This document shows positions 1 through 64,000 of a DNA stretch of 64,000 nt, piece after piece. Source of the stretch: Burkholderia plantarii (GTDB lineage Bacteria > Pseudomonadota > Gammaproteobacteria > Burkholderiales > Burkholderiaceae); NCBI RefSeq assembly GCF_001411805.1, contig NZ_CP007213.1:3286001-3350000 (forward strand), in the 5' to 3' direction. The notes beneath the pieces were generated by a model. It ran no database searches and was not told where the DNA came from. It was given only the letters and a program-made list of their open reading frames with translations. Position 1 is the first letter of the stretch. Each line of letters opens with the position of its first letter. A program made the position numbers and the translations under genes.

Positions 1-416
1 CGGAACGTCAGCGCGCGGCCGTCGCTGCCGCGCAGCGCGAGCGGTTCGAGCGGCTCGCCGCTCGCGTCGTCGACGAGCGCGATCGGCGGCTTGCCGTCGG
101 TGGCGAGCCAGCGCCCGCCCCATTGCATCAGCGCCACCAGCACCGGATACAGCTCGCTGCCCTTCCCGGTCAGCCGGTAGCCATCGGTGTTGGCGCGCTC
201 GGCGAGCGGATAGCGCTCGAGGATGCCCAGTTCGGTCAGCCGTTCGAGGCGCGCGGCCAGCACGTTGCGCGCGATGCCGAGCCGGCTCTGGAATTCATCG
301 AAGCGCGTCGTGCCCTGCGTGCATTCGCGCACGATCAGCAGCGACCACCACTCGCCCACCTCGTCGAGGGCGCGCGCGATCATGCAGTTCGATCCGTCAT
401 AGCGTTTTCGGTACAT
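1..416 (-). CDS. HxlR-family transcriptional regulator (3' end outside window)
   Basis: Winged-helix regulator of the HxlR family. The visible 138 residues begin MYRKRYDGSNCMIARAL and hold the family core: a Cys near residue 11, GEWWSLLIVREC, the recognition segment FDEFQSRLGIARNVLAARLERL and the wing ERYPLAERANTDGYRLTGKG. The C-terminus runs off the left window edge. The start codon is ATG at 416. It is divergent from the MFS gene at 580, and the intergenic region carries three AGTT-N9-AACT-type boxes, so it probably represses itself and the exporter. HxlR proteins often sense electrophiles or metabolites through the N-terminal Cys, but the ligand here is unknown. Family call is firm; function is inferred. 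Confidence 0.9.
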   Translation of the reverse strand, partial: MYRKRYDGSNCMIARALDEVGEWWSLLIVRECTQGTTRFDEFQSRLGIARNVLAARLERLTELGILERYPLAERANTDGYRLTGKGSELYPVLVALMQWGGRWLATDGKPPIALVDDASGEPLEPLALRGSDGRALTF

Positions 417-437
417 GTGCCGCGTTGTAGCACACAA

Positions 438-543
438 GGTTTCGTCATGCAACTCTTGCGCCGTTCACCCCCACGCCCGGCAGGGTTTCGCCTCGAACAG
501 TAGCGTCACGAAACTGAGTTCCGTATAGTTGCGTCACGAAACT
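438..543. promoter_or_regulatory. Three HxlR-type operator boxes between hxlR and MFS genes
   Basis: Three imperfect dyads share the form AGTT-N9-AACT: 438-454 (GGTT...AACT), 498-516 (CAGT...ACTG) and 527-543 (AGTT...AACT). The last two share the identical 13-mer GCGTCACGAAACT at 503-515 and 531-543. They lie between two divergent genes, where an HxlR repressor would bind. Binding is inferred from position and symmetry. Confidence 0.6.
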
Positions 544-579
544 CAACGTGTCAACGGGCTTGCCCCGGGAACCCTCGCC

Positions 580-1761
580 ATGGATCGCCGCTTGCTGGTG
601 CTTGCCCTCGGGATGTTCGCGCTCGGAACCGACAGCTTCGTCGTGGCCGGCATCCTCCCTCAACTCTCGCGCGCGTTCGGCGTCGGCATCGGCGCGGCCG
701 GCCAGATGACCACCGTCTACGCCGTCAGCTACGCGCTGCTCGCGCCGACCCTCGCGGCGGTGGCGGCGGCGGTGCCGCGCAGGCGGCTGATGCTCGGCGG
801 CCTGGGCGTGTTCGTGGTGGCCAACCTCGCCACCGCGTTCGCGCCGAGCCTCGGCATCGCGCTGCTTGCGCGTGCGTTCGCCGGGCTCGGCGCCGCGATG
901 TTCTCGCCCACCGCCACCGGCGCGGCCACCATGCTGGTGCCGCCCGAGCGGCGCGGCTTCGCGCTGTCGATCGTGGTGGCCGGGCTGACCGCGGCCACCG
1001 CGCTCGGCTCGCCGCTCGGTGCCGTGATCGGCGGGCTCGGCAACTGGCGCTGGACGCTCGGCTTCGTCGCCGCGCTCGGCGCGCTGGCGGCGCTCGGCGT
1101 GCATGCGCTGCTGCCGGCCATGCCGCTGCCGCCGGCCGTGTCGCTGCGCCAGCGCCTCGCGCCGCTGGCCGACGCGCGCATCGGCCTCACGCTCGCCACC
1201 ACGCTGCTCGCGATGGCCGGCCTGTTCACGATGTACACCTACTTCGCCGTGGTGTTCGACCGGGCCACGGGCGGGGACACCGCCGTGCTCGGCGTGCTGC
1301 TGGTGATCTGGGGCGTGGCCGGCACCGCCTCGAACCTGCTGGCCGGCCGCCTGATCGACCGGATCGGCTCGCGCCGCGTGCTGGTGACGATGCTCTCACT
1401 GCTCGCGATCGACATCGCGCTGATGCCGTGGAGCGGCGCGCAGGTCTGGAGCGCCGCGCTCGCGATCGCGATCTGGGGCGCCAGCGGCTGGGGCCTGCTG
1501 GTGCCGCAGCAGCACCGGCTCGTCACGCTCGCGCCGTCGATCGCGCCGGTGGTGGTCGGGCTCAACACGGCGGCCACCTATCTCGGCGTGTCGGCGGCGG
1601 GGCTGATCGGCGCGGCCGCGCTGCCGGCGGTGGGCGCGCATCGCCTCGGCTTCGTCGCGGCGGTGCTGCTCGTGGCGGCGCTCGGCGTCGCCGAACTCGC
1701 GGCGCGACACATCCGGGCGGCGGCGCGGCGGCAAGGCACGGCGAGCGCGGTCGTGGCTTGA
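580..1761 (+). CDS. MFS drug/sugar efflux transporter
   Basis: Twelve-helix major facilitator of the DHA1/arabinose-efflux type, 393 residues from the ATG at 580 (MDRRLLVLALGMFALG). An in-frame TTG at 529 sits inside an operator box and is a less likely start. The first helix carries the GTDSFVVAGILPQLSRAF pattern usual for this branch, and the loop after helix 2 has the basic RRRLMLGG stretch. Proton-driven export across the inner membrane is expected. Divergent from an HxlR gene, so likely induced by the compound that relieves that repressor. Substrate unknown. Confidence 0.9.
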   Translation: MDRRLLVLALGMFALGTDSFVVAGILPQLSRAFGVGIGAAGQMTTVYAVSYALLAPTLAAVAAAVPRRRLMLGGLGVFVVANLATAFAPSLGIALLARAFAGLGAAMFSPTATGAATMLVPPERRGFALSIVVAGLTAATALGSPLGAVIGGLGNWRWTLGFVAALGALAALGVHALLPAMPLPPAVSLRQRLAPLADARIGLTLATTLLAMAGLFTMYTYFAVVFDRATGGDTAVLGVLLVIWGVAGTASNLLAGRLIDRIGSRRVLVTMLSLLAIDIALMPWSGAQVWSAALAIAIWGASGWGLLVPQQHRLVTLAPSIAPVVVGLNTAATYLGVSAAGLIGAAALPAVGAHRLGFVAAVLLVAALGVAELAARHIRAAARRQGTASAVVA

Positions 1762-2050
1762 GTTCCGATCCGGGTTTTGGTTTGAGCTTCGGCCTGAGTC
1801 CGGGCTAGTCGATCCCGACCCGGGTCTCGGCCTGAATCGTGGCGCGCAACCGGGCGGTAGCGCGCGGGCGATGGCGCGGCCTGAAGCGAGGCGCTCGACG
1901 CGCACCGCCGCAGGCCGCCGCGCGCCACGAAACACCGACCGACAAGCAGCCCGCCCCCGCGCTGATACTCACTCCACCGGACCACGGCCGGCCGCGCGTC
2001 CGCACTGGCACCGATGGCGCCACCGCGAACCGGCTCGCTACAATCGCCGG

Positions 2051-2956
2051 ATGGACATTCGTTACGTGCAGAGCTTCGTCGCGGTGCTCGAATGCGGCTC
2101 GATCGCCGAGGCGGCGCGCCGGCTCGACCTGACCGCGACGGCCGTGGCCGCACGCATCCATTCCCTCGAGGAAGCGCTCGGCGCGCGCCTGATCCGCCGC
2201 TCGGGCCGCCGCGTGGTGCCGACCGCCGACGGCCTGCGCATCCTCGACAGCGCGCACGCGGTGCTGCACTCGGTGCGCGACCTGCAGGCGATCGCGCAGG
2301 ACGGGCGCACGCAGTTCGGCGAATTGCGGCTCGGCGTGTTCGTGTCGGCGATGGTGAGCGTGCTGCCTTCGGTGCTGCAGCGCGTGTACGCCGCGTATCC
2401 GGACCTGAAGCTGTTCGTCGAGCCCGGCGCGTCGGTCGAGCTGTGCCGCAAGGTGGGCACCGGCGAACTCGACGTCGCGATCGTGGTGGAGCCGCAGTTC
2501 ACGATCCCGAAGACCTGCGAATGGCGCAGCCTGACCGAGGAGCCGCTGGTGGTGGTGGCGCCCGCGCGGCTGGCCGGCCGCGACGCGCACGAGCTGCTGC
2601 GCGGCGAGCCGTTCATTCGCTACGATCGCGCCGTGCTCGGCGGCCAGCTGGCCGAACGCTACCTGCGCGATCACGATCTGCATCCGCGCCAGCGGCTCGA
2701 GATCGACGGGCTGCTCGCGATCGCGGCGCTCGTCGACAAGGGGCTCGGCGTCTCGCTGCTGCCCGACTGGCCCTCGCTCTGGACCAGCGGCCTCGCGATC
2801 GCGCGCATCCCGCTGCCCGAACGCGCGCCGGTGCGCCGGATCGGCCTGATCATCGCGCGGCACACGCCGCGCTTCCCGCTCGCGCAGGCGCTCGCGCACG
2901 AGGCGGCCGAGCTGTTCCGCCCGGCCGGGGCCGGCGAGCCCGCCGTCGTGTCCTGA
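2051..2956 (+). CDS. LysR-family transcriptional regulator
   Basis: LysR regulator of 301 residues from the ATG at 2051 (MDIRYVQSFVAVLECGSIAEAARRL). N-terminal HTH spans about residues 1-60 (EAARRLDLTATAVAARIHSLEEALG). The rest is a type-2 periplasmic-binding-like effector domain (ELRLGVFVSAMVSVLPSVLQRV). In-frame starts further upstream at 1871 lack family similarity. It faces the sugar-acid dehydratase/dehydrogenase operon tail to tail, so it may regulate that pathway or the upstream exporter; the sequence does not decide. The C-terminus (FPLAQALAHEAAELF) is ordinary for the family. Confidence 0.9.
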   Translation: MDIRYVQSFVAVLECGSIAEAARRLDLTATAVAARIHSLEEALGARLIRRSGRRVVPTADGLRILDSAHAVLHSVRDLQAIAQDGRTQFGELRLGVFVSAMVSVLPSVLQRVYAAYPDLKLFVEPGASVELCRKVGTGELDVAIVVEPQFTIPKTCEWRSLTEEPLVVVAPARLAGRDAHELLRGEPFIRYDRAVLGGQLAERYLRDHDLHPRQRLEIDGLLAIAALVDKGLGVSLLPDWPSLWTSGLAIARIPLPERAPVRRIGLIIARHTPRFPLAQALAHEAAELFRPAGAGEPAVVS

Positions 2957-2996
2957 GCGGACCCGAGCGAGCAAGACGCCCGGCCCTGCTCGGCGC

Positions 2997-3878
2997 TCAG
3001 ACCGGCGTCGGTGCCGGCTCGCCGCCCGGCACGCGATGCACGTTGTCGAGCATCAGCCGCAGCATGATGCGGCGCGCTTCCACCGTGGCCGAGCCCGCGT
3101 GCGGCGACCGCACGCAATTCGGCATCGTCAGCAGCGGCGAATCGACAAGGGGCGCCGTCTCGAACACGTCGAGCGCGGCTTCGTCCACCGCCGGGCCGCG
3201 CGCGACGTTGACGAGAAAGCCGTCCTGCCCGAGGCCGGCCAGCACGCGCGCGTCGACCCGATGACGCGTGGCCGCGCCGCCCGGGCAGCCGACGACGAGG
3301 ATGTCCACCTGCTCGGCGAGCGCGGCCGCATCCGGGAAATACGCATGCGGCACGGGCCGGCGCCCGCGATAGGCGAGTTCCATGCCGAACGGCGCGAGCC
3401 GCGCGGCGATGCCCGGGCCGATCCGGCCGAGCCCGACGATCCCCACGCGCTCGCCGGCGAGGCCCATGGTGAGCGGATACCGCGTGCGCGCCCAGCCGCC
3501 GTCGCGCAGGTGCCGCTCCCTCGCCGGAATCTCGCGCGGCGGCGCGAGCAGCAGGCCCACGGCGAGTTCGGCCACCGCCGCGTCGAGCACGCCCGGCGTG
3601 TGGGTGACGACGATGCCGCGCTCGCGCACCGCCGCGAGCGGAATGCCGTCGCGGCCGACGCCCGAGGTCGCGACGATCGCCGGCGCGGGCAGCCGCTCGA
3701 ACCGCGCCGGCGCGACCGGATACGGGCTGCGCGTGACGATCGCGCGAACCCGGCCGCGCAGCGCGGCGTCGTCCGTCACGCGCCTCGTCGTGGCAGTCGA
3801 ATTCGGCGTCATGGCGCGCCGCGGCGTCTCGCGACATTCGCCGATCCGCAGCACCGGCACGCGTGCGTCGTCGCTCAT
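2997..3878 (-). CDS. D-isomer-specific 2-hydroxyacid dehydrogenase with internal deletion
   Basis: NAD(P)-dependent 2-hydroxyacid dehydrogenase, 293 residues. The nucleotide site GLGRIGPGIAARLAPFGM, the catalytic Arg in VNVARGPAVDE, the Glu in LDVFETAP and the His in SPHAGSATVE are all recognisable. Between VDEAAL and DVFE the usual helix-strand of roughly 13-15 residues (normally AL..G.I.GAGL) is missing in frame, so DEAALDVFE is directly joined. That should damage the Rossmann core next to the active site. Its ATG overlaps the stop of the upstream dehydratase by 4 bases, so the two are translationally coupled. Probable role: reducing or oxidising a keto/hydroxy acid in sugar-acid catabolism. 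May be non-functional. Confidence 0.8.
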   Translation of the reverse strand: MSDDARVPVLRIGECRETPRRAMTPNSTATTRRVTDDAALRGRVRAIVTRSPYPVAPARFERLPAPAIVATSGVGRDGIPLAAVRERGIVVTHTPGVLDAAVAELAVGLLLAPPREIPARERHLRDGGWARTRYPLTMGLAGERVGIVGLGRIGPGIAARLAPFGMELAYRGRRPVPHAYFPDAAALAEQVDILVVGCPGGAATRHRVDARVLAGLGQDGFLVNVARGPAVDEAALDVFETAPLVDSPLLTMPNCVRSPHAGSATVEARRIMLRLMLDNVHRVPGGEPAPTPV

Positions 3879-5740
3879 CGCGGCGCGTCGTTCGCGGGGT
3901 CCGCGCCACGCGCGCCACGCGCGCCGCCCGCGTCGTCCGCGCCTTGCGCCCCCTGCGCGCCGCGCTGCAGGCTCGCCGCGCGCAGGAAATCGAAATCGAC
4001 GCCTTCGTCGGCCTGCGTGACGCTCTGCAGGAACAGCTTGCGATAGCCGCGCGCCGCGCTCGGCCGCGTCACCGGCCGCTCGCTCGCGCGCCGCGCTAGT
4101 TCCTCGTCCGTCACCAGCAGCGCCACCTCGCGCCGCGCCACGCTGAGCCGGATCCGGTCGCCGTTGCGCACATGCGCGAGCGGCCCGCCGATCGCGGCTT
4201 CAGGCGTGACGTGCAGCACGATCGTACCGAACGCGGTACCGCTCATGCGGCCGTCCGAGATCCGCACCATGTCCCTCACGCCGGCGCGCGCGAGCTTGCG
4301 CGGAATCGGGATGTAGCCGGCCTCGGGCATGCCCGGCGCGCCGAGCGGGCCGATCTGCTTGAGCACCAGCACGTCGTCGGCGTGTACGTCGAGCGCCTCG
4401 TCGTCGATCCGCGCGACCAGGTCCTCGATGTTCTCGAACACCACGGCACGCCCCTCGTGTTCCATCAGCTTCGGGTCCGCGGCCGACTGCTTGATGATCG
4501 CGCCGCCCGGCGCGAGGTTGCCGCGCAGCACGGCCAGCCCGCCCTGCGGATAGATCGGCCGGGAGAACGGCCGCACCACGTCCTGCGCGAAGCCGGCGCC
4601 GGCCGCCTCGATCCGCTCGCCGAGCGTGTGGCCCGTCACCGTCAGCGCATCGAGATGCAGCAGCGGCTTCAGTTCGCGCAGCAGCGCGGCGACGCCGCCC
4701 GCCTCGTGGAAATCCTCCATGTAGTGCTGGCCGGTGGGCTTCAGGTCGAGCAGCACCGGCGTCTCGCGGCCCATGCGGTCGAGCGCGTCCAGATCGATGC
4801 GATGCCCGAGGCGCCCGGCGATCGCGGCCAGATGCACGATCGCGTTGGTCGAGCCGCCGATCGCGAGCAGCACGCGCAGCGCGTTGTCGAACGCGTCCGG
4901 TGTGAGGATCCGGTCGATCGTGAGCCGTTCGGCCGCGAGCCACACGGCCGCCGTGCCGGTTTCCTCGGCCGCGCGGATGCGGTCGGCCGTGACGGCCGGC
5001 GGCGTGGCCGCGCCCGGCACCGTCATGCCGAGCGCCTCGGCGAGGCAGGCCATGGTGCTGGCCGTGCCCATCACCGAGCAGGTGCCCACGCTCGCCACCA
5101 GCTGGTTGTTGACGTCGGCCACCTCGTCGTCATCGATCTCGCTCGCGCGGAATCTCGCCCAGTAGCGGCGGCAGTCGGTGCAGGCGCCCACGCGCTCGCC
5201 GCGATGCGAGCCGGTCAGCATCGCGCCCGTCACCAGCTGGATCGCCGGGATGCCGGCCGAGGCCGCGCCCATCAGCTGGGCCGGCACCGTCTTGTCGCAA
5301 CCGCCGATCAGCACCACGGCGTCCATCGGCTGCGCGCGGATCATCTCCTCGGTGTCCATCGACATCAGGTTGCGCAGGTACATCGAGGTCGGCGAGGCGA
5401 AGCTCTCGTGTATCGAGATGGTCGGGAAATCCACCGGCAGGCCGCCGGCCAGCATCACGCCGCGCTTCACCGCCTCGACCAGCTGGGGCATGTTGCCGTG
5501 GCACGCGTTGAAGCCGCTGCCGGTGTTGACGATGCCGATCACGGGGCGATCGAGCGCCCGGTCGGTGTAGCCGGCGCCCTTGATGAAGGCCTTGCGCAGG
5601 AACAGCGAGAAGCCGGAATCGCCATACGAGGTGAGGCCGCGCCGCATGCCGGTGGCTTCAGCAGCGGCAGCGGACGTGGTGGAAGGTTCGGAGGGCGAGC
5701 CGGACCGCGGGCGGCCTGGCTGGTCGGATCGATCGTTCAT
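3875..5740 (-). CDS. IlvD/Edd-family dehydratase (sugar-acid dehydratase-like)
   Basis: Fe-S dehydratase of the IlvD/Edd family, 621 residues. Seen in order: PVIGIVNTGSGFNACHGN, GGCDKTVPAQLMGAASAG (cluster Cys), VGTCSVMGTASTMACLAEALG (second and third cluster Cys), LLAIGGSTNAIVHLAAIAGR, and SDGRMSGTAFGTIVLHV near the C-terminus. The FNACHGN and RMSGTAFGT forms fit the sugar-acid (arabonate/xylonate-type) branch better than biosynthetic IlvD. The first ~31 residues are Ser/Pro/Ala-rich and outside the family core, and the last ~35 are low-complexity Ala/Gly/Asp, so both ends look loose. Start ATG 5740 has AGGGAA upstream. It heads the part of the operon that survives, followed by the coupled dehydrogenase. 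Upstream lie the remnants of an aldolase and a transporter. Confidence 0.88.
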   Translation of the reverse strand: MNDRSDQPGRPRSGSPSEPSTTSAAAAEATGMRRGLTSYGDSGFSLFLRKAFIKGAGYTDRALDRPVIGIVNTGSGFNACHGNMPQLVEAVKRGVMLAGGLPVDFPTISIHESFASPTSMYLRNLMSMDTEEMIRAQPMDAVVLIGGCDKTVPAQLMGAASAGIPAIQLVTGAMLTGSHRGERVGACTDCRRYWARFRASEIDDDEVADVNNQLVASVGTCSVMGTASTMACLAEALGMTVPGAATPPAVTADRIRAAEETGTAAVWLAAERLTIDRILTPDAFDNALRVLLAIGGSTNAIVHLAAIAGRLGHRIDLDALDRMGRETPVLLDLKPTGQHYMEDFHEAGGVAALLRELKPLLHLDALTVTGHTLGERIEAAGAGFAQDVVRPFSRPIYPQGGLAVLRGNLAPGGAIIKQSAADPKLMEHEGRAVVFENIEDLVARIDDEALDVHADDVLVLKQIGPLGAPGMPEAGYIPIPRKLARAGVRDMVRISDGRMSGTAFGTIVLHVTPEAAIGGPLAHVRNGDRIRLSVARREVALLVTDEELARRASERPVTRPSAARGYRKLFLQSVTQADEGVDFDFLRAASLQRGAQGAQGADDAGGARGARGADPANDAPR

Positions 5741-5801
5741 GGCGTGTTCCCTGCCTCGGATTGCGTGGTTGTCGTGCGCGTCTGCGTCTGCGTCGGTGTT
5801 G

Positions 5802-5819
5802 CGGATGCAGCTGCATCCG
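5802..5819. promoter_or_regulatory. Perfect 18-bp palindrome
   Basis: CGGATGCAG followed directly by its complement CTGCATCCG, a perfect 18-bp dyad about 60 bases upstream of the dehydratase start. It may be an operator for the remaining operon or a sequence created by the nearby rearrangement. No factor can be assigned. Confidence 0.35.
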
Positions 5820-5849
5820 TGCCTGCGTTTGCTGCCGGCGGCTCGCCAT

Positions 5850-6130
5850 GGCGCCTCGTCGCTCGCGCGCGGCGAGCCCCGGCATCGCGAAGCCGGCCGC
5901 GCCGAGTTCGGCCAGCAGTTGCGCGGCGCCCGCCGCGTCGGGCGCGGCGAGCGGCGAGCGCACGCTGCGCCAGCGTTCGTCGCGCCGCCAGTGCGCGAGC
6001 ATGAACATCATCGCCGCAATCCTCGGTCGCCCCTGGAAAATCCGGCGCACCTCCGTGACGGCCTGCTGCCGCGCATCGGCATCGGCGTCGCGCCCGTGCG
6101 CGCCGAGCCGTGCGATCGCCGCCGGGTTCA
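5850..6130 (-). pseudogene. DapA-family aldolase/dehydratase, C-terminal remnant
   Basis: A frame on the minus strand reads VNPAAIARLG... TEVRRIFQGRPRIAAMMFM... ERWRSVRSPLAAPD... LLAELGAAGFAMPGLA. This looks like the last ~80 residues of a dihydrodipicolinate-synthase-family enzyme (class I aldolase fold). The barrel with the Schiff-base Lys is gone. It is joined directly to the truncated MFS gene upstream, and its own stop is not evident after AMPGLAARERRG. Such enzymes act with IlvD/Edd dehydratases in sugar-acid catabolism, which fits the neighbour. Family call is from memory of C-terminal patterns and should be checked by search. Confidence 0.45.
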
Positions 6131-6696
6131 CGCCACCGCCAGCCGGCATGGCCGGCCGCGCCGTCGAACGCATGCATGATGAAGCCCGACCGCGGGCCGA
6201 CGACGATGCCCGACACCGGGTTGCCCGCCATCAGCACGGCGGTCATCCTGCCCCGCCGGTGCGAGGAGAGCCAGCAGGCCAGGTAGGGGATCATGCCGGG
6301 GAAGAAGCCGGCCTCGGCCACGCCGGGCGGCAAGCGCGCCGCGTAGGACGTCGCCGGCGTCGACACCCAGGCCGTGGCCAGCGACAGCACCGCCCGGCCG
6401 ACCATGATCCGCGCGATCCAGCGGCGCGCGCCGGGCCGGTGCAGCAGCAGGTTGCTCGGCACCTCGAGGAAGAAATAGCCGACGAAGAACAGCCCCGCGC
6501 CGAAGCCGTACACGGCCTCGCCGACATGCAGGTCGCCCGGCATCCGCGGCGTCGCGAAACCGACGTTCACGCGATCGAGATAGGCCACCGCGTAGCGGAT
6601 GAACAGCAGCGGCATGAAGCGCCAGGCTGCCCGTCGAAAGGTCGCGTCGGCGGACGGTCGGGCCGCTCCCATCGGCATCGCCGGGCGAGTCGACAT
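6131..6696 (-). pseudogene. MFS transporter (ACS-type), N-terminal half only
   Basis: Starts at ATG 6696 with GGAGG seven bases upstream. It reads like an anion:cation-symporter-type MFS protein: RYAVAYLDRVNVGFA, YGFGAGLFFVGYFFLEVPSN, VGRAVLSLATAWVSTP, and GIVVGPRSGFIMHAFDG. Similarity ends at HAGWRW near 6131, where family members continue with the inter-domain loop. The sequence then passes into the aldolase remnant in another frame. The missing second half implies a deletion that joined two neighbouring genes. A transport function is not credible. Confidence 0.7.
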
Positions 6697-7115
6697 TGCG
6701 GGTGCCTCCGGTTGGCGGCGCGGCGCGCGCCCTGTCGCGAGCGCGCCTGCCTGGGCGCGCTTCATCGGCACGGTTGCTTGCGGTCAGCCGGCGGGCAAAG
6801 GGCGAGGCGGCGGGCGAGGTCGCCCGCGTTCCGGCGTTGGCAGCAGTATTGCAACCCTGGCAGCGCGGAAAAAGCAGGGAACTCGTCGTTCAGACCTCAA
6901 AGATTTTTCGGTCCGGGAAATGAGGAGGCGTGGGCCCGGCAGCGGGAGACGAGGGACGGGAAACGGGAGCCGGGAGGCGGCTTGAAAGGGGAGGCGGCTT
7001 GACCCGGCCGCCCGGCGGTCGACGAGAAAGCGCGCGCCGCGCCGGCATGGCGCGCGGTGCCGACGGCGAAGCATGCAGGCGCCCCGCATGCAGACGGCGC
7101 CCGCTTCGACGCGGC
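6697..7115. other. Non-coding gap
   Basis: No credible gene. It contains the upstream region of the broken MFS gene and a short direct repeat of GGAGGCGGCTTGA around 6970-7000. Nothing else recognised. Confidence 0.5.
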
Positions 7116-7775
7116 TCAGCGCGCCGTGCCGAACGTCATCAGTTCGCCAAGGTCGCGCTCGACCGACCGGCAGCCACGTTCGCGCCACTGCGCCGCGTCG
7201 ATCTGGCCCGTCACGGCGCCGATGAACGGCACGCCGGCGGCGGCCGCTGCCTGCGCGTCCGCCTCGTGGTCGCCGACGTACACAGCCTCGTGCGGCGCGA
7301 CGCCGAGCAGCGCGAGCGCCTTGTGCAGCCCTTCCGGATCCGGCTTGTGGTGCGTGACGTCCTCGTTGCCGACGATCGCCGTCACGTAGTGCGCGAGATT
7401 CGCATGCCGCAGGATCTGCTCGATCCGGTAGCGGAACTTGGTCGACACGATCGCGACCGGAATCGCCTGCGCCGACAGCGTGAACAGCAGCGAGATCGCT
7501 TCCGGGTAGAAGCGCGTCATCTTCACCATCACCTGGTCGCCGTGCGCGACGAAGCGCGTGGCGTAGGTGGCCGCGAGCGAGGCGTCGTCGAGGCCGGTCA
7601 GGAACGCGAACGTGGCGGGCAGCGTCAGCCCGATCGACTCGCGGATGCGCGCCGCCGGCGGCGGCGTGATGCCCATGTCGGTCAGCGCCGACTCGGCGCA
7701 GAACGTGATGGCGTCGCTCGAATCGGCGAGCGTCAGATCGAAATCGAACAGATAGGCGCGGCTGGCTGGAAACAT
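7116..7775 (-). CDS. HAD-superfamily hydrolase, phosphoglycolate-phosphatase-like
   Basis: Cytosolic HAD phosphatase of 219 residues from ATG 7775 (MFPASRAYLFDFDLTLADSSD). Motif I is DFDLTLADS with both Asp residues. Motif II is the IVSTKF segment (Ser/Thr). The motif III Lys is in VTHHKPDPEGL and the motif IV acids are in VYVGDHEADAQAA. The cap lies between motif I and II, as in Gph/PPaX-type enzymes. A longer frame to 7841 adds only a basic, non-family extension. Probably dephosphorylates a small phosphorylated metabolite; substrate cannot be read from sequence. Single gene on its strand. Confidence 0.88.
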   Translation of the reverse strand: MFPASRAYLFDFDLTLADSSDAITFCAESALTDMGITPPPAARIRESIGLTLPATFAFLTGLDDASLAATYATRFVAHGDQVMVKMTRFYPEAISLLFTLSAQAIPVAIVSTKFRYRIEQILRHANLAHYVTAIVGNEDVTHHKPDPEGLHKALALLGVAPHEAVYVGDHEADAQAAAAAGVPFIGAVTGQIDAAQWRERGCRSVERDLGELMTFGTAR

Positions 7776-8114
7776 GATCGGGTCGGTGCGGCTGCCGGCC
7801 CGGCCGGGGCGGCGCTGCCGGAATCGAAAACGCTCGATCATAGCGGAAGGCCCGCGGCCGCGCGTGGTGTTTCGTCAAGCGCGGGCGCTTCGCATGGCTT
7901 GCGCGCGGTTCGTGCGGGCCGGCAGCGGCGGCGCGGCCGGTCGCCTACAATGGCGGCGGATGAGTCGACGGATCGCGGTATGCCCGTGACGAACTTTCCG
8001 GCGCGCTTTCGCGGATACTTTCGGGCACCTGTCGCGCCGCCCGTGCCGCCGCCCGCATGCCGGCCGTGTCTCGTCCCGATTCCACGCTTCCAGGCCTCCA
8101 TTCGCCAGTCACGC
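7776..8114. other. Divergent intergenic region
   Basis: Region between the HAD gene and the MEKHLA gene. A TACAAT hexamer at 7946-7951 could be a -10 element for the rightward gene. In-frame codons from an ATG at 7980 precede the chosen MEKHLA start but are not family-like. Otherwise nothing recognised. Confidence 0.35.
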
Positions 8115-8606
8115 ATGACCCAGTCCTCGCCCTCCCCCCTTCCGCCCGGCACCGACCCGGCATTCTTCGCGCTGCTCGCGCGCAGTTATCGCCGGCTGCT
8201 CGGCAAGCCGCTCGTTGCCGACACCGTGCCGGCCGACCAGCAGGCGGTCTGGCTCTACGAGGCCGCGCCGTTTGGCATCCTCGCGCACGACACGGCGGCC
8301 GATCCGGTGTTCGTCTACGGCAACCGGCGCGCGCAGGCCATCTTCGGCTACGACTGGCACGAACTGACCACGCTGCCCTCGCGCCTGTCGGCCGAGGCGC
8401 CCGAGCGCAGCGAGCGGCAGGCGTTTCTCGATCAGGTGACGAACCACGGCTACGTCGACGACTATCGCGGCATCCGCATCGCGAAGTCGGGCGCGCGGTT
8501 CTGGATCGAGAACGTCACCGTCTGGCAACTGACCGACGCCGACGGCACGTATCGCGGACAGGCGGCGCTGCTGCCGAACGTGACGCCGATCGGGCCGGCG
8601 CGGTAA
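8115..8606 (+). CDS. MEKHLA-domain (PAS-like) protein
   Basis: A 163-residue protein that is almost entirely a MEKHLA/PAS-like domain: FALLARSYRRLLGKPL, then FVYGNRRAQAIFGYDWHELTTLPSRLSAEAPERSER, and a terminal strand pair SGARFWIENVTVWQLTDADG.YRGQAALLP. The GNRRAQAIFGY and LPSRLSAE blocks are the diagnostic parts. The family is found alone in bacteria and fused to homeodomains in plants. A ligand-sensing role is suggested by the PAS-like fold but no ligand is known. Start ATG 8115 was chosen because upstream in-frame codons are low-complexity Pro/Arg. Confidence 0.85.
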   Translation: MTQSSPSPLPPGTDPAFFALLARSYRRLLGKPLVADTVPADQQAVWLYEAAPFGILAHDTAADPVFVYGNRRAQAIFGYDWHELTTLPSRLSAEAPERSERQAFLDQVTNHGYVDDYRGIRIAKSGARFWIENVTVWQLTDADGTYRGQAALLPNVTPIGPAR

Positions 8607-9372
8607 GCGCGCCGCGGTTCGGCCCGCTCGCGCGTGCCCGGCAATTCGACCATGGCCTACACGGGATGGGCGCGCGGCGCGGGCCGAACCGCGTCGCCAC
8701 CGATGCGACCGGGATCGGCACCCGCCGCCGCGCCGAAGATGCACGGCGGCTCGAAGGGCTGCCACGACGCGGAAGGACGGCCGCTCACGCCGATGGCCCC
8801 GCCGATCACCACGCGCCATCCGATGCCACGAACATAGGGACTCCCTAGTAAATCGGATGAAGACGCTGCGCCGGCTGATTGCCGGGACGGCTTCATCGAA
8901 CTCGAACCGTCGGGCCTGCCTGCCCGCCACGAGCGCGGCATCGTCACGCCAGGGCAGTCGCCGCGCCATGCGCGTGATGCCGGCAGCGAACGGCGATGGC
9001 TGGCGGCGCATTGTGTCCGGGCAGGCTCCCGCCCGGACATCCCGAGCCATGCAAGGATCCCGTGAAGCCTTGTCGCACGGCGCGATCCGGCCGACACCAC
9101 GGTTCAATCCGGTCGGGTTCATCCCTATGGGTCGAGCATTCAGCAATCGCGTCGCGTCCCCGTTAACTAGGTATCTACCGCGATTGGCGCGACCGCGCTT
9201 TGCTGGGAAAGTGAAGCCAGCGGGCAAACGCAACGTCGACGAGCAAACGATCGACGGAAGATCCAAGCCCGACCGAATGGTGGAGCATGCGTCGCGCGGG
9301 AGCGGCGATCGACTCCGGGCATCGGCGGCGCTGACGAACGGATACGGGATACAACGGCGACGGGGTGAAGTC
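8607..9372. other. Long gap without a supported gene
   Basis: About 770 bases. Open frames exist on both strands but none shows family patterns or the codon bias of the neighbours. Composition is less biased than in flanking genes. It may hold the promoter of the sensor gene and debris of an older gene. Confidence 0.4.
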
Positions 9373-10686
9373 ATGCATGTCAAAGAAATGAAAATCGATG
9401 CGCGTCCGGGCACCGGGCTCATCGGCGCGCTGCTCCTGCTGTGTCTGGCCGTGACGGCCGGGGCCTGTCAGGTCTCCCGCGCATTCACCGGCACGCACGC
9501 CATCACGACCGTCCTGCTGCCCGGCATCGAAACGCTCGACGACATCCAGGCCAACGCCAACCGGGTGCGCCGGAACACACTGCGCCTGACCCTCATCACC
9601 GATCCGGCCGCGCGCCGGAGCCAGCTGGACCGGCGCAGCGCCGCGATCGCGGCGCTGAACCGCGACTTCTCGCAATACGAGCGGATGATCGGCTCGCCGC
9701 GCGAGCGCGAACGCTACGACCGGATCCGCCAAAGCTGGACGCAGTATCTGGCGCTGGACCAGCAGGCGGTCGACGCCAGCGAGCACGGTGGGGCGGGCGG
9801 CATCAAAGCGCGCGAGCTGGCGGGCGACGAGGCGCCGAAGGTCTTCGCGGCCATGCTGCTCATGATCGAGCAGGGCATCCAGTCGCGCCATCAGGATGCG
9901 CTCGCCGAATTCGCCCGGGCGCAGCAGCGCTATCACGAGGCGCTGCTGCTGGCCGGTGTGCTCGGCGTCGCGTCCCTGCTGATGGGCGGCGGCGCCGGCG
10001 TCTGGGTGCGGCGCAAGGGTGCGGTGCCGGCGGCGCTGCAGGCCGGCGCCGGGCGCCTGCTCAAGGCCGTGGCGCGGCTGATGGACGGCGCGGACGGCAT
10101 CACGCGCGACCCCGCCGAGCGCGCGGGCAGCATCGTCCCGCGCCATCCGATCGGCATCAGCAGCATCGTCGCCAAGCCGTTGACGTTCGTCGAATTCGCC
10201 TCGGCGATCCGCACGCATCTGCCGGTCGCGCCGCGCGCCGCGATGCCCGTGGAGATCGACCCAGGCGCGCCGGCCAGCGCCGCGATGCCGGCCCTCGAGG
10301 CGGCCGGCGGCACGGCACGGCCGGACTACGCGAGCGAGGCCGCGATCGACGACGCCTGCGTGGCCGCGCTGTACGAGCAGGCCAACGACGAGATGCCCGA
10401 CCTCGCCCGCGACGTCGTCGCGATCTACCTCTCCAGTTCGGCATCGCAGGTCGCCGCGCTGACCCGCGCGCTCGAATACGGCGCCCTGCACTACGCCGCC
10501 CGGCTCGCGCACACGCTCGAGGCGAGCAGCGCCTACGTCGGTGCGCTGGGCTTCGCGGCCTTGATGAAACACGCCTCGCAGCAAGTGCGACTGCATGATC
10601 TGGACGCCGCCGCGCTCGCCCGGCATATCACCGCGGTGTTCACGCTGGTGCAGGCGAACCTGTTCGAACGGTTCGCCAAGGCCTAG
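9373..10686 (+). CDS. Chimeric membrane sensor: 4HB sensor + receiver tail + HPt domain
   Basis: 437 residues from ATG 9373. Residues ~14-33 form TM1. Residues ~40-185 form a four-helix-bundle (MCP/Tar-like) sensor (LPGIETLDDIQANANRVRRNTLRLTL; EAPKVFAAMLLMIEQGIQ). Residues ~190-212 form TM2 (LLAGVLGVASLLMGGGAG). After a short linker, KPLTFVEFASAIRTHLP resembles the last helix of a response-regulator receiver domain. The C-terminal ~110 residues are an HPt domain with the expected phospho-His in ARLAHTLEASSAYVGA. HAMP, histidine kinase and most of the receiver are missing. This looks like a hybrid histidine kinase collapsed in frame by deletion, leaving an open frame. Whether the product works is unknown. 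Confidence 0.65.
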   Translation: MHVKEMKIDARPGTGLIGALLLLCLAVTAGACQVSRAFTGTHAITTVLLPGIETLDDIQANANRVRRNTLRLTLITDPAARRSQLDRRSAAIAALNRDFSQYERMIGSPRERERYDRIRQSWTQYLALDQQAVDASEHGGAGGIKARELAGDEAPKVFAAMLLMIEQGIQSRHQDALAEFARAQQRYHEALLLAGVLGVASLLMGGGAGVWVRRKGAVPAALQAGAGRLLKAVARLMDGADGITRDPAERAGSIVPRHPIGISSIVAKPLTFVEFASAIRTHLPVAPRAAMPVEIDPGAPASAAMPALEAAGGTARPDYASEAAIDDACVAALYEQANDEMPDLARDVVAIYLSSSASQVAALTRALEYGALHYAARLAHTLEASSAYVGALGFAALMKHASQQVRLHDLDAAALARHITAVFTLVQANLFERFAKA

Positions 10687-10698
10687 GGCGCGCGCCCT
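10685..10698. terminator. GC-rich palindrome after the sensor gene
   Basis: AGGGCGCGCGCCCT is a perfect 14-bp palindrome overlapping the stop codon of the sensor-HPt gene. No T-run follows, so it is only a candidate end-of-transcript hairpin. Confidence 0.25.
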
Positions 10699-10793
10699 CG
10701 CGCTGTACGGTCGCGCCGGCGGCCGCCTCGAGCGTCTGCCGATGGCGCGCGATTGCCGCCGGTCCGGTTCGACTGCCGGCCGGGCAACCGCGC

Positions 10794-11600
10794 TCAGGCG
10801 CCGAACGCGGCCTTCGCGAGCAGCCCCACCGCGACCACGCTCAGCACCGCAGCGAAGCCGGCCTGAACGTGGCGCGCCGCGAGCCGGTGCGAGGCGAAGC
10901 GGCCCGCGATCATGCCGGCCGCCGTGGTCACGCTGAACCAGACGGCGACCTCGACCGGCACCGGCGTGCCGTGCGCGACCGTCGAGGCGATGCCGCCCGC
11001 GCCCACCAGCGCGATCACCATCAGCGAGGTGGCCACCACGCCGTGCATCGGCACGTCGGTCAGCTTGCGCAGCATCGGCACGATGATGAAGCCGCCGCCC
11101 ACGCCGAGCAGCCCGGTCATGAGGCCGGTGACGGCGCCGGTGGCCGCGAGCGCGACGGCGGTACGCGGCGTCCAGGCGAGCCGGCCGGTCGCGGGATCGA
11201 GACGGCCGACGCAGAGCGGCGAGGGCTCGGCCTGCCCGGCGCGCCCGGCCCGCACCTGGCGCCACAGCCGCAACGCGACGACCAGCATCACCGCCGCGAA
11301 CAGCGCGAGCAGCAGCCGCTGCGGCAGCGCATGCGCGGCGCGCACGCCGAGCGAGGTGGCCGGCACGCCCGCCACCGCCATCAGCAGCGCGGCGCGATAG
11401 CGGACCAGCCGCTGCCGGAACGCCTCCAGCGCGCCGATCGCCGCGCTGCCGGAGACGGCGATCAACGCCACCGGCGTGGCCTGCTGGATCGGCCAGCCAA
11501 GGCCCACCACCAGCGCCGGCACCGCGAGGATGCCGCCGCCCGCGCCGGTCAGGCCGAGCACCGCGCCCACCAGCGCGCCGAGAATCAGCGCGGTTTCCAT
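10794..11600 (-). CDS. TauE/SafE-family sulfite/organosulfur permease
   Basis: 268-residue inner-membrane protein with about eight hydrophobic helices and the TauE/SafE hallmarks GALVGAVLGLTGAGGGILAVPAL at the N-terminus and the repeated GLMTGLLGVGGGFIIVPML in the second half. The family exports sulfite, sulfoacetate or similar anions. Transcribed leftwards from ATG 11600. An in-frame open stretch ends just before the start, so the region upstream may encode a short leader. Nearby genes do not reveal the substrate. Confidence 0.88.
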   Translation of the reverse strand: METALILGALVGAVLGLTGAGGGILAVPALVVGLGWPIQQATPVALIAVSGSAAIGALEAFRQRLVRYRAALLMAVAGVPATSLGVRAAHALPQRLLLALFAAVMLVVALRLWRQVRAGRAGQAEPSPLCVGRLDPATGRLAWTPRTAVALAATGAVTGLMTGLLGVGGGFIIVPMLRKLTDVPMHGVVATSLMVIALVGAGGIASTVAHGTPVPVEVAVWFSVTTAAGMIAGRFASHRLAARHVQAGFAAVLSVVAVGLLAKAAFGA

Positions 11601-11766
11601 TCAGCGGCTCCGGTGGGGAAAGGCGGCGCGCGGCGAGCCGGCCGGCGGCAAGGCGGCGGACGATGGACGACGGCGGGCGGCCGGCACGGCGGCATGGGCA
11701 TCATGGGTCAACACGGTTTCCTTTTCTGTCGGAGGCGACGTCCCGGGCGGGCGCGCAACGAAGGCA

Positions 11767-11785
11767 GCGACTATTAACAAGTCGC
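11767..11785. promoter_or_regulatory. Inverted repeat upstream of TauE/SafE gene
   Basis: GCGACT (11767-11772), 7-base AT-rich spacer, AGTCGC (11780-11785): a perfect 6-bp dyad about 170 bases upstream of the permease. A candidate operator. No cognate regulator gene is adjacent. Confidence 0.35.
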
Positions 11786-12185
11786 GTGCCAGCCTGCGAC
11801 AGGCGCACCTAAACCTTTGATTTTGCTCGCAGCGCGCCCGCCAGTGCGGGTGGCACGGGCATGCCGTGCCGCGCGCGGCACGCGCCGGCGCCGCCATCGG
11901 CAGCGATGCGTGGCAGAAAGTGGCAGTGATGGCAGTGCCGGTTCGTCCCGGCCGGCCCGGCGCACACGCGGAGCGCCGGGCGCCGGCGACGGCGGGAACG
12001 GCGCTTGCCGGCGCGGACGTCGGCCATTCCCGTCACGGACGGGCCGATCGACACCGCCCGCGCAGGGTGGCCCGCATCGCGCCTCCTTCGGCAGCCGGCG
12101 CCATGACGCCTGCACCGCGAACACCCCGGCCCGCCTCGCCCGTAGTCCATCGCCGCGCCCGGGTGGCGATTCCCCCACCTCGCAT

Positions 12186-12214
12186 GCATCCCGCTCGTTT
12201 CGGCGTCCGTATCT
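12186..12214 (+). promoter_or_regulatory. ECF sigma promoter 1 (autoregulatory)
   Basis: GCATCC at 12186-12191, 16-base spacer, CGTATCT at 12208-12214, about 140 bases before the sigma-factor start. Identical architecture recurs at 14269 and 17081. ATCC/CGTA-like elements are typical of ECF promoters, so this is probably the autoregulated promoter of the sigma operon. Confidence 0.65.
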
Positions 12215-12354
12215 GTCCATGCCAACTTTCAGCGAAACCGACCATGCCCGCCCACGCGCGACTCGCCTGCCGAATATCCGGCCCTGCAACGGGGGCCGGA
12301 GTGCTATATTTCGACAGCCCTGTCCGCTCACGCGCGCCGCGCGTCCCGCCCTCC

Positions 12355-12963
12355 ATGAACGACACGCCCGGCCGTGCCGAGAATTCCGATCCCGACGACG
12401 TCGCCCGCGATGCCGGCGCCGCGCGCCGTGAACGCCTGAACCAGCTGCTGCTGAGCGTGGCGCAGGGCAACCAGCAGGCGTTCGCCGAGTTCTACCGCCT
12501 GACTTCGTCGCGCGTCTTCGGCGTGATCGTGCGGATGCTGCACGACACCGGCGAGGCCGAGGACGTCCTGCAGGAGGTCTACACCAGCGCATGGCGCCGC
12601 GCCGACAGCTTCGATCCCGCACGCGCCGGCGCGATGACCTGGCTCGTCACGCTGGCGCGCAACCGCGCGATCGACCGGCTGCGCCAGCACCGCGAAACCC
12701 AGCTCGACGATAGCGCCGCGCAGGACCTGCCCGACGACGACACGCCCTCGCCCGCCGCCCTTGCCGAAGCCAGCCAGGAACGGCGCCGCCTGCAGGACTG
12801 CCTCGACCAGCTCGGCGCGCAGCAGCGCCATGCCGTGCGCGACGCGTTCTTCAGCGGCGCGACCTACGCGGAACTGGCCGAACGGCTCAGCGTGCCGCTC
12901 GGCACCATGAAGAGCTGGATCCGGCGCAGCCTCATGCAGCTGAAGCTGTGCCTCGAACGATGA
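12355..12963 (+). CDS. ECF RNA polymerase sigma factor (SigK/RpoE-like)
   Basis: 202-residue ECF sigma factor. Region 2 is residues ~35-105 (AFAEFYRLTSSRVFGVIVRML, AEDVLQEVYTSAWRRADSFD, AMTWLVTLARNRAIDRLRQH). Region 4 is residues ~140-200 (LGAQQRHAVRDAFFSG, TYAELAERLSVPLGTMKSWI). Start ATG 12355. Its stop overlaps the ATG of the anti-sigma gene (ATGA), giving coupled translation and balanced stoichiometry. Directs RNA polymerase to stress promoters; the three GCATCC-N16-CGTAT sites nearby are the likely targets. It resembles the group paired with RskA-type membrane anti-sigmas. Confidence 0.95.
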   Translation: MNDTPGRAENSDPDDVARDAGAARRERLNQLLLSVAQGNQQAFAEFYRLTSSRVFGVIVRMLHDTGEAEDVLQEVYTSAWRRADSFDPARAGAMTWLVTLARNRAIDRLRQHRETQLDDSAAQDLPDDDTPSPAALAEASQERRRLQDCLDQLGAQQRHAVRDAFFSGATYAELAERLSVPLGTMKSWIRRSLMQLKLCLER

Positions 12964-13721
12964 ATACGCCCGCCCATTCCGATCCCGAGCTGCGCTGCGC
13001 CGAATACGCGCTCGGCGTGCTCGACGCCGACGCGCGCCGCGCGCTCGAACAGGCAGCCGCCGCCGATCCCTCGCTCGCGGCGACGCTCGCGCGCTGGCAG
13101 GCGCGTCTCGCGCCGCTGGCCGAGGACGTGCTGCCGATCGTGCCGTCGCCGCGCGTCTGGACCCGGATCCGGCGCGATCTCGGCTTCCTGCCGGCGCGCG
13201 ACGAGGCCGCCGCGCGCGACGGCCAGCGCGGCGCGGGCGGCTGGTGGAACCATCTCGGCTTCTGGCGCTGGCTCGGCATCGGCGCGAGTCTCGCCACCGT
13301 GGCGCTGGTGGCCGTGACGCTGACCACCGCGCGCCACGAGGCCACCGCGCCGGGCACGCAGACCGCCGCCCGGCCGGGCGCCGGCTACATGGTGGCCACC
13401 ATCGCGCGGCCGGACGGCGTCGCGCACTGGACGGCCACGGTCGACCTGCGGCGCGCACGGATGCTGGTGGTGCCGGCCGACAAGCCGACCATCGCGGCGA
13501 ACCGCTCGACCGAGCTCTGGCTGATCCCGCCGAACGCGAAACCGATTCCGCTCGGCGTGTTCGCGGCCGACGCACCGGCCGCGATGGCGCTGCCGCCCGG
13601 GATCGTCGCGCAGCTGAGCGCGCGCGCGGTGCTGGCGGTGTCGGTCGAACCGGTGGGCGGCTCGCCGACCGGCCAGCCGACCGGGCCGGTGATCGCCACG
13701 GGAGCGATGCACGAGGCTTGA
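12960..13721 (+). CDS. RskA-like membrane anti-sigma factor
   Basis: 253 residues. The N-terminal cytosolic sigma-binding part (residues ~1-90) carries the pattern ELRCAEYALGVLDADARRALEQ. One TM segment follows at about residues 100-122 (WLGIGASLATVALVAVTLTT). The C-terminal periplasmic RskA domain includes WTATVDLRRARMLVVPADKP, STELWLIPPNAKPIPLGVF and a VSVEPVGGSPTGQPTGPV tail. No ChrR-type zinc site (His/Cys cluster) or cupin is visible, so release is more likely by regulated proteolysis at the membrane than by direct metal/singlet-oxygen chemistry. Overlaps the sigma gene by 4 bases. The start is ATG 12960 because an upstream in-frame ATG lies within the sigma C-terminus. Confidence 0.92.
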   Translation: MNTPAHSDPELRCAEYALGVLDADARRALEQAAAADPSLAATLARWQARLAPLAEDVLPIVPSPRVWTRIRRDLGFLPARDEAAARDGQRGAGGWWNHLGFWRWLGIGASLATVALVAVTLTTARHEATAPGTQTAARPGAGYMVATIARPDGVAHWTATVDLRRARMLVVPADKPTIAANRSTELWLIPPNAKPIPLGVFAADAPAAMALPPGIVAQLSARAVLAVSVEPVGGSPTGQPTGPVIATGAMHEA

Positions 13722-13736
13722 GGGCGCGCCTCTCGC

Positions 13737-13765
13737 GGAAACCGATCCAGCTCGTATCGGTTTCC
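13737..13765 (+). terminator. Hairpin after anti-sigma gene
   Basis: GGAAACCGAT (13737-13746) and ATCGGTTTCC (13756-13765) form a perfect 10-bp stem with a 9-base loop, 15 bases past the anti-sigma stop. Outer flanks AGGGCGC and GCGCCCT extend the pairing imperfectly. It lacks a clean T-run, so it may be an attenuator or processing hairpin. Confidence 0.5.
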
Positions 13766-14268
13766 CGGTGGGCGCCCTCGCATGCCGTCGAGCAGCGTTT
13801 TCTCCCGCTGCGCCCCCTCGCGGTCGGTATCTTTATTGCTCCTCGCGCCCGCCACCGCCGACGTGTTTTATTTGACGGCACACGCGGCCCGCCGCCGCCG
13901 CGATCATGAAATGCGTGGCGGGGCAGTGCCCGGGCGTCTGCCGCACCGCCACAAGCCACGCCCGCAAAATCCCCCTTCTCCCCTCCCCGCCTCGCCCGCC
14001 CCGATACCGCGCCGCAGCACGCCAACTGTTACGGATACCCAATCAACCACCCGTTCCCCCGATCGCGCCCCGAATCGATCGCCGAGCCGTTTCGCCCCCG
14101 TCAACAGCGCGGCCGATCCTGCCGCTTTCAGCTGAGCATTCCCCCGTATTGACCTCCGGCCACACTTAATGAAAATGGAAGCATTCCTTCGCCAGGAGAG
14201 GCGATGCGCAGCGTTTTCATTTCACCCGAAGCGAACCGCGCGCCACGCACGCTGACGCCCTGCGCCCC

Positions 14269-14297
14269 GCATCCGGGCCGGCCCCCGCTCCGTATCT
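14269..14297 (+). promoter_or_regulatory. ECF sigma promoter 2
   Basis: GCATCC at 14269-14274, 16-base spacer, CGTATCT at 14291-14297. The -10-like element is 26 bases before the DUF1295 ATG and a GGGAG ribosome site lies between, which fits a short 5' leader. Confidence 0.7.
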
Positions 14298-14323
14298 CCC
14301 CGTTTTCACCAACGGGAGTTCGC

Positions 14324-15142
14324 ATGCCCATCGCCGCCACCGTCGCGCTCGCCTTCATCGCCACCAGCGCCGCCTTCACCGCCGTCTGGCTCCACCAGCT
14401 GCGCTCGCGCAACGCCGGGCTGATCGATCCCGTCTGGGCCGCGATGCTCGGCGCGGTGGCCGTCTACGTTGCCGTGGCCGGCACCGGTGCGCCGGCCAGC
14501 CGCGCGTTCGTGGCGATCGCGGGCGGCCTCTGGGGCCTGCGCCTGGCCGTGCATCTGTTGCGCCGCAACGCGGGCCACGCCGAGGATGCGCGCTACCACG
14601 CGCTGCGCGAACAATGGGGCGATGCCGCGCCCGCCCGCATGTTCGGCTTCTTCCAGCTGCAGGCGGTGGTGTCGATGCTGCTGGCGATCGCATTCCTGGT
14701 GCCGGCCTATCGCCCCGAGACGCCGCCGCCGGCGGCGTTCGTCGCGGCCATCGTGATCTGGCTCGCGGCGGTGGCCGGCGAAGCCTCGGCCGACCGCCAG
14801 CTGCGCCGCTTCGCGGCCGATCCGGCACACCGCGGCCAGGTGTGCCGCGCCGGCTGGTGGCGCTATTCGCGGCACCCGAACTACTTCTTCGAATGCCTGC
14901 ATTGGCTCGCCTACACGGCGCTCGCGATCGGGCTGCCGTGGGGCTGGCTCACGCTCGCGCCGCCGTGCCTGATGGCGTGGCTGCTGCTGCGCGTGTCCGG
15001 CATCCCGATGCTCGAAGCCCACCTGCAACGCTCGCGAGCCGGCTATCGCGACTACATCCGCACGACGAGCGCGCTCATCCCGTGGCCGCCGCGCGCGGCC
15101 GCCGACCATAACGACCCACAAGAACGGAGCCCACGATCATGA
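14324..15142 (+). CDS. DUF1295 / steroid 5-alpha-reductase-like membrane protein
   Basis: 272-residue polytopic inner-membrane protein. It has about seven hydrophobic helices and the C-terminal signature of the DUF1295/ICMT-like superfamily: CRAGWWRYSRHPNYFFECLHWLAY and GIPMLEAHLQRSR.GYRDYI. Such proteins use NADPH or SAM-type chemistry on lipids; the exact reaction is unknown. Start ATG 14324 has GGGAG just upstream; the longer frame from 14204 reads through the promoter. Its stop overlaps the ATG of the methyltransferase gene (ATGA), so it is the first gene of the lipid-modification transcript. Confidence 0.88.
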   Translation: MPIAATVALAFIATSAAFTAVWLHQLRSRNAGLIDPVWAAMLGAVAVYVAVAGTGAPASRAFVAIAGGLWGLRLAVHLLRRNAGHAEDARYHALREQWGDAAPARMFGFFQLQAVVSMLLAIAFLVPAYRPETPPPAAFVAAIVIWLAAVAGEASADRQLRRFAADPAHRGQVCRAGWWRYSRHPNYFFECLHWLAYTALAIGLPWGWLTLAPPCLMAWLLLRVSGIPMLEAHLQRSRAGYRDYIRTTSALIPWPPRAAADHNDPQERSPRS

Positions 15143-16233
15143 CAGCGACCACTCTCGATTCGAAATCCGCCGCCGACCGCGACAGCTGGCTGATCCGCTA
15201 CTGCGAGCGCGGTCGCGTGTCCGATTCGGTGATCCGCGGCGGCATCGCGGCGCTGCTGTGGCAGCGGCTGCGCGCCGAGCACGTCGACGACGACGAGGTG
15301 CGCGCCAACGCGCTGAACGCGTTCGTCGAGGAATTGAACCGCAGCCCGATCGCGATCGACACGCAGGCGGCCAACCGCCAGCACTACGAGATGCCGGCCA
15401 GCTTCTTCGCGGCCCATCTCGGCCCGCGCCTCAAGTATTCGTGCTGCTACTTCCCGACCGGCGAGGACACGCTCGCGCACGCCGAGGACGCGATGCTCGC
15501 GCTCTACGCCGAGCGCGCCGAACTGGCCGACGGCCAGCGCATCCTCGATCTCGGCTGCGGCTGGGGGGCGCTGTCGCTGTGGCTGGCCGAGCGCTATCCG
15601 GGCTCGCAGATCGTCGGGCTGTCGAACTCGCAGAGCCAGCGCGCGTTCATCGAGCAGCGCGCGGCCGAGCGTGGCCTGACGAACCTCACGATCGTCACCG
15701 GCAACATCGTCGATTTCGAATTCGCGGCGGCCGACGCGCGCTTCGACCGCGTGCTGTCGATCGAGATGTTCGAGCACATGAAGAACTACCGCGCGCTGCT
15801 GGCGAAGATCTCGCACTGGCTCGACGACGACGGCAAGCTGTTCGTCCACCTGTTCGCGCACCGGCTCGTGGCTTATCACTTCACCGCGCGCGACGGCAGC
15901 GATTGGATGTCGCGCCACTTCTTCACCGGCGGCACGATGCCGTCGGCGGACCTGCTGCTGCGCTTCCAGGACCACCTGCACGTGCAGCGGCAATGGTGGC
16001 TCGACGGCACCCATTACGCGCGCACCGCGAACCACTGGCTCGCCTCGCTCGACGCCGCGCACGAGCAGATCATGCCCGGGCTGCGCGAGGCGTTCGGCGA
16101 CGACGCGCCGATCGTGTTCCAGCGCTGGCGCATGTTCTACATGGCCGTGGCGGGGCTGTTCGGGTTCCGCCGCGGCCACGAATGGGGCGTCGCGCACTAC
16201 CTGTTCGACAAGCGCTCGGCGCTCGGCGCGTGA
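15139..16233 (+). CDS. SAM-dependent methyltransferase, cyclopropane-fatty-acid-synthase family (short type)
   Basis: 364 residues. N-terminal substrate-binding part has NRQHYEMPASFFAAHLGPRLKYSCCYF, the HY..P..FF....G...YSCCYF pattern of the family. SAM motif I is RILDLGCGWGALSLWLAERYPG at about residues 134-155. Further motifs are VLSIEMFEHMKNY and LFVHLFAHR. It modifies unsaturated acyl chains of membrane phospholipids by transferring a methyl or methylene group. Coupled to DUF1295 upstream. A second, longer CFA-type enzyme ends the same cluster, so two different methyl-transfer steps are likely. Confidence 0.9.
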   Translation: MTATTLDSKSAADRDSWLIRYCERGRVSDSVIRGGIAALLWQRLRAEHVDDDEVRANALNAFVEELNRSPIAIDTQAANRQHYEMPASFFAAHLGPRLKYSCCYFPTGEDTLAHAEDAMLALYAERAELADGQRILDLGCGWGALSLWLAERYPGSQIVGLSNSQSQRAFIEQRAAERGLTNLTIVTGNIVDFEFAAADARFDRVLSIEMFEHMKNYRALLAKISHWLDDDGKLFVHLFAHRLVAYHFTARDGSDWMSRHFFTGGTMPSADLLLRFQDHLHVQRQWWLDGTHYARTANHWLASLDAAHEQIMPGLREAFGDDAPIVFQRWRMFYMAVAGLFGFRRGHEWGVAHYLFDKRSALGA

Positions 16234-16287
16234 GCCGAGCCGCTGAATGACGGTGACGACCCGCGCGCCCGTCTGCCCGGAGCGGCC

Positions 16288-16902
16288 ATGACGCTCCCGC
16301 CGGGAGCACCGGTCGATCCCGCCCGGCGCCGCGCGCTGCTCGCGCTGGCGGCGGCGCCCGCCGTGCTCGGCGCCGCCTGCCACGAGGCGCCGCCCAATCC
16401 GAATCCGCGCGCCGGCCTGCCGCTCGTGCCGGTGCCGGTCGACCTGCCGCGCTACATGGGACGCTGGTACGTGATCGCGCACCTGCCGTACTGGGCCGAG
16501 CGCGGCTTCGTGGCGAGCCGCGCCGAGTGGACGCTGCGCCCCGACGGCCGGATCGACGACCGCTTCATCGCGCGGCGCGGCTTCGACGGCCCCGAGCGCA
16601 GCTACCACTTCGTCGATACCGCGCTGCCGGGCGGCGGCGAATGGCGCGTGCGGCTGCTCTGGCCGATCCACGTGAGCCAGCTGACGCTGTTCGTCGATCC
16701 CGACTATCGCACCACGCTGCTCGGCTATCGCGGCAAGCACCTCGGCTGGGTGTTCGCGCGCGAGCCCGAACTCGACGACGCCACCTACCACGGCCTGCTC
16801 GCGCGCTTCGACGCGTTCGGCTACGACACCTCGCGCTTCCTGCGCGTGCCGCAGAAACGCGAGCAGCTCGGGCGGGACGGCTTCGAGGCTGCTGCCGGCT
16901 GA
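16288..16902 (+). CDS. Lipocalin family lipoprotein (Blc-like)
   Basis: 204 residues. N-terminus RRRALLALAAAPAVLGAAC is a lipoprotein signal with a lipobox ending at Cys31. The lipocalin motif follows as YMGRWYVIAHLPYWAERGF (G-x-W). The strands typical of bacterial Blc proteins follow, including GPERSYHFVDTALPGGGEWRVR. Probably anchored in the outer membrane facing the periplasm, where it binds fatty acids or lysophospholipids. Its place among lipid-modifying enzymes supports a role in handling the modified or damaged lipids. Sits 54 bases after the methyltransferase. Confidence 0.88.
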   Translation: MTLPPGAPVDPARRRALLALAAAPAVLGAACHEAPPNPNPRAGLPLVPVPVDLPRYMGRWYVIAHLPYWAERGFVASRAEWTLRPDGRIDDRFIARRGFDGPERSYHFVDTALPGGGEWRVRLLWPIHVSQLTLFVDPDYRTTLLGYRGKHLGWVFAREPELDDATYHGLLARFDAFGYDTSRFLRVPQKREQLGRDGFEAAAG

Positions 16903-17080
16903 GGTCGTGCCCCCCATGAAGGCGGCCGCTCGCGGCAGCGCTGTCCGCGCTCCCGGCACGCGATGTCCGCGCCTGGCGCGCGGCCGGCCCGGCGCCGCCA
17001 CGGCCCGCGCCTCGCTGCCGAATCCGCGCCAACCTTCCGTCTCACGCGCCGCGCTCCCCAATCCCGCAGTCCCCTTCCCT

Positions 17081-17109
17081 GCATCCATCCGGCGCAACCG
17101 CCCGTATAT
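17081..17109 (+). promoter_or_regulatory. ECF sigma promoter 3
   Basis: GCATCC at 17081-17086, 16-base spacer, CGTATAT at 17103-17109, 52 bases before the FAD oxidoreductase ATG. Third copy of the architecture in front of genes of the same cluster. Confidence 0.65.
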
Positions 17110-17161
17110 CTCCCGACACCGGCAATCATGCCGGCCGCCCCGCCTCAGGAGATCGCAGCCG

Positions 17162-18463
17162 ATGTCACTCGTGTACGCCCCCGTCCCCGCCGGACAACGG
17201 ATCGCCGTGGTCGGCGCCGGCATCGCCGGGCTCGCCGCCGCCTATCTGCTCGCGCGCCGCCATCGGGTCACGCTGTTCGAGGCGAACGGAAAGCTGGGCG
17301 GCCACACGCATACCGTCGACATCGAGCTGAACGGGCAGCGCCATCCCGTCGACACGGGTTTCCTGGTCTTCAACGAACGCACCTATCCGAACCTGATCGC
17401 GCTGCTCGACGAACTCGGCGTGGGGACCCACGACTCCGACATGTCGTTCTCGGTGTCGATCGGCGACGGCCGCCTCGAATGGGCCGGCACCAACCTCGCC
17501 ACCGTGTTCGCTCAGCGCCGCAACCTGTTCTCGCCGCCGTTCATCGCGATGCTGCGCGACATCGCCCGCTTCAACCGCACGGCCGACGCCAACCTCGCGC
17601 GCGCGACGCGCGGCGGACTCACGGTGGGCGAGCTGCTCTCGGCCGGCGGCTATGGCGTGCCGTTCCGCGATCACTATCTGCTGCCGATGGCCGCCGCGAT
17701 CTGGTCGAGCGCCGTCAACGACATCCTGCGCTTCCCGGCCGAGACGTTCCTGCGCTTCTGCCTCAACCACGCGCTGCTGCAGGTGAACGGCCGGCCGAAA
17801 TGGAAGACCGTGGCGGGCGGCGGGCGCGAGTACGTGGCGCGCATCGCGGTGATGCTCGACGACGTGCGCGCGCGCTCGCCGGTGCGCGCCGTGCGCCGCG
17901 ACCACGACGGCGTGGTGGTGCATACCGACGCGGCCGGCCCGGAGCGTTTCGACCAGCTCGTGCTGGCCTGCCACGCGCCCACCAGCCTGCGCCTGCTGCA
18001 GGACGCGAGCGACGCCGAGCGCGCCGTGCTGGGCGCCGTGCGCTACCAGCGCAACGTCGCGCTGCTGCATACCGACGCGGCGCTGCTGCCGCGCCGCCGC
18101 CGCGTCTGGTCGGCCTGGAACTACCTGGGCCGCGCGGGCGCCGCGCACGAGGCGCGGCCCGTCTGCGTCAGCTACCTGATCAACCGGCTGCAGCCGCTGC
18201 CGTTCGATACGCCGGTGGTGGTCACGCTGAACCCGATCGACGATCCGGAGCCCGGCCGCGTACTCGGCTGCTACGAATACGAACATCCGCTGCTCGATCG
18301 CGCGGCCGTGGAAGCGCAGCAGCGCCTGCCCGACCTGCAGGGCCGCCGCCGCACCTGGTTCGCGGGCGCCTGGACCGGCTACGGTTTCCACGAGGACGGG
18401 CTGCGCTCGGCGCTGCGCGTCGCGCAGGACTTCGGCACGCTGCCGGCCTGGGCGGTGCCGTGA
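17162..18463 (+). CDS. FAD-dependent amine-oxidase-like oxidoreductase
   Basis: 433 residues. N-terminal dinucleotide fold IAVVGAGIAGLAAAYLLARRH with the GG doublet in NGKLGGHTHTV. The distinctive block DTGFLVFNERTYPNLIALLDELGV and the C-terminal FAD contact TWFAGAWTGYGFHEDGLRSA mark the desaturase-like subfamily that recurs next to DUF1365 and CFA synthase in proteobacteria. It probably oxidises or desaturates an acyl chain at the membrane. Start ATG 17162 follows a GGAGA site. Its stop overlaps the GTG start of DUF1365, so the last three genes are coupled. Confidence 0.92.
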   Translation: MSLVYAPVPAGQRIAVVGAGIAGLAAAYLLARRHRVTLFEANGKLGGHTHTVDIELNGQRHPVDTGFLVFNERTYPNLIALLDELGVGTHDSDMSFSVSIGDGRLEWAGTNLATVFAQRRNLFSPPFIAMLRDIARFNRTADANLARATRGGLTVGELLSAGGYGVPFRDHYLLPMAAAIWSSAVNDILRFPAETFLRFCLNHALLQVNGRPKWKTVAGGGREYVARIAVMLDDVRARSPVRAVRRDHDGVVVHTDAAGPERFDQLVLACHAPTSLRLLQDASDAERAVLGAVRYQRNVALLHTDAALLPRRRRVWSAWNYLGRAGAAHEARPVCVSYLINRLQPLPFDTPVVVTLNPIDDPEPGRVLGCYEYEHPLLDRAAVEAQQRLPDLQGRRRTWFAGAWTGYGFHEDGLRSALRVAQDFGTLPAWAVP

Positions 18464-19446
18464 AGCCGCGCCGGCCGAGCGGCACGATGCCCGACGCACG
18501 GCCCCGCGCCGGGCGGGATCACGCGCGCCCGGCGCCCGACCGCGGCGCGGCCACGGACACCACGAGCGCCGCCGACACCGGCGCGCGGCTGCTGACGGGC
18601 CGCGTCGTCCACGAACGCCTGCGCCCGGTGCGCCACGCGTTCCGCTATCCGCTGTTCCAGATCGACTGCGACGTGGCCCGGCTCGACGCGCTGCCGCGCC
18701 GCTGGTTCGGCGTCGACCGGCCCGCGCCCGTCGCGCTGTGGCAGCGCGACCACGGCCCGCGCGACGGCAGCCCGCTCGACGCATGGCTGCGCGGCGTGCT
18801 GGCCGACGCGGGCATCCCGGCCGACGGCGCGATCCGGCTGCAGGCCATCCCGCGCGTGTTCGGCCATGCGTTCAACCCGGTCGCGTTCTGGTATTGCCAC
18901 GACCGCGAGGGCCGGCTGCGCGCGCTGTACGCCGAGGTGCGCAACACCTTCGGCGCCCGGCACGGCTATCTGCTCTCGGCGCCCGGTCACGCGCCGATCG
19001 GCGACGGCCGTCCGCTCGCCTGCCGCAAGACCTTCCACGTCTCGCCGTTCTGCCGCGTCGAAGGCCACTACGTGTTCCGCGTGCGGCGCGAGGCGGCGCG
19101 CAGCGTGGTCGAGATCGACTACCACGACCGCCACGGCCTGCTGATCCGCACCGCGCTCGCGATGCGCGCCGAGCCGCTCACGGCCGCGCGCGTCGCCCGC
19201 GCGCTGCTCGGCCAGCCGTTCGGCATGTTCACGGTGCTGGTGCGGATCCACTGGCAGGCGCTGCGGCTCGCGCTCAAGCGCGTGCCGTTCTTCGGCAGCG
19301 CGCCGGCCGCCGAACCGTCGCCTGCATCCGCCACACCCGCCGCCACACCCGCCGCCACATCCGCCGTTACGCCAGTCGCTACGCCCCACCGCGCGCCGCC
19401 GGCGCCGCGGCGTCCGTCCCTTTCCGATCCCGAGGCTCGTCCATGA
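18460..19446 (+). CDS. DUF1365 protein
   Basis: 328 residues if started at GTG 18460, which overlaps the previous stop; ATG 18487 is an alternative. The family core spans about residues 45-275: GRVVHERLRPVRHAFRYPLF, VFGHAFNPVAFWYCHD, LYAEVRNTFGARHGYLL, CRKTFHVSPFCRVEGHYVFR and GMFTVLVRIHWQALRLALK. The biochemical role is unknown, but the gene is nearly always beside the FAD oxidoreductase and CFA synthase seen here. After the core comes a repetitive PAATPAATSAVTPVATP tail from a degenerate 9-12-base tandem repeat, probably disordered. Stop overlaps the next ATG. Confidence 0.88.
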   Translation: MKPRRPSGTMPDARPRAGRDHARPAPDRGAATDTTSAADTGARLLTGRVVHERLRPVRHAFRYPLFQIDCDVARLDALPRRWFGVDRPAPVALWQRDHGPRDGSPLDAWLRGVLADAGIPADGAIRLQAIPRVFGHAFNPVAFWYCHDREGRLRALYAEVRNTFGARHGYLLSAPGHAPIGDGRPLACRKTFHVSPFCRVEGHYVFRVRREAARSVVEIDYHDRHGLLIRTALAMRAEPLTAARVARALLGQPFGMFTVLVRIHWQALRLALKRVPFFGSAPAAEPSPASATPAATPAATSAVTPVATPHRAPPAPRRPSLSDPEARP

Positions 19447-20654
19447 ACCTGCTGCGCACCCTGACGTTCCGGTCCCACGTCCCTGTCGCGGGACGCCTGT
19501 TCCTCGCGTTGCTCGCGCGCATCCGGGTCGGGCACCTGACGCTGGAGACGCCCGACGGCGCGCACCATGTGTTCGGCGATCCGCACGCGAAGCCCTCGGC
19601 CGCGCTGAAGCTGCTGGACTGGCGCGCCTGCCGCGCGATCCTGCGGGCCGGCGACATCGGCTTCGCCGACGCCTGGCGCGCGTCGTGGCTCGATTCGCCG
19701 GACCCGGTCGCGCTGCTGCGCCTGGCGATCCGCAACGAGGCCGCGCTCTCGCCGGCCGTCACGGGCGGCCACGTGGCGCGGCTCTGGTACGCGCTGCGCC
19801 ACCGGCTGCGCGCGAACTCGCGCACCGGCAGCCGCCGCAACATCCATGCGCACTACGACATCGGCAACGCGTTCTACGGGCTCTGGCTCGATCCCACCTG
19901 GACCTATTCCGGCGCGCTCTACGACGGCGACGCCGCGCGCGCGCTCGACGTCGCGCAGGCCGCCAAGTACCAGCGCATCGTCGACACGCTCGGCCTGCGC
20001 GCCGGCATGCACGTGCTCGAGATCGGCTGCGGCTGGGGCGGTTTCGCCGAGCATGCGGCGCGGCTCGGCATCCACGTCCATGCGCTCACCATCTCGGCCG
20101 AGCAGCACGCGTTCGCGCAGCGCCGCATCCATGACGCGCGGCTCGGCGCGTTCGCGCGGATCGAGCTGCGCGACTACCGCGACGCGCACGGCCAGTACGA
20201 CGCGATCGTCTCGATCGAGATGTTCGAGGCGGTGGGCGAGGCCTTCTGGCCCGAGTACTTCGCGACGCTCGCCCGCTGCCTCGCGCCCGGCGCGCGCGCG
20301 CTGGTGCAGTCGATCACGATCGACGACGCGCATTTCGCGGCCTACCGCGCCTCCAGCGACTTCATCCGCGAGACGATCTTCCCCGGCGGCATGCTGCCGA
20401 GCCCCGAGCGCTTCGCCGCCGCCGCGCGCGCCGCCGGCCTCGCCGCCGCGCCCACGCTGGCGTTCGGCGCCGACTACGCGCTCACGCTGCGCGCCTGGCG
20501 GCAGGCGTTCGACGCGCGGCGCGACGCGGTGCGCACGCAGGGCTTCGACGAGTGCTTCATCCGCACCTGGCGGCTTTATTTGATGTATTGCGAGGCGGGC
20601 TTCGCCGAGCGCAAGACCGACGTGATGCATTTCGTCGTCGGCCGGCCGGCGTGA
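19443..20654 (+). CDS. Cyclopropane-fatty-acyl-phospholipid synthase family methyltransferase
   Basis: 403 residues, full length for the family. Seen: NIHAHYDIGNAFYGLWLDPTW (lipid-binding/active-site region), SAM motif I VLEIGCGWGGFAEHAARLG, SIEMFEAVGEAFWPEYF, FIRETIFPGGMLPSPERF and the C-terminal TWRLYLMYCEAGFAERKTD. It transfers a methylene/methyl group from SAM to the double bond of unsaturated phospholipid acyl chains. Together with the FAD enzyme and DUF1365 it could make branched or furan-type fatty acids, as proposed for related stress-induced clusters in other proteobacteria. Overlaps DUF1365 by 4 bases and ends the cluster. Confidence 0.93.
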   Translation: MNLLRTLTFRSHVPVAGRLFLALLARIRVGHLTLETPDGAHHVFGDPHAKPSAALKLLDWRACRAILRAGDIGFADAWRASWLDSPDPVALLRLAIRNEAALSPAVTGGHVARLWYALRHRLRANSRTGSRRNIHAHYDIGNAFYGLWLDPTWTYSGALYDGDAARALDVAQAAKYQRIVDTLGLRAGMHVLEIGCGWGGFAEHAARLGIHVHALTISAEQHAFAQRRIHDARLGAFARIELRDYRDAHGQYDAIVSIEMFEAVGEAFWPEYFATLARCLAPGARALVQSITIDDAHFAAYRASSDFIRETIFPGGMLPSPERFAAAARAAGLAAAPTLAFGADYALTLRAWRQAFDARRDAVRTQGFDECFIRTWRLYLMYCEAGFAERKTDVMHFVVGRPA

Positions 20655-21047
20655 GGGGCGCGCGATACGGGCGGCGCCTGGATATCCGGATTATTGCTGG
20701 CTCATCAGACTGACATCGAATCGTGGTTCGATCGAAGAAGCCGCTCATGCTCACGGTGAAATCTGCGCGCGCGATCGCACCAGAACACGATGTCACGCAT
20801 GGCGTCGCCGTTTTCAGATATCCGAGGCAACATCTGCGCGGCAAAGGCGGCCGTGCCTTGCGACCGGTCCCGGCTGGATTCGGGTCCCGACTCCGGTCGG
20901 TCGCAATGCACCGAGCCACGAGACGTCGGCTCCGCAACAGGTGCCGAAAAGACCGCACATGGCGTTGATCCGCCTTCCATCCATGAAGTGATGTACTACA
21001 CCATCGAGACGAAAATTCGAGAGCCGATCTCATGGCTCTCGCACGAA
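20655..21047. other. Gap after CFA synthase
   Basis: About 390 bases, no supported gene. Composition is visibly lower in G+C than the ECF cluster, marking a boundary. Contains the terminator at 21018-21041. Confidence 0.45.
21018..21041 (-). terminator. Rho-independent terminator of LysR gene
   Basis: CGAGAGCC and GGCTCTCG form a perfect 8-bp stem with an 8-base loop. Reading leftwards it is followed by AATTTTCG, giving a T-run. It starts 6 bases past the LysR stop at 21048. Confidence 0.65.
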
Positions 21048-21968
21048 TCAATCGTCGCTTGATTCGAACGTGGACATCCTCGCCTCGATAAACCGCAAGA
21101 GATTTTGCGCGGCATACGGCAACGTTCTCTGTGAGTTCACGAGCAGCTGCACGCTTTGCCGACCCAGCAACGGGTGGTCGATTTTTTTCCCAATCAGACG
21201 ACCGGCGGCGACCTCATCCGTGATGGAGTAATCCGTCAAAAACGACAATCCCATTCCGGCGAGAGCGAAACGCCGCAGAATGTCCAACGTATTTCCAACC
21301 AGGCTCGGCTGGTATCGCACCGTCTCTCCGCGCGCGAGCATCTCGATCGTTCCGCCAAGACCGTACATCACCGGCATGGTGGCGAACGGATAGGAAATCG
21401 CCCGGCCGAACGTGACCGCCCCGGAATGCCGGGCGAGCGGATGATCGGGCCGCATCGCTGCGACGACATGGTGAATGGCGGTGCGGTGGACCGCGATCCC
21501 CTCGGAAGACGGCGGATTGTAGGCAATCCCGATGTGCGCCGCGTCCCGCCTGACATCCTCCACGATTTCTCCGGTGGCGCGAAGGTTCAGCGTAAACCTG
21601 ATGTGCGGATGCCGCCGCCCGAAGGCCCAAAGTATCTCCTCGGTCAGTGCTGGAATCACGCCTTCGCTGGCAGAAAGAATCACGTGGCCGCTAGTCATCG
21701 AACGCAGCCCGTCGAGTTCGCTCTGCAGGGATTCATATGTCGCTTCGCATCCACGGCGATACCGCTCCAGGCAAGCAGCCTGCTCCGTCGGCGCGACGCC
21801 CGTCGGGCCACGATCGAACAGATGCAGGCCGGTTTGCGATTCCAGGCGCTGAATCTGCCGGCTCACTTCCGATGCCGCAACCTGCATCTTGTCGGCAGCC
21901 TTTCGAAAGGATCTTTCAGAAAGCACGACTTCGAAATACTCCAATTGCTTTCTTGTGGGAGGTTCCAT
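21048..21968 (-). CDS. LysR-family transcriptional regulator
   Basis: About 306 residues from ATG 21968 (MEPPTRKQLEYFEVVLSERSF); an ATG at 21998 is a possible alternative. HTH: RKAADKMQVAASEVSRQIQRLESQ. Effector domain: GHVILSASEGVIPALTEEILWAFGRRHPHIRF. Divergent from an MFS transporter plus M81 peptidase operon, with a strong palindrome between them, so it probably controls that operon in response to the imported compound. G+C and codon bias are lower than in the ECF region, matching its neighbours. Confidence 0.9.
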   Translation of the reverse strand: MEPPTRKQLEYFEVVLSERSFRKAADKMQVAASEVSRQIQRLESQTGLHLFDRGPTGVAPTEQAACLERYRRGCEATYESLQSELDGLRSMTSGHVILSASEGVIPALTEEILWAFGRRHPHIRFTLNLRATGEIVEDVRRDAAHIGIAYNPPSSEGIAVHRTAIHHVVAAMRPDHPLARHSGAVTFGRAISYPFATMPVMYGLGGTIEMLARGETVRYQPSLVGNTLDILRRFALAGMGLSFLTDYSITDEVAAGRLIGKKIDHPLLGRQSVQLLVNSQRTLPYAAQNLLRFIEARMSTFESSDD

Positions 21969-22001
21969 TTTTCTTTTTGAAATAATTACGTTATCCATGC
22001 C

Positions 22002-22027
22002 GGGTGTTGCGTTATTGCGCAACACCC
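22002..22027. promoter_or_regulatory. Operator palindrome, 10+10 bp
   Basis: GGGTGTTGCG (22002-22011), spacer TTATTG, CGCAACACCC (22018-22027): a perfect inverted repeat between the divergent LysR and MFS genes. It contains a GTTGCG/CGCAAC core that recurs in the site at 22083. Likely LysR binding site. Confidence 0.6.
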
Positions 22028-22082
22028 AGGCCCGTTAGATGATATGCATCCATTCGCCAATTATCGCTACAGTGGGCGCCTG

Positions 22083-22098
22083 CGTTGCATCCGCAACG
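22083..22098. promoter_or_regulatory. Second CGTTGC/GCAACG dyad
   Basis: CGTTGC (22083-22088), ATCC, GCAACG (22093-22098). Shares half-sites with the palindrome at 22002-22027 and lies 34 bases before the MFS start. Candidate activation or repression subsite of the same regulator. Confidence 0.45.
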
Positions 22099-22131
22099 AT
22101 CGAACAGCGATTCTGAATATCGAGGGCATTG

Positions 22132-23436
22132 ATGTCCAATGTGTTAACCGCTGACTCCGGGGAAGTGGTCGGTGCATATCGAAAAATCGATCGGCGTGTG
22201 TTGATGTTCCTTGCCGCGGCTTACGCCGTTGCCTATGTGGATCGAGTCAATATCGGGTTCGCGAAGCTGCAGATGCAGCAGGCGCTTTCACTTGGTGACG
22301 CCGCATACGGCTTCGGCGCCGGAGTCTTCTTTCTCGGCTACATGCTGTTCGAGATCCCCAGCAACCAGTTCCTGACACGGATCGGCGCCCGACTGACGCT
22401 TGGTCGAATCATGGTGCTGTGGGGACTGGCCTCCATGTCGACGCTGTTCGTCACGAACCCGACCGGTTTTTACATCGCCCGCTTCTGCCTTGGCGTATTC
22501 GAGGCCGGGTTCGCGCCCGGGATGCTGTTCTATCTCTCGCGCTGGTATCCGCGCGAGCGCCTTGGACGTGCGATCGCGCTGCTTCTCGGTGCCGCCCCGA
22601 TCGGTGGCGTGGTGGCGGCGCCGGTCTCCGGCTGGCTGCTCGTGCATACCAACAACGTGGCGAACCTCGCGGGATGGCAGTGGATGTTCCTCGTCGAAGG
22701 CATTCCGGCGGTTGTGCTCGGATGTTGCGCGTTGATCTGGTTGAGCGAATCGCCCGACACGGCATCGTGGCTCACGCCATCGGAACGGGAACTGGTACGC
22801 GCGCGCCTGAGCGATCGGCAACCCCGCCGCGAAGGCTGGAAGGAGTTGAAGGCCGTGTTGATCGACCCTGGCGTGTACCGCCTGGCGTTGATCTACTTTT
22901 GCCTGATTTGCGGCGTGTACGTCGTGGGCTTCTGGTTCCCGTCGATCCTGAAGGCAAGCGGCGTCAAGAGTGCGGTGGCGATCGGCTGGTACTCCGCCAT
23001 TCCCTACATCGGCGCCGTGGTCGGCATGTACTGGCTCGCGAAACGGTCGGACCGCCTGCTCGAACGGCGTCGCCATGCCGGCATGGCCGCCGCCGGAGGC
23101 GCGATCGCGCTCACTGTCGCGGCCTTGTTCGTCAAGCAATTCGAAGCGGCCATGGTCACGATGACCCTCGCGACGGCACTGGCCTACGCTGCCTACGCGG
23201 TTTTCTGGTCGATTCCGGCCGATTATCTCCGGCCATCCGTGGCGGCGAGCGGCACCGCGCTCATCAACTCCATCGGCCTGTTCGGCGGCTTCCTGAGTCC
23301 CGTGATCATCGGTGCGCTGAAAGACGCGACCGGCAGCACGGCCGCCGGACTGTTCGCCATCGTTGCCCTGCTCGCGCTGGGTGCTTTGTTGCTGTTGATC
23401 GGCCCCGATCGCCGATCGGAGGGCGCAACGCCATGA
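22132..23436 (+). CDS. MFS transporter, ACS family (organic anion:H+ symporter)
   Basis: 434 residues, start ATG 22132 with CGAGGG upstream. ACS-family marks: VAYVDRVNIGFAKLQMQQALSL at helix 1, YGFGAGVFFLGYMLFEIPSNQFLTRIGAR, FCLGVFEAGFAPGMLFYLSRWYPRERLGRAIALL, and PVSGWLLVHTNNVANLAGWQWMFLVEGIPAV. Imports carboxylates or peptide-like acids by proton symport at the inner membrane. Its stop overlaps the ATG of the M81 peptidase, so the two products probably act in sequence: uptake, then amide hydrolysis. Same family as the broken transporter at 6131-6696, which shows what that one has lost. Confidence 0.93.
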   Translation: MSNVLTADSGEVVGAYRKIDRRVLMFLAAAYAVAYVDRVNIGFAKLQMQQALSLGDAAYGFGAGVFFLGYMLFEIPSNQFLTRIGARLTLGRIMVLWGLASMSTLFVTNPTGFYIARFCLGVFEAGFAPGMLFYLSRWYPRERLGRAIALLLGAAPIGGVVAAPVSGWLLVHTNNVANLAGWQWMFLVEGIPAVVLGCCALIWLSESPDTASWLTPSERELVRARLSDRQPRREGWKELKAVLIDPGVYRLALIYFCLICGVYVVGFWFPSILKASGVKSAVAIGWYSAIPYIGAVVGMYWLAKRSDRLLERRRHAGMAAAGGAIALTVAALFVKQFEAAMVTMTLATALAYAAYAVFWSIPADYLRPSVAASGTALINSIGLFGGFLSPVIIGALKDATGSTAAGLFAIVALLALGALLLLIGPDRRSEGATP

Positions 23437-24911
23437 AAATCTTCCTCTCCGGATTTCTCCACGAAACCAATACGTTCGTCTCGTCCCGCGCCAGCTATAT
23501 CGACTTCACGAGCGGTGCCAACGGCCCCATCGTCAGGGGCAACGCGATACTCGCGCTGCAAGCAGCCAACCTGGCGATCGGCGGGTTCATCAGCGAGTTC
23601 GAAGCGTCCACCGACATCCTGATTCCGGGGCTGTGGGCGCATGCCACGCCGTCGGGGCCGGTGACCTACGACGCCTACGAGCGAATCGTCGGGGAAATCA
23701 TCGACGGTCTGCGCGAATCCCGGGCGGACGCGGTGTTTCTCGATCTTCACGGCGCGATGGTCGCGGAGCACATGGACGACGCGGAAGGCGAACTGCTGCG
23801 ACGCGTGCGCAACGTAGTCGGGCCGGACGCCCTCGTCGTCGCCACGCTCGATCTGCATGCCAACGTTTCCGCGCAGATGTTCGAAAGCGCCAACGCGCTC
23901 GTGGCATACCGAACCTACCCGCATGTCGACATGTTCGACACGGGGGTGCGTGCGGCAAGGCTCCTGATGAAGATCGCCGCGGACCGGAAGTTCTACCATC
24001 GCGGCATGCGGCGCGGCCCGTTTCTGGTACCGATCGAGGCGATGACGACGTTCGCGCGGCCCGCGGCGGAGCTTTACGACGCGCTCGCCATGCTCGAATC
24101 CCGGCACGACGTGGACCTTTCCATCGCGATGGGCTTTCCCGCCGCGGACATCCCGGAGTGCGGCCCGACCATCTGGGGCTACGGGACGGACCACGCGGCG
24201 CTCTATTCGGCGTTGAATCACCTGTACCGGCAACTGACGTCGCACGAGGATGATTGGGGGGTCGACTACCTGAGCGCCAACGATGCGGTATTGCGGGCGA
24301 TTGCGCTGGCGGAGCCGGCAAGCCGGCCGGTAGTCATCGCCGACACGCACGACAATCCAGGCGCCGGCGCCGATTCGAACACGACGGAGATGCTGGCGGC
24401 GCTGTTACGACATGGGGTCAAGCGCGCCGCCCTGGGAATTCTCTGCGATCCCTCGGCAGCCGCCGCCGCGCACGAGGCGGGGGTAGGCGCGACGCTTGAT
24501 TTGACGCTGGCGGCTCGAACGCAACGAGCGCTACGGGCGAGGTTCGTCGTCGAGCATTTATCCGACGGCGTCTGCCGTCTGGAAGGGCCAATGATGCGCA
24601 ATGCCGAAATGCGTCTCGGCCCCTGTGCATGCCTGAGCGTCGAGGGTATCCAGGTGGCGGTCAGCACCGCGAAAACCCAAATGCTCGATCTGAATCTCTA
24701 TCGGATGTTCGGCATCGAGCCCGAAGCCATGTCGATTCTGGTCAACAAGAGCTCGGTCCATTTCCGTGCCGCCTTCGAGCCCATCGCCGAAGCGATCCTG
24801 ATCGCCAGAACGGAGGATGGCATCGCGACCGACCCTGCCCGGCTGCCCTGGATCAAACTGGACCGCAGTGTCAGATCTGCCCCGCGCTACAAGCTGAAGA
24901 ACAAATCGTAG
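23433..24911 (+). CDS. M81-family metallopeptidase (MlrC-like)
   Basis: 492 residues. M81 (microcystinase C) pattern: MKIFLSGFLHETNTFV at the N-terminus, VFLDLHGAMVAEHMDDAEGELL, VVATLDLHANVSAQMF, VAYRTYPHVDMFDTG, and VIADTHDNPGAGADSNTTEML, which supply the metal-binding Asp/His residues. Characterised MlrC hydrolyses linearised microcystin-type peptides. Many homologues sit in LysR/MFS operons and presumably open other amides. Coupled to the MFS gene by an ATGA overlap. The natural substrate is unknown; beta-amino-acid or peptide amides are reasonable guesses. Confidence 0.9.
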   Translation: MKIFLSGFLHETNTFVSSRASYIDFTSGANGPIVRGNAILALQAANLAIGGFISEFEASTDILIPGLWAHATPSGPVTYDAYERIVGEIIDGLRESRADAVFLDLHGAMVAEHMDDAEGELLRRVRNVVGPDALVVATLDLHANVSAQMFESANALVAYRTYPHVDMFDTGVRAARLLMKIAADRKFYHRGMRRGPFLVPIEAMTTFARPAAELYDALAMLESRHDVDLSIAMGFPAADIPECGPTIWGYGTDHAALYSALNHLYRQLTSHEDDWGVDYLSANDAVLRAIALAEPASRPVVIADTHDNPGAGADSNTTEMLAALLRHGVKRAALGILCDPSAAAAAHEAGVGATLDLTLAARTQRALRARFVVEHLSDGVCRLEGPMMRNAEMRLGPCACLSVEGIQVAVSTAKTQMLDLNLYRMFGIEPEAMSILVNKSSVHFRAAFEPIAEAILIARTEDGIATDPARLPWIKLDRSVRSAPRYKLKNKS

Positions 24912-25404
24912 TCAGTCGCCGATATTCGAGCAAGTCGTGGCTCGCCCCGCGCATGCCATCTCGATCCTCGACTTCAATGTCTTTCGGCGCGGGACGCTCT
25001 CAGGTCTCTCTCCCGCGCCCCGCCTGGAAAAAGCCGACGCTTCTTCAAGCGGTCTGGTCGTGCGGTGAACCGATACATCGCACCACCTTTTTTATTCTTC
25101 GCCCTGGTTGCGATTGCATTCGCTCCCACGCCATGAAAGCGCCCGCTGCGTGATTCGCGACCGGAGACTCGAATGGCTGGAAAACAGCACGCAGGCCATC
25201 ACGTTGCCGTTCGAGCTTGACGACGACGGCAGCCCCCGGCAACGCGAGGCTCGCGCGTCTTCCTTCGGATGCTTCGAAGCCCATGGAATCGCAGCCGCCC
25301 ACCCGCGCGACAAGATTCAAATTGCAAGAGAACGCCACGCAAGCGGAGGATCAGATCAATGAGGTTTCCTGCAATGCGTCGAAGCGCCGGCATCCTGGCT
25401 GAAC
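24912..25404. other. Gap after M81 gene; hairpin at 24986-25019
   Basis: No supported gene. GGCGCGGGA (24986-24994) pairs with TCCCGCGCC (25011-25019) to give a 9-bp stem 75 bases past the M81 stop, a possible terminator without an adjacent T-run. A weak frame at 25108-25362 has no recognisable family. Confidence 0.35.
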
Positions 25405-26148
25405 ATGCGAGACGACATGACGCCGCCCTGCTCGGATGAGGGCATGTCGCCCGTCGCGACCGTCGTCACCGACGCCGCATTCGACGACTTGATTGTCGAT
25501 GCATTCGCACGTGTCTTGAAACAGGCGATCGCGAACCGCCGTGGCGACGACCGCAGCCGCTCGTGGAGCGCAACCACTGCGGATCTCTCCGCTTCGCTCC
25601 ACGCCGCCGTTGCGGAAGGCGATCCTCTCAAAATCGCCGCGTTCGCGCTGTTGCATTGGCATCGCGGCGAAGCCGTCTCGGCCCGGCCTCCCGGGACGAT
25701 GGCGTTCGCTCCGTCCGGCGAGCGGGTCCGACCGACACCGGATTCACGACCGAACGCCGGCCGGACCCCGACACCGCGTGCTCAACACCGTGACATCGAT
25801 ATCGACGGTTGGCCCGAGGAACCGCCGCGCGTATGCAAACCGTGCCTCGAGCCAGTGGACTTCGCGACTCGCTCAACCTCCACTCGATTACCGGATCGCC
25901 CTCCCCCCGTCGCCGGTCCGACCCGTCCGGCGCCGAGCCGGCACTGGATTCCCGCGGGCCGGGCCGCTCACGAGAGCGGTGTGGACCTCGACGTCGTGCG
26001 CGCGTGGGCAAAGGCGGAAGAGATCGAGCACCGTGAAGACGCGGGGATGCTCCTGGTAGACCGCGAGTCGATCATCGCGCGCGCGCATCGCTACTGGAGA
26101 GAGCTCGACCGTGCCGCCGGGATGGATCGTCGGGGCGATCCGGTGTGA
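25405..26148 (+). CDS. Hypothetical protein with HTH-like C-terminus
   Basis: 247-residue open frame, not recognised. Residues ~20-80 look helical and ordered (AAFDDLIVDAFARVLKQAIANR, then SLHAAVAEGDPLKIAAFALLHWH). The middle ~80 residues are Pro/Arg/Thr-rich and probably disordered. The end (SGVDLDVVRAWAKAEEIEHREDAG, then LLVDRESIIARAHRYW) resembles the short winged-helix of excisionase/MerR-type DNA-binding proteins. Alternative start ATG 25444. No operon partner. It could be a regulator, or two remnants joined. No function is claimed. Confidence 0.45.
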   Translation: MRDDMTPPCSDEGMSPVATVVTDAAFDDLIVDAFARVLKQAIANRRGDDRSRSWSATTADLSASLHAAVAEGDPLKIAAFALLHWHRGEAVSARPPGTMAFAPSGERVRPTPDSRPNAGRTPTPRAQHRDIDIDGWPEEPPRVCKPCLEPVDFATRSTSTRLPDRPPPVAGPTRPAPSRHWIPAGRAAHESGVDLDVVRAWAKAEEIEHREDAGMLLVDRESIIARAHRYWRELDRAAGMDRRGDPV

Positions 26149-26362
26149 ACCCGGCTCCGCCGCGATGCATGGCAGACATCACGGTCGATGGACGAGACCG
26201 CGGCGCGAGGGCCGGCGCCGGCCGTCAGCAGGGCACGACGGAGGCAGGAAATCGGCGACCGGGCGCAGAACGGATTGGCCATGCCGCTGCCCCGCTCGTG
26301 GGGCGATCCTCTCGGGCAAGTCCGGCAACGCTTGACCCGCCGCGAGCCCCTCGAAAAACCTC

Positions 26363-26395
26363 GCGCGGCGCTGGCGTCATTCGCCAGCGCCGCGC
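26363..26395 (-). terminator. Strong terminator of NCS1 gene
   Basis: GCGCGGCGCTGGCG (26363-26376) and its exact complement (26382-26395) form a perfect 14-bp stem with a 5-base loop. Reading leftwards the stem is followed by GAGGTTTTTCG. It lies 30 bases past the stop of the leftward NCS1 permease. Confidence 0.75.
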
Positions 26396-26425
26396 GCATC
26401 GACCACTCGAGTCAACCCGACGACC

Positions 26426-27847
26426 TCAGCGCGTCACCCCCGCCGCCGCGCCCGCCGGCCGCTGCCGGCGCCGATAGGCGGTATCACGCGTGGCCAGCCA
26501 GTAGTAAAGCGGCGAGGTCAGCACGAGCCCGACCAGCCACGACAGGTCCGCCCCGTCCAGATGGGCCGGCACCGGGCCGGCGTACATCGGCGTGTTCATG
26601 AACGGGATCTGCACCGCGATGCCCACCGCGTAGGCGATCAGCGCCTGCGGGTTGAAGCGGCCGTAGATGCCGCCGTCCACGCGGAAGATCGAGTCGATGT
26701 CGTAGTCGCCCTTGTGGATCACGTAGAAGTCGATCAGGTTGATCGCCGTCCACGGCACCAGCACCACCAGCAGCGCGAGCACGAGATCCACGAGGTTCGA
26801 CACGAAGTTGGTCGACACGCCGATCGCGCCGTAGCAGCAGGCCAGCAGGATCGCGATCGAGAAGCCGGCGCGGGCCCTGGCAGTGGGAATCCAGCGATAC
26901 GCGAAGGTCTGGATCGAGGTGATCGACGAGAGCACCGCGCCGTACAGGTTCAGCGCGTTGTGGCTGATCACGCTGAGCAGGAACAGCACCAGCATCAGCG
27001 AGCCGAACGGGCCGGTGGCCTGCTTGACGGCGTCCATGGTGTCCACGCCCGGCGCGACGGCGAGCGCGGCCACGGCGCCGAACACGAACGCGAGCGACGA
27101 GCCGATCGAGCAGCCGAGGTAGGTGGCCCAGAACGTCGACGACACGCGCACGTCGGCCGGCAGATAGCGCGAATAGTCCGACACGTAAGGAGCGAACGCG
27201 ATCTGCCAGAGCGCCGACAGCGACACGGTGGCGAGCCAGCCGGCGAAGTTGAAGCCGCCGCGCGTGGCGAAATCGGCGGTCTGCACGTGCGTGAAGATGT
27301 AGATGAAGCCGACCGCGATGCCGATGCCGAGCACCCAGGTGCCGATCCGGTTCAGGATGTGGATGAAGCGGTAGCCGATGATGCCGATCAGCCCGGAGCC
27401 GACCGCGCCGATCACGATGCCCACCGGCACCGGCACCGCCGAGGTGATGCCGTGCAGCGACTTGCCGGCCAGCACGATGTTCGAGGCGAAGAACGCCACG
27501 TACATCACGCCGGCGATCACGGTCACCAGCAGCGCGCCCCACGATCCGAACTGCGCGCGGCTCTGGATCATCTGCGGGATGCCCATCTGCGGGCCCTGCG
27601 CCGAGTGCAGCGCCATCAGCACGCCGCCCACGGCCTGTCCGACCAGGATCGCGACGATGCCCCAGAACAGGTTCAGGTGGAAGATCTGCACGCCGAGCGC
27701 GCCGGTCACGATGGGCAGCGGCGCGATGTTGCCGCCGAACCAGAGCGTGAACAGATCGCGCACCTTGCCGTGGCGATCCTCGGGCGGCACATAGCCGATC
27801 GTATGTTTTTCAATCAACGGGGACGCGGTGCGATCCGGGGTGGTCAC
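26426..27847 (-). CDS. NCS1-family nucleobase/hydantoin:cation symporter
   Basis: 473 residues from GTG 27847, chosen because AAGGAG lies 8 bases upstream and the residues after it (VTTPDRTASPLIEKHTIGYVP) match how the family begins. Twelve hydrophobic helices: FTLWFGGNIAPLPIVTGALG, AVGGVLMALHSAQGPQMGIPQM, SALWQIAFAPYVSDYSRYLP, and NFVSNLVDLVLALLVVLVPW. Imports cytosine, purines, allantoin, hydantoins or related N-heterocycles with H+ or Na+. Divergent from a LysR gene at 28665, beyond which lies the FMO/RidA/DUF1028/M20 operon. The set suggests uptake and breakdown of one nitrogen compound. Confidence 0.92.
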   Translation of the reverse strand: MTTPDRTASPLIEKHTIGYVPPEDRHGKVRDLFTLWFGGNIAPLPIVTGALGVQIFHLNLFWGIVAILVGQAVGGVLMALHSAQGPQMGIPQMIQSRAQFGSWGALLVTVIAGVMYVAFFASNIVLAGKSLHGITSAVPVPVGIVIGAVGSGLIGIIGYRFIHILNRIGTWVLGIGIAVGFIYIFTHVQTADFATRGGFNFAGWLATVSLSALWQIAFAPYVSDYSRYLPADVRVSSTFWATYLGCSIGSSLAFVFGAVAALAVAPGVDTMDAVKQATGPFGSLMLVLFLLSVISHNALNLYGAVLSSITSIQTFAYRWIPTARARAGFSIAILLACCYGAIGVSTNFVSNLVDLVLALLVVLVPWTAINLIDFYVIHKGDYDIDSIFRVDGGIYGRFNPQALIAYAVGIAVQIPFMNTPMYAGPVPAHLDGADLSWLVGLVLTSPLYYWLATRDTAYRRRQRPAGAAAGVTR

Positions 27848-28664
27848 GATGAAGTCTCCTTGCCTGCGCGGGTGACCGCGCGCTGTTACCGGTTCAAGGC
27901 TTGCCTGAACCCCTGCATCAATCATCGGCCGGCACGCGGCGCCGCGAGGCCGCCCCGAATCCGTGTCTTGCTTCGAAATCCGAATCAATTGCGAATGCGC
28001 GGCGCCCGTGGGCGGCGGCACGGTTCGACGGCGTCGTCACGCCTTCGCATGTCGCCCCGCTCGATACCGCCCCGCTTTTCCGGGTGCCTGGCCCGCCCGA
28101 TGAAGGCCGGTCGACGCCGCCCGCCGCGCTCGCCCCTGCGAGTCCGCCACCGCGCCGCCATACTCGCTTCATCCGCCAGCCGTTTGATGTGAAACAAATT
28201 TAGCGAAGCCGATAATATTTGAGAAATATCGTTTTAGTGGGTCTTGCAAAGCTTTTTGCTATGTTCGTTTTTGAGACACGGCTGGCACAAAAACGGTGCC
28301 GGATCGCACCGGAAGCGACCCGAAAACGGGCCGCGGAGCCGTGTCCGGCGTGGGTTTTCGCGTGACGGGGACGGCGTCGGGGCGACCGCCGGCGCGTGCG
28401 CCGTGACACCGGACCCGCGGGTTTTCACGACCTTTCGTTTTCACCGGGGTTGGCGAACGGAGGCATGGCGCGCGCGGGCGGGACCGCTACCGCGCGCGTC
28501 GAAGCACATTCGCGGCCGCGATCAAAAATAAAATTTATGCTCGCGCCATATGATAAAAATCGGCCGCCGGCGCGCATCCGGGCGCACGGCCTGCGGTAAG
28601 GTACCAACCGGAACGACGAACGCCGGCCCGGCGCCCCGTGCGCGGCCGGGCAGCAGAGGTGGAT
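27848..28664. other. Divergent region between NCS1 and LysR genes, with dyads
   Basis: About 820 bases with no supported gene. Structures: a hairpin in the NCS1 leader (GGTTCA 27891-27896, GGC, TT loop, GCC, TGAACC 27906-27911, one bulge); an AT-rich imperfect dyad 28210-28231 (CGATA...ATATCG) that stands out in this G+C-rich DNA; and GCAAA-GCTT-TTTGC at 28246-28259. The last two are candidate LysR operators. Confidence 0.45.
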
Positions 28665-29606
28665 GTGGCCTTCTATACATTGCGACAACTGAAATACTTC
28701 GTGACCACGGTCGAGGCCGGCAGCGTGGCCGAGGCTTCGCGGCAGCTGTACATCGCGCAGCCCTCGATCTCGAACGCGATCAAGGGCCTGGAGGAAAGCT
28801 TCGGCGTGAAGCTGTTCATCCGCCATCACGCGCAGGGCGTGTCGCTCACGCCGAGCGGCACGCGCTTCTACCGCAAGGCGCAGGAACTGCTGCGCATGGC
28901 CCACGAGTTCGAGCAGAACGCGCTGGCCGACAACGACGTGGTGACGGGCCAGATCGACATCGGCTGCTTCGAGACGGTGGCGCCGCTCTACCTGCCGCAA
29001 CTGATCGCGGGGTTTCGCGAGCTCTACCCGGGCGTCCACATCCGGATTCGCGACGGCGACCAGCAGGAACTCGTGCAGGGCCTCACGGCCGGCACCTTCG
29101 ACGTGGCGTTCCTCTACGACCACGAGCTGGACGGCACGATCGAGACCGAACCGCTGATGCCGCCGCAGCGCCCCTACGTGCTGCTGCCGGAAAACCACCG
29201 TTTCGCGGAACAGACGCAGGTGTCGCTGCGCGACCTCTGCGTCGAGCCGATGATCCTGCTCGACGTGCAGCCGAGCCGCACCTACTTCGTGAGCCTGTTC
29301 CACGCACTCGGGCTCACGCCGAACATCGTGTTCGGCTCGCCGTCGATCGAGATGGTGCGCGGCATGGTGGGCCAGGGCTTCGGCTTCTCGCTGCTGGTCA
29401 CGCGCCCGCATTCCGAATGCACCTACGACGGCAAGAAGGTCGTGACGATCGGCATCGCCGAGCCGGTGGCCACCTCGGGGCTCGTCAGCGCCCGGCTCAA
29501 GCGCGGCCAGCTGACGAAGCCGGCGCAGCTGTTCGTCGACTTCTGCCGCGAACGGCTCACCGAGCTGAGCGCGCGCCCGCGCCACGCGGAGCCCGACGAC
29601 GAATGA
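28665..29606 (+). CDS. LysR-family transcriptional regulator
   Basis: 313 residues from GTG 28665 (VAFYTLRQLKYFVTTVEAGSV), with AGAGG just upstream; GTG 28659 is equally in frame. HTH: EASRQLYIAQPSISNAIKGLEESFG. Effector domain contains GQIDIGCFETVAPLYLPQLIAGF and DVAFLYDHELDGTIETEPL. Divergent from the NCS1 permease and convergent with the M20 gene that ends the FMO/RidA operon, so it is the likely regulator of both. Terminates at the convergent hairpins 29611-29693. Confidence 0.92.
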   Translation: MAFYTLRQLKYFVTTVEAGSVAEASRQLYIAQPSISNAIKGLEESFGVKLFIRHHAQGVSLTPSGTRFYRKAQELLRMAHEFEQNALADNDVVTGQIDIGCFETVAPLYLPQLIAGFRELYPGVHIRIRDGDQQELVQGLTAGTFDVAFLYDHELDGTIETEPLMPPQRPYVLLPENHRFAEQTQVSLRDLCVEPMILLDVQPSRTYFVSLFHALGLTPNIVFGSPSIEMVRGMVGQGFGFSLLVTRPHSECTYDGKKVVTIGIAEPVATSGLVSARLKRGQLTKPAQLFVDFCRERLTELSARPRHAEPDDE

Positions 29607-29610
29607 AACG

Positions 29611-29693
29611 GGCCGCGCCCGCCGACGCGGCGCGCGGCCCCGAGGATGCCAGGATGAAGGCGCGGGCGCGGTGGAGAATCTCCCCCCGCGCCC
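29611..29693. terminator. Convergent hairpins between LysR and M20 genes
   Basis: Two stems: GGGCCGCGC (29611-29619) with GCGCGGCCC (29633-29641), and GGGCGCGG (29664-29671) with CCGCGCCC (29686-29693), whose loop is itself GGAGA/TCTCC. They fill the space between the tail-to-tail genes and probably stop transcription both ways. No long T-runs. Confidence 0.5.
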
Positions 29694-29709
29694 GGCCGGT
29701 CGAGCCGGC

Positions 29710-30897
29710 TCAGCCGGCCACCGCCAGATGCCCGGCCAGCCGCGCCAGCATCGCGTCGCAGCGTTCGAGCTGCTCGATGCTGACGAACTCGTCGGGCTTG
29801 TGCCCCTGATCCATGCTGCCCGGCCCGCACACCACGGTCGGGATCCCCGAACGCTCGAACAGGCCGCCCTCGGTGCCGAACGCCACCGTGCCGAACTCGC
29901 GGGAGCCGCAGAGCAGCGCGAGCAGCTCGGCCGCCTCGCTGTCGGGCGGCGTGGCGAGCGCCGGATAGGCCGACAGCGGCTGGAAGCGGATGCCGGTGTC
30001 GGGCTGCACGGCGCGCATCCTCGGCAGCAATTCCGATTCGGCGTAGTGGCCCAGCTGGTCGGCGACCTGCTGCGCCTCGAAGCCCGGCAGCGCGCGCACC
30101 TCGAAATCGAATTCGCATTCGGCCGGCACGATGTTGAGCGCGCGCCCGCCGTGGATCACGCCCGTCTGCACGGTCGAGAACGGCGGATCGAAACGTGCGT
30201 CGTGATGCTCGGGCGCGGCGAGGTCGCTGCCGATCTCGCCGAGCCGGCCGATCAGCTTCGCCGCGTATTCGATCGCGTTCACGCCGTAGGGCGCGTAGGC
30301 CGAGTGGCAGGCGGCGCCCTTCACGTGGCAGCGCATCGCGAGCTTGCCCTTGTGGCCGAGCACCGGCTTCAGCCCGGTCGGCTCGCCGATCAGGCACAGG
30401 CGCGGCCGGGGTTCGCGCCGCTCCAGCTCGGCCAGCATCGGCCGCACGCCGAGGCAGCCCACTTCCTCGTCGTAGGAGAACGCCAGATGCACGGGCAGCG
30501 TCAGCTCGCGTTCGAGAAAGCGCGGCACCGCCGCGAGCACCGAGGCGAGGAAGCCCTTCATGTCGGCCGTGCCGCGCCCGTACAGGCGCCCGTCGCGCTC
30601 GGTCAGCCGGAACGGCTCGACGCTCCAGGCCTGGCCGTCCACCGGCACCACGTCGGTATGGCCCGACAGCACGATGCCGCCGCGCTCGCGCGGGCCGATC
30701 GTCGCGAACAGGTTCGCCTTGGTGCGCTCGGCGTTGTGGAACAGCTCGCTCTCGACACCGAACCCGGCCAGGTAGTCGCGCACGAATTCGATCAGCTCGA
30801 GGTTCGAGTCCCGGCTGACGGTGGCGAAGCCGATCAGCCGCGCGAGCAGCTCGCGGCTGGTCATCGGCCCGGTCGCCGGATGCGCCGCCTCACTCAT
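29710..30897 (-). CDS. M20 deacetylase, acetylornithine-deacetylase (ArgE) family
   Basis: 395 residues. Metal and catalytic motifs are intact: VLSGHTDVVPVDGQAW, YGRGTADMKGFLASVL, AFSYDEEVGCLGVRPML and CLIGEPTGLKPVLGHKGKLA. Close to the ArgE branch, which removes N-acyl groups from amino acids. Last gene of the operon FMO-RidA-RidA-DUF1028-M20; its ATG lies 8 bases inside the end of the DUF1028 gene. This context points to deacylation of an N-acyl intermediate of a catabolic pathway rather than arginine synthesis, because no arg genes are nearby. Confidence 0.9.
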   Translation of the reverse strand: MSEAAHPATGPMTSRELLARLIGFATVSRDSNLELIEFVRDYLAGFGVESELFHNAERTKANLFATIGPRERGGIVLSGHTDVVPVDGQAWSVEPFRLTERDGRLYGRGTADMKGFLASVLAAVPRFLERELTLPVHLAFSYDEEVGCLGVRPMLAELERREPRPRLCLIGEPTGLKPVLGHKGKLAMRCHVKGAACHSAYAPYGVNAIEYAAKLIGRLGEIGSDLAAPEHHDARFDPPFSTVQTGVIHGGRALNIVPAECEFDFEVRALPGFEAQQVADQLGHYAESELLPRMRAVQPDTGIRFQPLSAYPALATPPDSEAAELLALLCGSREFGTVAFGTEGGLFERSGIPTVVCGPGSMDQGHKPDEFVSIEQLERCDAMLARLAGHLAVAG

Positions 30898-31567
30898 CGC
30901 CGGGCACCCCGTAGCTCGGCGCGACGGTCGGATTGATCGCGCGCGTCAGGTAGTCGGCCATCTGCGGGCGGTAGGCCTGCCACAGCGCGTCGAGTTCGCC
31001 GATCGGGTCGGCCTCGGCCCAGTCCACGCGCAGGTCGACGATCGGCCAGGTCACGTCGCCGGCGATCTTCAGCGCGGCCGAATGGATCGGCCCCGCCTCG
31101 CCGCCCGCCGCGACGGCGGCCTGCATCGCCGCGATCAGGCGGTCGGCGAGCGCGCCGGGCGTGGTTTCGAAGGCCGGCACCATCGCCTCGATCACCTTCG
31201 GGTCCGACAGCAGGTTGCCGGCGGCCACGCACTGCTCGCCCGCCACCGCGTGGTGCAGGCCGAGCGATTCCTTGCCGCTGAACAGCGCGGTGCGGCCCTG
31301 GCCGTCGATCACCGTCACCTGCCGGTACTGGCTCCAGCCGTTCGCGCTGAGCGCGCGGTCGAGCGCGGCGGCCGGATCGAGCTGGCCGGCCTCGAGCAGG
31401 TCGAGGATCTGCGGGCCGAGCGCGGGCAGCGTGACGTTCTGCGTGGCCACCGCGCCCACGCCGGCGCGCACCCACGGGCAGCGCGCGCCCACCGCGATGC
31501 TCGACGAGCTGATCGCGATGCCGAGCTGCCCGGTTTCCTGACACCGTCCGACGATCGAGAAAGTCAT
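30890..31567 (-). CDS. DUF1028 protein (Ntn-hydrolase-like)
   Basis: 225 residues: MTFSIVGRCQETGQLGIAIS, SSIAVGARCPWVRAGVGAVATQN, LPALGPQILDLLEAG, and VAGEQCVAAGNLLSDPKVIEAMV are the diagnostic blocks of DUF1028 (COG3342). The fold is thought to be related to Ntn hydrolases, which would make an N-terminal Thr/Ser the nucleophile after processing; that is inference. The reaction is unknown. Overlaps the M20 gene and is 10 bases from the RidA gene, so it is firmly inside the operon. Confidence 0.88.
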   Translation of the reverse strand: MTFSIVGRCQETGQLGIAISSSSIAVGARCPWVRAGVGAVATQNVTLPALGPQILDLLEAGQLDPAAALDRALSANGWSQYRQVTVIDGQGRTALFSGKESLGLHHAVAGEQCVAAGNLLSDPKVIEAMVPAFETTPGALADRLIAAMQAAVAAGGEAGPIHSAALKIAGDVTWPIVDLRVDWAEADPIGELDALWQAYRPQMADYLTRAINPTVAPSYGVPGDE

Positions 31568-31577
31568 GTCCGTCTCC

Positions 31578-32015
31578 TTATGCCTGCGCGGGCGCCCGGT
31601 GGTCCGGGATCACCGCGATCACGTCGATTTCCATCAGCCATTGCGGCTGCCCCAGCGCGCTGACCACCAGCCCCGTCGAGATCGGAAACACGCCCTTGAG
31701 CCACTTGCCCACTTCCTGATAGACGGCCTCGCGGTAGCGCGGGTCGATCAGGAACGTGGTGGTCTTGACGATGTGCGAAAGGTCGCTGCCGGCTTCCTCC
31801 AGCAACTGCTTGACGTTCTTCATCGCCTGCTCGGCCTGCGCGCGCGCGTCGCCGAGGCCCACCAGGTTGCCGTCGAAATCGGTGCCCACCTGGCCGCGCA
31901 CGTAGACCGTGTTGCCGGCGCGCACGGCCTGGCACAGGTCATTGTCGAGCGTCTGGTTCGGATACGTGTCCTTCGTATTGAACATCCGGATGCGGGTGTG
32001 CGTCGGTTCGCTCAT
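31578..32015 (-). CDS. RidA-family protein, copy 1
   Basis: 145 residues, YjgF/YER057c/UK114 fold: NTVYVRGQVGTDFDGNLVGLGD, AQAEQAMKNVKQLLEEAGSD, LSHIVKTTTFLIDPRYR, and LMEIDVIAVIPD. The conserved Arg of imine deaminases (Arg105 in Escherichia coli RidA) falls in the FPISTGLVV segment, where there is no Arg, so it probably belongs to the non-canonical Rid groups and uses another substrate. Nearly identical to the next upstream gene, with about ten substitutions across some 134 aligned residues. The carboxyl tail is DHRAPAQA. Confidence 0.9.
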   Translation of the reverse strand: MSEPTHTRIRMFNTKDTYPNQTLDNDLCQAVRAGNTVYVRGQVGTDFDGNLVGLGDARAQAEQAMKNVKQLLEEAGSDLSHIVKTTTFLIDPRYREAVYQEVGKWLKGVFPISTGLVVSALGQPQWLMEIDVIAVIPDHRAPAQA

Positions 32016-32100
32016 GAATCCACCTCGTCGATTGCGATTCGATAAAAAAGCCGCGCCGCCGCGATCGAAATCCGGCGGCGCCAGTCGTGCGGGCCCGCGC

Positions 32101-32535
32101 TCAGGCCGTGGCGGCCGGCTTCCAGCCGTCCGGGATCACGGCGATCACGTCGATCTCCATCAGCCATTCCGGCTGGCCCAGCGCCACCACGGTCAGGCCG
32201 GTCGAGATGGGATGCACGCCCTTGAGCCACTTGCCCACCTCGCGGTAGACGGGCTCGCGATAACGCGGATCGATCAGGTAGGTGGTGGTCTTGACGATGT
32301 GCGAGAGATCGCTGCCGGCTTCCTCCAGCAGCTGCTTGACGTTCTTCATCGCCTGCTCGGCCTGCGCGCGCGCGTCGCCGAGGCCCACCAGGTTGCCGTC
32401 GAAGTCGGTGCCGATCTGGCCACGCACGTAGACGGTGTTGCCGGCCCGCACGGCCTGGCAGAGGTCGTTGTCGAGCGACTGGTTCGGGTAGGTATCCCTG
32501 GTGTTGAACATCCGGATACGGGTATGGGTGGGCAT
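32101..32535 (-). CDS. RidA-family protein, copy 2
   Basis: 144 residues, same domain and order of motifs as the copy at 31578 (NTVYVRGQIGTDFDGNLVG, LSHIVKTTTYLIDPRYR, HPISTGLTVVALGQP). It also lacks the canonical substrate-binding Arg. A recent tandem duplication is evident from the extended identity in protein and DNA. Differences cluster around the putative active site (F/Y, A/P, F/H, V/T, S/V), which may mean divergence in specificity; the two could form mixed trimers. Its ATG overlaps the FMO stop by one base. Confidence 0.9.
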   Translation of the reverse strand: MPTHTRIRMFNTRDTYPNQSLDNDLCQAVRAGNTVYVRGQIGTDFDGNLVGLGDARAQAEQAMKNVKQLLEEAGSDLSHIVKTTTYLIDPRYREPVYREVGKWLKGVHPISTGLTVVALGQPEWLMEIDVIAVIPDGWKPAATA

Positions 32536-33878
32536 CAGTTCACTCCGATTTCGCTGGGGCTCGGCGCTTGCGCGCCGGCGATCGTGGCGCGCGATTCGCT
32601 CGCCGCCTGCGCGTGGCGCTCGGCGCCGTCTCGATACGACAGGTATTTGCGCTGGGTGGCGATGTGGTCGGCCACGTGCTTCGCGTCGTGCCACACGCCC
32701 CAGATGAAGCTCGAACCGCGCCGCGACTGCCACGGCAGGCCGAGGAAATAGATGCCGGGCTCGCTCGACACGCCGCGCTGGTGCCTCGGCTTGCCCTTCG
32801 CGTCGAACGCGTCCACCTGCAGCCAGCGGTAGTCGACGGCGTAGCCGGTGGCCCAGATGATCGAGGTGACGCCGGCGCGCGCCAGGTCGAGTTCGAGCAG
32901 CGGCTGCGCGAGGCAGGCCGGATCGGCCGGGATCACGCGCGCCTCGGGTTCCTCGGGCAGGTCCAGGCCGTTGCGCGCGACGTAGGCGTCGGCCTCGTCG
33001 AGCAGCGAGAGGTAGTTCTCGTCGCCGCGCGCGATGTTGGCGGCCAGGTCGGCCTCGAAGCTCACCACCTCGCCGTCGAACGCGCGGGTCAGGCCGACCA
33101 GTTGCACGCCCTGGTTGGCGAGGCGCCGGAAATCGACGGTGTGGCCGCCGCGCGCGCCGCTGACGGCGATCGTCACGTGCTCGCGGCCCGGCTGCGCGGC
33201 CTCGGCGTCCCACTTGCCGAGCACGCCGAGCCACCAGCAGAAGTCGCGGTTGCGGTAGGCGCGCGGCGGGCGGTCGTGCGGGCCGACCGACAGGTAGACG
33301 TCGCGGCCCGCGCGCTGCAGCTCGTCGGCGATCTGCACGCCGGAGGAGCCCGCGCCCACCACCAGCACGCCGCCCGCGGGCAGCTGCTGCGGGTTGTGAT
33401 AGTCGGCCGAATGAAGCTGCGTGAGCGTGGAGGTGGCCGGCGCGATCGGCGGAATCACCGGGCGCTGGAACGGGCCGGTGGCCACCACCACGCGGCTCGC
33501 CTCGATCGTGCCGTCGCTGGTCTCGATCGTGAAGCCGGGGCGGCCCTGGTTTCGCACCACCTTCGTGACCTCGACGCCGGTACGGATCGGCGCGTTGAAC
33601 TTCCTCGCATAGGCTTCGAAATAGTCGGCCACGCGATCCTTCGAGGCGAACGCATCGGGATCGAGATCGTCGAATTCGAGGCCGGGGAAACGGTCGTGCC
33701 AGGCCGGTCCGTTCGCCACCAGCGAATCCCAGCGGCCGGTGCGCCAGCGCTCGGCGATCCGGTCGCGCTCGAGCACCAGGTGCGGCACCCCGAGCTTGCC
33801 CAGATGTTCGCTCATCGCGACGCCGGCCTGGCCGGCGCCGACGACGAGCGTGTCTACGACTGTGTTCTCGACTGTCAT
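32535..33878 (-). CDS. Flavin-containing monooxygenase-like NAD(P)/FAD oxidoreductase
   Basis: 447 residues from ATG 33878 (MTVENTVVDTLVVGAGQAG), with AGAGGA upstream; a start at 33911 is also open. FAD site VVGAGQAGVAMSEHLGKLG, then WDSLVANGPAWHDRFPG, the FMO/YUCCA-like linker QLHSADYHNPQQL, and NADP site LVVGAGSSGVQIADELQ. C-terminal IIWATGYAVDYRWL and PGIYFLGLPWQSRRGSSFIWG are typical of this subfamily. Predicted to oxygenate a nitrogen or carbon centre of a small substrate using NADPH and O2. First gene of the operon, so the pathway likely begins with an oxidation that yields an imine or enamine for the Rid proteins. Confidence 0.9.
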   Translation of the reverse strand: MTVENTVVDTLVVGAGQAGVAMSEHLGKLGVPHLVLERDRIAERWRTGRWDSLVANGPAWHDRFPGLEFDDLDPDAFASKDRVADYFEAYARKFNAPIRTGVEVTKVVRNQGRPGFTIETSDGTIEASRVVVATGPFQRPVIPPIAPATSTLTQLHSADYHNPQQLPAGGVLVVGAGSSGVQIADELQRAGRDVYLSVGPHDRPPRAYRNRDFCWWLGVLGKWDAEAAQPGREHVTIAVSGARGGHTVDFRRLANQGVQLVGLTRAFDGEVVSFEADLAANIARGDENYLSLLDEADAYVARNGLDLPEEPEARVIPADPACLAQPLLELDLARAGVTSIIWATGYAVDYRWLQVDAFDAKGKPRHQRGVSSEPGIYFLGLPWQSRRGSSFIWGVWHDAKHVADHIATQRKYLSYRDGAERHAQAASESRATIAGAQAPSPSEIGVN

Positions 33879-34132
33879 CGCGAATTCCTCTGAAATGCTG
33901 TTTCCGTCCACGGCGTCGGCACCGTGGCTCGCATGAATGGAATTCTGTTCAGAGCCGGGGATTCGCGAAATGATGTTTTTTGTGGTCGCTGGCTAGGAAA
34001 AAGCTGGAGGCCCGCGCCAGGCCTCGCGCGGCGGCCGGTGCCGCACCGTCGCGGCGCGCCGGGGCGCCGGCGCGGGGCGTGCCTGCCCGTTTCGGGTGCC
34101 GGATCGGCACCACGCGGCCGCCGTGGCGTCGG

Positions 34133-34600
34133 AACCGCACGCCCTGCGCGAGGCCGCCGTCCACCAGGAAGCTGGTGCCGGTCGTGAAGCTCGCGGCGCG
34201 GCCGGGGAGGAACACCGTCGCGCGCGCCACCTCGTCGGGCCGCGCCATGCGCCCCATCGGGTTGGCCGCGGGGCAGGCCTGGAATGTGTCGGGCGGCTCG
34301 CGCTTGCTCCGGCCCCACACGCCGTCCTCGAAATAGACGTTGCCGGGCGGACACCGCGTTGACGCGGATGCCTTCACGCGTGGCGCGCCGACAGCGTCTT
34401 GCCGTAGTGGATCAGCGCCGCCTTCAGCACGCCATGGGGCTCGGCGAAGCGCTCGACCTCGCGGCCCGGCACGCTCGAGATCAGCACCACCGAGGCAGCC
34501 CGCGACTGGCGCAGGCAGCGCCGCACTGACGAAGCCGACCGTGCCGAGCAGGTCGGTATCGAACGCGCGCCGCCACGCGGCCGGATCGCCGCCGGTGCAT
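34133..34600 (-). pseudogene. Short-chain dehydrogenase/reductase, frameshifted and truncated
   Basis: Pieces of an SDR can be read in different minus-strand frames: DPAAWRRAFDTDLLGTVGFV, then SRAASVVLISSVPGREVERF and EPHGVLKAALIHYGKTLSA in another frame, then PGNVYFEDGVW, NPMGRMARPDEVARATVFLPG and GTSFLVDGGLAQGVRF. The N-terminal nucleotide-binding part is absent, at least two frameshifts are present, the catalytic Tyr of the YxxxK motif reads as His (EPHGVLKAAL), and the normal stop after GVRF reads as CGA. A dead gene downstream of the adhesin gene. Confidence 0.75.
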
Positions 34601-34704
34601 GCCGGCGGCTGCTTGACGCCTCGCGGCCACAACGACATCGTCTCGCGAGCCTCCGGCCCGACGCCGCGTGTCCCCCGGGCCGACGCGGCTGCAAGGCATG
34701 CCGC

Positions 34705-36087
34705 TCAATCCGTGCCGGAATCGAACACGATCGTCACCAGTCCGCCGTACCGATGCCCTGTCTGCATCTGCCGCGTCGCGCCTGGCTGGGTCCGGAACGT
34801 CAATCGCGCCGGCACGATGCCGACGGGCAGCCCGGCGAGCGGCGTGAATGCACGCGCGGTCGTCGTCAGCCGGCTGTCGATCGCCACCCTGCCGCTGTCG
34901 TCCTTCAGGTGGTTGTCGGTCAGCAGCGCATCGACCGCCAGCGGCGCCCCACCCGCCAGATCGACGATGCCGCAGGTGTCGCCGGCCGGATTCTGGCATT
35001 GCAGCGAGATCCGCACCGGCCCGAGCGTGGCGAAATCGAACGGCACCTCGGCCGTGAGCGTGGGCGGCATCCTGCCCTGCCAGTCGAACCAGCCGCCCGG
35101 CGGCGCCAGATCGGCGCTGACCACGCCGTCGTGATCGCCGGGAAAGCGAATGTACATGTCGGGTAGCACGGTCAGCACGAAGTCGAGCGAGACGTCGTCC
35201 ACGGTGCCCTGAAAGTTTCTGCCGAAATAGATATCGCGGCCGGCGCCGTAGCGGTAGAGGTAGCTGCCGCGGTAGACGCCCGGCGCCCAGGTCCACGGCT
35301 TGGCGAGAGTGAGCCGGTATCGAAAGCTCAGATGACTGTAGGCGATCCACTGCGGATAGGTGAGATACGCCGTCGCCGGCATCACGTAGCACACCACCGG
35401 GCCGGGACCGGACGCGCCGAACATCGCATAGACGTCGTCGTAGGTGTACCAGTGGGTCGGTTGGTACCTCGGCGTGCCGACCGCACGGCAATTCGTGCCG
35501 CGCGGCGAACCGTATTGCCTTTCGTCGCCGCCGATGGACGGATAGTGATAAAAACCGATGGCATCGACGGTCAGTTCGACCTGCCTGGAGATTCCGCTCT
35601 GGCTTGTGACAGTGACCGGTTTCACGCCCGCATCGAACGCCAGATAGGCGTTGTCCTCGGGATTGGAAAAGGAAGTCCGAGGCACGGTTTTCGTGCCGAT
35701 GCCGGGGTTCTTCGACAGATTGCCGGCCCAGGGGAACAGGATGCTGAAGTAGCCTTGCGGGCACATGCCGGGCAGGTCGACGCAAATGCCGCTTTGCGGT
35801 GTGGTGTTGGTGAACTGGCCGCCGGCGCCCATCACGCTGCTCTTGTAGCTCGCCGTGATCGTCAATTCCGAGGCCCATGCCGGCTCCTGTGCGAAGAGGC
35901 TCAGCAGCAGGAGGCCGCCCGACAGCAGGATCCGCGCGCACGATCGGCAAATCCACGGCCGGTGGACTGTCGCGACGGGCCTGGTGATCCGCCCGCGCGG
36001 ACGCGTCGCGCATCGATGCCGGCACAACACGGACTGCTGGGCGAAAACCGACGAAGCCGATCGCAAATTCACCTCGACAATTGCCAC
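34705..36087 (-). CDS. CblD/CfaE-like fimbrial tip adhesin (orphan)
   Basis: Up to 460 residues. A hydrophobic signal segment (ILLSGGLLLLSLFAQEPAWA) lies at about residues 54-73, unusually far from the first possible start (GTG 36087), so the true start is unclear; GTG or TTG codons near residue 19 are options. The mature part has an adhesin-like N-terminal half (SELTITASYKSS, GYFSILFPWAGNLS) and a C-terminal pilin-like domain (PFDFATLGPVRISLQCQNPA..TCGIVDLAGG, HRYGGLVTIVFDSGTD). The architecture fits alpha-fimbriae tip/initiator proteins such as CblD and CfaE. No chaperone, usher or major pilin is nearby. A 13-bp tandem repeat abuts the 5' end. Family assignment moderate. Confidence 0.6.
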   Translation of the reverse strand: MAIVEVNLRSASSVFAQQSVLCRHRCATRPRGRITRPVATVHRPWICRSCARILLSGGLLLLSLFAQEPAWASELTITASYKSSVMGAGGQFTNTTPQSGICVDLPGMCPQGYFSILFPWAGNLSKNPGIGTKTVPRTSFSNPEDNAYLAFDAGVKPVTVTSQSGISRQVELTVDAIGFYHYPSIGGDERQYGSPRGTNCRAVGTPRYQPTHWYTYDDVYAMFGASGPGPVVCYVMPATAYLTYPQWIAYSHLSFRYRLTLAKPWTWAPGVYRGSYLYRYGAGRDIYFGRNFQGTVDDVSLDFVLTVLPDMYIRFPGDHDGVVSADLAPPGGWFDWQGRMPPTLTAEVPFDFATLGPVRISLQCQNPAGDTCGIVDLAGGAPLAVDALLTDNHLKDDSGRVAIDSRLTTTARAFTPLAGLPVGIVPARLTFRTQPGATRQMQTGHRYGGLVTIVFDSGTD

Positions 36088-36090
36088 CGG

Positions 36091-36259
36091 CGTTTCGCGC
36101 CGGCGTTTCGCGCCGGCGTTTCGCGCCGGCGTTTCGCGCCGGCGTTTCGCGCCGGCGTTTCGCGCCGGCGTTTCGCGCCGGCGTTTCGCGCCGGCGTTTC
36201 GCGCCGGCGTTTCGCGCCGGCGTTTCGCGCCGGCGTTTCGCGCCGGCGTTTCGCGCCGG
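36091..36259. repeat. 13 perfect tandem copies of a 13-bp unit
   Basis: The unit CGTTTCGCGCCGG is repeated 13 times without a mismatch (169 bp), followed by a partial CGTTTC. Each unit can fold as GGCG-TTTCG-CGCC. Because 13 is not a multiple of 3 and no frame has a stop, each gain or loss of a unit shifts the frame. It ends three bases from the first possible start of the adhesin gene. Typical of a slippage-prone variable-number repeat. Confidence 0.95.
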
Positions 36260-36410
36260 CGTTTCTGCTTTCAACTAGAAAGTTTGAAGCCGCACTCGAT
36301 TGAGGAGTTGATTAACGTCACATTTTATTCAGCATTCCGAATAAAACCATCGCGATACCAGACAACGAGGTCTCGAAACCGAGGCGAATGAACCGCCCCG
36401 CGCGGGCCGC

Positions 36411-37610
36411 TCAGCACTGCACCGGCGCCAGGAACCGCTCCACCAGCCGCACGAAATAGCCGGCGCCCACCGGCAGCAGCGCGTCGTTGAAATCGTAGCT
36501 GGCGTTGTGCAGCAGGCACGGGCCGCCGCCGTGCCCCATCGCGCGATGCTCGCCGGTGCCGTTGCCGATGAACGCGTAGCAGCCGGGCCGCTCGCGCAGC
36601 ATGAACGAGAAATCCTCGGCGGCCATGGTGGGCTCGGCCGTCGCGTTCACATGCTCGTCGCCCACCAGCTCGCGCATCACGCCGGCCGCGAACGCGGTCT
36701 GCGCCGCGTCGTTGACGGTGGCCGGATACTGGTGCGTGAATTCCACCTCGCTCTCGCATTCGAATGCCGCCGCGGTGGCGGCCACCACCGCCCGCATGCG
36801 CCGCTCGATCAGCTCGAGCGTGGCGTCGGAGAAGGTCCGCACGGTGCCGCCGAGCCATGCGTCGGTGGGCACCACGTTCATCGCCTCGCCGGCGTGGATC
36901 TGCGTGACCGACAGCACCGCGCCGTCGACCGGATTGCGGTTGCGCGTGACGATGCCCTGCAGCGCGGCCAGCACCTGCCCGGCCGCGAACACCGGGTCGC
37001 GGCCCAGATGCGGCATCGCCGCGTGGCAGCCGGCGCCGCGCAGCGTGATGCGGAACAGGCTGGTGGACGCCATCAGCGGCCCGGGGCGCACGGCGAAATC
37101 GCCGGCCGCGATGCCGGGCCAGTTGTGCAGCCCGAACACGGCATCCACCGGGAAGCGCTCGAACAGGCCATCCTCGATCATCGCGCGCGCGCCGCCGCCC
37201 GCCTCCTCGGCCGGCTGGAAGAACAGCTGGACGGTGCCGTCGAAGCCGCCCTCGCGCGCCAGGTGGCGGGCCGCGCCGAGCAGCATCGCGGTGTGGCCGT
37301 CGTGGCCGCACGCATGCATCGCGCCGGCCACCGTCGAGCGGTGCGCGAAGCGGTTCGCCTCCTGCACCGGCAGCGCGTCCATGTCGGCACGCAGGCCGAT
37401 CGCGCGCGGGCTGGTGCCGCGCCGCAGCGTGCCCACCACGCCGGTGCGGCCCACATTGCGCGTGACCACGTAGCCCCAGCCCTCGAGCCGCGCGGCAACG
37501 AGCTCGGCGGTGCGGAACACGTCGTAGCCGATCTCGGGATGGGCGTGGATGTCGCGGCGGATCGCCTGCAATTCGGCCGCGTCGGCCTGGATGGATTCGA
37601 TCAGTGTCAT
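36411..37610 (-). CDS. M20 amidohydrolase (hippurate-hydrolase/IAA-amino-acid-hydrolase type)
   Basis: 399 residues. Hallmarks: REDIHAHPEIGYD-type N-terminus (RRDIHAHPEIGYDVF), RADMDALPVQEANRF, AMHACGHDGHTAMLLGAARHL (metal ligands), FFQPAEEAGGGARAMIEDG (catalytic Glu), VFGLHNWPG, and MAAEDFSFMLRERPGCYAFIGNG. Cleaves the amide of an N-acyl or N-aroyl amino acid. Last gene of the operon dehydrogenase-ALDH-DUF3100-M20. The carboxylic acid or amine released may feed the two dehydrogenases. Confidence 0.92.
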   Translation of the reverse strand: MTLIESIQADAAELQAIRRDIHAHPEIGYDVFRTAELVAARLEGWGYVVTRNVGRTGVVGTLRRGTSPRAIGLRADMDALPVQEANRFAHRSTVAGAMHACGHDGHTAMLLGAARHLAREGGFDGTVQLFFQPAEEAGGGARAMIEDGLFERFPVDAVFGLHNWPGIAAGDFAVRPGPLMASTSLFRITLRGAGCHAAMPHLGRDPVFAAGQVLAALQGIVTRNRNPVDGAVLSVTQIHAGEAMNVVPTDAWLGGTVRTFSDATLELIERRMRAVVAATAAAFECESEVEFTHQYPATVNDAAQTAFAAGVMRELVGDEHVNATAEPTMAAEDFSFMLRERPGCYAFIGNGTGEHRAMGHGGGPCLLHNASYDFNDALLPVGAGYFVRLVERFLAPVQC

Positions 37611-37653
37611 GCGGGGTCCTTGATGTCTTGTCGCTCGCGAGCGAGCGGGCCGC

Positions 37654-38991
37654 TCAGATATGGAACAGCTGGGCGACCAGCGTGGCGCCGATGAACGTGC
37701 CGGCGTTCGCGACGAACGACACCACCACGATGCGCCAGCCGAGCCGGCGGAACGCCGGGATGTCCTTGGCGATCGACAGGCCGGCGAACGCGAGCATCGG
37801 CGTGGTCACGCCGAGGAAATCGTTGTGCGAGCTGAACGCGGCGATCTGCGTGGCCCACGGGCACCACGGCGAAGTCAGGAACATCGCCACCACCGACACC
37901 CAGCAGACGGCCGGAATCCGGCGCCCCGTGACGCGCGCGAGCGCCTCGCCGAGGATCGTCGCGGCCACCATGATGGCGATCCCGGGCAGCCCGGCGAGCG
38001 GCGTGGTGCCATGGGCGATCCAGTCGCAGACGAGCGCCATCGCGGCCGTCGCGATCCACGCCAGCAGATAACCGCCGTAGCCGAGCTTCGGCGCCTCGGT
38101 GCGCACCTCGCCGAGCGACGGGCCGGCCGCTGCCGTGGCCTGGCCCGACGCCCTGGTGGTGCGCCCGATCAGCGGTTCGAGCACGCGGTAGCCCCACACC
38201 GCGAGCGGCAGCGAGATGAACAGCGTGAAATACGTGCCGATGGTGGTGGTGATCAGGTTGCTGGCCGCCGCGAACGCGAGCACCGACTTGGCGGTTTCGG
38301 CGTCCTGCTGCGCGGCGATCGCGCCCGAGGCCGCCGCCATCATGCTGCCCGAGCCGACGCCCGAGCCCATCGCCAGCGCGAGCGGATCGAAGATGCCGAG
38401 GCTCGTGACGAAGCCGGCGAAGATCGCGATGAACACGGCGCCGAACACGGTGCCGGTCAGGTATTCGGCCAGCACGCCGCGGCCCTCGGCCGAATCCATC
38501 CCGTACTTCTCGCCGATGATGGCGAGGCTCGGCTCGCGACCCACCGAAAACGTCGCGCCGATCGCCTCGCGCTTGATGCCGAGCACGAGCGCGAGCGGCA
38601 GGCCGAGCAGCAGCGTGCCGACGAAGTGGCCGAACTCCTGGAACGCGAGCGCCCAGCCGGCCGCGGCGAGCTTCGGCAGCGCGCTGCCCACCATCAGCCC
38701 GAGCTTCGAGACGAACAGCAGCAGCGCCGGCTGCAGGATCGCGGCGGCGAAAAACTGATCCGATACGTCGAGCCGCGCGCCGCCGCGCCAGCGCGAGCCG
38801 GCCAGCCCGACCGCGGCGCCGAGCAGCAGCGCCCAGATCATCGGCAGCAGCACCACCTTGCCGGGCCCGATCCTGAACGCGAACGCGCCGATCCATTCCG
38901 CCACCAGCAGGATGCCGGCCGCGTAAAGCAATACCTTCGCGCTCTGCGCGCCGCCGAACGCGTGGCGTTCGACTCCCAGTGCCTGTGCCAT
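37654..38991 (-). CDS. DUF3100 membrane protein
   Basis: 445 residues from ATG 38991 (MAQALGVERHAFGG). About ten to twelve hydrophobic segments, with conserved-looking polar turns AFQEFGHFVGTLLLGLPLAL, SVGREPSLAIIGEKYGMDS, ALAMGSGVGSGSMMAAASGAIA and NAGTFIGATLVAQLFHI. Members of DUF3100 are uncharacterised inner-membrane proteins; the GSGVGSGSMMAA stretch between helices resembles a substrate path in secondary transporters. Placed next to an M20 amidohydrolase, 43 bases away, which suggests it imports the amidohydrolase substrate. Function is inferred only. Confidence 0.85.
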   Translation of the reverse strand: MAQALGVERHAFGGAQSAKVLLYAAGILLVAEWIGAFAFRIGPGKVVLLPMIWALLLGAAVGLAGSRWRGGARLDVSDQFFAAAILQPALLLFVSKLGLMVGSALPKLAAAGWALAFQEFGHFVGTLLLGLPLALVLGIKREAIGATFSVGREPSLAIIGEKYGMDSAEGRGVLAEYLTGTVFGAVFIAIFAGFVTSLGIFDPLALAMGSGVGSGSMMAAASGAIAAQQDAETAKSVLAFAAASNLITTTIGTYFTLFISLPLAVWGYRVLEPLIGRTTRASGQATAAAGPSLGEVRTEAPKLGYGGYLLAWIATAAMALVCDWIAHGTTPLAGLPGIAIMVAATILGEALARVTGRRIPAVCWVSVVAMFLTSPWCPWATQIAAFSSHNDFLGVTTPMLAFAGLSIAKDIPAFRRLGWRIVVVSFVANAGTFIGATLVAQLFHI

Positions 38992-39038
38992 CTTCCGTCT
39001 CCCGTTGCGCCCGGCCTTCGTCGCGAGGCCGGACCGTT

Positions 39039-40550
39039 TTACAGATATCCGAACGCGGTGGGCGGCGCCTCGGCCGTCTCGACCCACACGCTCTTGGTCT
39101 GCGTGTATTCGTGGAGCGCCTCGACACCGCTCGAGCGCCCGTAACCGCTCATGCCGTAACCGCCGAACGGCGACGCGACGTTGATCGTCTTGTAGCCGTT
39201 CACCCAGAACGTGCCGGCGTTGACCTGCGCGGCCACGCGGTGCGCGCGCGCCACGTCGGTGGTCCACGCCGCGCCGGCCAGACCGAAGTCGCTGTCGTTG
39301 GCGATCGCGATCGCTTCGTCTTCCGTATCGAATGGAATCGCGGCCACCACCGGCCCGAAGATCTCGGTGCGCGCCACCTCCATCGCGTTGCTCGCGCCGG
39401 CCAGCACCGTCGGCGTGACGAAGTAGCCGCCGCCCGGCGCGCGCTCGGCCGAACCCGCCGCGAGCGTCGCGCCGGCCTCCACGCCGCGCGCGATCATCGC
39501 GAGCACGTGATCGTACTGCTTGCGGTTGTTGATCGGGCCGACCTCCGTCAACTCATCGAGTGGTGCGCCCACCCGGATCTTGCGCGCGCCGGCCGCCACC
39601 ATCGCCACGAAATCGTCATAGACGGCGCGCTGCACCAGCAGCCGGGAGCCCGCCACGCAGCTCTGCCCGGCGCCGGCGAAGATCGCCGCCTGCGCCGTGA
39701 GCGCCGCGCGCTTCAGGTCCGCGTCGGCGAACACGATGTTGGCCGACTTGCCGCCCAGTTCGAGCACGCACGGCAGCACGCGGCGCGCGGCCGCCTCGGC
39801 GATGCGCGCGCCGGTGGCCGGCGAACCCACGAACACCACCTTGCTGACCGCGCGGTGCGCGATGGCGGCCTGCCCGACGGTGTGGCCGTAGCCGGCCAGC
39901 ACGTTGACGAGCCCGCGCGGCAGCCCCGCGCGCTCGCCGAGCCGCGCCACCGCGAGCGAGGTGAACGGCGTGAGTTCGGAGGGCTTGAGCAGCACGGCGT
40001 TGCCCATCGCGATGGCCGGCGCGACCTGCCAGCCGCAGGTGAACACCGGCGCGTTCCACGGCGTGATCTGCAGCACCACGCCGGCCGGCTCGCGGCGCGT
40101 GTAGTTCAGGTGCGAGGTGGGCACGGGGATCACGCTGCCGTAGAACTTGTCGGTCCAGCCCGCGTAGTACTCGAACATCTCGGCGACCTTCGCCACCTCG
40201 CCGCGGCAGTCGCGGATCGGCTTGCCCGAGCCGAGCGCCTCGAGCCGCGCGATCGCCTCGGCCTCGGCGCGGATCGCGCGCGCCACCTCGTGCATCACGC
40301 GGCCGCGCGCGGCGTGCGTGAGCGCCCACCACTCGCGCTGCGCGCGCTGCGCGGCGCCGGCCGCGTGGTCGATCACGGCGGCGCCCGCGTCACGGTAGGC
40401 GAGCGTCGGCTCGCCGGTGGCCGCGTCGTGCAGTTGCACCGGCTCGCCGTGGCCTTCCACGAAGGTGCCGTCGAGATACGAGCCGATCGTGGTCACGTCG
40501 GGGAAGAAGTGGGTGAACGCGGCGAGAAGCTGGTCTGCATGCTGGGCCAT
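39039..40550 (-). CDS. Aldehyde dehydrogenase family protein
   Basis: 503 residues, full length. Motifs: NYTRREPAGVVLQITPWNAP, the NAD site SKVVFVGSPATGARIAEAAA, the general base Glu in VLELGGKSANIVF, the catalytic Cys in FAGAGQSCVAGSRLL, EIFGPVVAAIPFDTEDEA and NAGTFWVNGYKTINVASPFGGYG. Closest in feel to betaine/aminobutyraldehyde-type enzymes. Oxidises an aldehyde to the acid with NAD(P)+. Central gene of the operon; the partner dehydrogenase at 40624 could supply the aldehyde or use the acid product. Confidence 0.93.
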   Translation of the reverse strand: MAQHADQLLAAFTHFFPDVTTIGSYLDGTFVEGHGEPVQLHDAATGEPTLAYRDAGAAVIDHAAGAAQRAQREWWALTHAARGRVMHEVARAIRAEAEAIARLEALGSGKPIRDCRGEVAKVAEMFEYYAGWTDKFYGSVIPVPTSHLNYTRREPAGVVLQITPWNAPVFTCGWQVAPAIAMGNAVLLKPSELTPFTSLAVARLGERAGLPRGLVNVLAGYGHTVGQAAIAHRAVSKVVFVGSPATGARIAEAAARRVLPCVLELGGKSANIVFADADLKRAALTAQAAIFAGAGQSCVAGSRLLVQRAVYDDFVAMVAAGARKIRVGAPLDELTEVGPINNRKQYDHVLAMIARGVEAGATLAAGSAERAPGGGYFVTPTVLAGASNAMEVARTEIFGPVVAAIPFDTEDEAIAIANDSDFGLAGAAWTTDVARAHRVAAQVNAGTFWVNGYKTINVASPFGGYGMSGYGRSSGVEALHEYTQTKSVWVETAEAPPTAFGYL

Positions 40551-40623
40551 GGAGTCGGTTCCGGTAGGAAGTTCGGATGCGGGTTCGAATATCGATGCTG
40601 GGACGGATGGGGGACGGCGCCGC

Positions 40624-41496
40624 TCAGGCGCGGTCGAGCAGTTCGACGATGCGGTTGAAATCCTCGGCGTCGCCGATCACGGCCTCGCTCGCGGCCCACT
40701 GGCGCGCGGCCTCGCGCGCCACGGGCGCCGCGCCGCCCTGCTGGTCGAGCAGGCCCAGCGCGAGCCGCACGTCCTTGCGCATCAGCTTCATCGTGAAGCC
40801 CGAATCGAACGCGCCGTTGAAGATCCAGGTCGGGTAGTTGACGAGCGTGGCGCTGTTGCGGCCCGAGCCGCCATTGAGCGCCTCCACCAGCTTTTCGGGG
40901 TCCACGCCGGCCGCGCGCGCGGCGCGCACCGCCTCGCTCGCGGCCAGCAGGTGGATGCCGGTCAGCAGGTTGTTGAGCAGCTTGGTGACGTGCCCGGCGC
41001 CCACCGGCCCGACGTGGACGCGCTTCGCGCTGATCGCGGCGAGCACCGGTTCGACCGCTTCGACGTCGGCCGGCGCGCCGCCGAGCACCATCGTCATGGT
41101 GGCCGTAGCCGCGCCCTTCGGGCCGCCGCTGACCGGGCCGTCGACGAAGCCGATGCCGCGCTCGGCCAGCGCCGCCGCCACGCGCCGCGTGCTGTCGGGG
41201 TCGGCGGTGGTGGTGTCCACCACGATCGCGCCGCGCCGCGCATGGGCCAGCACGCCGTCCTCGCCCAGCACCACCGCCTCGACCACCGCCGAGGTCGGCA
41301 GCGACAGCAGCAGCAGGTCCGCGTCGCGCGCGATCCCGGCCACCGATTCGCGCGCCTCGATCACGCCTGCGGCGGCCAGCGCGGCCGCCACGCCGGGCGC
41401 CGCGTCGTAGCCGAGCACCGCATGGCCGCCGCGCCGCAGCGAGCCTGCCATGCCCCGCCCCATGTTGCCCAACCCGATCACGCCTACCGTTTTCAT
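40624..41496 (-). CDS. 3-hydroxyisobutyrate-dehydrogenase-family NAD(P)-dependent oxidoreductase
   Basis: 290 residues from ATG 41496 (MKTVGVIGLGNMGRGMAGSL). Family motifs: GxGxMG at the N-terminus, VDGPVSGGPKGAATATMTMVL (substrate site), catalytic Lys in VGAGHVTKLLNNLLTGIHLL, and GFTMKLMRKDVRLALGL. Reversibly oxidises a beta-hydroxy acid to a semialdehyde, a natural partner of the aldehyde dehydrogenase that follows. First gene of the operon, 145 bases from the divergent LysR gene. Confidence 0.92.
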   Translation of the reverse strand: MKTVGVIGLGNMGRGMAGSLRRGGHAVLGYDAAPGVAAALAAAGVIEARESVAGIARDADLLLLSLPTSAVVEAVVLGEDGVLAHARRGAIVVDTTTADPDSTRRVAAALAERGIGFVDGPVSGGPKGAATATMTMVLGGAPADVEAVEPVLAAISAKRVHVGPVGAGHVTKLLNNLLTGIHLLAASEAVRAARAAGVDPEKLVEALNGGSGRNSATLVNYPTWIFNGAFDSGFTMKLMRKDVRLALGLLDQQGGAAPVAREAARQWAASEAVIGDAEDFNRIVELLDRA

Positions 41497-41615
41497 CAGA
41501 CGAACTCCCGATGTGAAGTGGAACGGGCCGCCTCGTCGAGCCGTGCCGGCACCGCATGTCGATACGATGTTGCGGTGGCCGACTCGTATAATCAATCAAC
41601 GCCAATATTGAAACT

Positions 41616-41632
41616 GTTCTATTTTTTAGAAC
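41616..41632. promoter_or_regulatory. Inverted repeat at LysR promoter
   Basis: GTTCTA, five T, TAGAAC: a perfect 6-bp dyad 9 bases before the LysR ATG. A TATAAT hexamer lies at 41587-41592 and a CAATATTG palindrome at 41603-41610. The AT-rich block stands out between the two divergent genes and is the likely autoregulatory site. Confidence 0.5.
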
Positions 41633-41641
41633 ACTCCACCG

Positions 41642-42550
41642 ATGACCGACACCCTCACCGACAGCCGCATCGTCTACTTCTACGAGGCCGTGCGCTGCGG
41701 CACGATCCGCGCGGCGGCCGACTGGCTCGACGTGGCGCCGTCGGCCGTGAGCCGCCAGATCGGGCTGCTGGAAAAGGAACTCGACGCCACCCTGGTGGAG
41801 CGCCACGCGCGCGGCGTCACGCCCACCGCGGCGGGGCATTGCGTGATCGAGTATTTCCGCGAGCAGCTCGCGCATCGCGACGACCTGCTCTCGCAGTTGC
41901 AGGAACTGCGCGGGCTCAAGACCGGGCAGGTCGCCGTGGTGCTCGGCGAGGGTTTCGTGTCGGACCTGCTGGCCGGGCCGATGCAGCAGTTCTGCCGGCA
42001 GTACCCGGGCATCCACGTCAATCTCGACGTGGGCAGCACCAACGACGTGATCCGCAAGATCTCGAACGACGAGGGCGAGATCGGCCTCGTCTACAACCCG
42101 CCCGACGAGCCGAAGCTGGTGTCGCGCGCCACCCGGCGCCAGCCGATGATGGCGATCGTCGGCCCGAGCTTCCCGCGCCGCACCCACAAGGTGCTCACGG
42201 TGCAGCAGCTGGCGGGCTACCCGCTCGCGGCCACGCACCCGTCCTACGGCACGCGGCAGATGCTGGAGGCGGTCGAATACGCCGAGCGCGTGCGGCTCGC
42301 GCCCGTGGTCACGACCAATTCATTCGCCATCCTGAAGGATTTCGTGAAGTCGGGGCTCGGCATCGCCGTGATGCCGGCATTCGCGGTGTCGGCCGAGCTG
42401 CAGGCCAGGGAGCTGTTCGCGATCGAGATCGCGCATCCGATCCTCGAGAACGCCGAGGCGCACATGGTCACGCGCGTGGGACGCAAGCTGTCGGTGGCGG
42501 CCAACAAGATGCTGCAGATGATGACGGGGCAGATGCGGGCGTTTCGCTGA
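41642..42550 (+). CDS. LysR-family transcriptional regulator
   Basis: 302 residues (MTDTLTDSRIVYFYEAVRCG). HTH: IRAAADWLDVAPSAVSRQIGLLEKELD. Effector domain: GQVAVVLGEGFVSDLLAGPMQQF, EIGLVYNPPDEPKLVSRATR, FVKSGLGIAVMPAFAVSAEL. The ...LVYNPP... form is shared with the LysR at 21048, so the two belong to the same subgroup. Divergent from the dehydrogenase/ALDH/DUF3100/M20 operon and presumably its regulator. A strong hairpin follows the stop. Confidence 0.92.
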   Translation: MTDTLTDSRIVYFYEAVRCGTIRAAADWLDVAPSAVSRQIGLLEKELDATLVERHARGVTPTAAGHCVIEYFREQLAHRDDLLSQLQELRGLKTGQVAVVLGEGFVSDLLAGPMQQFCRQYPGIHVNLDVGSTNDVIRKISNDEGEIGLVYNPPDEPKLVSRATRRQPMMAIVGPSFPRRTHKVLTVQQLAGYPLAATHPSYGTRQMLEAVEYAERVRLAPVVTTNSFAILKDFVKSGLGIAVMPAFAVSAELQARELFAIEIAHPILENAEAHMVTRVGRKLSVAANKMLQMMTGQMRAFR

Positions 42551-42596
42551 GGGCGCGGGCTTGCGGCCGCGCCACGTGGCATCGATGCCCGCGCCC
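42551..42596 (+). terminator. Hairpin after LysR gene
   Basis: GGGCGCGGGC (42551-42560) and GCCCGCGCCC (42587-42596) form a perfect 10-bp stem starting directly after the stop codon, with a 26-base loop. No T-run. Confidence 0.45.
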
Positions 42597-42798
42597 CGAT
42601 CGAATCGCCACCGGGAAAATGATGAAAGGCACGCGCCGGCGTTGCTCCGCGGCGGTCGGTGCGAAGCTGGCGCCGACAGCGGCGTCTGTTCCCGTGACCG
42701 ACTCTTCGAGGGGGCGGCCGATCAAACGCCATGCGCGAAGCCTGGACTACCCAGGCAATGCCGGACGCCGTCGGCCTGTAAAACGAATCCGGGACGGT

Positions 42799-43203
42799 TC
42801 AGGATTCGCCATCACGGTAGCGTTGACGCGCCAGCCTGATCTCGCCGTGATTTCTCTCCGCCCACGAGATGAATTCGGCAAGCGGCGCGAGCAGCGACTG
42901 GCCGAGAGGCGATAGCCTGTACTCGACCGAAGGTGGCTTGGTGGGGAACACCTCGCGAATGACGATCCCGTCTTCCTCGAGGTTGCGCAGTGAATGAGTC
43001 AGTGAGCGCTTCGAGATGTCGGGCACCGCCTTCATCAATTCGGCGAAGCGGCGCGGCTTCTCGGCAAGCGCCATCACGAGCAACGTGGTCCATTTCTCGC
43101 CGAGACGATCGAGAACATCGCGCACCGGACAATTCGACTCAATAACGGGCATCGCGACCCAGCGCTTGTAGCTTTCGATCACGACATCATGGGTATCCGA
43201 CAT
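42799..43203 (-). CDS. HxlR-family regulator with N-terminal Cys (QorR/YodB-like)
   Basis: 134 residues from ATG 43203 ([15 protein letters not shown]). [23 protein letters not shown] carries the single conserved Cys in front of the first helix. [28 protein letters not shown] is the recognition region and [14 protein letters not shown] the dimer helix. Well-studied relatives (YodB, QorR, HypR) sense quinones, diamide or aldehydes through this Cys and control quinone reductases and flavin reductases, the very enzymes upstream here. Last gene of the operon OYE - NTF2-like - MDR - HxlR, giving feedback control. Confidence 0.9.
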
Positions 43204-43234
43204 TGAAGATCTCGATGTGAGGGGCGGCCCGAGA

Positions 43235-44218
43235 TCAGGCTGCGTCGTCGCGGGTCTCGCCAAACGTCAACATGATCTTTCCACCCCGCATGGCGTGCGC
43301 GACCGCGTCGTTGACGCGTCCGAGGGGATAGCATGCCGCCACGGGTTGTTCGATTCCGCCCGGCTCCAGGGCGCAGAGCACTGATTCTAGCGTGGGGCGG
43401 ATCCGGGCCACGTTCTCCGGCCGGCCTTCGAAGAATCCATGCACCGAGACGCGCTTGAAGATTAGATGCTGCGCCGATACTTCCATCGGTCGATGACTGG
43501 CCGCGCCATAGGCAACCAATGCACCATCGGACGCGAGCAAGGACGCGAGGCGGCCGGCCGACGGGCCACCCACGCCGTCCAGCGCCAGTCGCACCCGCGA
43601 ACCGTTCAATTCCGCGTCGCCGGTCGGATCCAGCCCGTCATCGAGGCGGACGATCTCGCAGCCCGCCTCACGCACCCGTCCGATATCCGCTGCCGCGCGC
43701 ACGAACCCGAGAGTGCGCAGACCACGGCGGGACGCAAGGCCCGCAATGCAGTGCCCCAGTCCGGAGTTCGCGGCGTTATAGGCGACCACGTCTCCGGGGG
43801 CGAGCGGGACATAGTCGTCCAGCAACATCGCGGCCGTGACCAGGTTGATCGTCGCCATCGCGGCCTGCTGCAGCGTGACGTTCGGGGGGACCACCGTCAA
43901 TTGCCGGGCTTTCACGGTCAAGCGCTCCCGCCAGGTTTGCGCCATGAACGGAAGCACGACGCGCGTGCCCGGGCGCATTCCCTCGACATCCTCTCCGGTG
44001 GCGACGATCACGCCGGCGCCCTCGTTGCCCAGCGTGGCGGGAAGCTGCGGGCGCCAATCGTATATTCCGCGCGCGACCATCAGGTCGCTGACATTGACCG
44101 GGGCATATCGCATCTGCACCAGCACTTCCCCCGCCCCGGGAGCGGGAGGCTCGGGCACGTCATGCAGCGCGATGCCGGCCAGCGGCTCGCCGTACGATGT
44201 CAAGCGCGCGGCTTTCAT
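43235..44218 (-). CDS. MDR-family zinc-independent NADPH reductase (quinone/2-enoyl reductase-like)
   Basis: 327 residues. GroES-like N-terminal part with [21 protein letters not shown] and [20 protein letters not shown]; no zinc-binding Cys cluster is seen, so it is the zinc-free branch. Nucleotide site [22 protein letters not shown] and [14 protein letters not shown]. This pattern is close to trans-2-enoyl-CoA reductase (ETR/MECR) and QOR proteins. Reduces quinones or enones with NADPH. ATGA overlap with the upstream NTF2-like gene. Operon context argues for electrophile detoxification. Confidence 0.9.
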
Positions 44219-44604
44219 GCGCCGGTCTCCTTCCCCAGAAACCAGCGTTCGTCGAGTTCCGGCGCCAATCGATCGCGCAGGCCCGCGGCGAGTGACAGCA
44301 CCGCGTCAAGTGGACTGAACGCAATGTGCAGGGTCGTCACCCGCGCGTCGGCATTTCGAACGATCGAAACGAGTCCGGCGGCCGGCTTGCCGTCCTGCAA
44401 TCGAACGTCATACTCGAAATAGCTACGCTCGCCGACATGGCCAAGGAAGCGCGGCTTTTGCGTCGCATATTGAGCCGCGCCGGCTTTGACGATCCGCAGC
44501 ACGACGTCCCGGCCGCGCACGGCCTGGCGTAATACCGAGGATTCCAGTACGACGTCGTCGGCGAGGTCGTCGAGAAAAGGATGGCGCGAGGAAGATTCGT
44601 TCAT
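44215..44604 (-). CDS. NTF2/SnoaL-like small protein
   Basis: 129 residues from ATG 44604 (MNESSSRHPFLDDLADDVVLES). The order of elements (HPFLDDLADDVVLESSVL, VRGRDVVLRIVKAGAAQY, YFEYDVRLQDGKPAAGLVSI, VTTLHIAFSPLDAVLSLAAGLR) is that of the cone-shaped NTF2/SnoaL fold. No catalytic residue can be assigned. Such proteins act as small isomerases/hydrolases or binding proteins. Coupled to the MDR gene (4-base overlap). Confidence 0.75.
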   Translation of the reverse strand: MNESSSRHPFLDDLADDVVLESSVLRQAVRGRDVVLRIVKAGAAQYATQKPRFLGHVGERSYFEYDVRLQDGKPAAGLVSIVRNADARVTTLHIAFSPLDAVLSLAAGLRDRLAPELDERWFLGKETGA

Positions 44605-44630
44605 CAATGACTCCCGTTCCGGTGCAGGCA

Positions 44631-45761
44631 TCAGCTACCGGTTCCACCGGTTTCGATGGATTCGCTCTCGGCGCCGATGGCCGGATCGGAGATGACCAGG
44701 CTGCCGAGGGAGCGCAAATCGAAGCCCCGCAAATCCTGCAGACGTCCCTCACGAACCTTGTCAGGCCATGCGGGATCAGTCAGCAAGGCGCGGCCGACCG
44801 CGACCAGGTCGAATTCGCCGTCGTTGAGGCGCGCGCGCAGTTCGTCAAGGCCGCCGGGGCCGGCATTTCCCCCCTTGCCGGTCAGCAAATCGGTGACGTC
44901 CGGGCCGTCGAGGCCGACGGAGCCGACGGTGATCGACGGCTTGCCGCTCAAACGTCGCGCCCAACCCGCCAGATTCAACGGCGAAGGCGCGAAGGCCGGC
45001 TCCCAGAACCGGCGCTGGGACGCGTGGAACATGTCGACGCCGGCATCCGACAGGACGTTCAGAATGGTGCCGAACTCATACGGATCGTCCGCGATGCGCG
45101 CATCGAACGCCTTCTGCTTGAACTGCGAAATGCGGAACAGCACGGGGAATCCCGGCCCCACGGCCAGGCGAACCGCTCTCACCACCTCGACGGCGAATTG
45201 CGTGCGGGCGAGCAGGCTGCCGCCCCACCGATCCGAGCGTGCGTTACGGCCGGACCAGAGGAATTGATCGATCAGGTTGCCGTTCGCGCCATGGATCTCG
45301 ACCGCGTCGAAACCGAGCGAACGCGCCGTGGCGGCAGCTTCCGCAAACGCCGCGATCGTGTCCTCGATGTCACCCTGCGTCATGGTATTCGGCTCGTCAT
45401 TCGGCACATCGGGTGCTCCCATTTCCTGCGGGTCTCGCAGCGCACCTGCATGATGCAATTGCGCGGCGATGCGGCCGCCCGCTGCATGGACGCCATTGAC
45501 GACCGCAGACCAGCCCGCTCGCGACTCGGCCGTGTGGAACGTCGGGATCCCGGCCACCTCGGCGGCGGCGGCACGTCGAATCGCCACGGCCTCGGTGATG
45601 ATCAGGCCGACGCCTCCTTCGGCACGGGCACGATAATAGGCAGCCACATCGTTGCCCGGCACGCCTCCCGTGCTGAAACCCCGCGTCATCGCTGACATCA
45701 CGATGCGGTTCTTCAACGACAACGCGTTGATGGAGAACGGGGTGAAGAGAACGTCTGTCAT
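44631..45761 (-). CDS. Old-yellow-enzyme-family flavin reductase (NemA-like) with altered active-site Tyr
   Basis: 376 residues from ATG 45761 (MTDVLFTPFSINALSLKNRIVMSAMTR). FMN barrel elements: GLIITEAVAI, AQLHHAGAL, VEIHGANGNLIDQFLWSGRN, ARSDRWGGSLLART and LVAVGRALLTDPAWP. His and Asn of the HxxN pair are present, but the Tyr that normally follows (as in H.ANGYL..QFL) and donates the proton is Asn here (GANGNLIDQF). Reduction of activated C=C bonds with NADPH is expected of the family; the substitution may change rate or specificity. First gene of the HxlR-ended operon. Confidence 0.9.
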   Translation of the reverse strand: MTDVLFTPFSINALSLKNRIVMSAMTRGFSTGGVPGNDVAAYYRARAEGGVGLIITEAVAIRRAAAAEVAGIPTFHTAESRAGWSAVVNGVHAAGGRIAAQLHHAGALRDPQEMGAPDVPNDEPNTMTQGDIEDTIAAFAEAAATARSLGFDAVEIHGANGNLIDQFLWSGRNARSDRWGGSLLARTQFAVEVVRAVRLAVGPGFPVLFRISQFKQKAFDARIADDPYEFGTILNVLSDAGVDMFHASQRRFWEPAFAPSPLNLAGWARRLSGKPSITVGSVGLDGPDVTDLLTGKGGNAGPGGLDELRARLNDGEFDLVAVGRALLTDPAWPDKVREGRLQDLRGFDLRSLGSLVISDPAIGAESESIETGGTGS

Positions 45762-46174
45762 GGCGAAAAATCCTCGATGAAACAAAAATGCGCGTCGTCG
45801 CGCGTTGTTCGACCATCCCGGCACCATGCGGAAACCGGGAGTGCGTGAAGCCGTGGCCAACAAGACCGCTTGCGGCAAGACGAGCCACCGTGTTGCAAGG
45901 TCTTGAATCGTCACCCCGGTCTCAACCTGATACCTCGATAGATTAGGGAATCTAACTGTCTGCAACAAGAAGGCAGTTTTTTCTCACCAGGTAACCTTTT
46001 TTGATCCTGTTGCCGCGAGGCGGGATAGCCCTCGACGTCGAGCGGACGATCGATCTGTTGAAGCGAGTTCGCGACGAAAGGGCGGCCGACGTTCGTCAGC
46101 GCGGCGGCCGAGGCATCGCCATCGCCCTCCTCCCGATCAGCCGAGCGCCCGGGACGGCAGGTTCCCGGCCTCGA
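45762..46174. other. Intergenic region before OYE operon
   Basis: About 410 bases with no supported gene; includes the dyads at 45939-45978. The part near 46000-46170 may hold the 3' region of the leftward MFS gene's neighbour but shows nothing recognisable. Confidence 0.4.
45939..45978. promoter_or_regulatory. HxlR-type dyads upstream of the OYE operon
   Basis: TAGATT-AGGG-AATCTA (45939-45954) is a perfect 6-bp dyad, and AACTG (45954-45958) with CAGTT (45974-45978) forms a second, wider dyad overlapping it. They lie about 180-220 bases before the OYE start. The AACT-type half-sites resemble the boxes at the other HxlR gene (438-543). Confidence 0.45.
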
Positions 46175-47641
46175 TCAGGATCGCGTGCCCGGCTCGAGCC
46201 GGGCTCCCGCCGAACCCCGCACCACGGGTTTCCGGGCGAGCGTGAGGCTCAGCGTTGCGCCGACGGCAAGGCAGAAGGCGATACAGAGCGCCGCGACGAC
46301 GAACGCGTGTGCGATGGCGGCCGGATCCTGGCGCGAACCCAGCACCGTGTAGAAAATCCCGCCGATGACCGCGACGCTGAGCGCGGTGCTGACCTGCAGG
46401 GTCGAACTGGCGATGCCGGCAATCATGCCCGACATGGCCGGCGCGACGCGGCCGGTCACCATCCGCATCAGCGTCGGCAGCGCGAGCCCTTGTCCGAAGC
46501 CGATCGTGAACAGCGCCAGGGCCAGCGGCGCGCCGGCCGGCGGCATGCCGGCCGGCGTTGCCCCGATCAAGCAGGCCAGGCCGCCGAAGCCGGCCACTTC
46601 CAGGCCCATGCCGAACGGATTGACATAGGCGCCGAGCATGCGCCCGGCAAGCGGCGTGGACAGGGGGCCGAGCAGGAAGCCCGCGCCGAACGGCAGGAAC
46701 ACGAGGCCCGCGCGCAAGGCGTCGACGCGCACGGCGTTTTGCAGGTAGACGGAGAACAGCAGGAAGAAGGCGGCGATCGCATAGAACAGCAGGGCGACCA
46801 GCAACGCGCGGCCCAGGCCCGGCGCCTGGAGGGCGGTCGGATTGAGCAGCGGGGCGCCGCCCTTGCCGGCGAGCCGGCTCTCGTAGCGCCAGAAGCGCCA
46901 TGCCAATACCGGCACCGCGGCCAGGCAAAGGCATGACCACAGCGGCCAGCCCGCTTCACGCCCCTCGATCAGCGGCACGATCAGCGCGCCCAGCGTCGCC
47001 ATCGACAGGGCCGTGCCGACCAGATCCAATTTACGGGCGTGTTCCGCACGCGTCTCCTTCAGGAGGGGGATGCCGAACAGCACGACCAGGATCGCCACCG
47101 GCAGGTTGACGAGGAAAATCGTGCGCCAGGCCAGGCCGAACAGGTTCAGCGAAATCAGGATGCCGCCCAGCGCCTGCCCGATCACCGAGGCCAGGCCGAA
47201 TACGGCGCCGTAAAGGCTCAGCGCGAGCGGCTTTTCCGCTTCCGGAAAGATCGCCTGGATCGAGGCGAGTGCCTGCGGCGCCATGATGGCGGCCGTCACG
47301 CCCTGCAGGGCGCGTCCGATGATGAGCGTCCAGGGCGACCAGGCGAGGCCGCACAGCAAGGAGGCCGCCGCGAAACCGATCAGGCCCAGAAAAAATACAC
47401 GTCCGCGGCCGAACAGATCGCCCAGCCGGCCGCCGGTGATCAGCGTCACGGCATAGGACGCCGCATACGAGGAGATGACCAGCTGCCCGGCCGAGGACGT
47501 GGCGCCCAATTCTCCCTGGATCGACGGCAGCGCGACGTTGACGATGAAGAAATCCAACGGCGGCAGGAACGCGCCGACGAGGAGGATCAGAAACATTGCC
47601 CAGCGGCGCGGATCGGGAGATGAAAGCCTATTCGGAGGCAT
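46175..47641 (-). CDS. MFS multidrug exporter, DHA2 (EmrB/QacA) family
   Basis: 488 residues with fourteen hydrophobic segments. MFLILLVGAFLPPLDFFIVNVALPSIQGELGAT is the DHA2 start, followed by VISSYAASYAVTLITGGRLGDLFGRGRVFFLGL (motif A), GRALQGVTAAIMAPQALASIQ, and motif C-like VFGLASVIGQALGGILISLN. Start ATG 47641 with AAGGATC upstream. Proton-driven export of hydrophobic drugs or natural products. Lies 49 bases after the TetR gene, with a 16-bp palindrome in the gap, so TetR very likely represses it. Confidence 0.93.
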   Translation of the reverse strand: MPPNRLSSPDPRRWAMFLILLVGAFLPPLDFFIVNVALPSIQGELGATSSAGQLVISSYAASYAVTLITGGRLGDLFGRGRVFFLGLIGFAAASLLCGLAWSPWTLIIGRALQGVTAAIMAPQALASIQAIFPEAEKPLALSLYGAVFGLASVIGQALGGILISLNLFGLAWRTIFLVNLPVAILVVLFGIPLLKETRAEHARKLDLVGTALSMATLGALIVPLIEGREAGWPLWSCLCLAAVPVLAWRFWRYESRLAGKGGAPLLNPTALQAPGLGRALLVALLFYAIAAFFLLFSVYLQNAVRVDALRAGLVFLPFGAGFLLGPLSTPLAGRMLGAYVNPFGMGLEVAGFGGLACLIGATPAGMPPAGAPLALALFTIGFGQGLALPTLMRMVTGRVAPAMSGMIAGIASSTLQVSTALSVAVIGGIFYTVLGSRQDPAAIAHAFVVAALCIAFCLAVGATLSLTLARKPVVRGSAGARLEPGTRS

Positions 47642-47656
47642 GAGGGATCCTTATAC

Positions 47657-47672
47657 GGAACCAATTGGTTCC
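47657..47672. promoter_or_regulatory. TetR operator, perfect 16-bp palindrome
   Basis: GGAACCAATTGGTTCC, perfectly symmetric, 16 bases before the MFS start codon and beside a TATAAG hexamer on the leftward strand. Core ACC-N4-GGT also occurs in the site upstream of tetR. Confidence 0.65.
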
Positions 47673-47689
47673 AAATTTGGCAAAAAAAA

Positions 47690-48286
47690 TCAATCGAGAA
47701 TCCGCATCGTGCTGTCGACCAGCCCGAGCATGTCCGCTTCGAGCACGCCGGTCTTGCCCAGCACGCGCATGCCCTCGATCTGGCAGACCAGAAAACGCGC
47801 CAGGACTTGCTCGTCGTGGTCCGGAATCTCGCCGCTCGCCTGGCCCCGCACGATCGCGCCGGCATAAAGCTGCTGCAGGCGGCGGAACATGCGGCCGGTG
47901 CGTTCCGCGACCTCGGCGTCGTGTGCGGCCATTTCCGTGGTCATGGCCACCACGAGGCACCCGCGCCGCCCCGCATCGCCAACCGAAAGGCGGACGTAGC
48001 GCAGCAGCGAATCGCGGATCGCGGCCTTCACGGCGCCCGGCTGCGAGAGGATGTCGGCGGTCGCCTTGAGGCCATCGGCCATATACAGGTCGAGCGCGGC
48101 CAGCAGCAAGCCTTTCTTGTCGCCGAAAGCCTTGTAGAGACTGCCGCGCGACAGCCCGGTGCCCGCGATCAGATCGGGCAGGGACGCGCCTTCGTAGCCT
48201 CGGTCCCAGAATACGTTCATCGCATCTCGTGCGGCGTCGTCCAGTTCGAATTCGCGAGGACGGCCGAGACCAGCGGGGTTTGCCAT
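47690..48286 (-). CDS. TetR/AcrR-family transcriptional repressor
   Basis: 198 residues. N-terminal region GRPREFELDDAARDAMNVFWDRGYEGASLPDLIAGTGLSRGSLYKAFGDKKGLL-type HTH (LPDLIAGTGLSRGSLYKAFG) spans residues ~10-60. The ligand-binding C-terminal domain includes GRRGCLVVAMTTEMAAHDAEV and FLVCQIEGMRVLGKTGV. This resembles the NemR/ComR-like branch, which binds ATAGACC-GGTCTAT-type palindromes; the site at 48320 has that form. Upstream partner of the DHA2 exporter. Confidence 0.92.
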   Translation of the reverse strand: MANPAGLGRPREFELDDAARDAMNVFWDRGYEGASLPDLIAGTGLSRGSLYKAFGDKKGLLLAALDLYMADGLKATADILSQPGAVKAAIRDSLLRYVRLSVGDAGRRGCLVVAMTTEMAAHDAEVAERTGRMFRRLQQLYAGAIVRGQASGEIPDHDEQVLARFLVCQIEGMRVLGKTGVLEADMLGLVDSTMRILD

Positions 48287-48780
48287 GGATAAGCCCTGAG
48301 AAACGTGGGCGCATTATATGGACCGATCGGTTTCTATGTCAACCGTAACGAGGGAGGCAGGATGCGCCGCGGGCTGCGAAGGGTGCGGCGGGAAAGGCCG
48401 CGATCGTCGACGACGGTCGACGGCGACAACGGGCGCCAAGTTGCCGCCGCCTCTCGTCCCGATCGGCCTGCACCCATCCGCGCCGATGCCGTCATGCGTC
48501 GCGCTGGAGCGTCTGGCTGATCTTCCTTCGCATCACGTCACGGTGCCGGCCGCGCCCGAGCCTCTTCCCCGAGCATGCCTCGCGATTCGCCACCGCCTGG
48601 CTCGATCTGCTCGCCTGCGTCGCGCCTCCCGGGACACGGCACGCGCAGCGAAGTCGCGCGACCGCGCCCGCCTCAGGCGTGGGCCGCGCGCGGTCCAGCA
48701 CCCATGGACCGGCCGCGCAAGCGTATATCATCGCGGCAGCACATTCCCTCCTTTCCGCCACTTTCGACCGACGCAGCCCG
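48287..48780. other. Divergent gap between tetR and yceH-like genes
   Basis: About 490 bases with no supported gene beyond the TetR operator at 48320-48334. Reading frames here lack the codon bias of the flanking genes. Confidence 0.45.
48320..48334. promoter_or_regulatory. TetR autoregulatory operator
   Basis: GGACCGATCGGTTTC around the perfect 10-bp core ACCGATCGGT (48322-48331), 35 bases before the tetR start. NemR-type operators have the same ACCGATCGGT core. Confidence 0.6.
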
Positions 48781-49518
48781 ATGACCACTCCGACCGAAGC
48801 CCCCACCCCGCGCCCGCTGCGCGCGCTCACCCCGCTCGAGGCACGCATCGTCGGCGTGCTGATCGAGAAGCAGCACACCGTACCCGACACCTATCCGCTG
48901 TCGCTGAACGCGCTCGCGGCCGGCTGCAGCCAGAAGACCGCGCGCTCGCCCGTGATGAACGTGAGCGAGGCCGAGGTGCTGAGCGCGATCGAGGACCTGA
49001 AGCAGGTGAGCCTCGTGTTCGAGGGCAGCAGCAGCCGCGTGCCGCGCTTCGAGCACAACCTGAACCGTGTGCTCGGCATCCCGAGCCAGGCCGTGGCGCT
49101 CCTGACCGTGCTGCTGCTGCGCGGCGCGCAAACGGGCGCCGAACTGCGGCTCAATTCGGCGCGTCTGCACGGCTTCGCCGACGTCTCGTCGGTGGAGAGC
49201 TTCCTCGACGAGCTGGCCGAGCGCACCCCGCCGCTCGTCGTGAAGCTGCCGCGCGCGCCGGGCGAACGCGAGAGCCGCTGGATGCACCTGCTGTGCGGCG
49301 AGATCAACATCGCCGCCCATGCGCCGGCCGCCACGCGTGGGGCCGGCGAGGCCGGCGGCGAGACGCTCGCCGGCGTCACGACGGCCGATTTCGAGGCGCT
49401 GCGCGACGATCACGACCGGCTCGTCGGCGAGGTCGCGCGGCTGCGCGCGCTGGTCGAGCGGATGGCGGGCGAACTGGGGATCGACGCCGGGGAAATCGAC
49501 GCCGGCGCGACGGACTGA
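48781..49518 (+). CDS. YceH-family protein (DUF480)
   Basis: 245 residues. Conserved blocks of the UPF0502/DUF480 family: LTPLEARIVGVLIEKQHTVPDTYPLSLNAL, QKTARSPVMNVSEAEVL, and LLTVLLLRGAQTGAELRLNSARLHGF. The fold is two winged-helix domains in tandem. The C-terminus has a short coiled coil (DDHDRLVGEVARLRALVERMAGEL). Function unsettled; not a known regulator of neighbours. Start ATG 48781; the longer upstream frame is not family-like. Confidence 0.92.
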   Translation: MTTPTEAPTPRPLRALTPLEARIVGVLIEKQHTVPDTYPLSLNALAAGCSQKTARSPVMNVSEAEVLSAIEDLKQVSLVFEGSSSRVPRFEHNLNRVLGIPSQAVALLTVLLLRGAQTGAELRLNSARLHGFADVSSVESFLDELAERTPPLVVKLPRAPGERESRWMHLLCGEINIAAHAPAATRGAGEAGGETLAGVTTADFEALRDDHDRLVGEVARLRALVERMAGELGIDAGEIDAGATD

Positions 49519-49619
49519 GCCCGCCGCGCGCGGCCGGGGCGGCACGTGGAACCCAGCCCGTGCGGGCGGCCCGCGCACGAGGTGATCGTGGCGCGCGCGC
49601 CCGCAAGCCCCGACCCGCG

Positions 49620-50897
49620 TCAGTCGAGCGCGCGGCCCTTCAGTTCGGGGATCAGCACCAGCGTGGCGATCATGTCGATCAGGTACAGCGCCGCCAGCGC
49701 CGCGATCGCCACCGGGAACGAGTAGCGCGCGGCCAGCGCGCCCACCACCAGCGGCCCGAGCCCGCCGAGCGCGCGCCCCACGTTCCACAGCACGTTCTGC
49801 GCGGTGGCGCGCGCGGCGGTCGGATAGGCTTCCGACATCAGCGTGCCGTAGCCGCCCACCATCCCGTTCACGAACATTCCCATCAGCGCGCCGGCCCACA
49901 GCATCGCGGCCGGCTCCGCGAGCCGCGCGTAGACGAACACCATCACCACCGCGCCCGCCTGGTAGATCAGGAAGGTCGGCTTGCGGCCGATGCGGTCGGC
50001 GAGCTGGCCGAAGCTCCAGACGCCCGCCATCATCCCGAGCACCGTCACCGCCGTCCACATGCCCGATTTCGTCAGCGAGAAGCCGAGCTGCTTCGAGAGG
50101 AAGGTCGGCATCCAGATCATGATCCCGTAGTAGCCGAAGTTCTGCACCGCGCAGAGGATCACGATGCCGAGGCTGGTGCGTGCCGTGCGCGCGTCGGCGA
50201 ACAGCAGCCGGAAGCGATGGCCGAATGCCACCGCCGCGCCGGCCGCCCCGGCGCCCTCCGGATGCGGCCGGCGGGCGCGCACGAACGGCTCGGGCTCGTG
50301 CAGCCGGTTGCGCATCGCCCAGGCCGCGAGCGCCGGCAGCACCCCCACCGCGAACATGCCGCGCCAGCCGATCACCTGCAGCAGCGCCGGCGTGAGCAGC
50401 GCGGCGAGCAGCACGCCCACCTGCCAGCCGAGCGCGACGTAGGACGACACGCGCGCGCGCTTGCTGGCCGGCCACGCCTCGGCGGCCAGCGCCATGCCGA
50501 TGCCGAACTCGCCGCCCAGGCCGATCCCGGCCACGGTGCGGTACACCAGCAGGTCGGTGAAGCCGCGCGCCAGCGCGCAGAGCCCGGTAAACACCGCGAA
50601 CAACAGGATCGTCCAGCTCAGCACGCGCACGCGGCCGTAGCGGTCGCTGAGCGCGCCGAAGATCAGCCCGCCCGCCACCGCGCCCACCAGCGTCCAGGTG
50701 ACGAGCGCGCCGGCCTGCTGCGCGTCGAGCCGCAACGAGGCCGAGATCGCAGGCAGCATGAAGCCGAGGATCAGCAGGTCGAAGCCGTCCATCGCGTAGC
50801 CGATCGCCGAACCGGCGAGCGCCTTCCACGCGTAGCGGGTGACGTGATCGGGAGAGGCGGCGGCGAGGTCGGCGGCGGGGGGAAGCGTGGGCGGCAT
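49620..50897 (-). CDS. MFS transporter, metabolite:H+ symporter (aromatic-acid/sialate-like)
   Basis: 425 residues from ATG 50897. Helix 1 ALAGSAIGYAMDGFDLLILGFMLPAIS holds the acidic DGFDLL motif of the aromatic-acid symporter group. GALSDRYGRVRVL is motif A, RTVAGIGLGGEFGIGMALAAEAWP is the sugar-porter-like motif, and FGQLADRIGRKPTFLIYQ its repeat in the second half. Imports small organic acids with protons. Single gene, convergent with yceH. Substrate not assignable. Confidence 0.92.
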   Translation of the reverse strand: MPPTLPPAADLAAASPDHVTRYAWKALAGSAIGYAMDGFDLLILGFMLPAISASLRLDAQQAGALVTWTLVGAVAGGLIFGALSDRYGRVRVLSWTILLFAVFTGLCALARGFTDLLVYRTVAGIGLGGEFGIGMALAAEAWPASKRARVSSYVALGWQVGVLLAALLTPALLQVIGWRGMFAVGVLPALAAWAMRNRLHEPEPFVRARRPHPEGAGAAGAAVAFGHRFRLLFADARTARTSLGIVILCAVQNFGYYGIMIWMPTFLSKQLGFSLTKSGMWTAVTVLGMMAGVWSFGQLADRIGRKPTFLIYQAGAVVMVFVYARLAEPAAMLWAGALMGMFVNGMVGGYGTLMSEAYPTAARATAQNVLWNVGRALGGLGPLVVGALAARYSFPVAIAALAALYLIDMIATLVLIPELKGRALD

Positions 50898-51233
50898 GTC
50901 GGGTCGGCGGATCGGCAAATCGGCGGGTCGGGGCACCGCAGGAAACGGGCGGCGCCGGAAGGATACCGCGTTCGCGCCGCGCGTTCGTGGCCGCCCGTCA
51001 ACGAAGCCGGAAGACCGCCGCGACGCGCCCGCCGGCAGGCGCCCTGGCATCGCCGCCGCCATCGCCCGGTCGTGGCCCGATGATTGCCCGATTGCCGCCC
51101 GGCTGTTGCCGATCCGCATCGCTGCGCGAGCCGGGCCGGCGCACCCCTGCAAGCTTCGCGCCCCGCCGCGCGGGCCGCAGGCTTTCAGAATGGAAAAGAC
51201 GGAAAAATAATCAGGAAACCTTGGCAAACAGGG

Positions 51234-51263
51234 TTGACGCCGCCCGCGCGTGCTCCCTAGAAT
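51234..51263 (+). promoter_or_regulatory. Sigma70-type promoter
   Basis: TTGACG (51234-51239), 18-base spacer, TAGAAT (51258-51263). One of the clearest housekeeping promoters in the window. Transcription would enter a leader of some 325 bases before the first small ORF. Confidence 0.6.
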
Positions 51264-51364
51264 CCGGCATCTTCATCAACGGGGCAAATGTCTTGGACAC
51301 TTGCAGTAGTCGACCTTCGACCAACCTTCCCGCCTGAACGACCGACACCCGCCGCTTCCCCGGC

Positions 51365-51391
51365 CACCGTCAGCCGCTCGGGCCGACGGTG
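51365..51391 (+). other. Leader hairpin
   Basis: CACCGTC (51365-51371) and GACGGTG (51385-51391) enclose a loop with internal GCC/GGC pairing. A run of five T follows at 51403-51407, 12 bases later. It may be part of a regulatory leader or the end of a small RNA started at ~51270. Confidence 0.4.
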
Positions 51392-51595
51392 CGCGCAGCA
51401 AATTTTTCCGCAGTCCCGCTCCTCACGCACCGCTTTCGCGCCGGAACGCGCGATGCCGTCACGCATCCGCGCTCCGGGTCCGCCGCCGTCCGGCATCCCG
51501 CCGCGTTCGCGCGCGCCCGCGCTTCCGGGCCGGCGCGCGCGGCGGCCCCGGCCGCGCGGCCACTCATCCTCGGGATGCCCGAGACAGGAGCCAGC

Positions 51596-51682
51596 ATGAA
51601 CGACAGTGACAGTCACCCCTTATCCAACGTATGCCGCCTGATCCCCATTCATCCGGGCAGCGGTGACGCTCCGGCCCACTGA
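51596..51682 (+). CDS. Small ORF, 28 residues
   Basis: MNDSDSHPLSNVCRLIPIHP... to a TGA at 51680-51682. AGGAG is placed 7 bases before the ATG, a better site than many full-length genes here have. Not recognised. Its position after a strong promoter and hairpin, and before a second small ORF, suits either a leader peptide or a genuine small protein. Confidence 0.35.
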   Translation: MNDSDSHPLSNVCRLIPIHPGSGDAPAH

Positions 51683-51764
51683 CGCGCCTCATTCGCCTCG
51701 CCGGAACGGCTCCGCGCCCGATTACGCGGCGAGCGCCTCGCGCGCCGCCGCACGGAGCCAACTC

Positions 51765-51911
51765 ATGAACTTCGGCCTTCTGCTTTCGAAACTCCCGCAC
51801 GTCGCGGAATCGCGCGCCCACTACGACACGATGCTCTCGCTCGACGCTCGCCAGCCGATGCTGATGCACTGGCTGCGCTGGCTGAAGATCGGCGTGCGCC
51901 GCGACCGCTGA
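51765..51911 (+). CDS. Small hypothetical protein, 48 residues
   Basis: MNFGLLLSKLPHVAESRAHY... ending in LKIGVRRDR. GGAG lies 7 bases upstream. The frame has one plausible amphipathic helix (MLMHWLRWLKIGVRR) with a basic end, which could touch a membrane or nucleic acid. Followed by a near-perfect hairpin. Second ORF of the putative transcript from 51234. Confidence 0.45.
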   Translation: MNFGLLLSKLPHVAESRAHYDTMLSLDARQPMLMHWLRWLKIGVRRDR

Positions 51912-51931
51912 AGCGGCCCGGCGCCAGGGCC

Positions 51932-51956
51932 GGCCGGCACCGGTCCGGTGTCGGCC
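51932..51956 (+). terminator. Hairpin after small ORFs
   Basis: GCCGGCACCGG and CCGGTGTCGGC (51933-51955) pair with a single G-T wobble. It starts about 20 bases past the 48-residue ORF. Candidate terminator without T-run. Confidence 0.4.
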
Positions 51957-52079
51957 GCGGCCCCGGCCCGGCGCCGTGCCCGCGCGCCAGGGCCGTGAAC
52001 CCGCGTCACGTTTCTCCCGTCGCCCATCCGCCCCGGCCGCGCGCCTGCCGTGCCCCGTGCCGTGTCCCCGTGCGAGCGC

Positions 52080-52416
52080 TCAAGGCGCCCGCGCCCCGCG
52101 CCTGCCCAGCCGGCGCCACAGCCCGTGCAGGCTGCCGAGCATCGAGGCCAGCACCATCACCGCGCCGCCGGTGAACTGCGCGGGCGCGAGCGGCTCGCCG
52201 TTCAGCGCGCCGAACAGGTAGGCGAACGGCAGGTCGAGATTGAAGATCACCGAGGTGCGCGCACTGCCCACACGCGGCTGGCAGCTCAGCTGGATCATCA
52301 GCGCGAGCGCCGGACAGCACGCCCATGAAGCCCACCGCCAGCGCGCGCGGGCCGCCGGCGAGCGGGAAACCGGCGAGCAGCAGCGCGCCGAAGCCCATCT
52401 GGCAGACCGCCAGCAC
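52080..52416 (-). pseudogene. EamA/DMT-family transporter remnant
   Basis: Two minus-strand frames must be joined: MLAVCQMGFGALLLAGFPLA..ALAVGFMGVLSG, then after a frameshift near 52300 LSCQPRVGSARTSVIFNLDLPFAYLFGALNGE and GGAVMVLASMLGSLHGLW. These match the second half of a ten-helix EamA permease (the ...P...IF..LE..FA... repeat). The first half is missing. Dead gene. Confidence 0.7.
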
Positions 52417-52420
52417 CAGC

Positions 52421-52986
52421 CGGTCGGCGCGGCAGGCGGGGCCGCCGAGACATCAACCGTCGCGACGGCGCAGGCAGGCGTAGGGCGTGCCGATCATGAA
52501 CAGGGAAGGAAACGCGGCAGGCAGGTCGAGCGGGCCGCCGGACTCCGTGACGGCGCCGGGCCGCCGTGGCCGACGCCGCAGCCATTCGAGCAGGCCGGCC
52601 ACGATCGCGACGGCGGCCCGGTCATTTCCGATGAAAGCCATTTCCGAATCCCGATATTTGATTGGGACGCAGTCTTATTTAAAAGGCCGAATGAGTCTTC
52701 CGGCAAGACGAAGACCCGGCCGCGATTCCGAATCAGCGACCAAAACTGGTACAACAAATAAAAAACGGGCGCTTTTCTGGTGCCGGAGAGCACCGACAGA
52801 CAAGGCTTTCAGCCATTTTTCAGTGCTATCGCGCCGATCGCCGCAAGATTGCGGCAATCATGAAAAATCGCGAATGCTCGGCATTTTCCTGAAAACAAAA
52901 TCACCCGCATGATTTCACGAATCAGATTAATTGATCATTGAGTAGCACGACGACCGATGTTATCAATACTCAAGCCGCCGCCCGCT
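52421..52986. other. Low-G+C gap before mocR
   Basis: No supported gene. From about 52640 to 52970 the DNA is clearly richer in A+T than the rest of the window, a sign of foreign or decaying sequence. A short frame at 52453-52641 has no family match. Confidence 0.4.
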
Positions 52987-54414
52987 TCAGCCATGCGCGC
53001 GAATCAGCCGGTCCAGCCGCCCGCAGGCGTCGGCCAGCCGCGCCTCGCTGGCGGTGGCCACGCCGAGCAGCAGCCCCGAGGTCGCGCCGCCGCCCGTCGC
53101 GGCGAACCACGGCGACAACGGCCCGGGCGCGAGCCCCTCGCGGCCGGCCGCGAGCGCGATCTCGACGTCGCCGGCGCGCGTGCCGTCGGGCAGCCGCAGC
53201 AGCATCGCGAGCCCGGCCGGATGCACCTGGTAACCCAGCGCCTCGAGGCGCGTTTGCAGCGCGTGGCCGCGCGCGGCATACACGCGCTTCATGCGGCGCA
53301 GGTGGCGCATGTAGTGGCCCTCGCGCATGAACGCCTCGGCGGCCAGCTGCACGGCCACGTCGGGTGCCGGCGCGAAGCACGCGGCGGCCTCGCCGAAGCG
53401 CGCCGCGAGCGGCGCCGGCGCCACCAGGAAGCCGAGCCGCAGCGCCGGGCTGATGGTCTTGCTGAACGAGCCGATGTGGATCACGCGCCCCGCCGTGTCG
53501 AGCGAGGCCAGCGCCGGGGCCGCGCGGCGCCGCAGCTGCAGTTCGCCGAGATAGTCGTCCTCGATGATCCACGCGCCGGTGTCGCCGGCCCATTCGAGCA
53601 GCCGGCGGCGCCGCGCCAGCGACAGCGTCGGGCCGAGCGGCGCCTGCTGGCCCGGCGTGAGCAGCGCGAGCGCCGCGTCGGGCGCGTGCCGCAGGCCATG
53701 ATCGACGTCGATGCCGTCCTCGTCGACCGGCACCGGCACCGGCTCGATGCGCGCCAGCGACAGCGCGCGGCGGCTCGGCACGAAGCCGGGATCCTCGAAC
53801 CAGGCGCGCCGGCCCTCGGCGCGCAGCACGCTCAGTGCGAGCTGGCGCGCGCCCGAGAAGCCGGCCGTCACGAACACCTGCGACGGCCGGCACTCGATGC
53901 CGCGCGCGATCGCCAGATGCGCGGCGATCTCGCGGCGCAGGCCCGGCTCGCCGCGCGGATCGGGATAGACGGCGGGCGCCGTCGCCTCCGCGCGCGCGGC
54001 CCGCGAACGCAGCCGCGCGAACAGCGCCGCAGGAAAACAGTCGGAGGCCGGCACGCCGTTCTGGAACACGGTCGGCGCGGACGGGAAGAAATCCCAGAAC
54101 GGCCCCGGCAGCTGCGCCGCGCCGAGCGCCGCGTCAGGACTCGCGAGCCGCGCCGGGCGCCCGGTCACGCGCGTGCCGCCGGGGCGCGACGCCACCACCA
54201 GCTGCGCGTCCACCAGCCGCTCGTAGGCCGCCTTGACGGTGCCGCGCGCCACGCCGAGCTGCGCCGCGAGATCGAGCCACGACGGCAGGCGCGCGCCCGG
54301 CGCGAGCACGCCGCTGTCGATCGCGGCGGCGATGCCGAGACGGATCTGCTCGGTGAGCGGCAGCGCGGCCGAGCGGTCCAGCGCGAGGTTCAGGGGTTTC
54401 GACATGCGGGCCAT
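52987..54414 (-). CDS. MocR-type (GntR/aminotransferase) transcriptional regulator
   Basis: 475 residues; ATG 54405 is an alternative start. N-terminal GntR winged helix: ALPLTEQIRLGIAAAIDSG, then LPSWLDLAAQLGVARGTVKAAYERL. The rest is a fold-type-I aminotransferase domain with the PLP Lys in VIHIGSFSKTISPALRLGFLV and the aspartate in IIEDDYLGEL. MocR proteins sense PLP or amino-acid derivatives. Divergent from the cupin/CMD operon, with direct repeats between the genes, so this operon is its likely target. Confidence 0.92.
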   Translation of the reverse strand: MARMSKPLNLALDRSAALPLTEQIRLGIAAAIDSGVLAPGARLPSWLDLAAQLGVARGTVKAAYERLVDAQLVVASRPGGTRVTGRPARLASPDAALGAAQLPGPFWDFFPSAPTVFQNGVPASDCFPAALFARLRSRAARAEATAPAVYPDPRGEPGLRREIAAHLAIARGIECRPSQVFVTAGFSGARQLALSVLRAEGRRAWFEDPGFVPSRRALSLARIEPVPVPVDEDGIDVDHGLRHAPDAALALLTPGQQAPLGPTLSLARRRRLLEWAGDTGAWIIEDDYLGELQLRRRAAPALASLDTAGRVIHIGSFSKTISPALRLGFLVAPAPLAARFGEAAACFAPAPDVAVQLAAEAFMREGHYMRHLRRMKRVYAARGHALQTRLEALGYQVHPAGLAMLLRLPDGTRAGDVEIALAAGREGLAPGPLSPWFAATGGGATSGLLLGVATASEARLADACGRLDRLIRAHG

Positions 54415-54431
54415 GGTACAGGGAAAAAACA

Positions 54432-54449
54432 GCTTTTCGGTGCTTTTTC
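54432..54449. promoter_or_regulatory. Direct repeats in the mocR-cupin intergenic region
   Basis: GCTTTTC (54432-54438) and GCTTTTTC (54442-54449), ten bases apart on the same face of the helix. MocR regulators usually bind direct repeats, so this is the best operator candidate in the 87-base gap. Confidence 0.4.
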
Positions 54450-54501
54450 ATGGACCGCGAACGGCGCAGAATGGCCATCCGATCCCGTCGAGGAGAATCC
54501 C

Positions 54502-54945
54502 GTGAAACCCGCGCATCGCTACCTGCCGCTGCTGCTGGCCGCCGCGGCCGTGCTGAGCCGCCCCGCCATGGCGGACCCTGAAGCCGGCCCCGCCGGCGAC
54601 AGCGTCAAGCCCAATTTCTCGCACGCGATCCCGACCGTGCCGGGCAAGTCGCTGGTGGCCGTGGAAGTCTCGTATCCGCCGAACGGCGCGTCGCGGCCGC
54701 ATCGTCACGAACATTCGGCGTTCATCTACGCCTATGTCGTGTCGGGCAGCGTGGCGAGCCAGGTGGAGGGGCAGCCCGAGCGCGTCTACCACGCCGGCGA
54801 ATCGTTCTACGAAATGCCGGGCGCGCATCACGTCGTGAGCCGCAACGCGAGCCGCACCGAACCCGCCAGGCTGCTCGCCGTGTTCATCGTCGACAGCGAT
54901 CATCGAACCCTGACCATCAACGACCAACCCAAGGTGTCGCAATGA
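54502..54945 (+). CDS. Secreted cupin-domain protein
   Basis: 147 residues from GTG 54502, with AGGAG upstream. Sec signal peptide (LPLLLAAAAVLSRPAMA) cleaved near residue 24. Cupin motif 1 is in PPNGASRPHRHEHSAFIYAYVVSGSV (His ligands) and motif 2 in YEMPGAHHVVSRNAS. Single-domain periplasmic cupin, possibly metal-binding. Coupled to the next gene by ATGA. Pairing with a CMD-family protein is common and suggests a redox or catabolic role. Confidence 0.88.
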   Translation: MKPAHRYLPLLLAAAAVLSRPAMADPEAGPAGDSVKPNFSHAIPTVPGKSLVAVEVSYPPNGASRPHRHEHSAFIYAYVVSGSVASQVEGQPERVYHAGESFYEMPGAHHVVSRNASRTEPARLLAVFIVDSDHRTLTINDQPKVSQ

Positions 54946-55403
54946 GCGAACGCATCAACTATCAACACGCGGCGCCGGCCGGCTACAAGACGCTCGCGGG
55001 CGTATACGGCTACGTCTCGCAGTGCGGGCTCGACGCCACGCTAATCGATCTCGTCTACCTGCGCGTGAGCCTGATCAATGGCTGCGCCTACTGCATCGAC
55101 ATGCATACGAGCGACCTGCGCAAGCGCGGCGTGGCGATCGAGAAGATCGCGCTGGTGCCCGTCTGGCACGAGGCGAAGCGCCTGTTCAGCGAGCGTGAGC
55201 AGGCCGCGCTGGCCTGGGCCGAATCGGTCACGCGCGTGGCGCAGACCGGCGTACCCGACAGCGACTATCAGGCCGCCGCCGGCGTGTTCGGCGAAAAGGA
55301 ACTGGCCGACCTGACGATCGCGATCGGCCTGATGAACACGTTCAACCGGCTCGCCATCAGCTTCCGCAGCACGCCCGCGGCGGCGCTGGCGGCACGGGGC
55401 TGA
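54942..55403 (+). CDS. Carboxymuconolactone-decarboxylase-family (AhpD-like) protein
   Basis: 153 residues. All-helical CMD fold with the redox/proton-relay motif GCAYCIDMHTSDLRKRGV (CxxC...H), then WHEAKRLFSEREQAALAWAE and IAIGLMNTFNRLAISF. AhpD-type members act as peroxidase adaptors; others are uncharacterised. Lacks a signal peptide, while the partner cupin has one. MocR-regulated by position. Confidence 0.92.
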   Translation: MSERINYQHAAPAGYKTLAGVYGYVSQCGLDATLIDLVYLRVSLINGCAYCIDMHTSDLRKRGVAIEKIALVPVWHEAKRLFSEREQAALAWAESVTRVAQTGVPDSDYQAAAGVFGEKELADLTIAIGLMNTFNRLAISFRSTPAAALAARG

Positions 55404-55429
55404 ACGTGGCGGTCCCGGGGGCGCGCCGG

Positions 55430-55563
55430 CGCGCGCTGCAAAAAATGCCGTCTTCTCCTTGGATGGCCCGGAGCACATCGCGATAGCCAACCGGATCGAG
55501 ATTCGTTTGGTCGATCAGGATTTGCCGCCAAGCTACACGGACCGTTAAATGAGCGAGCACATT
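55430..55563 (-). pseudogene. Broken start of a gene downstream of the HNH nuclease
   Basis: Beginning at GTG 55563 the minus strand reads VLAHLTVRVAWRQILIDQTN and LDPVGYRDVLRAIQGEDGIF before running into low-complexity sequence. This is protein-like, differs from the surrounding G+C bias, and starts 44 bases past the HNH stop, as a next operon gene would. It does not continue, so the gene was probably cut by deletion. I do not recognise the family. Confidence 0.3.
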
Positions 55564-55606
55564 GTCCGGGTCAGTACCTGCGTGTGAACCCGCGCGCCGG
55601 CGCGAC

Positions 55607-56761
55607 TCAGGTGGGCGCATCCTCGGTTTCCATCCGCATCCACCGGTCGAAACTCCGTGGGAGAGTCGCGGACTCCGCCTCGACGTGCGCCTCGAACACC
55701 TGGAACTGCCTGCGATGGGCCGCGCGCAGGATTGCATCGACGGACTGCCCCTCGGCCACGCTTTCGATTCCGGGAATATTCCTGAGGGCTCGCTCGATGG
55801 CCCGGTTCGGGAAAAAATCACGCGCGATGCGATACCGGTCGCCCTTGCTCGCGTTGCAGCTCTTGCAGACGGGAATCAGGTTGCCAGCCTCGTTGTTGGT
55901 CGCGAGCGTCCTGAACTCGGGCTTGGGTTGCGGCCGGATGTGATCGATTTCGAACGCTTCGTCGTCATCGTGCAGTCCCAGGCAGTAAAGACAGAGATAC
56001 CCTCTCAGGTGCTGTTCGACGGTCCGCACCTGGGCACCTTGCAGCTCGTTCCAGCTCTCCTGCGGGGTCTGCGGGATCCACTCGATCATGAAATTGCCGA
56101 CGACGTTCACGAGTTCGCCGATCTGCTCGCGCAATGTCCGGCCGACGCCGCGGGCGGGGCCGGCACGATGCAGGATTTGGCTGTAGAGGTTGTACGGGGG
56201 CGCGTAGCGCAGGTTCCAGGTATGTTGACGAACGATGAACGTGTGCAGGTGCCGGTTCTGGGTGAAGACCCGCTCCATCTCCATGGAAATCTCGCGCGCC
56301 CTCAGCATCTTCGCGCGCACCGGGTTGCCGAGGTCGATGCGCTCGGCGATTTCCAGAAACCTTCTCGGGCTGTACAGCTTGTTCGACTTCTCCCGGTTGC
56401 AGCTCGCGCAGGCCAGCACGTGATTCGACAGGTCCGTCGCTTGGGTTTCGAGGAAGGTCCGGATTGTCGTCGTGCCTTCTTCCAGGTACGGGAGCAGCGT
56501 CTTGCTCTGCTTCATCGCCTGGTACTTCATGTAAAGATCGCGCGGGATGATGTGGTCCATCTGCATCGCCGCGCGCCCCTTGGCGACGCCGCAATACGGG
56601 CAGTCGAACTGTTCGACCCGCAGTTTCACGTCGCACCGGGGAAGCGCACCCAGCAGCGCGTCCTTGACCGTCGGGGCGAAGCCTTGCAGCAGCCTGTCCG
56701 TTTCCCGCCCCGGGAATACCCGCGTGATTTCAAACCGGTTCAGCTGTTCGAGAATATCCAT
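55607..56761 (-). CDS. Nuclease with two HNH domains
   Basis: 384 residues. First HNH: zinc-ribbon Cys pair CPYC at 54-57, MDHIIPRD with Asp69-His70, then NHVLACASCNREKSNK with Cys118/Cys121 and Asn122. Second HNH: CLYC at 257-260, EIDHIRPQ with Asp273-His274, NLIPVCKSCNASKGDR with Cys299/Cys302 and Asn303. Both keep the metal-binding His/Asn and all four Cys, so both could be active. The ~110 residues between are helical and may recognise DNA. Same strand and 77 bases after the MACPF gene. No methylase is present, so it is not a standard restriction system. Codon bias is weaker than in core genes. Confidence 0.85.
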   Translation of the reverse strand: MDILEQLNRFEITRVFPGRETDRLLQGFAPTVKDALLGALPRCDVKLRVEQFDCPYCGVAKGRAAMQMDHIIPRDLYMKYQAMKQSKTLLPYLEEGTTTIRTFLETQATDLSNHVLACASCNREKSNKLYSPRRFLEIAERIDLGNPVRAKMLRAREISMEMERVFTQNRHLHTFIVRQHTWNLRYAPPYNLYSQILHRAGPARGVGRTLREQIGELVNVVGNFMIEWIPQTPQESWNELQGAQVRTVEQHLRGYLCLYCLGLHDDDEAFEIDHIRPQPKPEFRTLATNNEAGNLIPVCKSCNASKGDRYRIARDFFPNRAIERALRNIPGIESVAEGQSVDAILRAAHRRQFQVFEAHVEAESATLPRSFDRWMRMETEDAPT

Positions 56762-56838
56762 GTTCGATTCTTTTCAACGATATCGTGCGTGACGCGCGGC
56801 CTGCCGGCCGCCATCACGTCCATGCCGGCCGCCCGCGC

Positions 56839-59832
56839 TCAGCCCGGCATCCGCAGCAGCACCTTGGGCTTGAGGATCTGCGGGCCGTCGCTGTACTCGA
56901 GACCGATCGCGGTGATGCGCAGCGGGCCGTCCTCGTTCTCCGCCATGTCCATCCCGATCTCGAGGCCGTCGGGCCGCATCACGATCGCGCGGCCGCCATC
57001 GTCGGACGACAGCCCGTACCATCCGCCGTTCCGCGTCAGCCGGTATTCGAGCCCGAGGCGGCGGCACGGTTCGAAGCTGACGTTGAGCCGGATGCTGTGG
57101 ATCGATTCCGCGGGCAGGATCAGGAAGCGCTCGTCCACGACGGTCCGGCCGCAATCGATGAAGCGCTCCGCGTGCGGCCCGTGCTCGCCGTCGAACCTCA
57201 GGTCGACTTCGTCCACGCCGCGCGAACGCTCCACCGAGGCCCGCAGGCTCAGCGCGACGCTGCCGTCCTCGCGGTGCAACTGCGTCAGGCCGATGCCGGC
57301 CAGGTAGCCGTCGACGACGAGTTCCCGCCCGTCGATGGCCTGCACGGTGACCGGCCGCATGGTCCGCTCGCCGGGCGACGTCACCGCGCGATAGCTGATC
57401 ACCCGCTCGTCGGCGCCGAGCGGCTCGAATCGCCAGTCGCGGCGAACGCCTTCGTGCTGGGTGACCGCGGAACCGGCCGCGCCGGTGACCGGCCCGTCCG
57501 CCCCGTTCGCCACCGCGTCCATGATCTTGCCGTCGGAGCCGTTGGTGACCAGCCGCGGGTCGCGGTCGTCCCACTGCATCGCCCGCGACAGCAGGTTGGG
57601 CGGCTGCGCGACCAGCTTGTTGGTGTTGTCGGCCGTCAGGTAGACGTCCCATTTCGCCGAGGCATCCACGCCCTCGACGGCCGACAGCACCGACATGACC
57701 TCCCCGACGTCGTTAAGACGCCAGAGCTGGTGGCGCCCGCCGATGTCGCGCTGCATGACGATGCGGCGCTGCTCGGAGCGGCTGAACGCGGTCCTGGCCT
57801 CGGCCCCTTCGATCGATATCACGAGCCCGCTGGCAATGTGCCGGAACCTGCCCATCGCGGCGCGCCCGGCCAGCTTGCGGTGGTCCGAGGCGACGATCGG
57901 CGTGATCTGCCACAGCGACGGCTCCTTGACGTTCAGGGCGCCGCGCGCGATCAGCACCGGCCCGCCCATCTCGAACTGGAGCAGGTGGTTCGACCCGAAC
58001 GCGTGGCAGTGGATCTCGCCGTAGTCGGTCACGGTCCAGGTCTGGTTCTTCGCGGCACCGAGCGGCTTGAGCGTGACGGAATGACAGGGTGTCTGGGTGC
58101 CGGACACGAGCCTGGTCTCTTCCTCGACGGTCAGCACCAGCGGCGAGTTGCTCTGGCGGCCGGCGAAGCCTCCCGGCAGCTCGATCATGCTGACGATGTG
58201 GCCGTCCGGGCTCAGCCGCCAGACGCAGCGCAGGTTCTCGCCGAGTTCCTGGATCCTTGCCTGCTCCACGCGCAGGTCGACGCGGTTCGGGCGGATATCG
58301 GTGCGGACCGTGAGGAACATGTTCATGTCGACGTGCCTGATGCCCACCAGGTCCGCCTGCGTGAGACTGCCCACCCTGCGGTTGTAGTACCCGTAGAACA
58401 GGAAGTAGGCGTGGTGTTCATCGATCAGGTGCATCGCGCTGCGCTCGCGCGCATAGCTCGTCAGCGTGTCCCACGCGAGTTCGCGCAGCGGCACCGGCAG
58501 CACGTTGATGCTGGGGATCAGCTTCTCGCGCTGCACGGCCGCCCAGCGCCGGTAATCGTAGAGCGACTCGGCCCACCGGCCGGCCTGCTCGGCCACCGCG
58601 CCCTCGCCGCCCACCGCCTGCACCGTGAACTGCTGCTGTTCGTCGGTGGCGTTGTTGCGGGCCTGCGTCTGCTTGCCGTGCGCGGCCGACGCCTCGGCCT
58701 CCACGTCCACCGCATAGGTGCTGACGCTCGCCTTGACCTTCGCGGCGAAGCGCGTCGTGACGTTGGTGTCGCTTTCCTTGCCGGTGAACGTCTTGGTTTC
58801 CGTCGCGAACAGGCGCCCGCCGACCAGCGTCTGGGTGGAAACGAAGTGGCCGAAGCTGCCGAGCACGCCCAGCAGCGCTGCGAAGCGCTGATCGAGGCGC
58901 CGGTGGTTCAGCGCCGCCTCACAGGCCTCCAGGAAGTCGTCGCTGGCGCAGGGCTTGAAATCGTCGAACGACAATTCGATCTTCGGCAGGAAATAGTTCG
59001 CCGTGGTGTGGATCTGCTTGCCGATACTTCCCGAGTTTTCCTGCTCGGACTGGAAATAGGAACCGCTCACGCCTACGCCGCCCTTCGCGCCAAAGCCGCC
59101 CACCGCCACGCCGATCGAGGCCTTGATATCGGTCACACCGTTTTGCTGAAGCTGGTGAAGCGATTCCGAGGTGCTGAAATAGTTTTCGAAATAGCCGGTG
59201 AAATTCGGCTTTCGATAGAGCAGCTTCGCCGCCTGACAATGGCCGCCGCCGGATTCCTCCTCGGCGCTGTCCTGCCGCTTCAATACCTCGCGAAAACCGC
59301 TTTCGACCGGATTCGACAGGCTGTGGTCGATGACGATGCCCTTGTAGAAGCCCACGCGATCCAGCAGATCCTCGCGCTCGGCGAGATTCAGGTCGAAGAA
59401 ATCGCGCGAATCCTGCAGTTGCGCGTCGCTCTTCATCAGCCTGACGAGTTCCTTGTCGGCGAACTTGTGACCGGCGTTGCTGAGCTTCTCGAAGGTCTCG
59501 ACCAGCGGCTTGCTGATTTCCGGCGCGGCCACGCGCACCGCGCTCAGCAACTGCGAGCGGCGGTCCGCCGCCTCCTTGCTCTGCTGCTTCATCTCGCGCT
59601 CGCGCTGCTCGAGCTTCGAGGTGAAATCCTGGTCGGTCAGCTTTTCGAGCCGCTCGCTTTCGTCTTCCTTGTTCTCCGTCCGCAAACGTTTCGCGTCATC
59701 ATCGGAACCCGAGCCGGAACTGGAATCACCCGGCGCGGGCTCGACATTCAGTCCGAGTTTCGCGTATTGCGCCAATGCGTCCTGCTGATCTTCCGCTACG
59801 GTCGTGGTGGATTTCCTGACGTCCTGAGGCAT
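56839..59832 (-). CDS. MACPF-domain (perforin-like) protein with C-terminal trefoil-like region
   Basis: 997 residues, no signal peptide. Residues 1-100: acidic, then highly charged coiled-coil-prone (DDDAKRLRTENKEDESER, KLEQREREMKQQSKEAADRR). About 200-460: MACPF/CDC-like domain. Its signature falls at 325-341 (GSFGHFVSTQTLVGGRL, compare Y-G-[TS]-H), with small-residue-rich membrane-hairpin candidates at 236-262 (GVAVGGFGAKGGVGVSGS) and 361-388 (RFAAKVKASVSTYAVDVEAE). About 510-805: repeated Q-x-W-like strands (NQTWTV 597, SLWQI 639, HQLWRL 701, RDWRF 798), as in ricin-B/trefoil lectins. 805-997: beta-rich end. Expected to oligomerise and form pores in target membranes after glycan or lipid binding. 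Followed by the tandem-HNH gene. Confidence 0.72.
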   Translation of the reverse strand: MPQDVRKSTTTVAEDQQDALAQYAKLGLNVEPAPGDSSSGSGSDDDAKRLRTENKEDESERLEKLTDQDFTSKLEQREREMKQQSKEAADRRSQLLSAVRVAAPEISKPLVETFEKLSNAGHKFADKELVRLMKSDAQLQDSRDFFDLNLAEREDLLDRVGFYKGIVIDHSLSNPVESGFREVLKRQDSAEEESGGGHCQAAKLLYRKPNFTGYFENYFSTSESLHQLQQNGVTDIKASIGVAVGGFGAKGGVGVSGSYFQSEQENSGSIGKQIHTTANYFLPKIELSFDDFKPCASDDFLEACEAALNHRRLDQRFAALLGVLGSFGHFVSTQTLVGGRLFATETKTFTGKESDTNVTTRFAAKVKASVSTYAVDVEAEASAAHGKQTQARNNATDEQQQFTVQAVGGEGAVAEQAGRWAESLYDYRRWAAVQREKLIPSINVLPVPLRELAWDTLTSYARERSAMHLIDEHHAYFLFYGYYNRRVGSLTQADLVGIRHVDMNMFLTVRTDIRPNRVDLRVEQARIQELGENLRCVWRLSPDGHIVSMIELPGGFAGRQSNSPLVLTVEEETRLVSGTQTPCHSVTLKPLGAAKNQTWTVTDYGEIHCHAFGSNHLLQFEMGGPVLIARGALNVKEPSLWQITPIVASDHRKLAGRAAMGRFRHIASGLVISIEGAEARTAFSRSEQRRIVMQRDIGGRHQLWRLNDVGEVMSVLSAVEGVDASAKWDVYLTADNTNKLVAQPPNLLSRAMQWDDRDPRLVTNGSDGKIMDAVANGADGPVTGAAGSAVTQHEGVRRDWRFEPLGADERVISYRAVTSPGERTMRPVTVQAIDGRELVVDGYLAGIGLTQLHREDGSVALSLRASVERSRGVDEVDLRFDGEHGPHAERFIDCGRTVVDERFLILPAESIHSIRLNVSFEPCRRLGLEYRLTRNGGWYGLSSDDGGRAIVMRPDGLEIGMDMAENEDGPLRITAIGLEYSDGPQILKPKVLLRMPG

Positions 59833-60477
59833 GCCTTCCCTGGCTCCATGTTGATGAAATTGCGCTGTCGCCGCCGCTTCGACGGCCTCGCCGGAATCCC
59901 CGCCGGCGGTTCACCGATTCATGTCGATCCGGTGCGCGCCATACTACTCCCGTCAAATTACGGCCATGCGAATTTTTCATGCCATTTGAATCGCGTATTT
60001 GAATCATTTCCATTGCCTGGCTGAAATAACGCGATGCTTTTCATCGCATATATCGCTGGTGAAACGTCGCTGCGCAAGGCGGGCGCGTCATGGCCGCCGG
60101 CCTGCCCGTCCTGATCCCCTCACGCCGCTCGGCATGCCGTAACACGGCGCAAAAATTCGCGAAACACCGCGCTGACGTTCCTTTCGTCTTCCGAACGAAT
60201 CGCCTTCGCATGCGCCTCGCATCGCCGGCATCACGCCACCGCCGCGCCGCGATTTCACGCGGCGCATCCGCTTGGCGGGGCGCGCGCCGCGCCTGAAAAA
60301 CGCCGGTCCGGCCCGCGCGAGCCGCGTTTGCGCGCCGCCCGCATCACGCGTTACATCCGCATACTCGCCGCGCATGCCCCGTCAGCGCGCGGAAAGAAAC
60401 ATGCAGTAATCGGCAGGTAACCCGTCACGCCGGTCACGCCGCGATACTCGTTCCCGTTTTCCAACCGGAGCGCGAAG
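59833..60477. other. A+T-rich promoter region of the MACPF gene and gap
   Basis: About 645 bases, no supported gene. 59940-60060 is conspicuously A+T-rich and contains GCGATG-CTTTT-CATCGC (60031-60047), a perfect 6-bp dyad. This block probably carries the MACPF promoter and its operator. Confidence 0.45.
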
Positions 60478-60876
60478 ATGGCGCCGCCCCAGGCTTTTTC
60501 GATCGACGCGTTGCATGGCTTCGAGCTGACCGAGGACGGCCAGTACCTGATGCTCAACAGCAACCAGCCGGACCGCGTCGCGCTGCACTGCTCGGTCATG
60601 CACGAGCTGCTCGCCGCGCTGTCGAACGCGATCGGCTCGTCGGAACGCATCCGCCACAAGCAGCGCAGCGTCAAGTTCGTGATGCCGTGCGAGGCCTGGA
60701 CGGTGGGCCGCGACGCCGGCGGCGCGCCCGACCTGATCCTGTCGTTCCGCCTGCCCGGCGGCGCGGAGCTGTCGTTCCAGGTGGCCCGCGCGCTGGCGGG
60801 CCAGATGGCCGACGTGCTCGCGCTCGCCACCGGCACCGCCTCGGCGCTGCCGCGCGCGGCGGGCTCGCTGCAATAG
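60478..60876 (+). CDS. Hypothetical protein, 132 residues
   Basis: Starts MAPPQAFSIDALHGFELTED after GGAG. Ordered throughout, with alternating strands (DGQYLMLNSNQPDRVALHCS, KFVMPCEAWTVGRD, DLILSFRLPGGAELSFQVAR) and a terminal helix. Looks like a compact beta-sandwich. Good codon bias and a clear ribosome site support a real gene. No family recognised. It lies 101 bases before the Omp85 gene and may share its transcript. Confidence 0.65.
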   Translation: MAPPQAFSIDALHGFELTEDGQYLMLNSNQPDRVALHCSVMHELLAALSNAIGSSERIRHKQRSVKFVMPCEAWTVGRDAGGAPDLILSFRLPGGAELSFQVARALAGQMADVLALATGTASALPRAAGSLQ

Positions 60877-60977
60877 CAGGCCACCGACACGCCATGACAC
60901 GCCGGCACGCGCCGCCAGCCGCGCGCGCGCCCTTCCACCCTCGCCTTACCGGCCTCGCGGCCCTTTCGTCATTGCGC

Positions 60978-63293
60978 ATGAACGCCTCGTCCCTGTTGTC
61001 CCGCCGCGTGCGGATCCTGACGTTCGCCGGCCTCGGCGCCACGTCCGTCCCCGCGTTCGCACTCGATCCGTTCACGGTCACCGATATCCGGATCGAAGGG
61101 CTGCACCGGATCGAGCCGGGCTCGGTGTTCGCCTACCTGCCCGTCAAGCAGGGCGATACGTTCACCGATGATCTGGCCTCCGAATCAATCCGCAAGCTCT
61201 ACGCCACCGGCTTCTTCAACGACGTGAAGGTGGCCACCGAGGGCAGCGTGGTGATCGTCCAGGTGCAGGAGCGCCCGGCCATCGCGTCGATCGATTTCGC
61301 CGGCATCAAGGAGTTCGACAAGGACAACCTGATCAAGGCGATGACGGCGGTCGGCCTCGCGAACGGCCGCTACTACGACAAGTCGCTGGTGGACAAGGCC
61401 GAGCAGGAACTGAAGCGCCAGTACCTGACGCGCGGCTACTACGCGGCCGAGGTCACCACCACCATCACGCCGGTGGACGCGAACCGCGTGGCGATCCTGT
61501 TCTCGGTGGCCGAAGGCCCGAGCGCGAAGATCCGCCAGATCAACTTCATCGGCAACCGCACGTTCAAGTCGAGCACGCTGCTCGACGAGATGCAGCTGTC
61601 CACGCCGAACTGGTTCTCGTGGTACACGAAGAACGATCTCTACTCGAAGGAAAAGCTCTCGGGCGACCTCGAGAACGTGCGCTCGTACTACCTGAACCGC
61701 GGCTACCTGGAGTTCTCGATCGACTCCACCCAGGTGTCGATCTCGCCCGACCGCAAGGACATGTACCTGACGCTCACGGTCCATGAAGGCGAGCCGTACA
61801 CGCTCTCGAGCGTGAAGCTCTCGGGCAACCTGCTCGATCGCGACGCCGAGCTGCGCAAGCTCGTGAAGGTGAAGGCCGGCGAGCGCTTCTCGGCCGAGAA
61901 GCTGCAGCAAAGCACCAAGGCGATCGTCGACCGGCTCGGCACCTACGGCTACGCGTTCGCCACCGTCAACGCGCAGCCCGAGATCGACCAGGCCACGCAC
62001 AAGGTCGGCCTCACGCTGGTGGTCGATCCGGGCCACCGCGTCTACGTTCGCCACATCAACGTGGTCGGCAATTCGCGCACGCGCGACGAGGTGGTGCGCC
62101 GCGAGATGCGCCAGATGGAGAGCGCCTGGTTCGATTCGGGGCGCCTGGCGCTGTCGAAGGACCGCATCAACCGCCTCGGCTACTTCACCGACGTGGACGT
62201 GACGACGGTGCCGGTGGAAGGCACCACCGACCAGGTGGACGTGAACGTGAAGGTGACCGAGAAGCCGACCGGCTCGATCACGCTCGGCCTCGGCTACGGC
62301 TCGGGCGAAGGCCCGATCATCTCGGCGGGCGTCTCGCAGGACAACGTGTTCGGCTCGGGCACGAGCCTCTCGTTGACGGTCAACACGGCCACCACCTACC
62401 GCACGCTGGCGGTCGAGCAGGTCGACCCGTACTTCACCGTGGACGGCATCCGCCGCATCACCGACGTCTACTACCGCACGAGCCAGCCGCTCTATTATTC
62501 GAGCAACACCGACACGAGCTTCCGCGTGATCACCTACGGCGCGTCGATGAAGTTCGGCATCCCGTTCTCGGAGACCGACACGGTGTTCTTCGGCGCCGGC
62601 CTGGAACAGGACCGGCTCGACGTCGATTCGACCACGCCGCAAAGCTATATCGATTACGTGAATTCGTTCGGCCGCGTCTCGAACAACGTGCCGGTGACGG
62701 TGGGCTGGTCGCGCGACAACCGCGACAGCTCGCTGATCCCGAGCAAGGGCTATTTCCTGCAGGCCAACGCCGAATACGGCACGCCGATCGCCACCACCAC
62801 CTACGCGAAGGGCGACCTGCAGGCGCAGTACTACTACTCGTTCGCGCGCGGCTTCATCCTCGGCCTGAACTTCCAGGGCGGCTACGGCAAGGGGCTCGGC
62901 GGCAAGCCCTATCCGATCTTCAAGAACTACTACGCGGGCGGCATCGGCTCGGTGCGCGGCTACGAATCGAGCTCGCTCGGCCCGCGCGACGCCACCACCG
63001 GCGACCCGATCGGCGGCTCGAAGATGGTGGTGGGCAACATCGAGCTGACGGTGCCGCTGCCCGGCACCGGCTACGACCGCACGCTGCGCGTGTTCACGTT
63101 CGTGGACGGCGGCAACGTGTGGGGCTCGGAAGGCAACAGCATCGGCGCGAACGGCCTGCGCTACAGCTACGGCGCCGGCCTCGAATGGATCTCGCCGATC
63201 GGCCCGCTCAAGATCGATCTCGGCTTCCCGGTCGTCAAGCACACCGGCGACCAGTACCAGAAATTCCAGTTCCAGATCGGCACGTCGTTCTGA
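60978..63293 (+). CDS. bamA: BamA-type Omp85 outer-membrane assembly protein (possible paralogue)
   Basis: 771 residues from ATG 60978; signal peptide MNASSLLSRRVRILTFAGLG...AFA. Five POTRA-like repeats fill residues ~28-425 (FTVTDIRIEGLHRIEPGSVF; INFIGNRTFKSSTLLDEM; SVKLSGNLLDRDAELRK; HINVVGNSRTRDEVVRREM). A 16-strand barrel follows, with the loop-6 motif GSVRGYESSSLGPRD and a terminal Phe (QFQIGTSF). Inserts beta-barrel proteins in the outer membrane. The normal partners rseP upstream and skp/lpxD downstream are absent, so this is probably a second copy and the symbol is given in the broad sense. Confidence 0.88.
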   Translation: MNASSLLSRRVRILTFAGLGATSVPAFALDPFTVTDIRIEGLHRIEPGSVFAYLPVKQGDTFTDDLASESIRKLYATGFFNDVKVATEGSVVIVQVQERPAIASIDFAGIKEFDKDNLIKAMTAVGLANGRYYDKSLVDKAEQELKRQYLTRGYYAAEVTTTITPVDANRVAILFSVAEGPSAKIRQINFIGNRTFKSSTLLDEMQLSTPNWFSWYTKNDLYSKEKLSGDLENVRSYYLNRGYLEFSIDSTQVSISPDRKDMYLTLTVHEGEPYTLSSVKLSGNLLDRDAELRKLVKVKAGERFSAEKLQQSTKAIVDRLGTYGYAFATVNAQPEIDQATHKVGLTLVVDPGHRVYVRHINVVGNSRTRDEVVRREMRQMESAWFDSGRLALSKDRINRLGYFTDVDVTTVPVEGTTDQVDVNVKVTEKPTGSITLGLGYGSGEGPIISAGVSQDNVFGSGTSLSLTVNTATTYRTLAVEQVDPYFTVDGIRRITDVYYRTSQPLYYSSNTDTSFRVITYGASMKFGIPFSETDTVFFGAGLEQDRLDVDSTTPQSYIDYVNSFGRVSNNVPVTVGWSRDNRDSSLIPSKGYFLQANAEYGTPIATTTYAKGDLQAQYYYSFARGFILGLNFQGGYGKGLGGKPYPIFKNYYAGGIGSVRGYESSSLGPRDATTGDPIGGSKMVVGNIELTVPLPGTGYDRTLRVFTFVDGGNVWGSEGNSIGANGLRYSYGAGLEWISPIGPLKIDLGFPVVKHTGDQYQKFQFQIGTSF

Positions 63294-63412
63294 ACGAACG
63301 CGCTGCCCGCGCTGTCTACCGTGTTCCGCGGCGGCCGGTTTCGCGTAGGATATCCGCCGGTCCGCCCGCGGACCGGCGGCACCGGCCTGCGCCGCCCATC
63401 CCACGGAGACGT

Positions 63413-64000
63413 ATGAATTCCTCGACCGACCGGGCCGCGGCGCTCGGCACGCTGCTGATCGCCGCCCTCACCGCCCTGCCGCTCGGCGCGCTGCCCGCCA
63501 CCGCCCGGGCCGCGAGCTTCGACTGCGCGAACGCCGCGACGCCGACCGAAAAGCGCATCTGCGCCGACCCGCGGCTCTCGAAGCAGGACGACGCGCTGCG
63601 CGCGCTCTACGCGCGCGTCGGCGACTCGCCCGACTGGCGCGCCGACCAGCGCGCCTGGCTGGCCTCGCGCGACGCCTGCGGCGACGCGGTCTGCCTGCGC
63701 AACCTCTATGCCGACCGCCTCGTGGTGCTGCGCCACGCGAGCACGCCGTTCCGCTGGGACACGCGCTGGCAGCGCGTGGACGCGAGCGGCCATGCCGGCG
63801 CCCGGCTCGACATCTCGCACGCGAACGCGCGGAGCTTCTCGTTCAGCTTCGACGCCGTCACGGGCGCGAACTCGGGCGCGCTGTCCGAGATCGCCACGTT
63901 CTCGTCGCCGGACCTCGCGCGCTACGTCGGCAACGCGAAGATGGACACGCGCGGCTGCACGCTGACGTTCCGGCGCGTGCTGAACCGCCTGCACGTGGAC
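63413..64000 (+). CDS. Secreted LprI-like/DUF1311-type protein (3' end outside window)
   Basis: 196 codons visible, open to the right edge. Sec signal peptide (LGTLLIAALTALPLGALPATARA), then SFDCANAATPTEKRICADPRLSKQDDALRALYARV and DQRAWLASRDACGDAVCLRNLYADRL, the four-Cys helical hairpin of LprI/DUF1311 (lysozyme-inhibitor-like) proteins. A beta-rich domain begins after residue ~110 and is incomplete. ACGGAG lies just before the ATG. Probably periplasmic. Possibly co-transcribed with the BamA-type gene, 119 bases upstream. Confidence 0.82.
   Translation, partial: MNSSTDRAAALGTLLIAALTALPLGALPATARAASFDCANAATPTEKRICADPRLSKQDDALRALYARVGDSPDWRADQRAWLASRDACGDAVCLRNLYADRLVVLRHASTPFRWDTRWQRVDASGHAGARLDISHANARSFSFSFDAVTGANSGALSEIATFSSPDLARYVGNAKMDTRGCTLTFRRVLNRLHVD

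What the first reader, a model, noticed from the sequence alone, without database searches (positions are those of the whole stretch)
12186..17109. Three identical-architecture ECF promoters define a local regulon
GCATCC-N16-CGTAT occurs at 12186, 14269 and 17081, in front of the ECF sigma gene, DUF1295 and the FAD oxidoreductase. All three have exactly 16 bases between the elements, and two share CGTATCT. The cluster is therefore probably an autoregulated unit with three entry points, and the motif gives a ready search string for the rest of the regulon (for example photolyase or other stress genes elsewhere).
Basis: partly seen in the sequence, partly recalled or inferred. Interest (0 to 1): 0.8.

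Follow-up and report, generated by a model that had tools for sequence, protein, structure and literature searches.

The report
SigK-type redox regulon for lipid remodelling
Three copies of the same gene switch really do sit in front of a sigma factor gene and two sets of fatty-acid-modifying genes in this Burkholderia-like bacterium, and comparison with relatives indicates that they belong to a known type of stress regulator (SigK/RskA) that here probably turns on protective membrane lipids.

Summary
In detail: GCATCC-N16-CGTAT lies at 12186, 14269 and 17081, before an ECF sigma gene, DUF1295 and an FAD oxidoreductase, far beyond chance. In 80 loci of sigma homologues GCATCC-N16-CGTA occurs 98 times; no other spacing from 11 to 21 exceeds 7. 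In the closest relative 0 of 40 element bases but 13 of 64 spacer bases changed.

The sigma is SigK-like: best solved match M. tuberculosis SigK, both redox cysteines in 79 of 80 homologues, an overlapping RskA-type anti-sigma. P3 heads a FAD/DUF1365/CMAS trio matching the furan-fatty-acid genes ufaD-ufaO-ufaM.

The regulon looks small. String counts outside the sigma locus are at background, but orthology picks out three more sites: two in an island 1 Mb away with hydrolase, photolyase-related, FolE, CMAS and lipocalin genes, one before a small secreted-protein-like gene. A sister genome lost the opposite copies of the lipid genes.

Best reading: an autoregulated SigK/RskA stress regulon for membrane-lipid protection. 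Transcription and inducer are inferred.

The parts
12186..12212 (+). Promoter P1, GCATCC-N16-CGTAT, before sigK (autoregulation)
   Evidence: orthologous exact site in G159 (L190) and in 5 of 6 Burkholderiaceae loci that hold the cluster with its own sigma
12355..12963 (+). ECF sigma factor, SigK-like, 202 aa, Cys149 and Cys199
   Evidence: Pfam Sigma70_r2/r4; best PDB match M. tuberculosis SigK 4nqw E 2.3e-38; Cys pair 79 of 80; below the NCBIfam SigK cut-off
12960..13721 (+). Membrane anti-sigma factor, RskA-like, 253 aa, one hydrophobic segment near residues 103-124, overlapping sigK by 4 nt
   Evidence: Pfam RskA_C 78.1 bits, cut-off 29.4; NCBIfam antisigma NF052375 102.5 over cut-off 100; hydropathy
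14269..14295 (+). Promoter P2, GCATCC-N16-CGTAT, before DUF1295-CMAS1-lipocalin
   Evidence: 7 of 7 Burkholderiaceae DUF1295 loci at 29-34 nt; G159
14324..15142 (+). DUF1295 membrane protein (weaker match to steroid 5-alpha-reductase family)
   Evidence: Pfam PF06966 208 bits, PF02544 40 bits
15139..16233 (+). CMAS-family SAM methyltransferase 1
   Evidence: Pfam PF02353 139.7 bits
16288..16902 (+). Lipocalin (Blc-like)
   Evidence: Pfam PF08212 90.7 bits
17081..17107 (+). Promoter P3, GCATCC-N16-CGTAT, before the FAD-DUF1365-CMAS2 operon
   Evidence: 6 of 7 Burkholderiaceae loci
17162..18463 (+). FAD amine-oxidase-like protein, UfaD-like
   Evidence: Pfam PF01593, PF13450; UfaD = RSP1091 (PMC7380195 passages), whose P. 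syringae counterpart is a flavin-containing amine oxidase (PMC5507510 passages)
18487..19446 (+). DUF1365 protein, UfaO-like
   Evidence: Pfam PF07103 241 bits; UfaO carries DUF1365 (PMC7380195 passages)
19443..20654 (+). CMAS-family SAM methyltransferase 2, UfaM-like
   Evidence: Pfam PF02353 257.9 bits; last gene of the FAD-DUF1365-CMAS order

Best explanation
The three sites are promoters of the SigK-like ECF sigma factor encoded in the cluster. SigK is held at the inner membrane by its RskA-like partner. Under photo-oxidative or other thiol stress, oxidation of the SigK cysteine pair and/or proteolysis of RskA frees it. SigK-RNA polymerase then reads GCATCC (-35), 16 bases, CGTA(T) (-10) at P1 (sigK-rskA, positive feedback), P2 (DUF1295-CMAS1-lipocalin) and P3 (ufaD-ufaO-ufaM-like trio), at two sites in a second island 1 Mb away (alpha/beta hydrolase; lipocalin-CMAS and the genes behind it) and at one site on the other large replicon before a small secreted-protein-like gene. 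The products methylate, desaturate and oxidise membrane fatty acids, probably to furan fatty acids that quench singlet oxygen. Shown here: sites, spacing, conservation, gene families, cysteine conservation, co-occurrence of sigK with the DUF1365 gene, further sites. Inferred: that this sigma reads these sites, the inducer, the release mechanism, the lipid product.
For: 98 matches at exactly N16 over 80 loci, against at most 7 (both strands) for any other spacing N11-21; 39 of 72 stretches behind the anti-sigma gene carry it on the + strand and 0 at another spacing. Of 45 GCATCC copies in those stretches 39 are followed at 16 bases by CGTA. Genes after the 98 sites, by similarity to one reference each: fasciclin 25, sigma 14, FAD 8, desaturase 8, CMAS 7, DUF1295 5, lipocalin 1, unclassified 30; Pfam agrees in 6 of 6 fasciclin and 3 of 3 desaturase proteins scanned. 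Elements 0/40 against spacers 13/64 changed in the sister genome, p = 0.0015. Among 65 genomes of the genus DUF1365 occurs in 18, all among the 23 with this sigma, and in 0 of 42 without, p = 7e-12. SigK 4nqw is the best solved match; Cys pair 79 of 80. Reciprocal loss of the lipid genes between two islands that both carry sites. The small-ORF site recurs before both homologues found, with unrelated spacers. PMC7380195 passages: UfaM, UfaD and UfaO (DUF1365) make furan fatty acid. PMC7074977 passages: the R. capsulatus 'RpoE-ChrR' is closer to SigK-RskA and is induced by photo-oxidative stress with phrB and folE2.
Against: No transcript or binding data. The sigma scores below the NCBIfam SigK subfamily cut-off (179.5 against 226), so SigK identity rests on best match, cysteines and partner. 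The genus-wide match density is the same with and without the sigma. 41 of 80 loci do not show an exact site behind the anti-sigma gene (33 of the 72 usable, plus 8 without a usable stretch). Before DUF1295 an exact site is found in only 7 of 17 loci and before FAD in 7 of 24. The own genome lacks the fasciclin target that is the commonest classified gene behind the motif elsewhere. Three more distant hydrolase homologues (48-53%) in SigK+ genomes have no exact site. The inducer was not tested, and the MerR/photolyase island could answer to light by another route.
Confidence: 0.85

Rival explanations
1. The sites are real promoters of the cluster but are read mainly by another ECF sigma factor, for example an ECF11 RpoE/ChrR-type factor whose motif TGATCC-N16-CGTA differs in two bases and whose known regulon holds the same gene families.
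For: PSPTO_1043 consensus TGATCC-N16-CGTA with photolyase, amine oxidase, DUF1365-locus and cfa targets (PMC5507510 passages). R. sphaeroides RpoE is the second-best solved match of this sigma. The own genome has 15 matches to the sigma query at E<=0.001, so other ECF factors exist; whether one is ECF11 was not tested.
Against: After the anti-sigma gene of 73 loci, NNATCC-N16-CGTA begins with GC 39 times, GA 2 times and TG 0 times. The motif lies beside sigK-rskA loci from three proteobacterial classes. The local anti-sigma is RskA-like and no ChrR family was found in it.
Confidence: 0.08
2. The three matches are a chance cluster in GC-rich DNA.
For: The string occurs at background frequency over whole genomes; 10 of 16 own-genome N16-CGTA matches are not shown to have a conserved target.
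Against: 0 of 100 shuffles reach 3; about 5e-6 expected triples; orthologous positions in other species with exact spacing; elements kept while spacers change.
Confidence: 0.01
3. The sites are operators of a DNA-binding regulator (for example the MerR of the second island) rather than -35/-10 elements.
For: Class II LitR MerR proteins control photolyase, folE and ufaM genes by light in Pseudomonas (PMC9758184 passages), and a MerR gene lies in the second island.
Against: Two different elements with a fixed 16-base spacer, 9-65 nt before the chosen start codon in 62 of 68 classified sites, look like an ECF promoter, not a palindromic operator (inference). The motif recurs beside sigK-rskA pairs; absence of MerR genes there was not searched for. 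The light-inducible Pseudomonas promoter is sigma70-like (TTGACT-N16-TATGAT).
Confidence: 0.04

Closest known systems
M. tuberculosis / Y. enterocolitica SigK-RskA (PMC7509140, passages; 4nqw)
   Same: Best solved relative; anti-sigma of the RskA family next to sigma; the two cysteines that the paper finds needed for full activation; in M. tuberculosis sigK is autoregulated through the promoter before Rv0449c. From recall, not from a call: Rv0449c-Rv0446c beside M. tuberculosis sigK encode FAD oxidase, DUF1365, UfaA1 (CMAS) and DUF1295, and the SigK -35 is CCATCC.
   Different: Three promoters split the cluster; no fasciclin (MPT70/83) target in the own genome; two CMAS genes and a lipocalin; sigma only a partial match to the NCBIfam SigK model.
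Rhodobacter RpoE-ChrR (ECF11) photo-oxidative stress regulon and Pseudomonas syringae PSPTO_1043
   Same: Overlapping target families (UfaD, UfaO, UfaM, photolyase, FolE2, fasciclin) and, for PSPTO_1043, nearly the same promoter, TGATCC-N16-CGTA (passages).
   Different: Different sigma and a different anti-sigma (ChrR against membrane RskA); -35 begins TG, not GC.
UfaD-UfaO-UfaM furan fatty acid pathway (PMC7380195, passages)
   Same: FAD enzyme, DUF1365 protein and CMAS methyltransferase; here adjacent in the order FAD-DUF1365-CMAS.
   Different: Second CMAS, DUF1295 and lipocalin added; enzyme activity not tested.
Class II LitR light regulon of Pseudomonas (PMC9758184, passages)
   Same: MerR, photolyase, folE and ufaM genes under one light response, as gene families also present in the second island.
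   Different: There the promoter is sigma70-like; here the island carries GCATCC-N16-CGTA sites. That the own MerR is a class II LitR was not tested.

Membership tests
SigK-RskA ECF system | Sigma closest to SigK | tested here: met
   Best PDB match 4nqw (M. tuberculosis SigK) E 2.3e-38, next R. sphaeroides RpoE 5.4e-26
SigK-RskA ECF system | Score over NCBIfam SigK subfamily model PRK09646 cut-off | tested here: not met
   179.5 bits against cut-off 226; the best model PRK12514 is also under its cut-off, 190.5 against 265
SigK-RskA ECF system | Redox cysteine pair 50 residues apart (SigK C133/C183) | tested here: met
   C149 and C199, aligned with SigK cysteines; both present in 79 of 80 homologues
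SigK-RskA ECF system | Adjacent membrane anti-sigma with RskA C-terminal domain | tested here: met
   PF10099 78.1 bits over 29.4, one hydrophobic segment, 4-nt gene overlap
SigK-RskA ECF system | Fasciclin (MPT70/83-like) target | tested here: not met
   No PF02469 in the own genome, but 25 of 98 sites in homologous loci precede one (Pfam in 6 of 6 scanned, one of them from G063)
SigK-RskA ECF system | Sigma recognises the motif in vitro or in vivo | not testable with these tools
   needs transcription assays
UfaD-UfaO-UfaM pathway | FAD enzyme + DUF1365 + CMAS families together | tested here: met
   Families, gene order
UfaD-UfaO-UfaM pathway | Makes furan fatty acid | not testable with these tools
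   needs lipid analysis
ECF11 RpoE-ChrR | ChrR-type anti-sigma | tested here: not met
   Only RskA_C (Pfam) and two general anti-sigma models (NCBIfam) match
ECF11 RpoE-ChrR | TGATCC -35 | tested here: not met
   GCATCC; 0 TGATCC-N16-CGTA within 300 nt behind the anti-sigma gene in 73 loci

The most novel reading that the evidence does not exclude
One photo-oxidative lipid-protection gene set (furan fatty acid enzymes, photolyase, FolE, fasciclin) has been captured by two different switches. ECF11/ChrR reads TGATCC-N16-CGTA, and the thiol-switch SigK/RskA reads GCATCC-N16-CGTA, so a two-base change in the -35 box moves a whole regulon from one sensor to another. In this genome the SigK regulon is further split over two islands of different ancestry plus a solitary gene, all served in trans by a single SigK.
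Probability: 0.35. Interest if true: 0.68.

Novelty: new member of a known kind. Interest (0 to 1): 0.52.

Why it matters
It gives a sharp, testable promoter rule (GCATCC, exactly 16 bases, CGTA) for SigK/RskA-type systems in three proteobacterial classes. It ties a switch best known from mycobacterial antigens to membrane-lipid protection in Burkholderiaceae, and it predicts a compact regulon of six promoters at three places in this genome. If right, the inducer can be sought with lipid and light readouts in harmless hosts. In the listings and passages of my searches I saw no description of this motif or of SigK control of ufa genes. The library lacks most subscription journals, and the 2008 mycobacterial SigK-regulon paper that PMC7509140 cites was not looked up.

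Tried and rejected
Chance: rejected. A wide regulon found by the string alone: not supported. N16 counts outside the locus are at background, and total density does not differ between SigK+ and SigK- genomes.

Own-genome N16-CGTA matches (16): 6 accepted (three in the window, C2:2293906, C2:2302917, C1:2342269). C1:3878461, 94 nt before a gene for a 291-residue desaturase/AurF-like protein, was tested and set aside. GCATCC is exact in 2 of 9 relatives (G158, G159), GCGTCC in 3, neither in 4, while the CGTAAAATT part is kept in all 9, SigK- G141 included, and looks like a sigma70 -10 box. The other nine (C1:222379, 257851, 1681423, 1773985, 3055587, 4121828, 4133684; C2:238131, 2584932) showed no clear gene start at promoter distance by codon composition; their conservation was not tested.

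A crude coding/non-coding comparison over the 80 loci gave 53 against 195 N16 matches per Mb, but the long-ORF rule masks GC-rich spacers, so I do not lean on it. The anti-sigma found no convincing solved relative. ECF group number left open: PMC7509140 puts M. tuberculosis SigK in ECF18 and the Yersinia one in ECF19, and PMC3597554 puts RpoT in ECF18. No structure prediction was run, since it would not test the promoters.

Papers seen as passages only: PMC5507510, PMC7509140, PMC3597554, PMC7380195, PMC3817407 (nothing usable), PMC7074977, PMC2194791 (its ECF factors were not matched to this sigma), PMC9758184, PMC5241685. All other papers: search listings only.
Full report
Observation. GCATCC-N16-CGTAT occurs at 12186, 14269 and 17081, all on the + strand and all with 16 spacer bases, and nowhere else in the window even at N14-18 (expected 0.16, 0 of 100 shuffles with 3). 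The genes downstream are an ECF sigma (12355-12963), an anti-sigma (12960-13721), DUF1295-CMAS1-lipocalin (14324-16902) and FAD-DUF1365-CMAS2 (17162-20654). By position, each of three transcription units begins with one site.

Genome-wide test. In the own genome of 8.08 Mb the string with CGTAT gives 2, 3, 7, 2 and 3 matches at N14 to N18. Of the 7 at N16, three are in the cluster and one lies in the second island described below; the other three equal the background. With CGTA alone there are 16 N16 matches, of which I accept 6. The 3-in-4.9-kb cluster is expected about 5e-6 times.

Conservation across bacteria. A scan for the sigma gave 80 loci, nearly all from alpha-, beta- and gammaproteobacteria (one assembled genome is labelled Eremiobacteraeota). 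In them GCATCC-N16-CGTA occurs 86 times on the locus + strand and 12 on the other; every other spacing from 11 to 21 gives at most 6 on one strand and 7 in all. In the 350 nt behind the anti-sigma gene, 39 of 72 usable loci have the site at N16 and 0 at another spacing. With 300 nt it is 38 exact plus 5 with one mismatch. Of the 98 sites, 25 precede a fasciclin gene, 14 sigma, 8 FAD enzyme, 8 desaturase, 7 CMAS, 5 DUF1295 and 1 lipocalin; 30 were unclassified. Classes come from similarity to one reference each; Pfam agreed in 6 of 6 fasciclin and 3 of 3 desaturase proteins scanned, of which 8 belong to the 98 sites and one fasciclin is from G063. Over all loci the exact count before DUF1295 is 7 of 17 and before FAD 7 of 24, plus 6 of 24 with one mismatch. 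The 7 DUF1295 sites are the 7 Burkholderiaceae loci, all at 29-34 nt. The site before sigma is exact in 13 of 79.

Sister genome. G159 carries the closest sigma (91%). Sites 1 and 2 are present at the orthologous places, as are the two second-island sites; site 3 is gone with its gene. Over these four pairs the ten element bases changed in 0 of 40 positions and the spacer in 13 of 64 (p = 0.0015). The G159 sites were found with the motif itself, so the test says that all four orthologous places keep it; it is not an unbiased rate.

What the sigma is. Its best solved match is M. tuberculosis SigK (4nqw, 135 bits), before R. sphaeroides RpoE (95 bits). The only two cysteines, C149 and C199, align with those of SigK and are present in 79 of 80 homologues. 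PMC7509140 (passages) reports that SigK needs these cysteines to be fully activated by RskA, that they are conserved in 94% of ECF18 and 56% of ECF19 members, and that RskA acts alike in Mycobacterium and Yersinia. The anti-sigma has the RskA C-terminal domain and one hydrophobic segment. Against membership: the NCBIfam SigK model is not passed (179.5 against 226), and the fasciclin target is absent from the own genome.

What it controls. PMC7380195 (passages) reports that UfaM (CMAS-type methylase, singlet-oxygen-inducible), UfaD (RSP1091) and UfaO (RSP1090, DUF1365) make a furan fatty acid; RSP1091 is related to a flavin-containing amine oxidase (PMC5507510 passages). P3 heads the same three families. 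In 65 genomes of the genus the sigma is present in 23 and DUF1365 in 18; all 18 are among the 23, and 0 of the 42 without sigma have it (p = 7e-12). The 5 genomes with sigma but no DUF1365 (G152, G191, G192, G194, G197) have a more distant sigma (61-63%). The one that I looked at, G152, has sites before sigma and behind the anti-sigma.

Second island. One CGTA match, C2:2293906, lies 55 nt before an alpha/beta hydrolase gene. Its orthologues in the four other SigK+ genomes of the first genus sample (68-69% identity) lie within 18 kb of the sigma gene, and all four have an exact N16 site before them. A 57% homologue in SigK+ G146 also has one; a 59% homologue in SigK- G083 and three of 48-53% in SigK+ G061, G124 and G030 have none. 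In the own genome the hydrolase belongs to an island 1 Mb from the window's cluster: hydrolase, MerR, photolyase-related protein, GTP cyclohydrolase I, DUF2878, chalcone-isomerase-like, CMAS and lipocalin. A second site (C2:2302916-2302942, - strand) faces the lipocalin from about 460 nt away. That site resembles the DUF1295 promoters of relatives (GGCTCCGTATA), so it may have survived a deletion of DUF1295 and CMAS1; this last step is inference.

Solitary site. C1:2342269 lies 50 nt before an 80-residue secreted-protein-like ORF with no Pfam family. A homologue was found in 2 of 10 genomes searched, both SigK+, and both have an exact N16 site about 50 nt before it, with unrelated spacers. In G162 it lies at the end of the SigK locus and in G158 it is divergent from a hydrolase relative that has a site of its own. 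The other 8 genomes, 6 of them SigK+ and G159 among them, gave no homologue.

Split regulon. The second-island lipocalin and CMAS are closer to the ordinary Burkholderia SigK locus (79-85% and 76-79%) than the window's copies are (64-68% and 70-73%). In the CMAS tree the window copy falls with Caballeronia and the other with Burkholderia and Pandoraea, one split with 99/96 support. The lipocalin tree does not resolve it. In G159 the window-type island lost FAD and DUF1365 and has two CMAS2 pieces, while its second island keeps FAD, DUF1365 and CMAS. In the own genome it is the other way round, with a 76-base remnant of the FAD gene in the second island. Each genome thus keeps one set beside sites of the same motif, with one SigK match each. 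This is what a shared regulon predicts. In G159 the nearest match before the island-B FAD gene has one mismatch (GCAGCC).

How local. Among the first 15 genus genomes the 5 with SigK have 37 CGTAT N16 matches, 22 of them at the SigK locus, so 3.0 per genome elsewhere; the 10 without have 42, or 4.2 per genome. Over 65 genomes the CGTA density is 2.32 and 2.20 per Mb (p = 0.56). The string alone therefore does not reveal a wide regulon.

Signal. Not shown. PMC7074977 (passages) notes that the R. capsulatus 'RpoE-ChrR' pair is closer to SigK-RskA than to its namesake and rises under photo-oxidative stress, as do phrB and folE2. PMC9758184 (passages) shows light control of photolyase, folE and ufaM genes involving a class II LitR MerR protein in Pseudomonas. 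Both fit photo-oxidative stress as the cue; neither tests this system.

Relation to ECF11. PSPTO_1043 reads TGATCC-N16-CGTA before an overlapping gene set (PMC5507510 passages). Behind the anti-sigma genes studied here, the first two bases are GC in 39 matches, GA in 2 and TG in none. Spacer and -10 core are the same, so sensor swapping by two bases is a testable idea, not a result.

Duplicates. G030 C42 and L021, and G124 C21 and L031, have equal contig lengths and sites and are not independent; the counts use the L loci only. The genus name Burkholderia for the own genome is inferred from named relatives.

Noticed in passing
G000:C2:2293906-2302942 (L180 9907-18943): Second island of the own genome with two GCATCC-N16-CGTA sites around hydrolase, MerR, photolyase-related protein, FolE, DUF2878, chalcone-isomerase-like, CMAS and lipocalin genes.
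   Followed up: yes
G000:C1:2342269 (L208 8295, - strand): Solitary site 50 nt before an 80-residue secreted-protein-like ORF; both homologues found (G158, G162) have an exact site before them too.
   Followed up: partly
L190 and L191 (G159); L180 17641-17716: Reciprocal loss of FAD/DUF1365 between the two islands in the sister genome and the own genome, with remnants of CMAS2 (G159 island A) and FAD (own island B).
   Followed up: yes
window 12355-20654 against L180: The window's CMAS2 groups with Caballeronia and the island-B copy with Burkholderia, so the window cluster may be acquired or an old second copy.
   Followed up: partly
L151, L152, L154, L155 (G011, G063, G102, G126): These relatives hold a second SigK paralogue (56-61% identity) about 11 kb from the first, missing in the own genome.
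   Followed up: partly
window about 14150-14245: The stretch before P2 is nearly unchanged between the own genome and G159, more so than before P1, and holds a ribosome-site-like GGAGAGG before an ATG at 14204 in frame with DUF1295: an extended start, a leader peptide or another promoter.
   Followed up: no
L028, L030, L034, L035, L039, L052, L065, L075: In these Xanthomonadales and similar loci the motif precedes a fatty acid desaturase gene (PF00487 in 3 of 3 scanned): a further possible regulon member.
   Followed up: partly
L184 7906 and 7991; L182 7901: Divergent sites in relatives: L184 7906 lies before a fasciclin gene, and L182 7901 lies about 350 nt before a DNA photolyase gene (both by Pfam).
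   Followed up: partly
G000:C1:3878461 (L104): A motif match over what looks like a conserved sigma70 -10 box before a desaturase/AurF-like gene; GCATCC is exact only in own, G158 and G159.
   Followed up: partly
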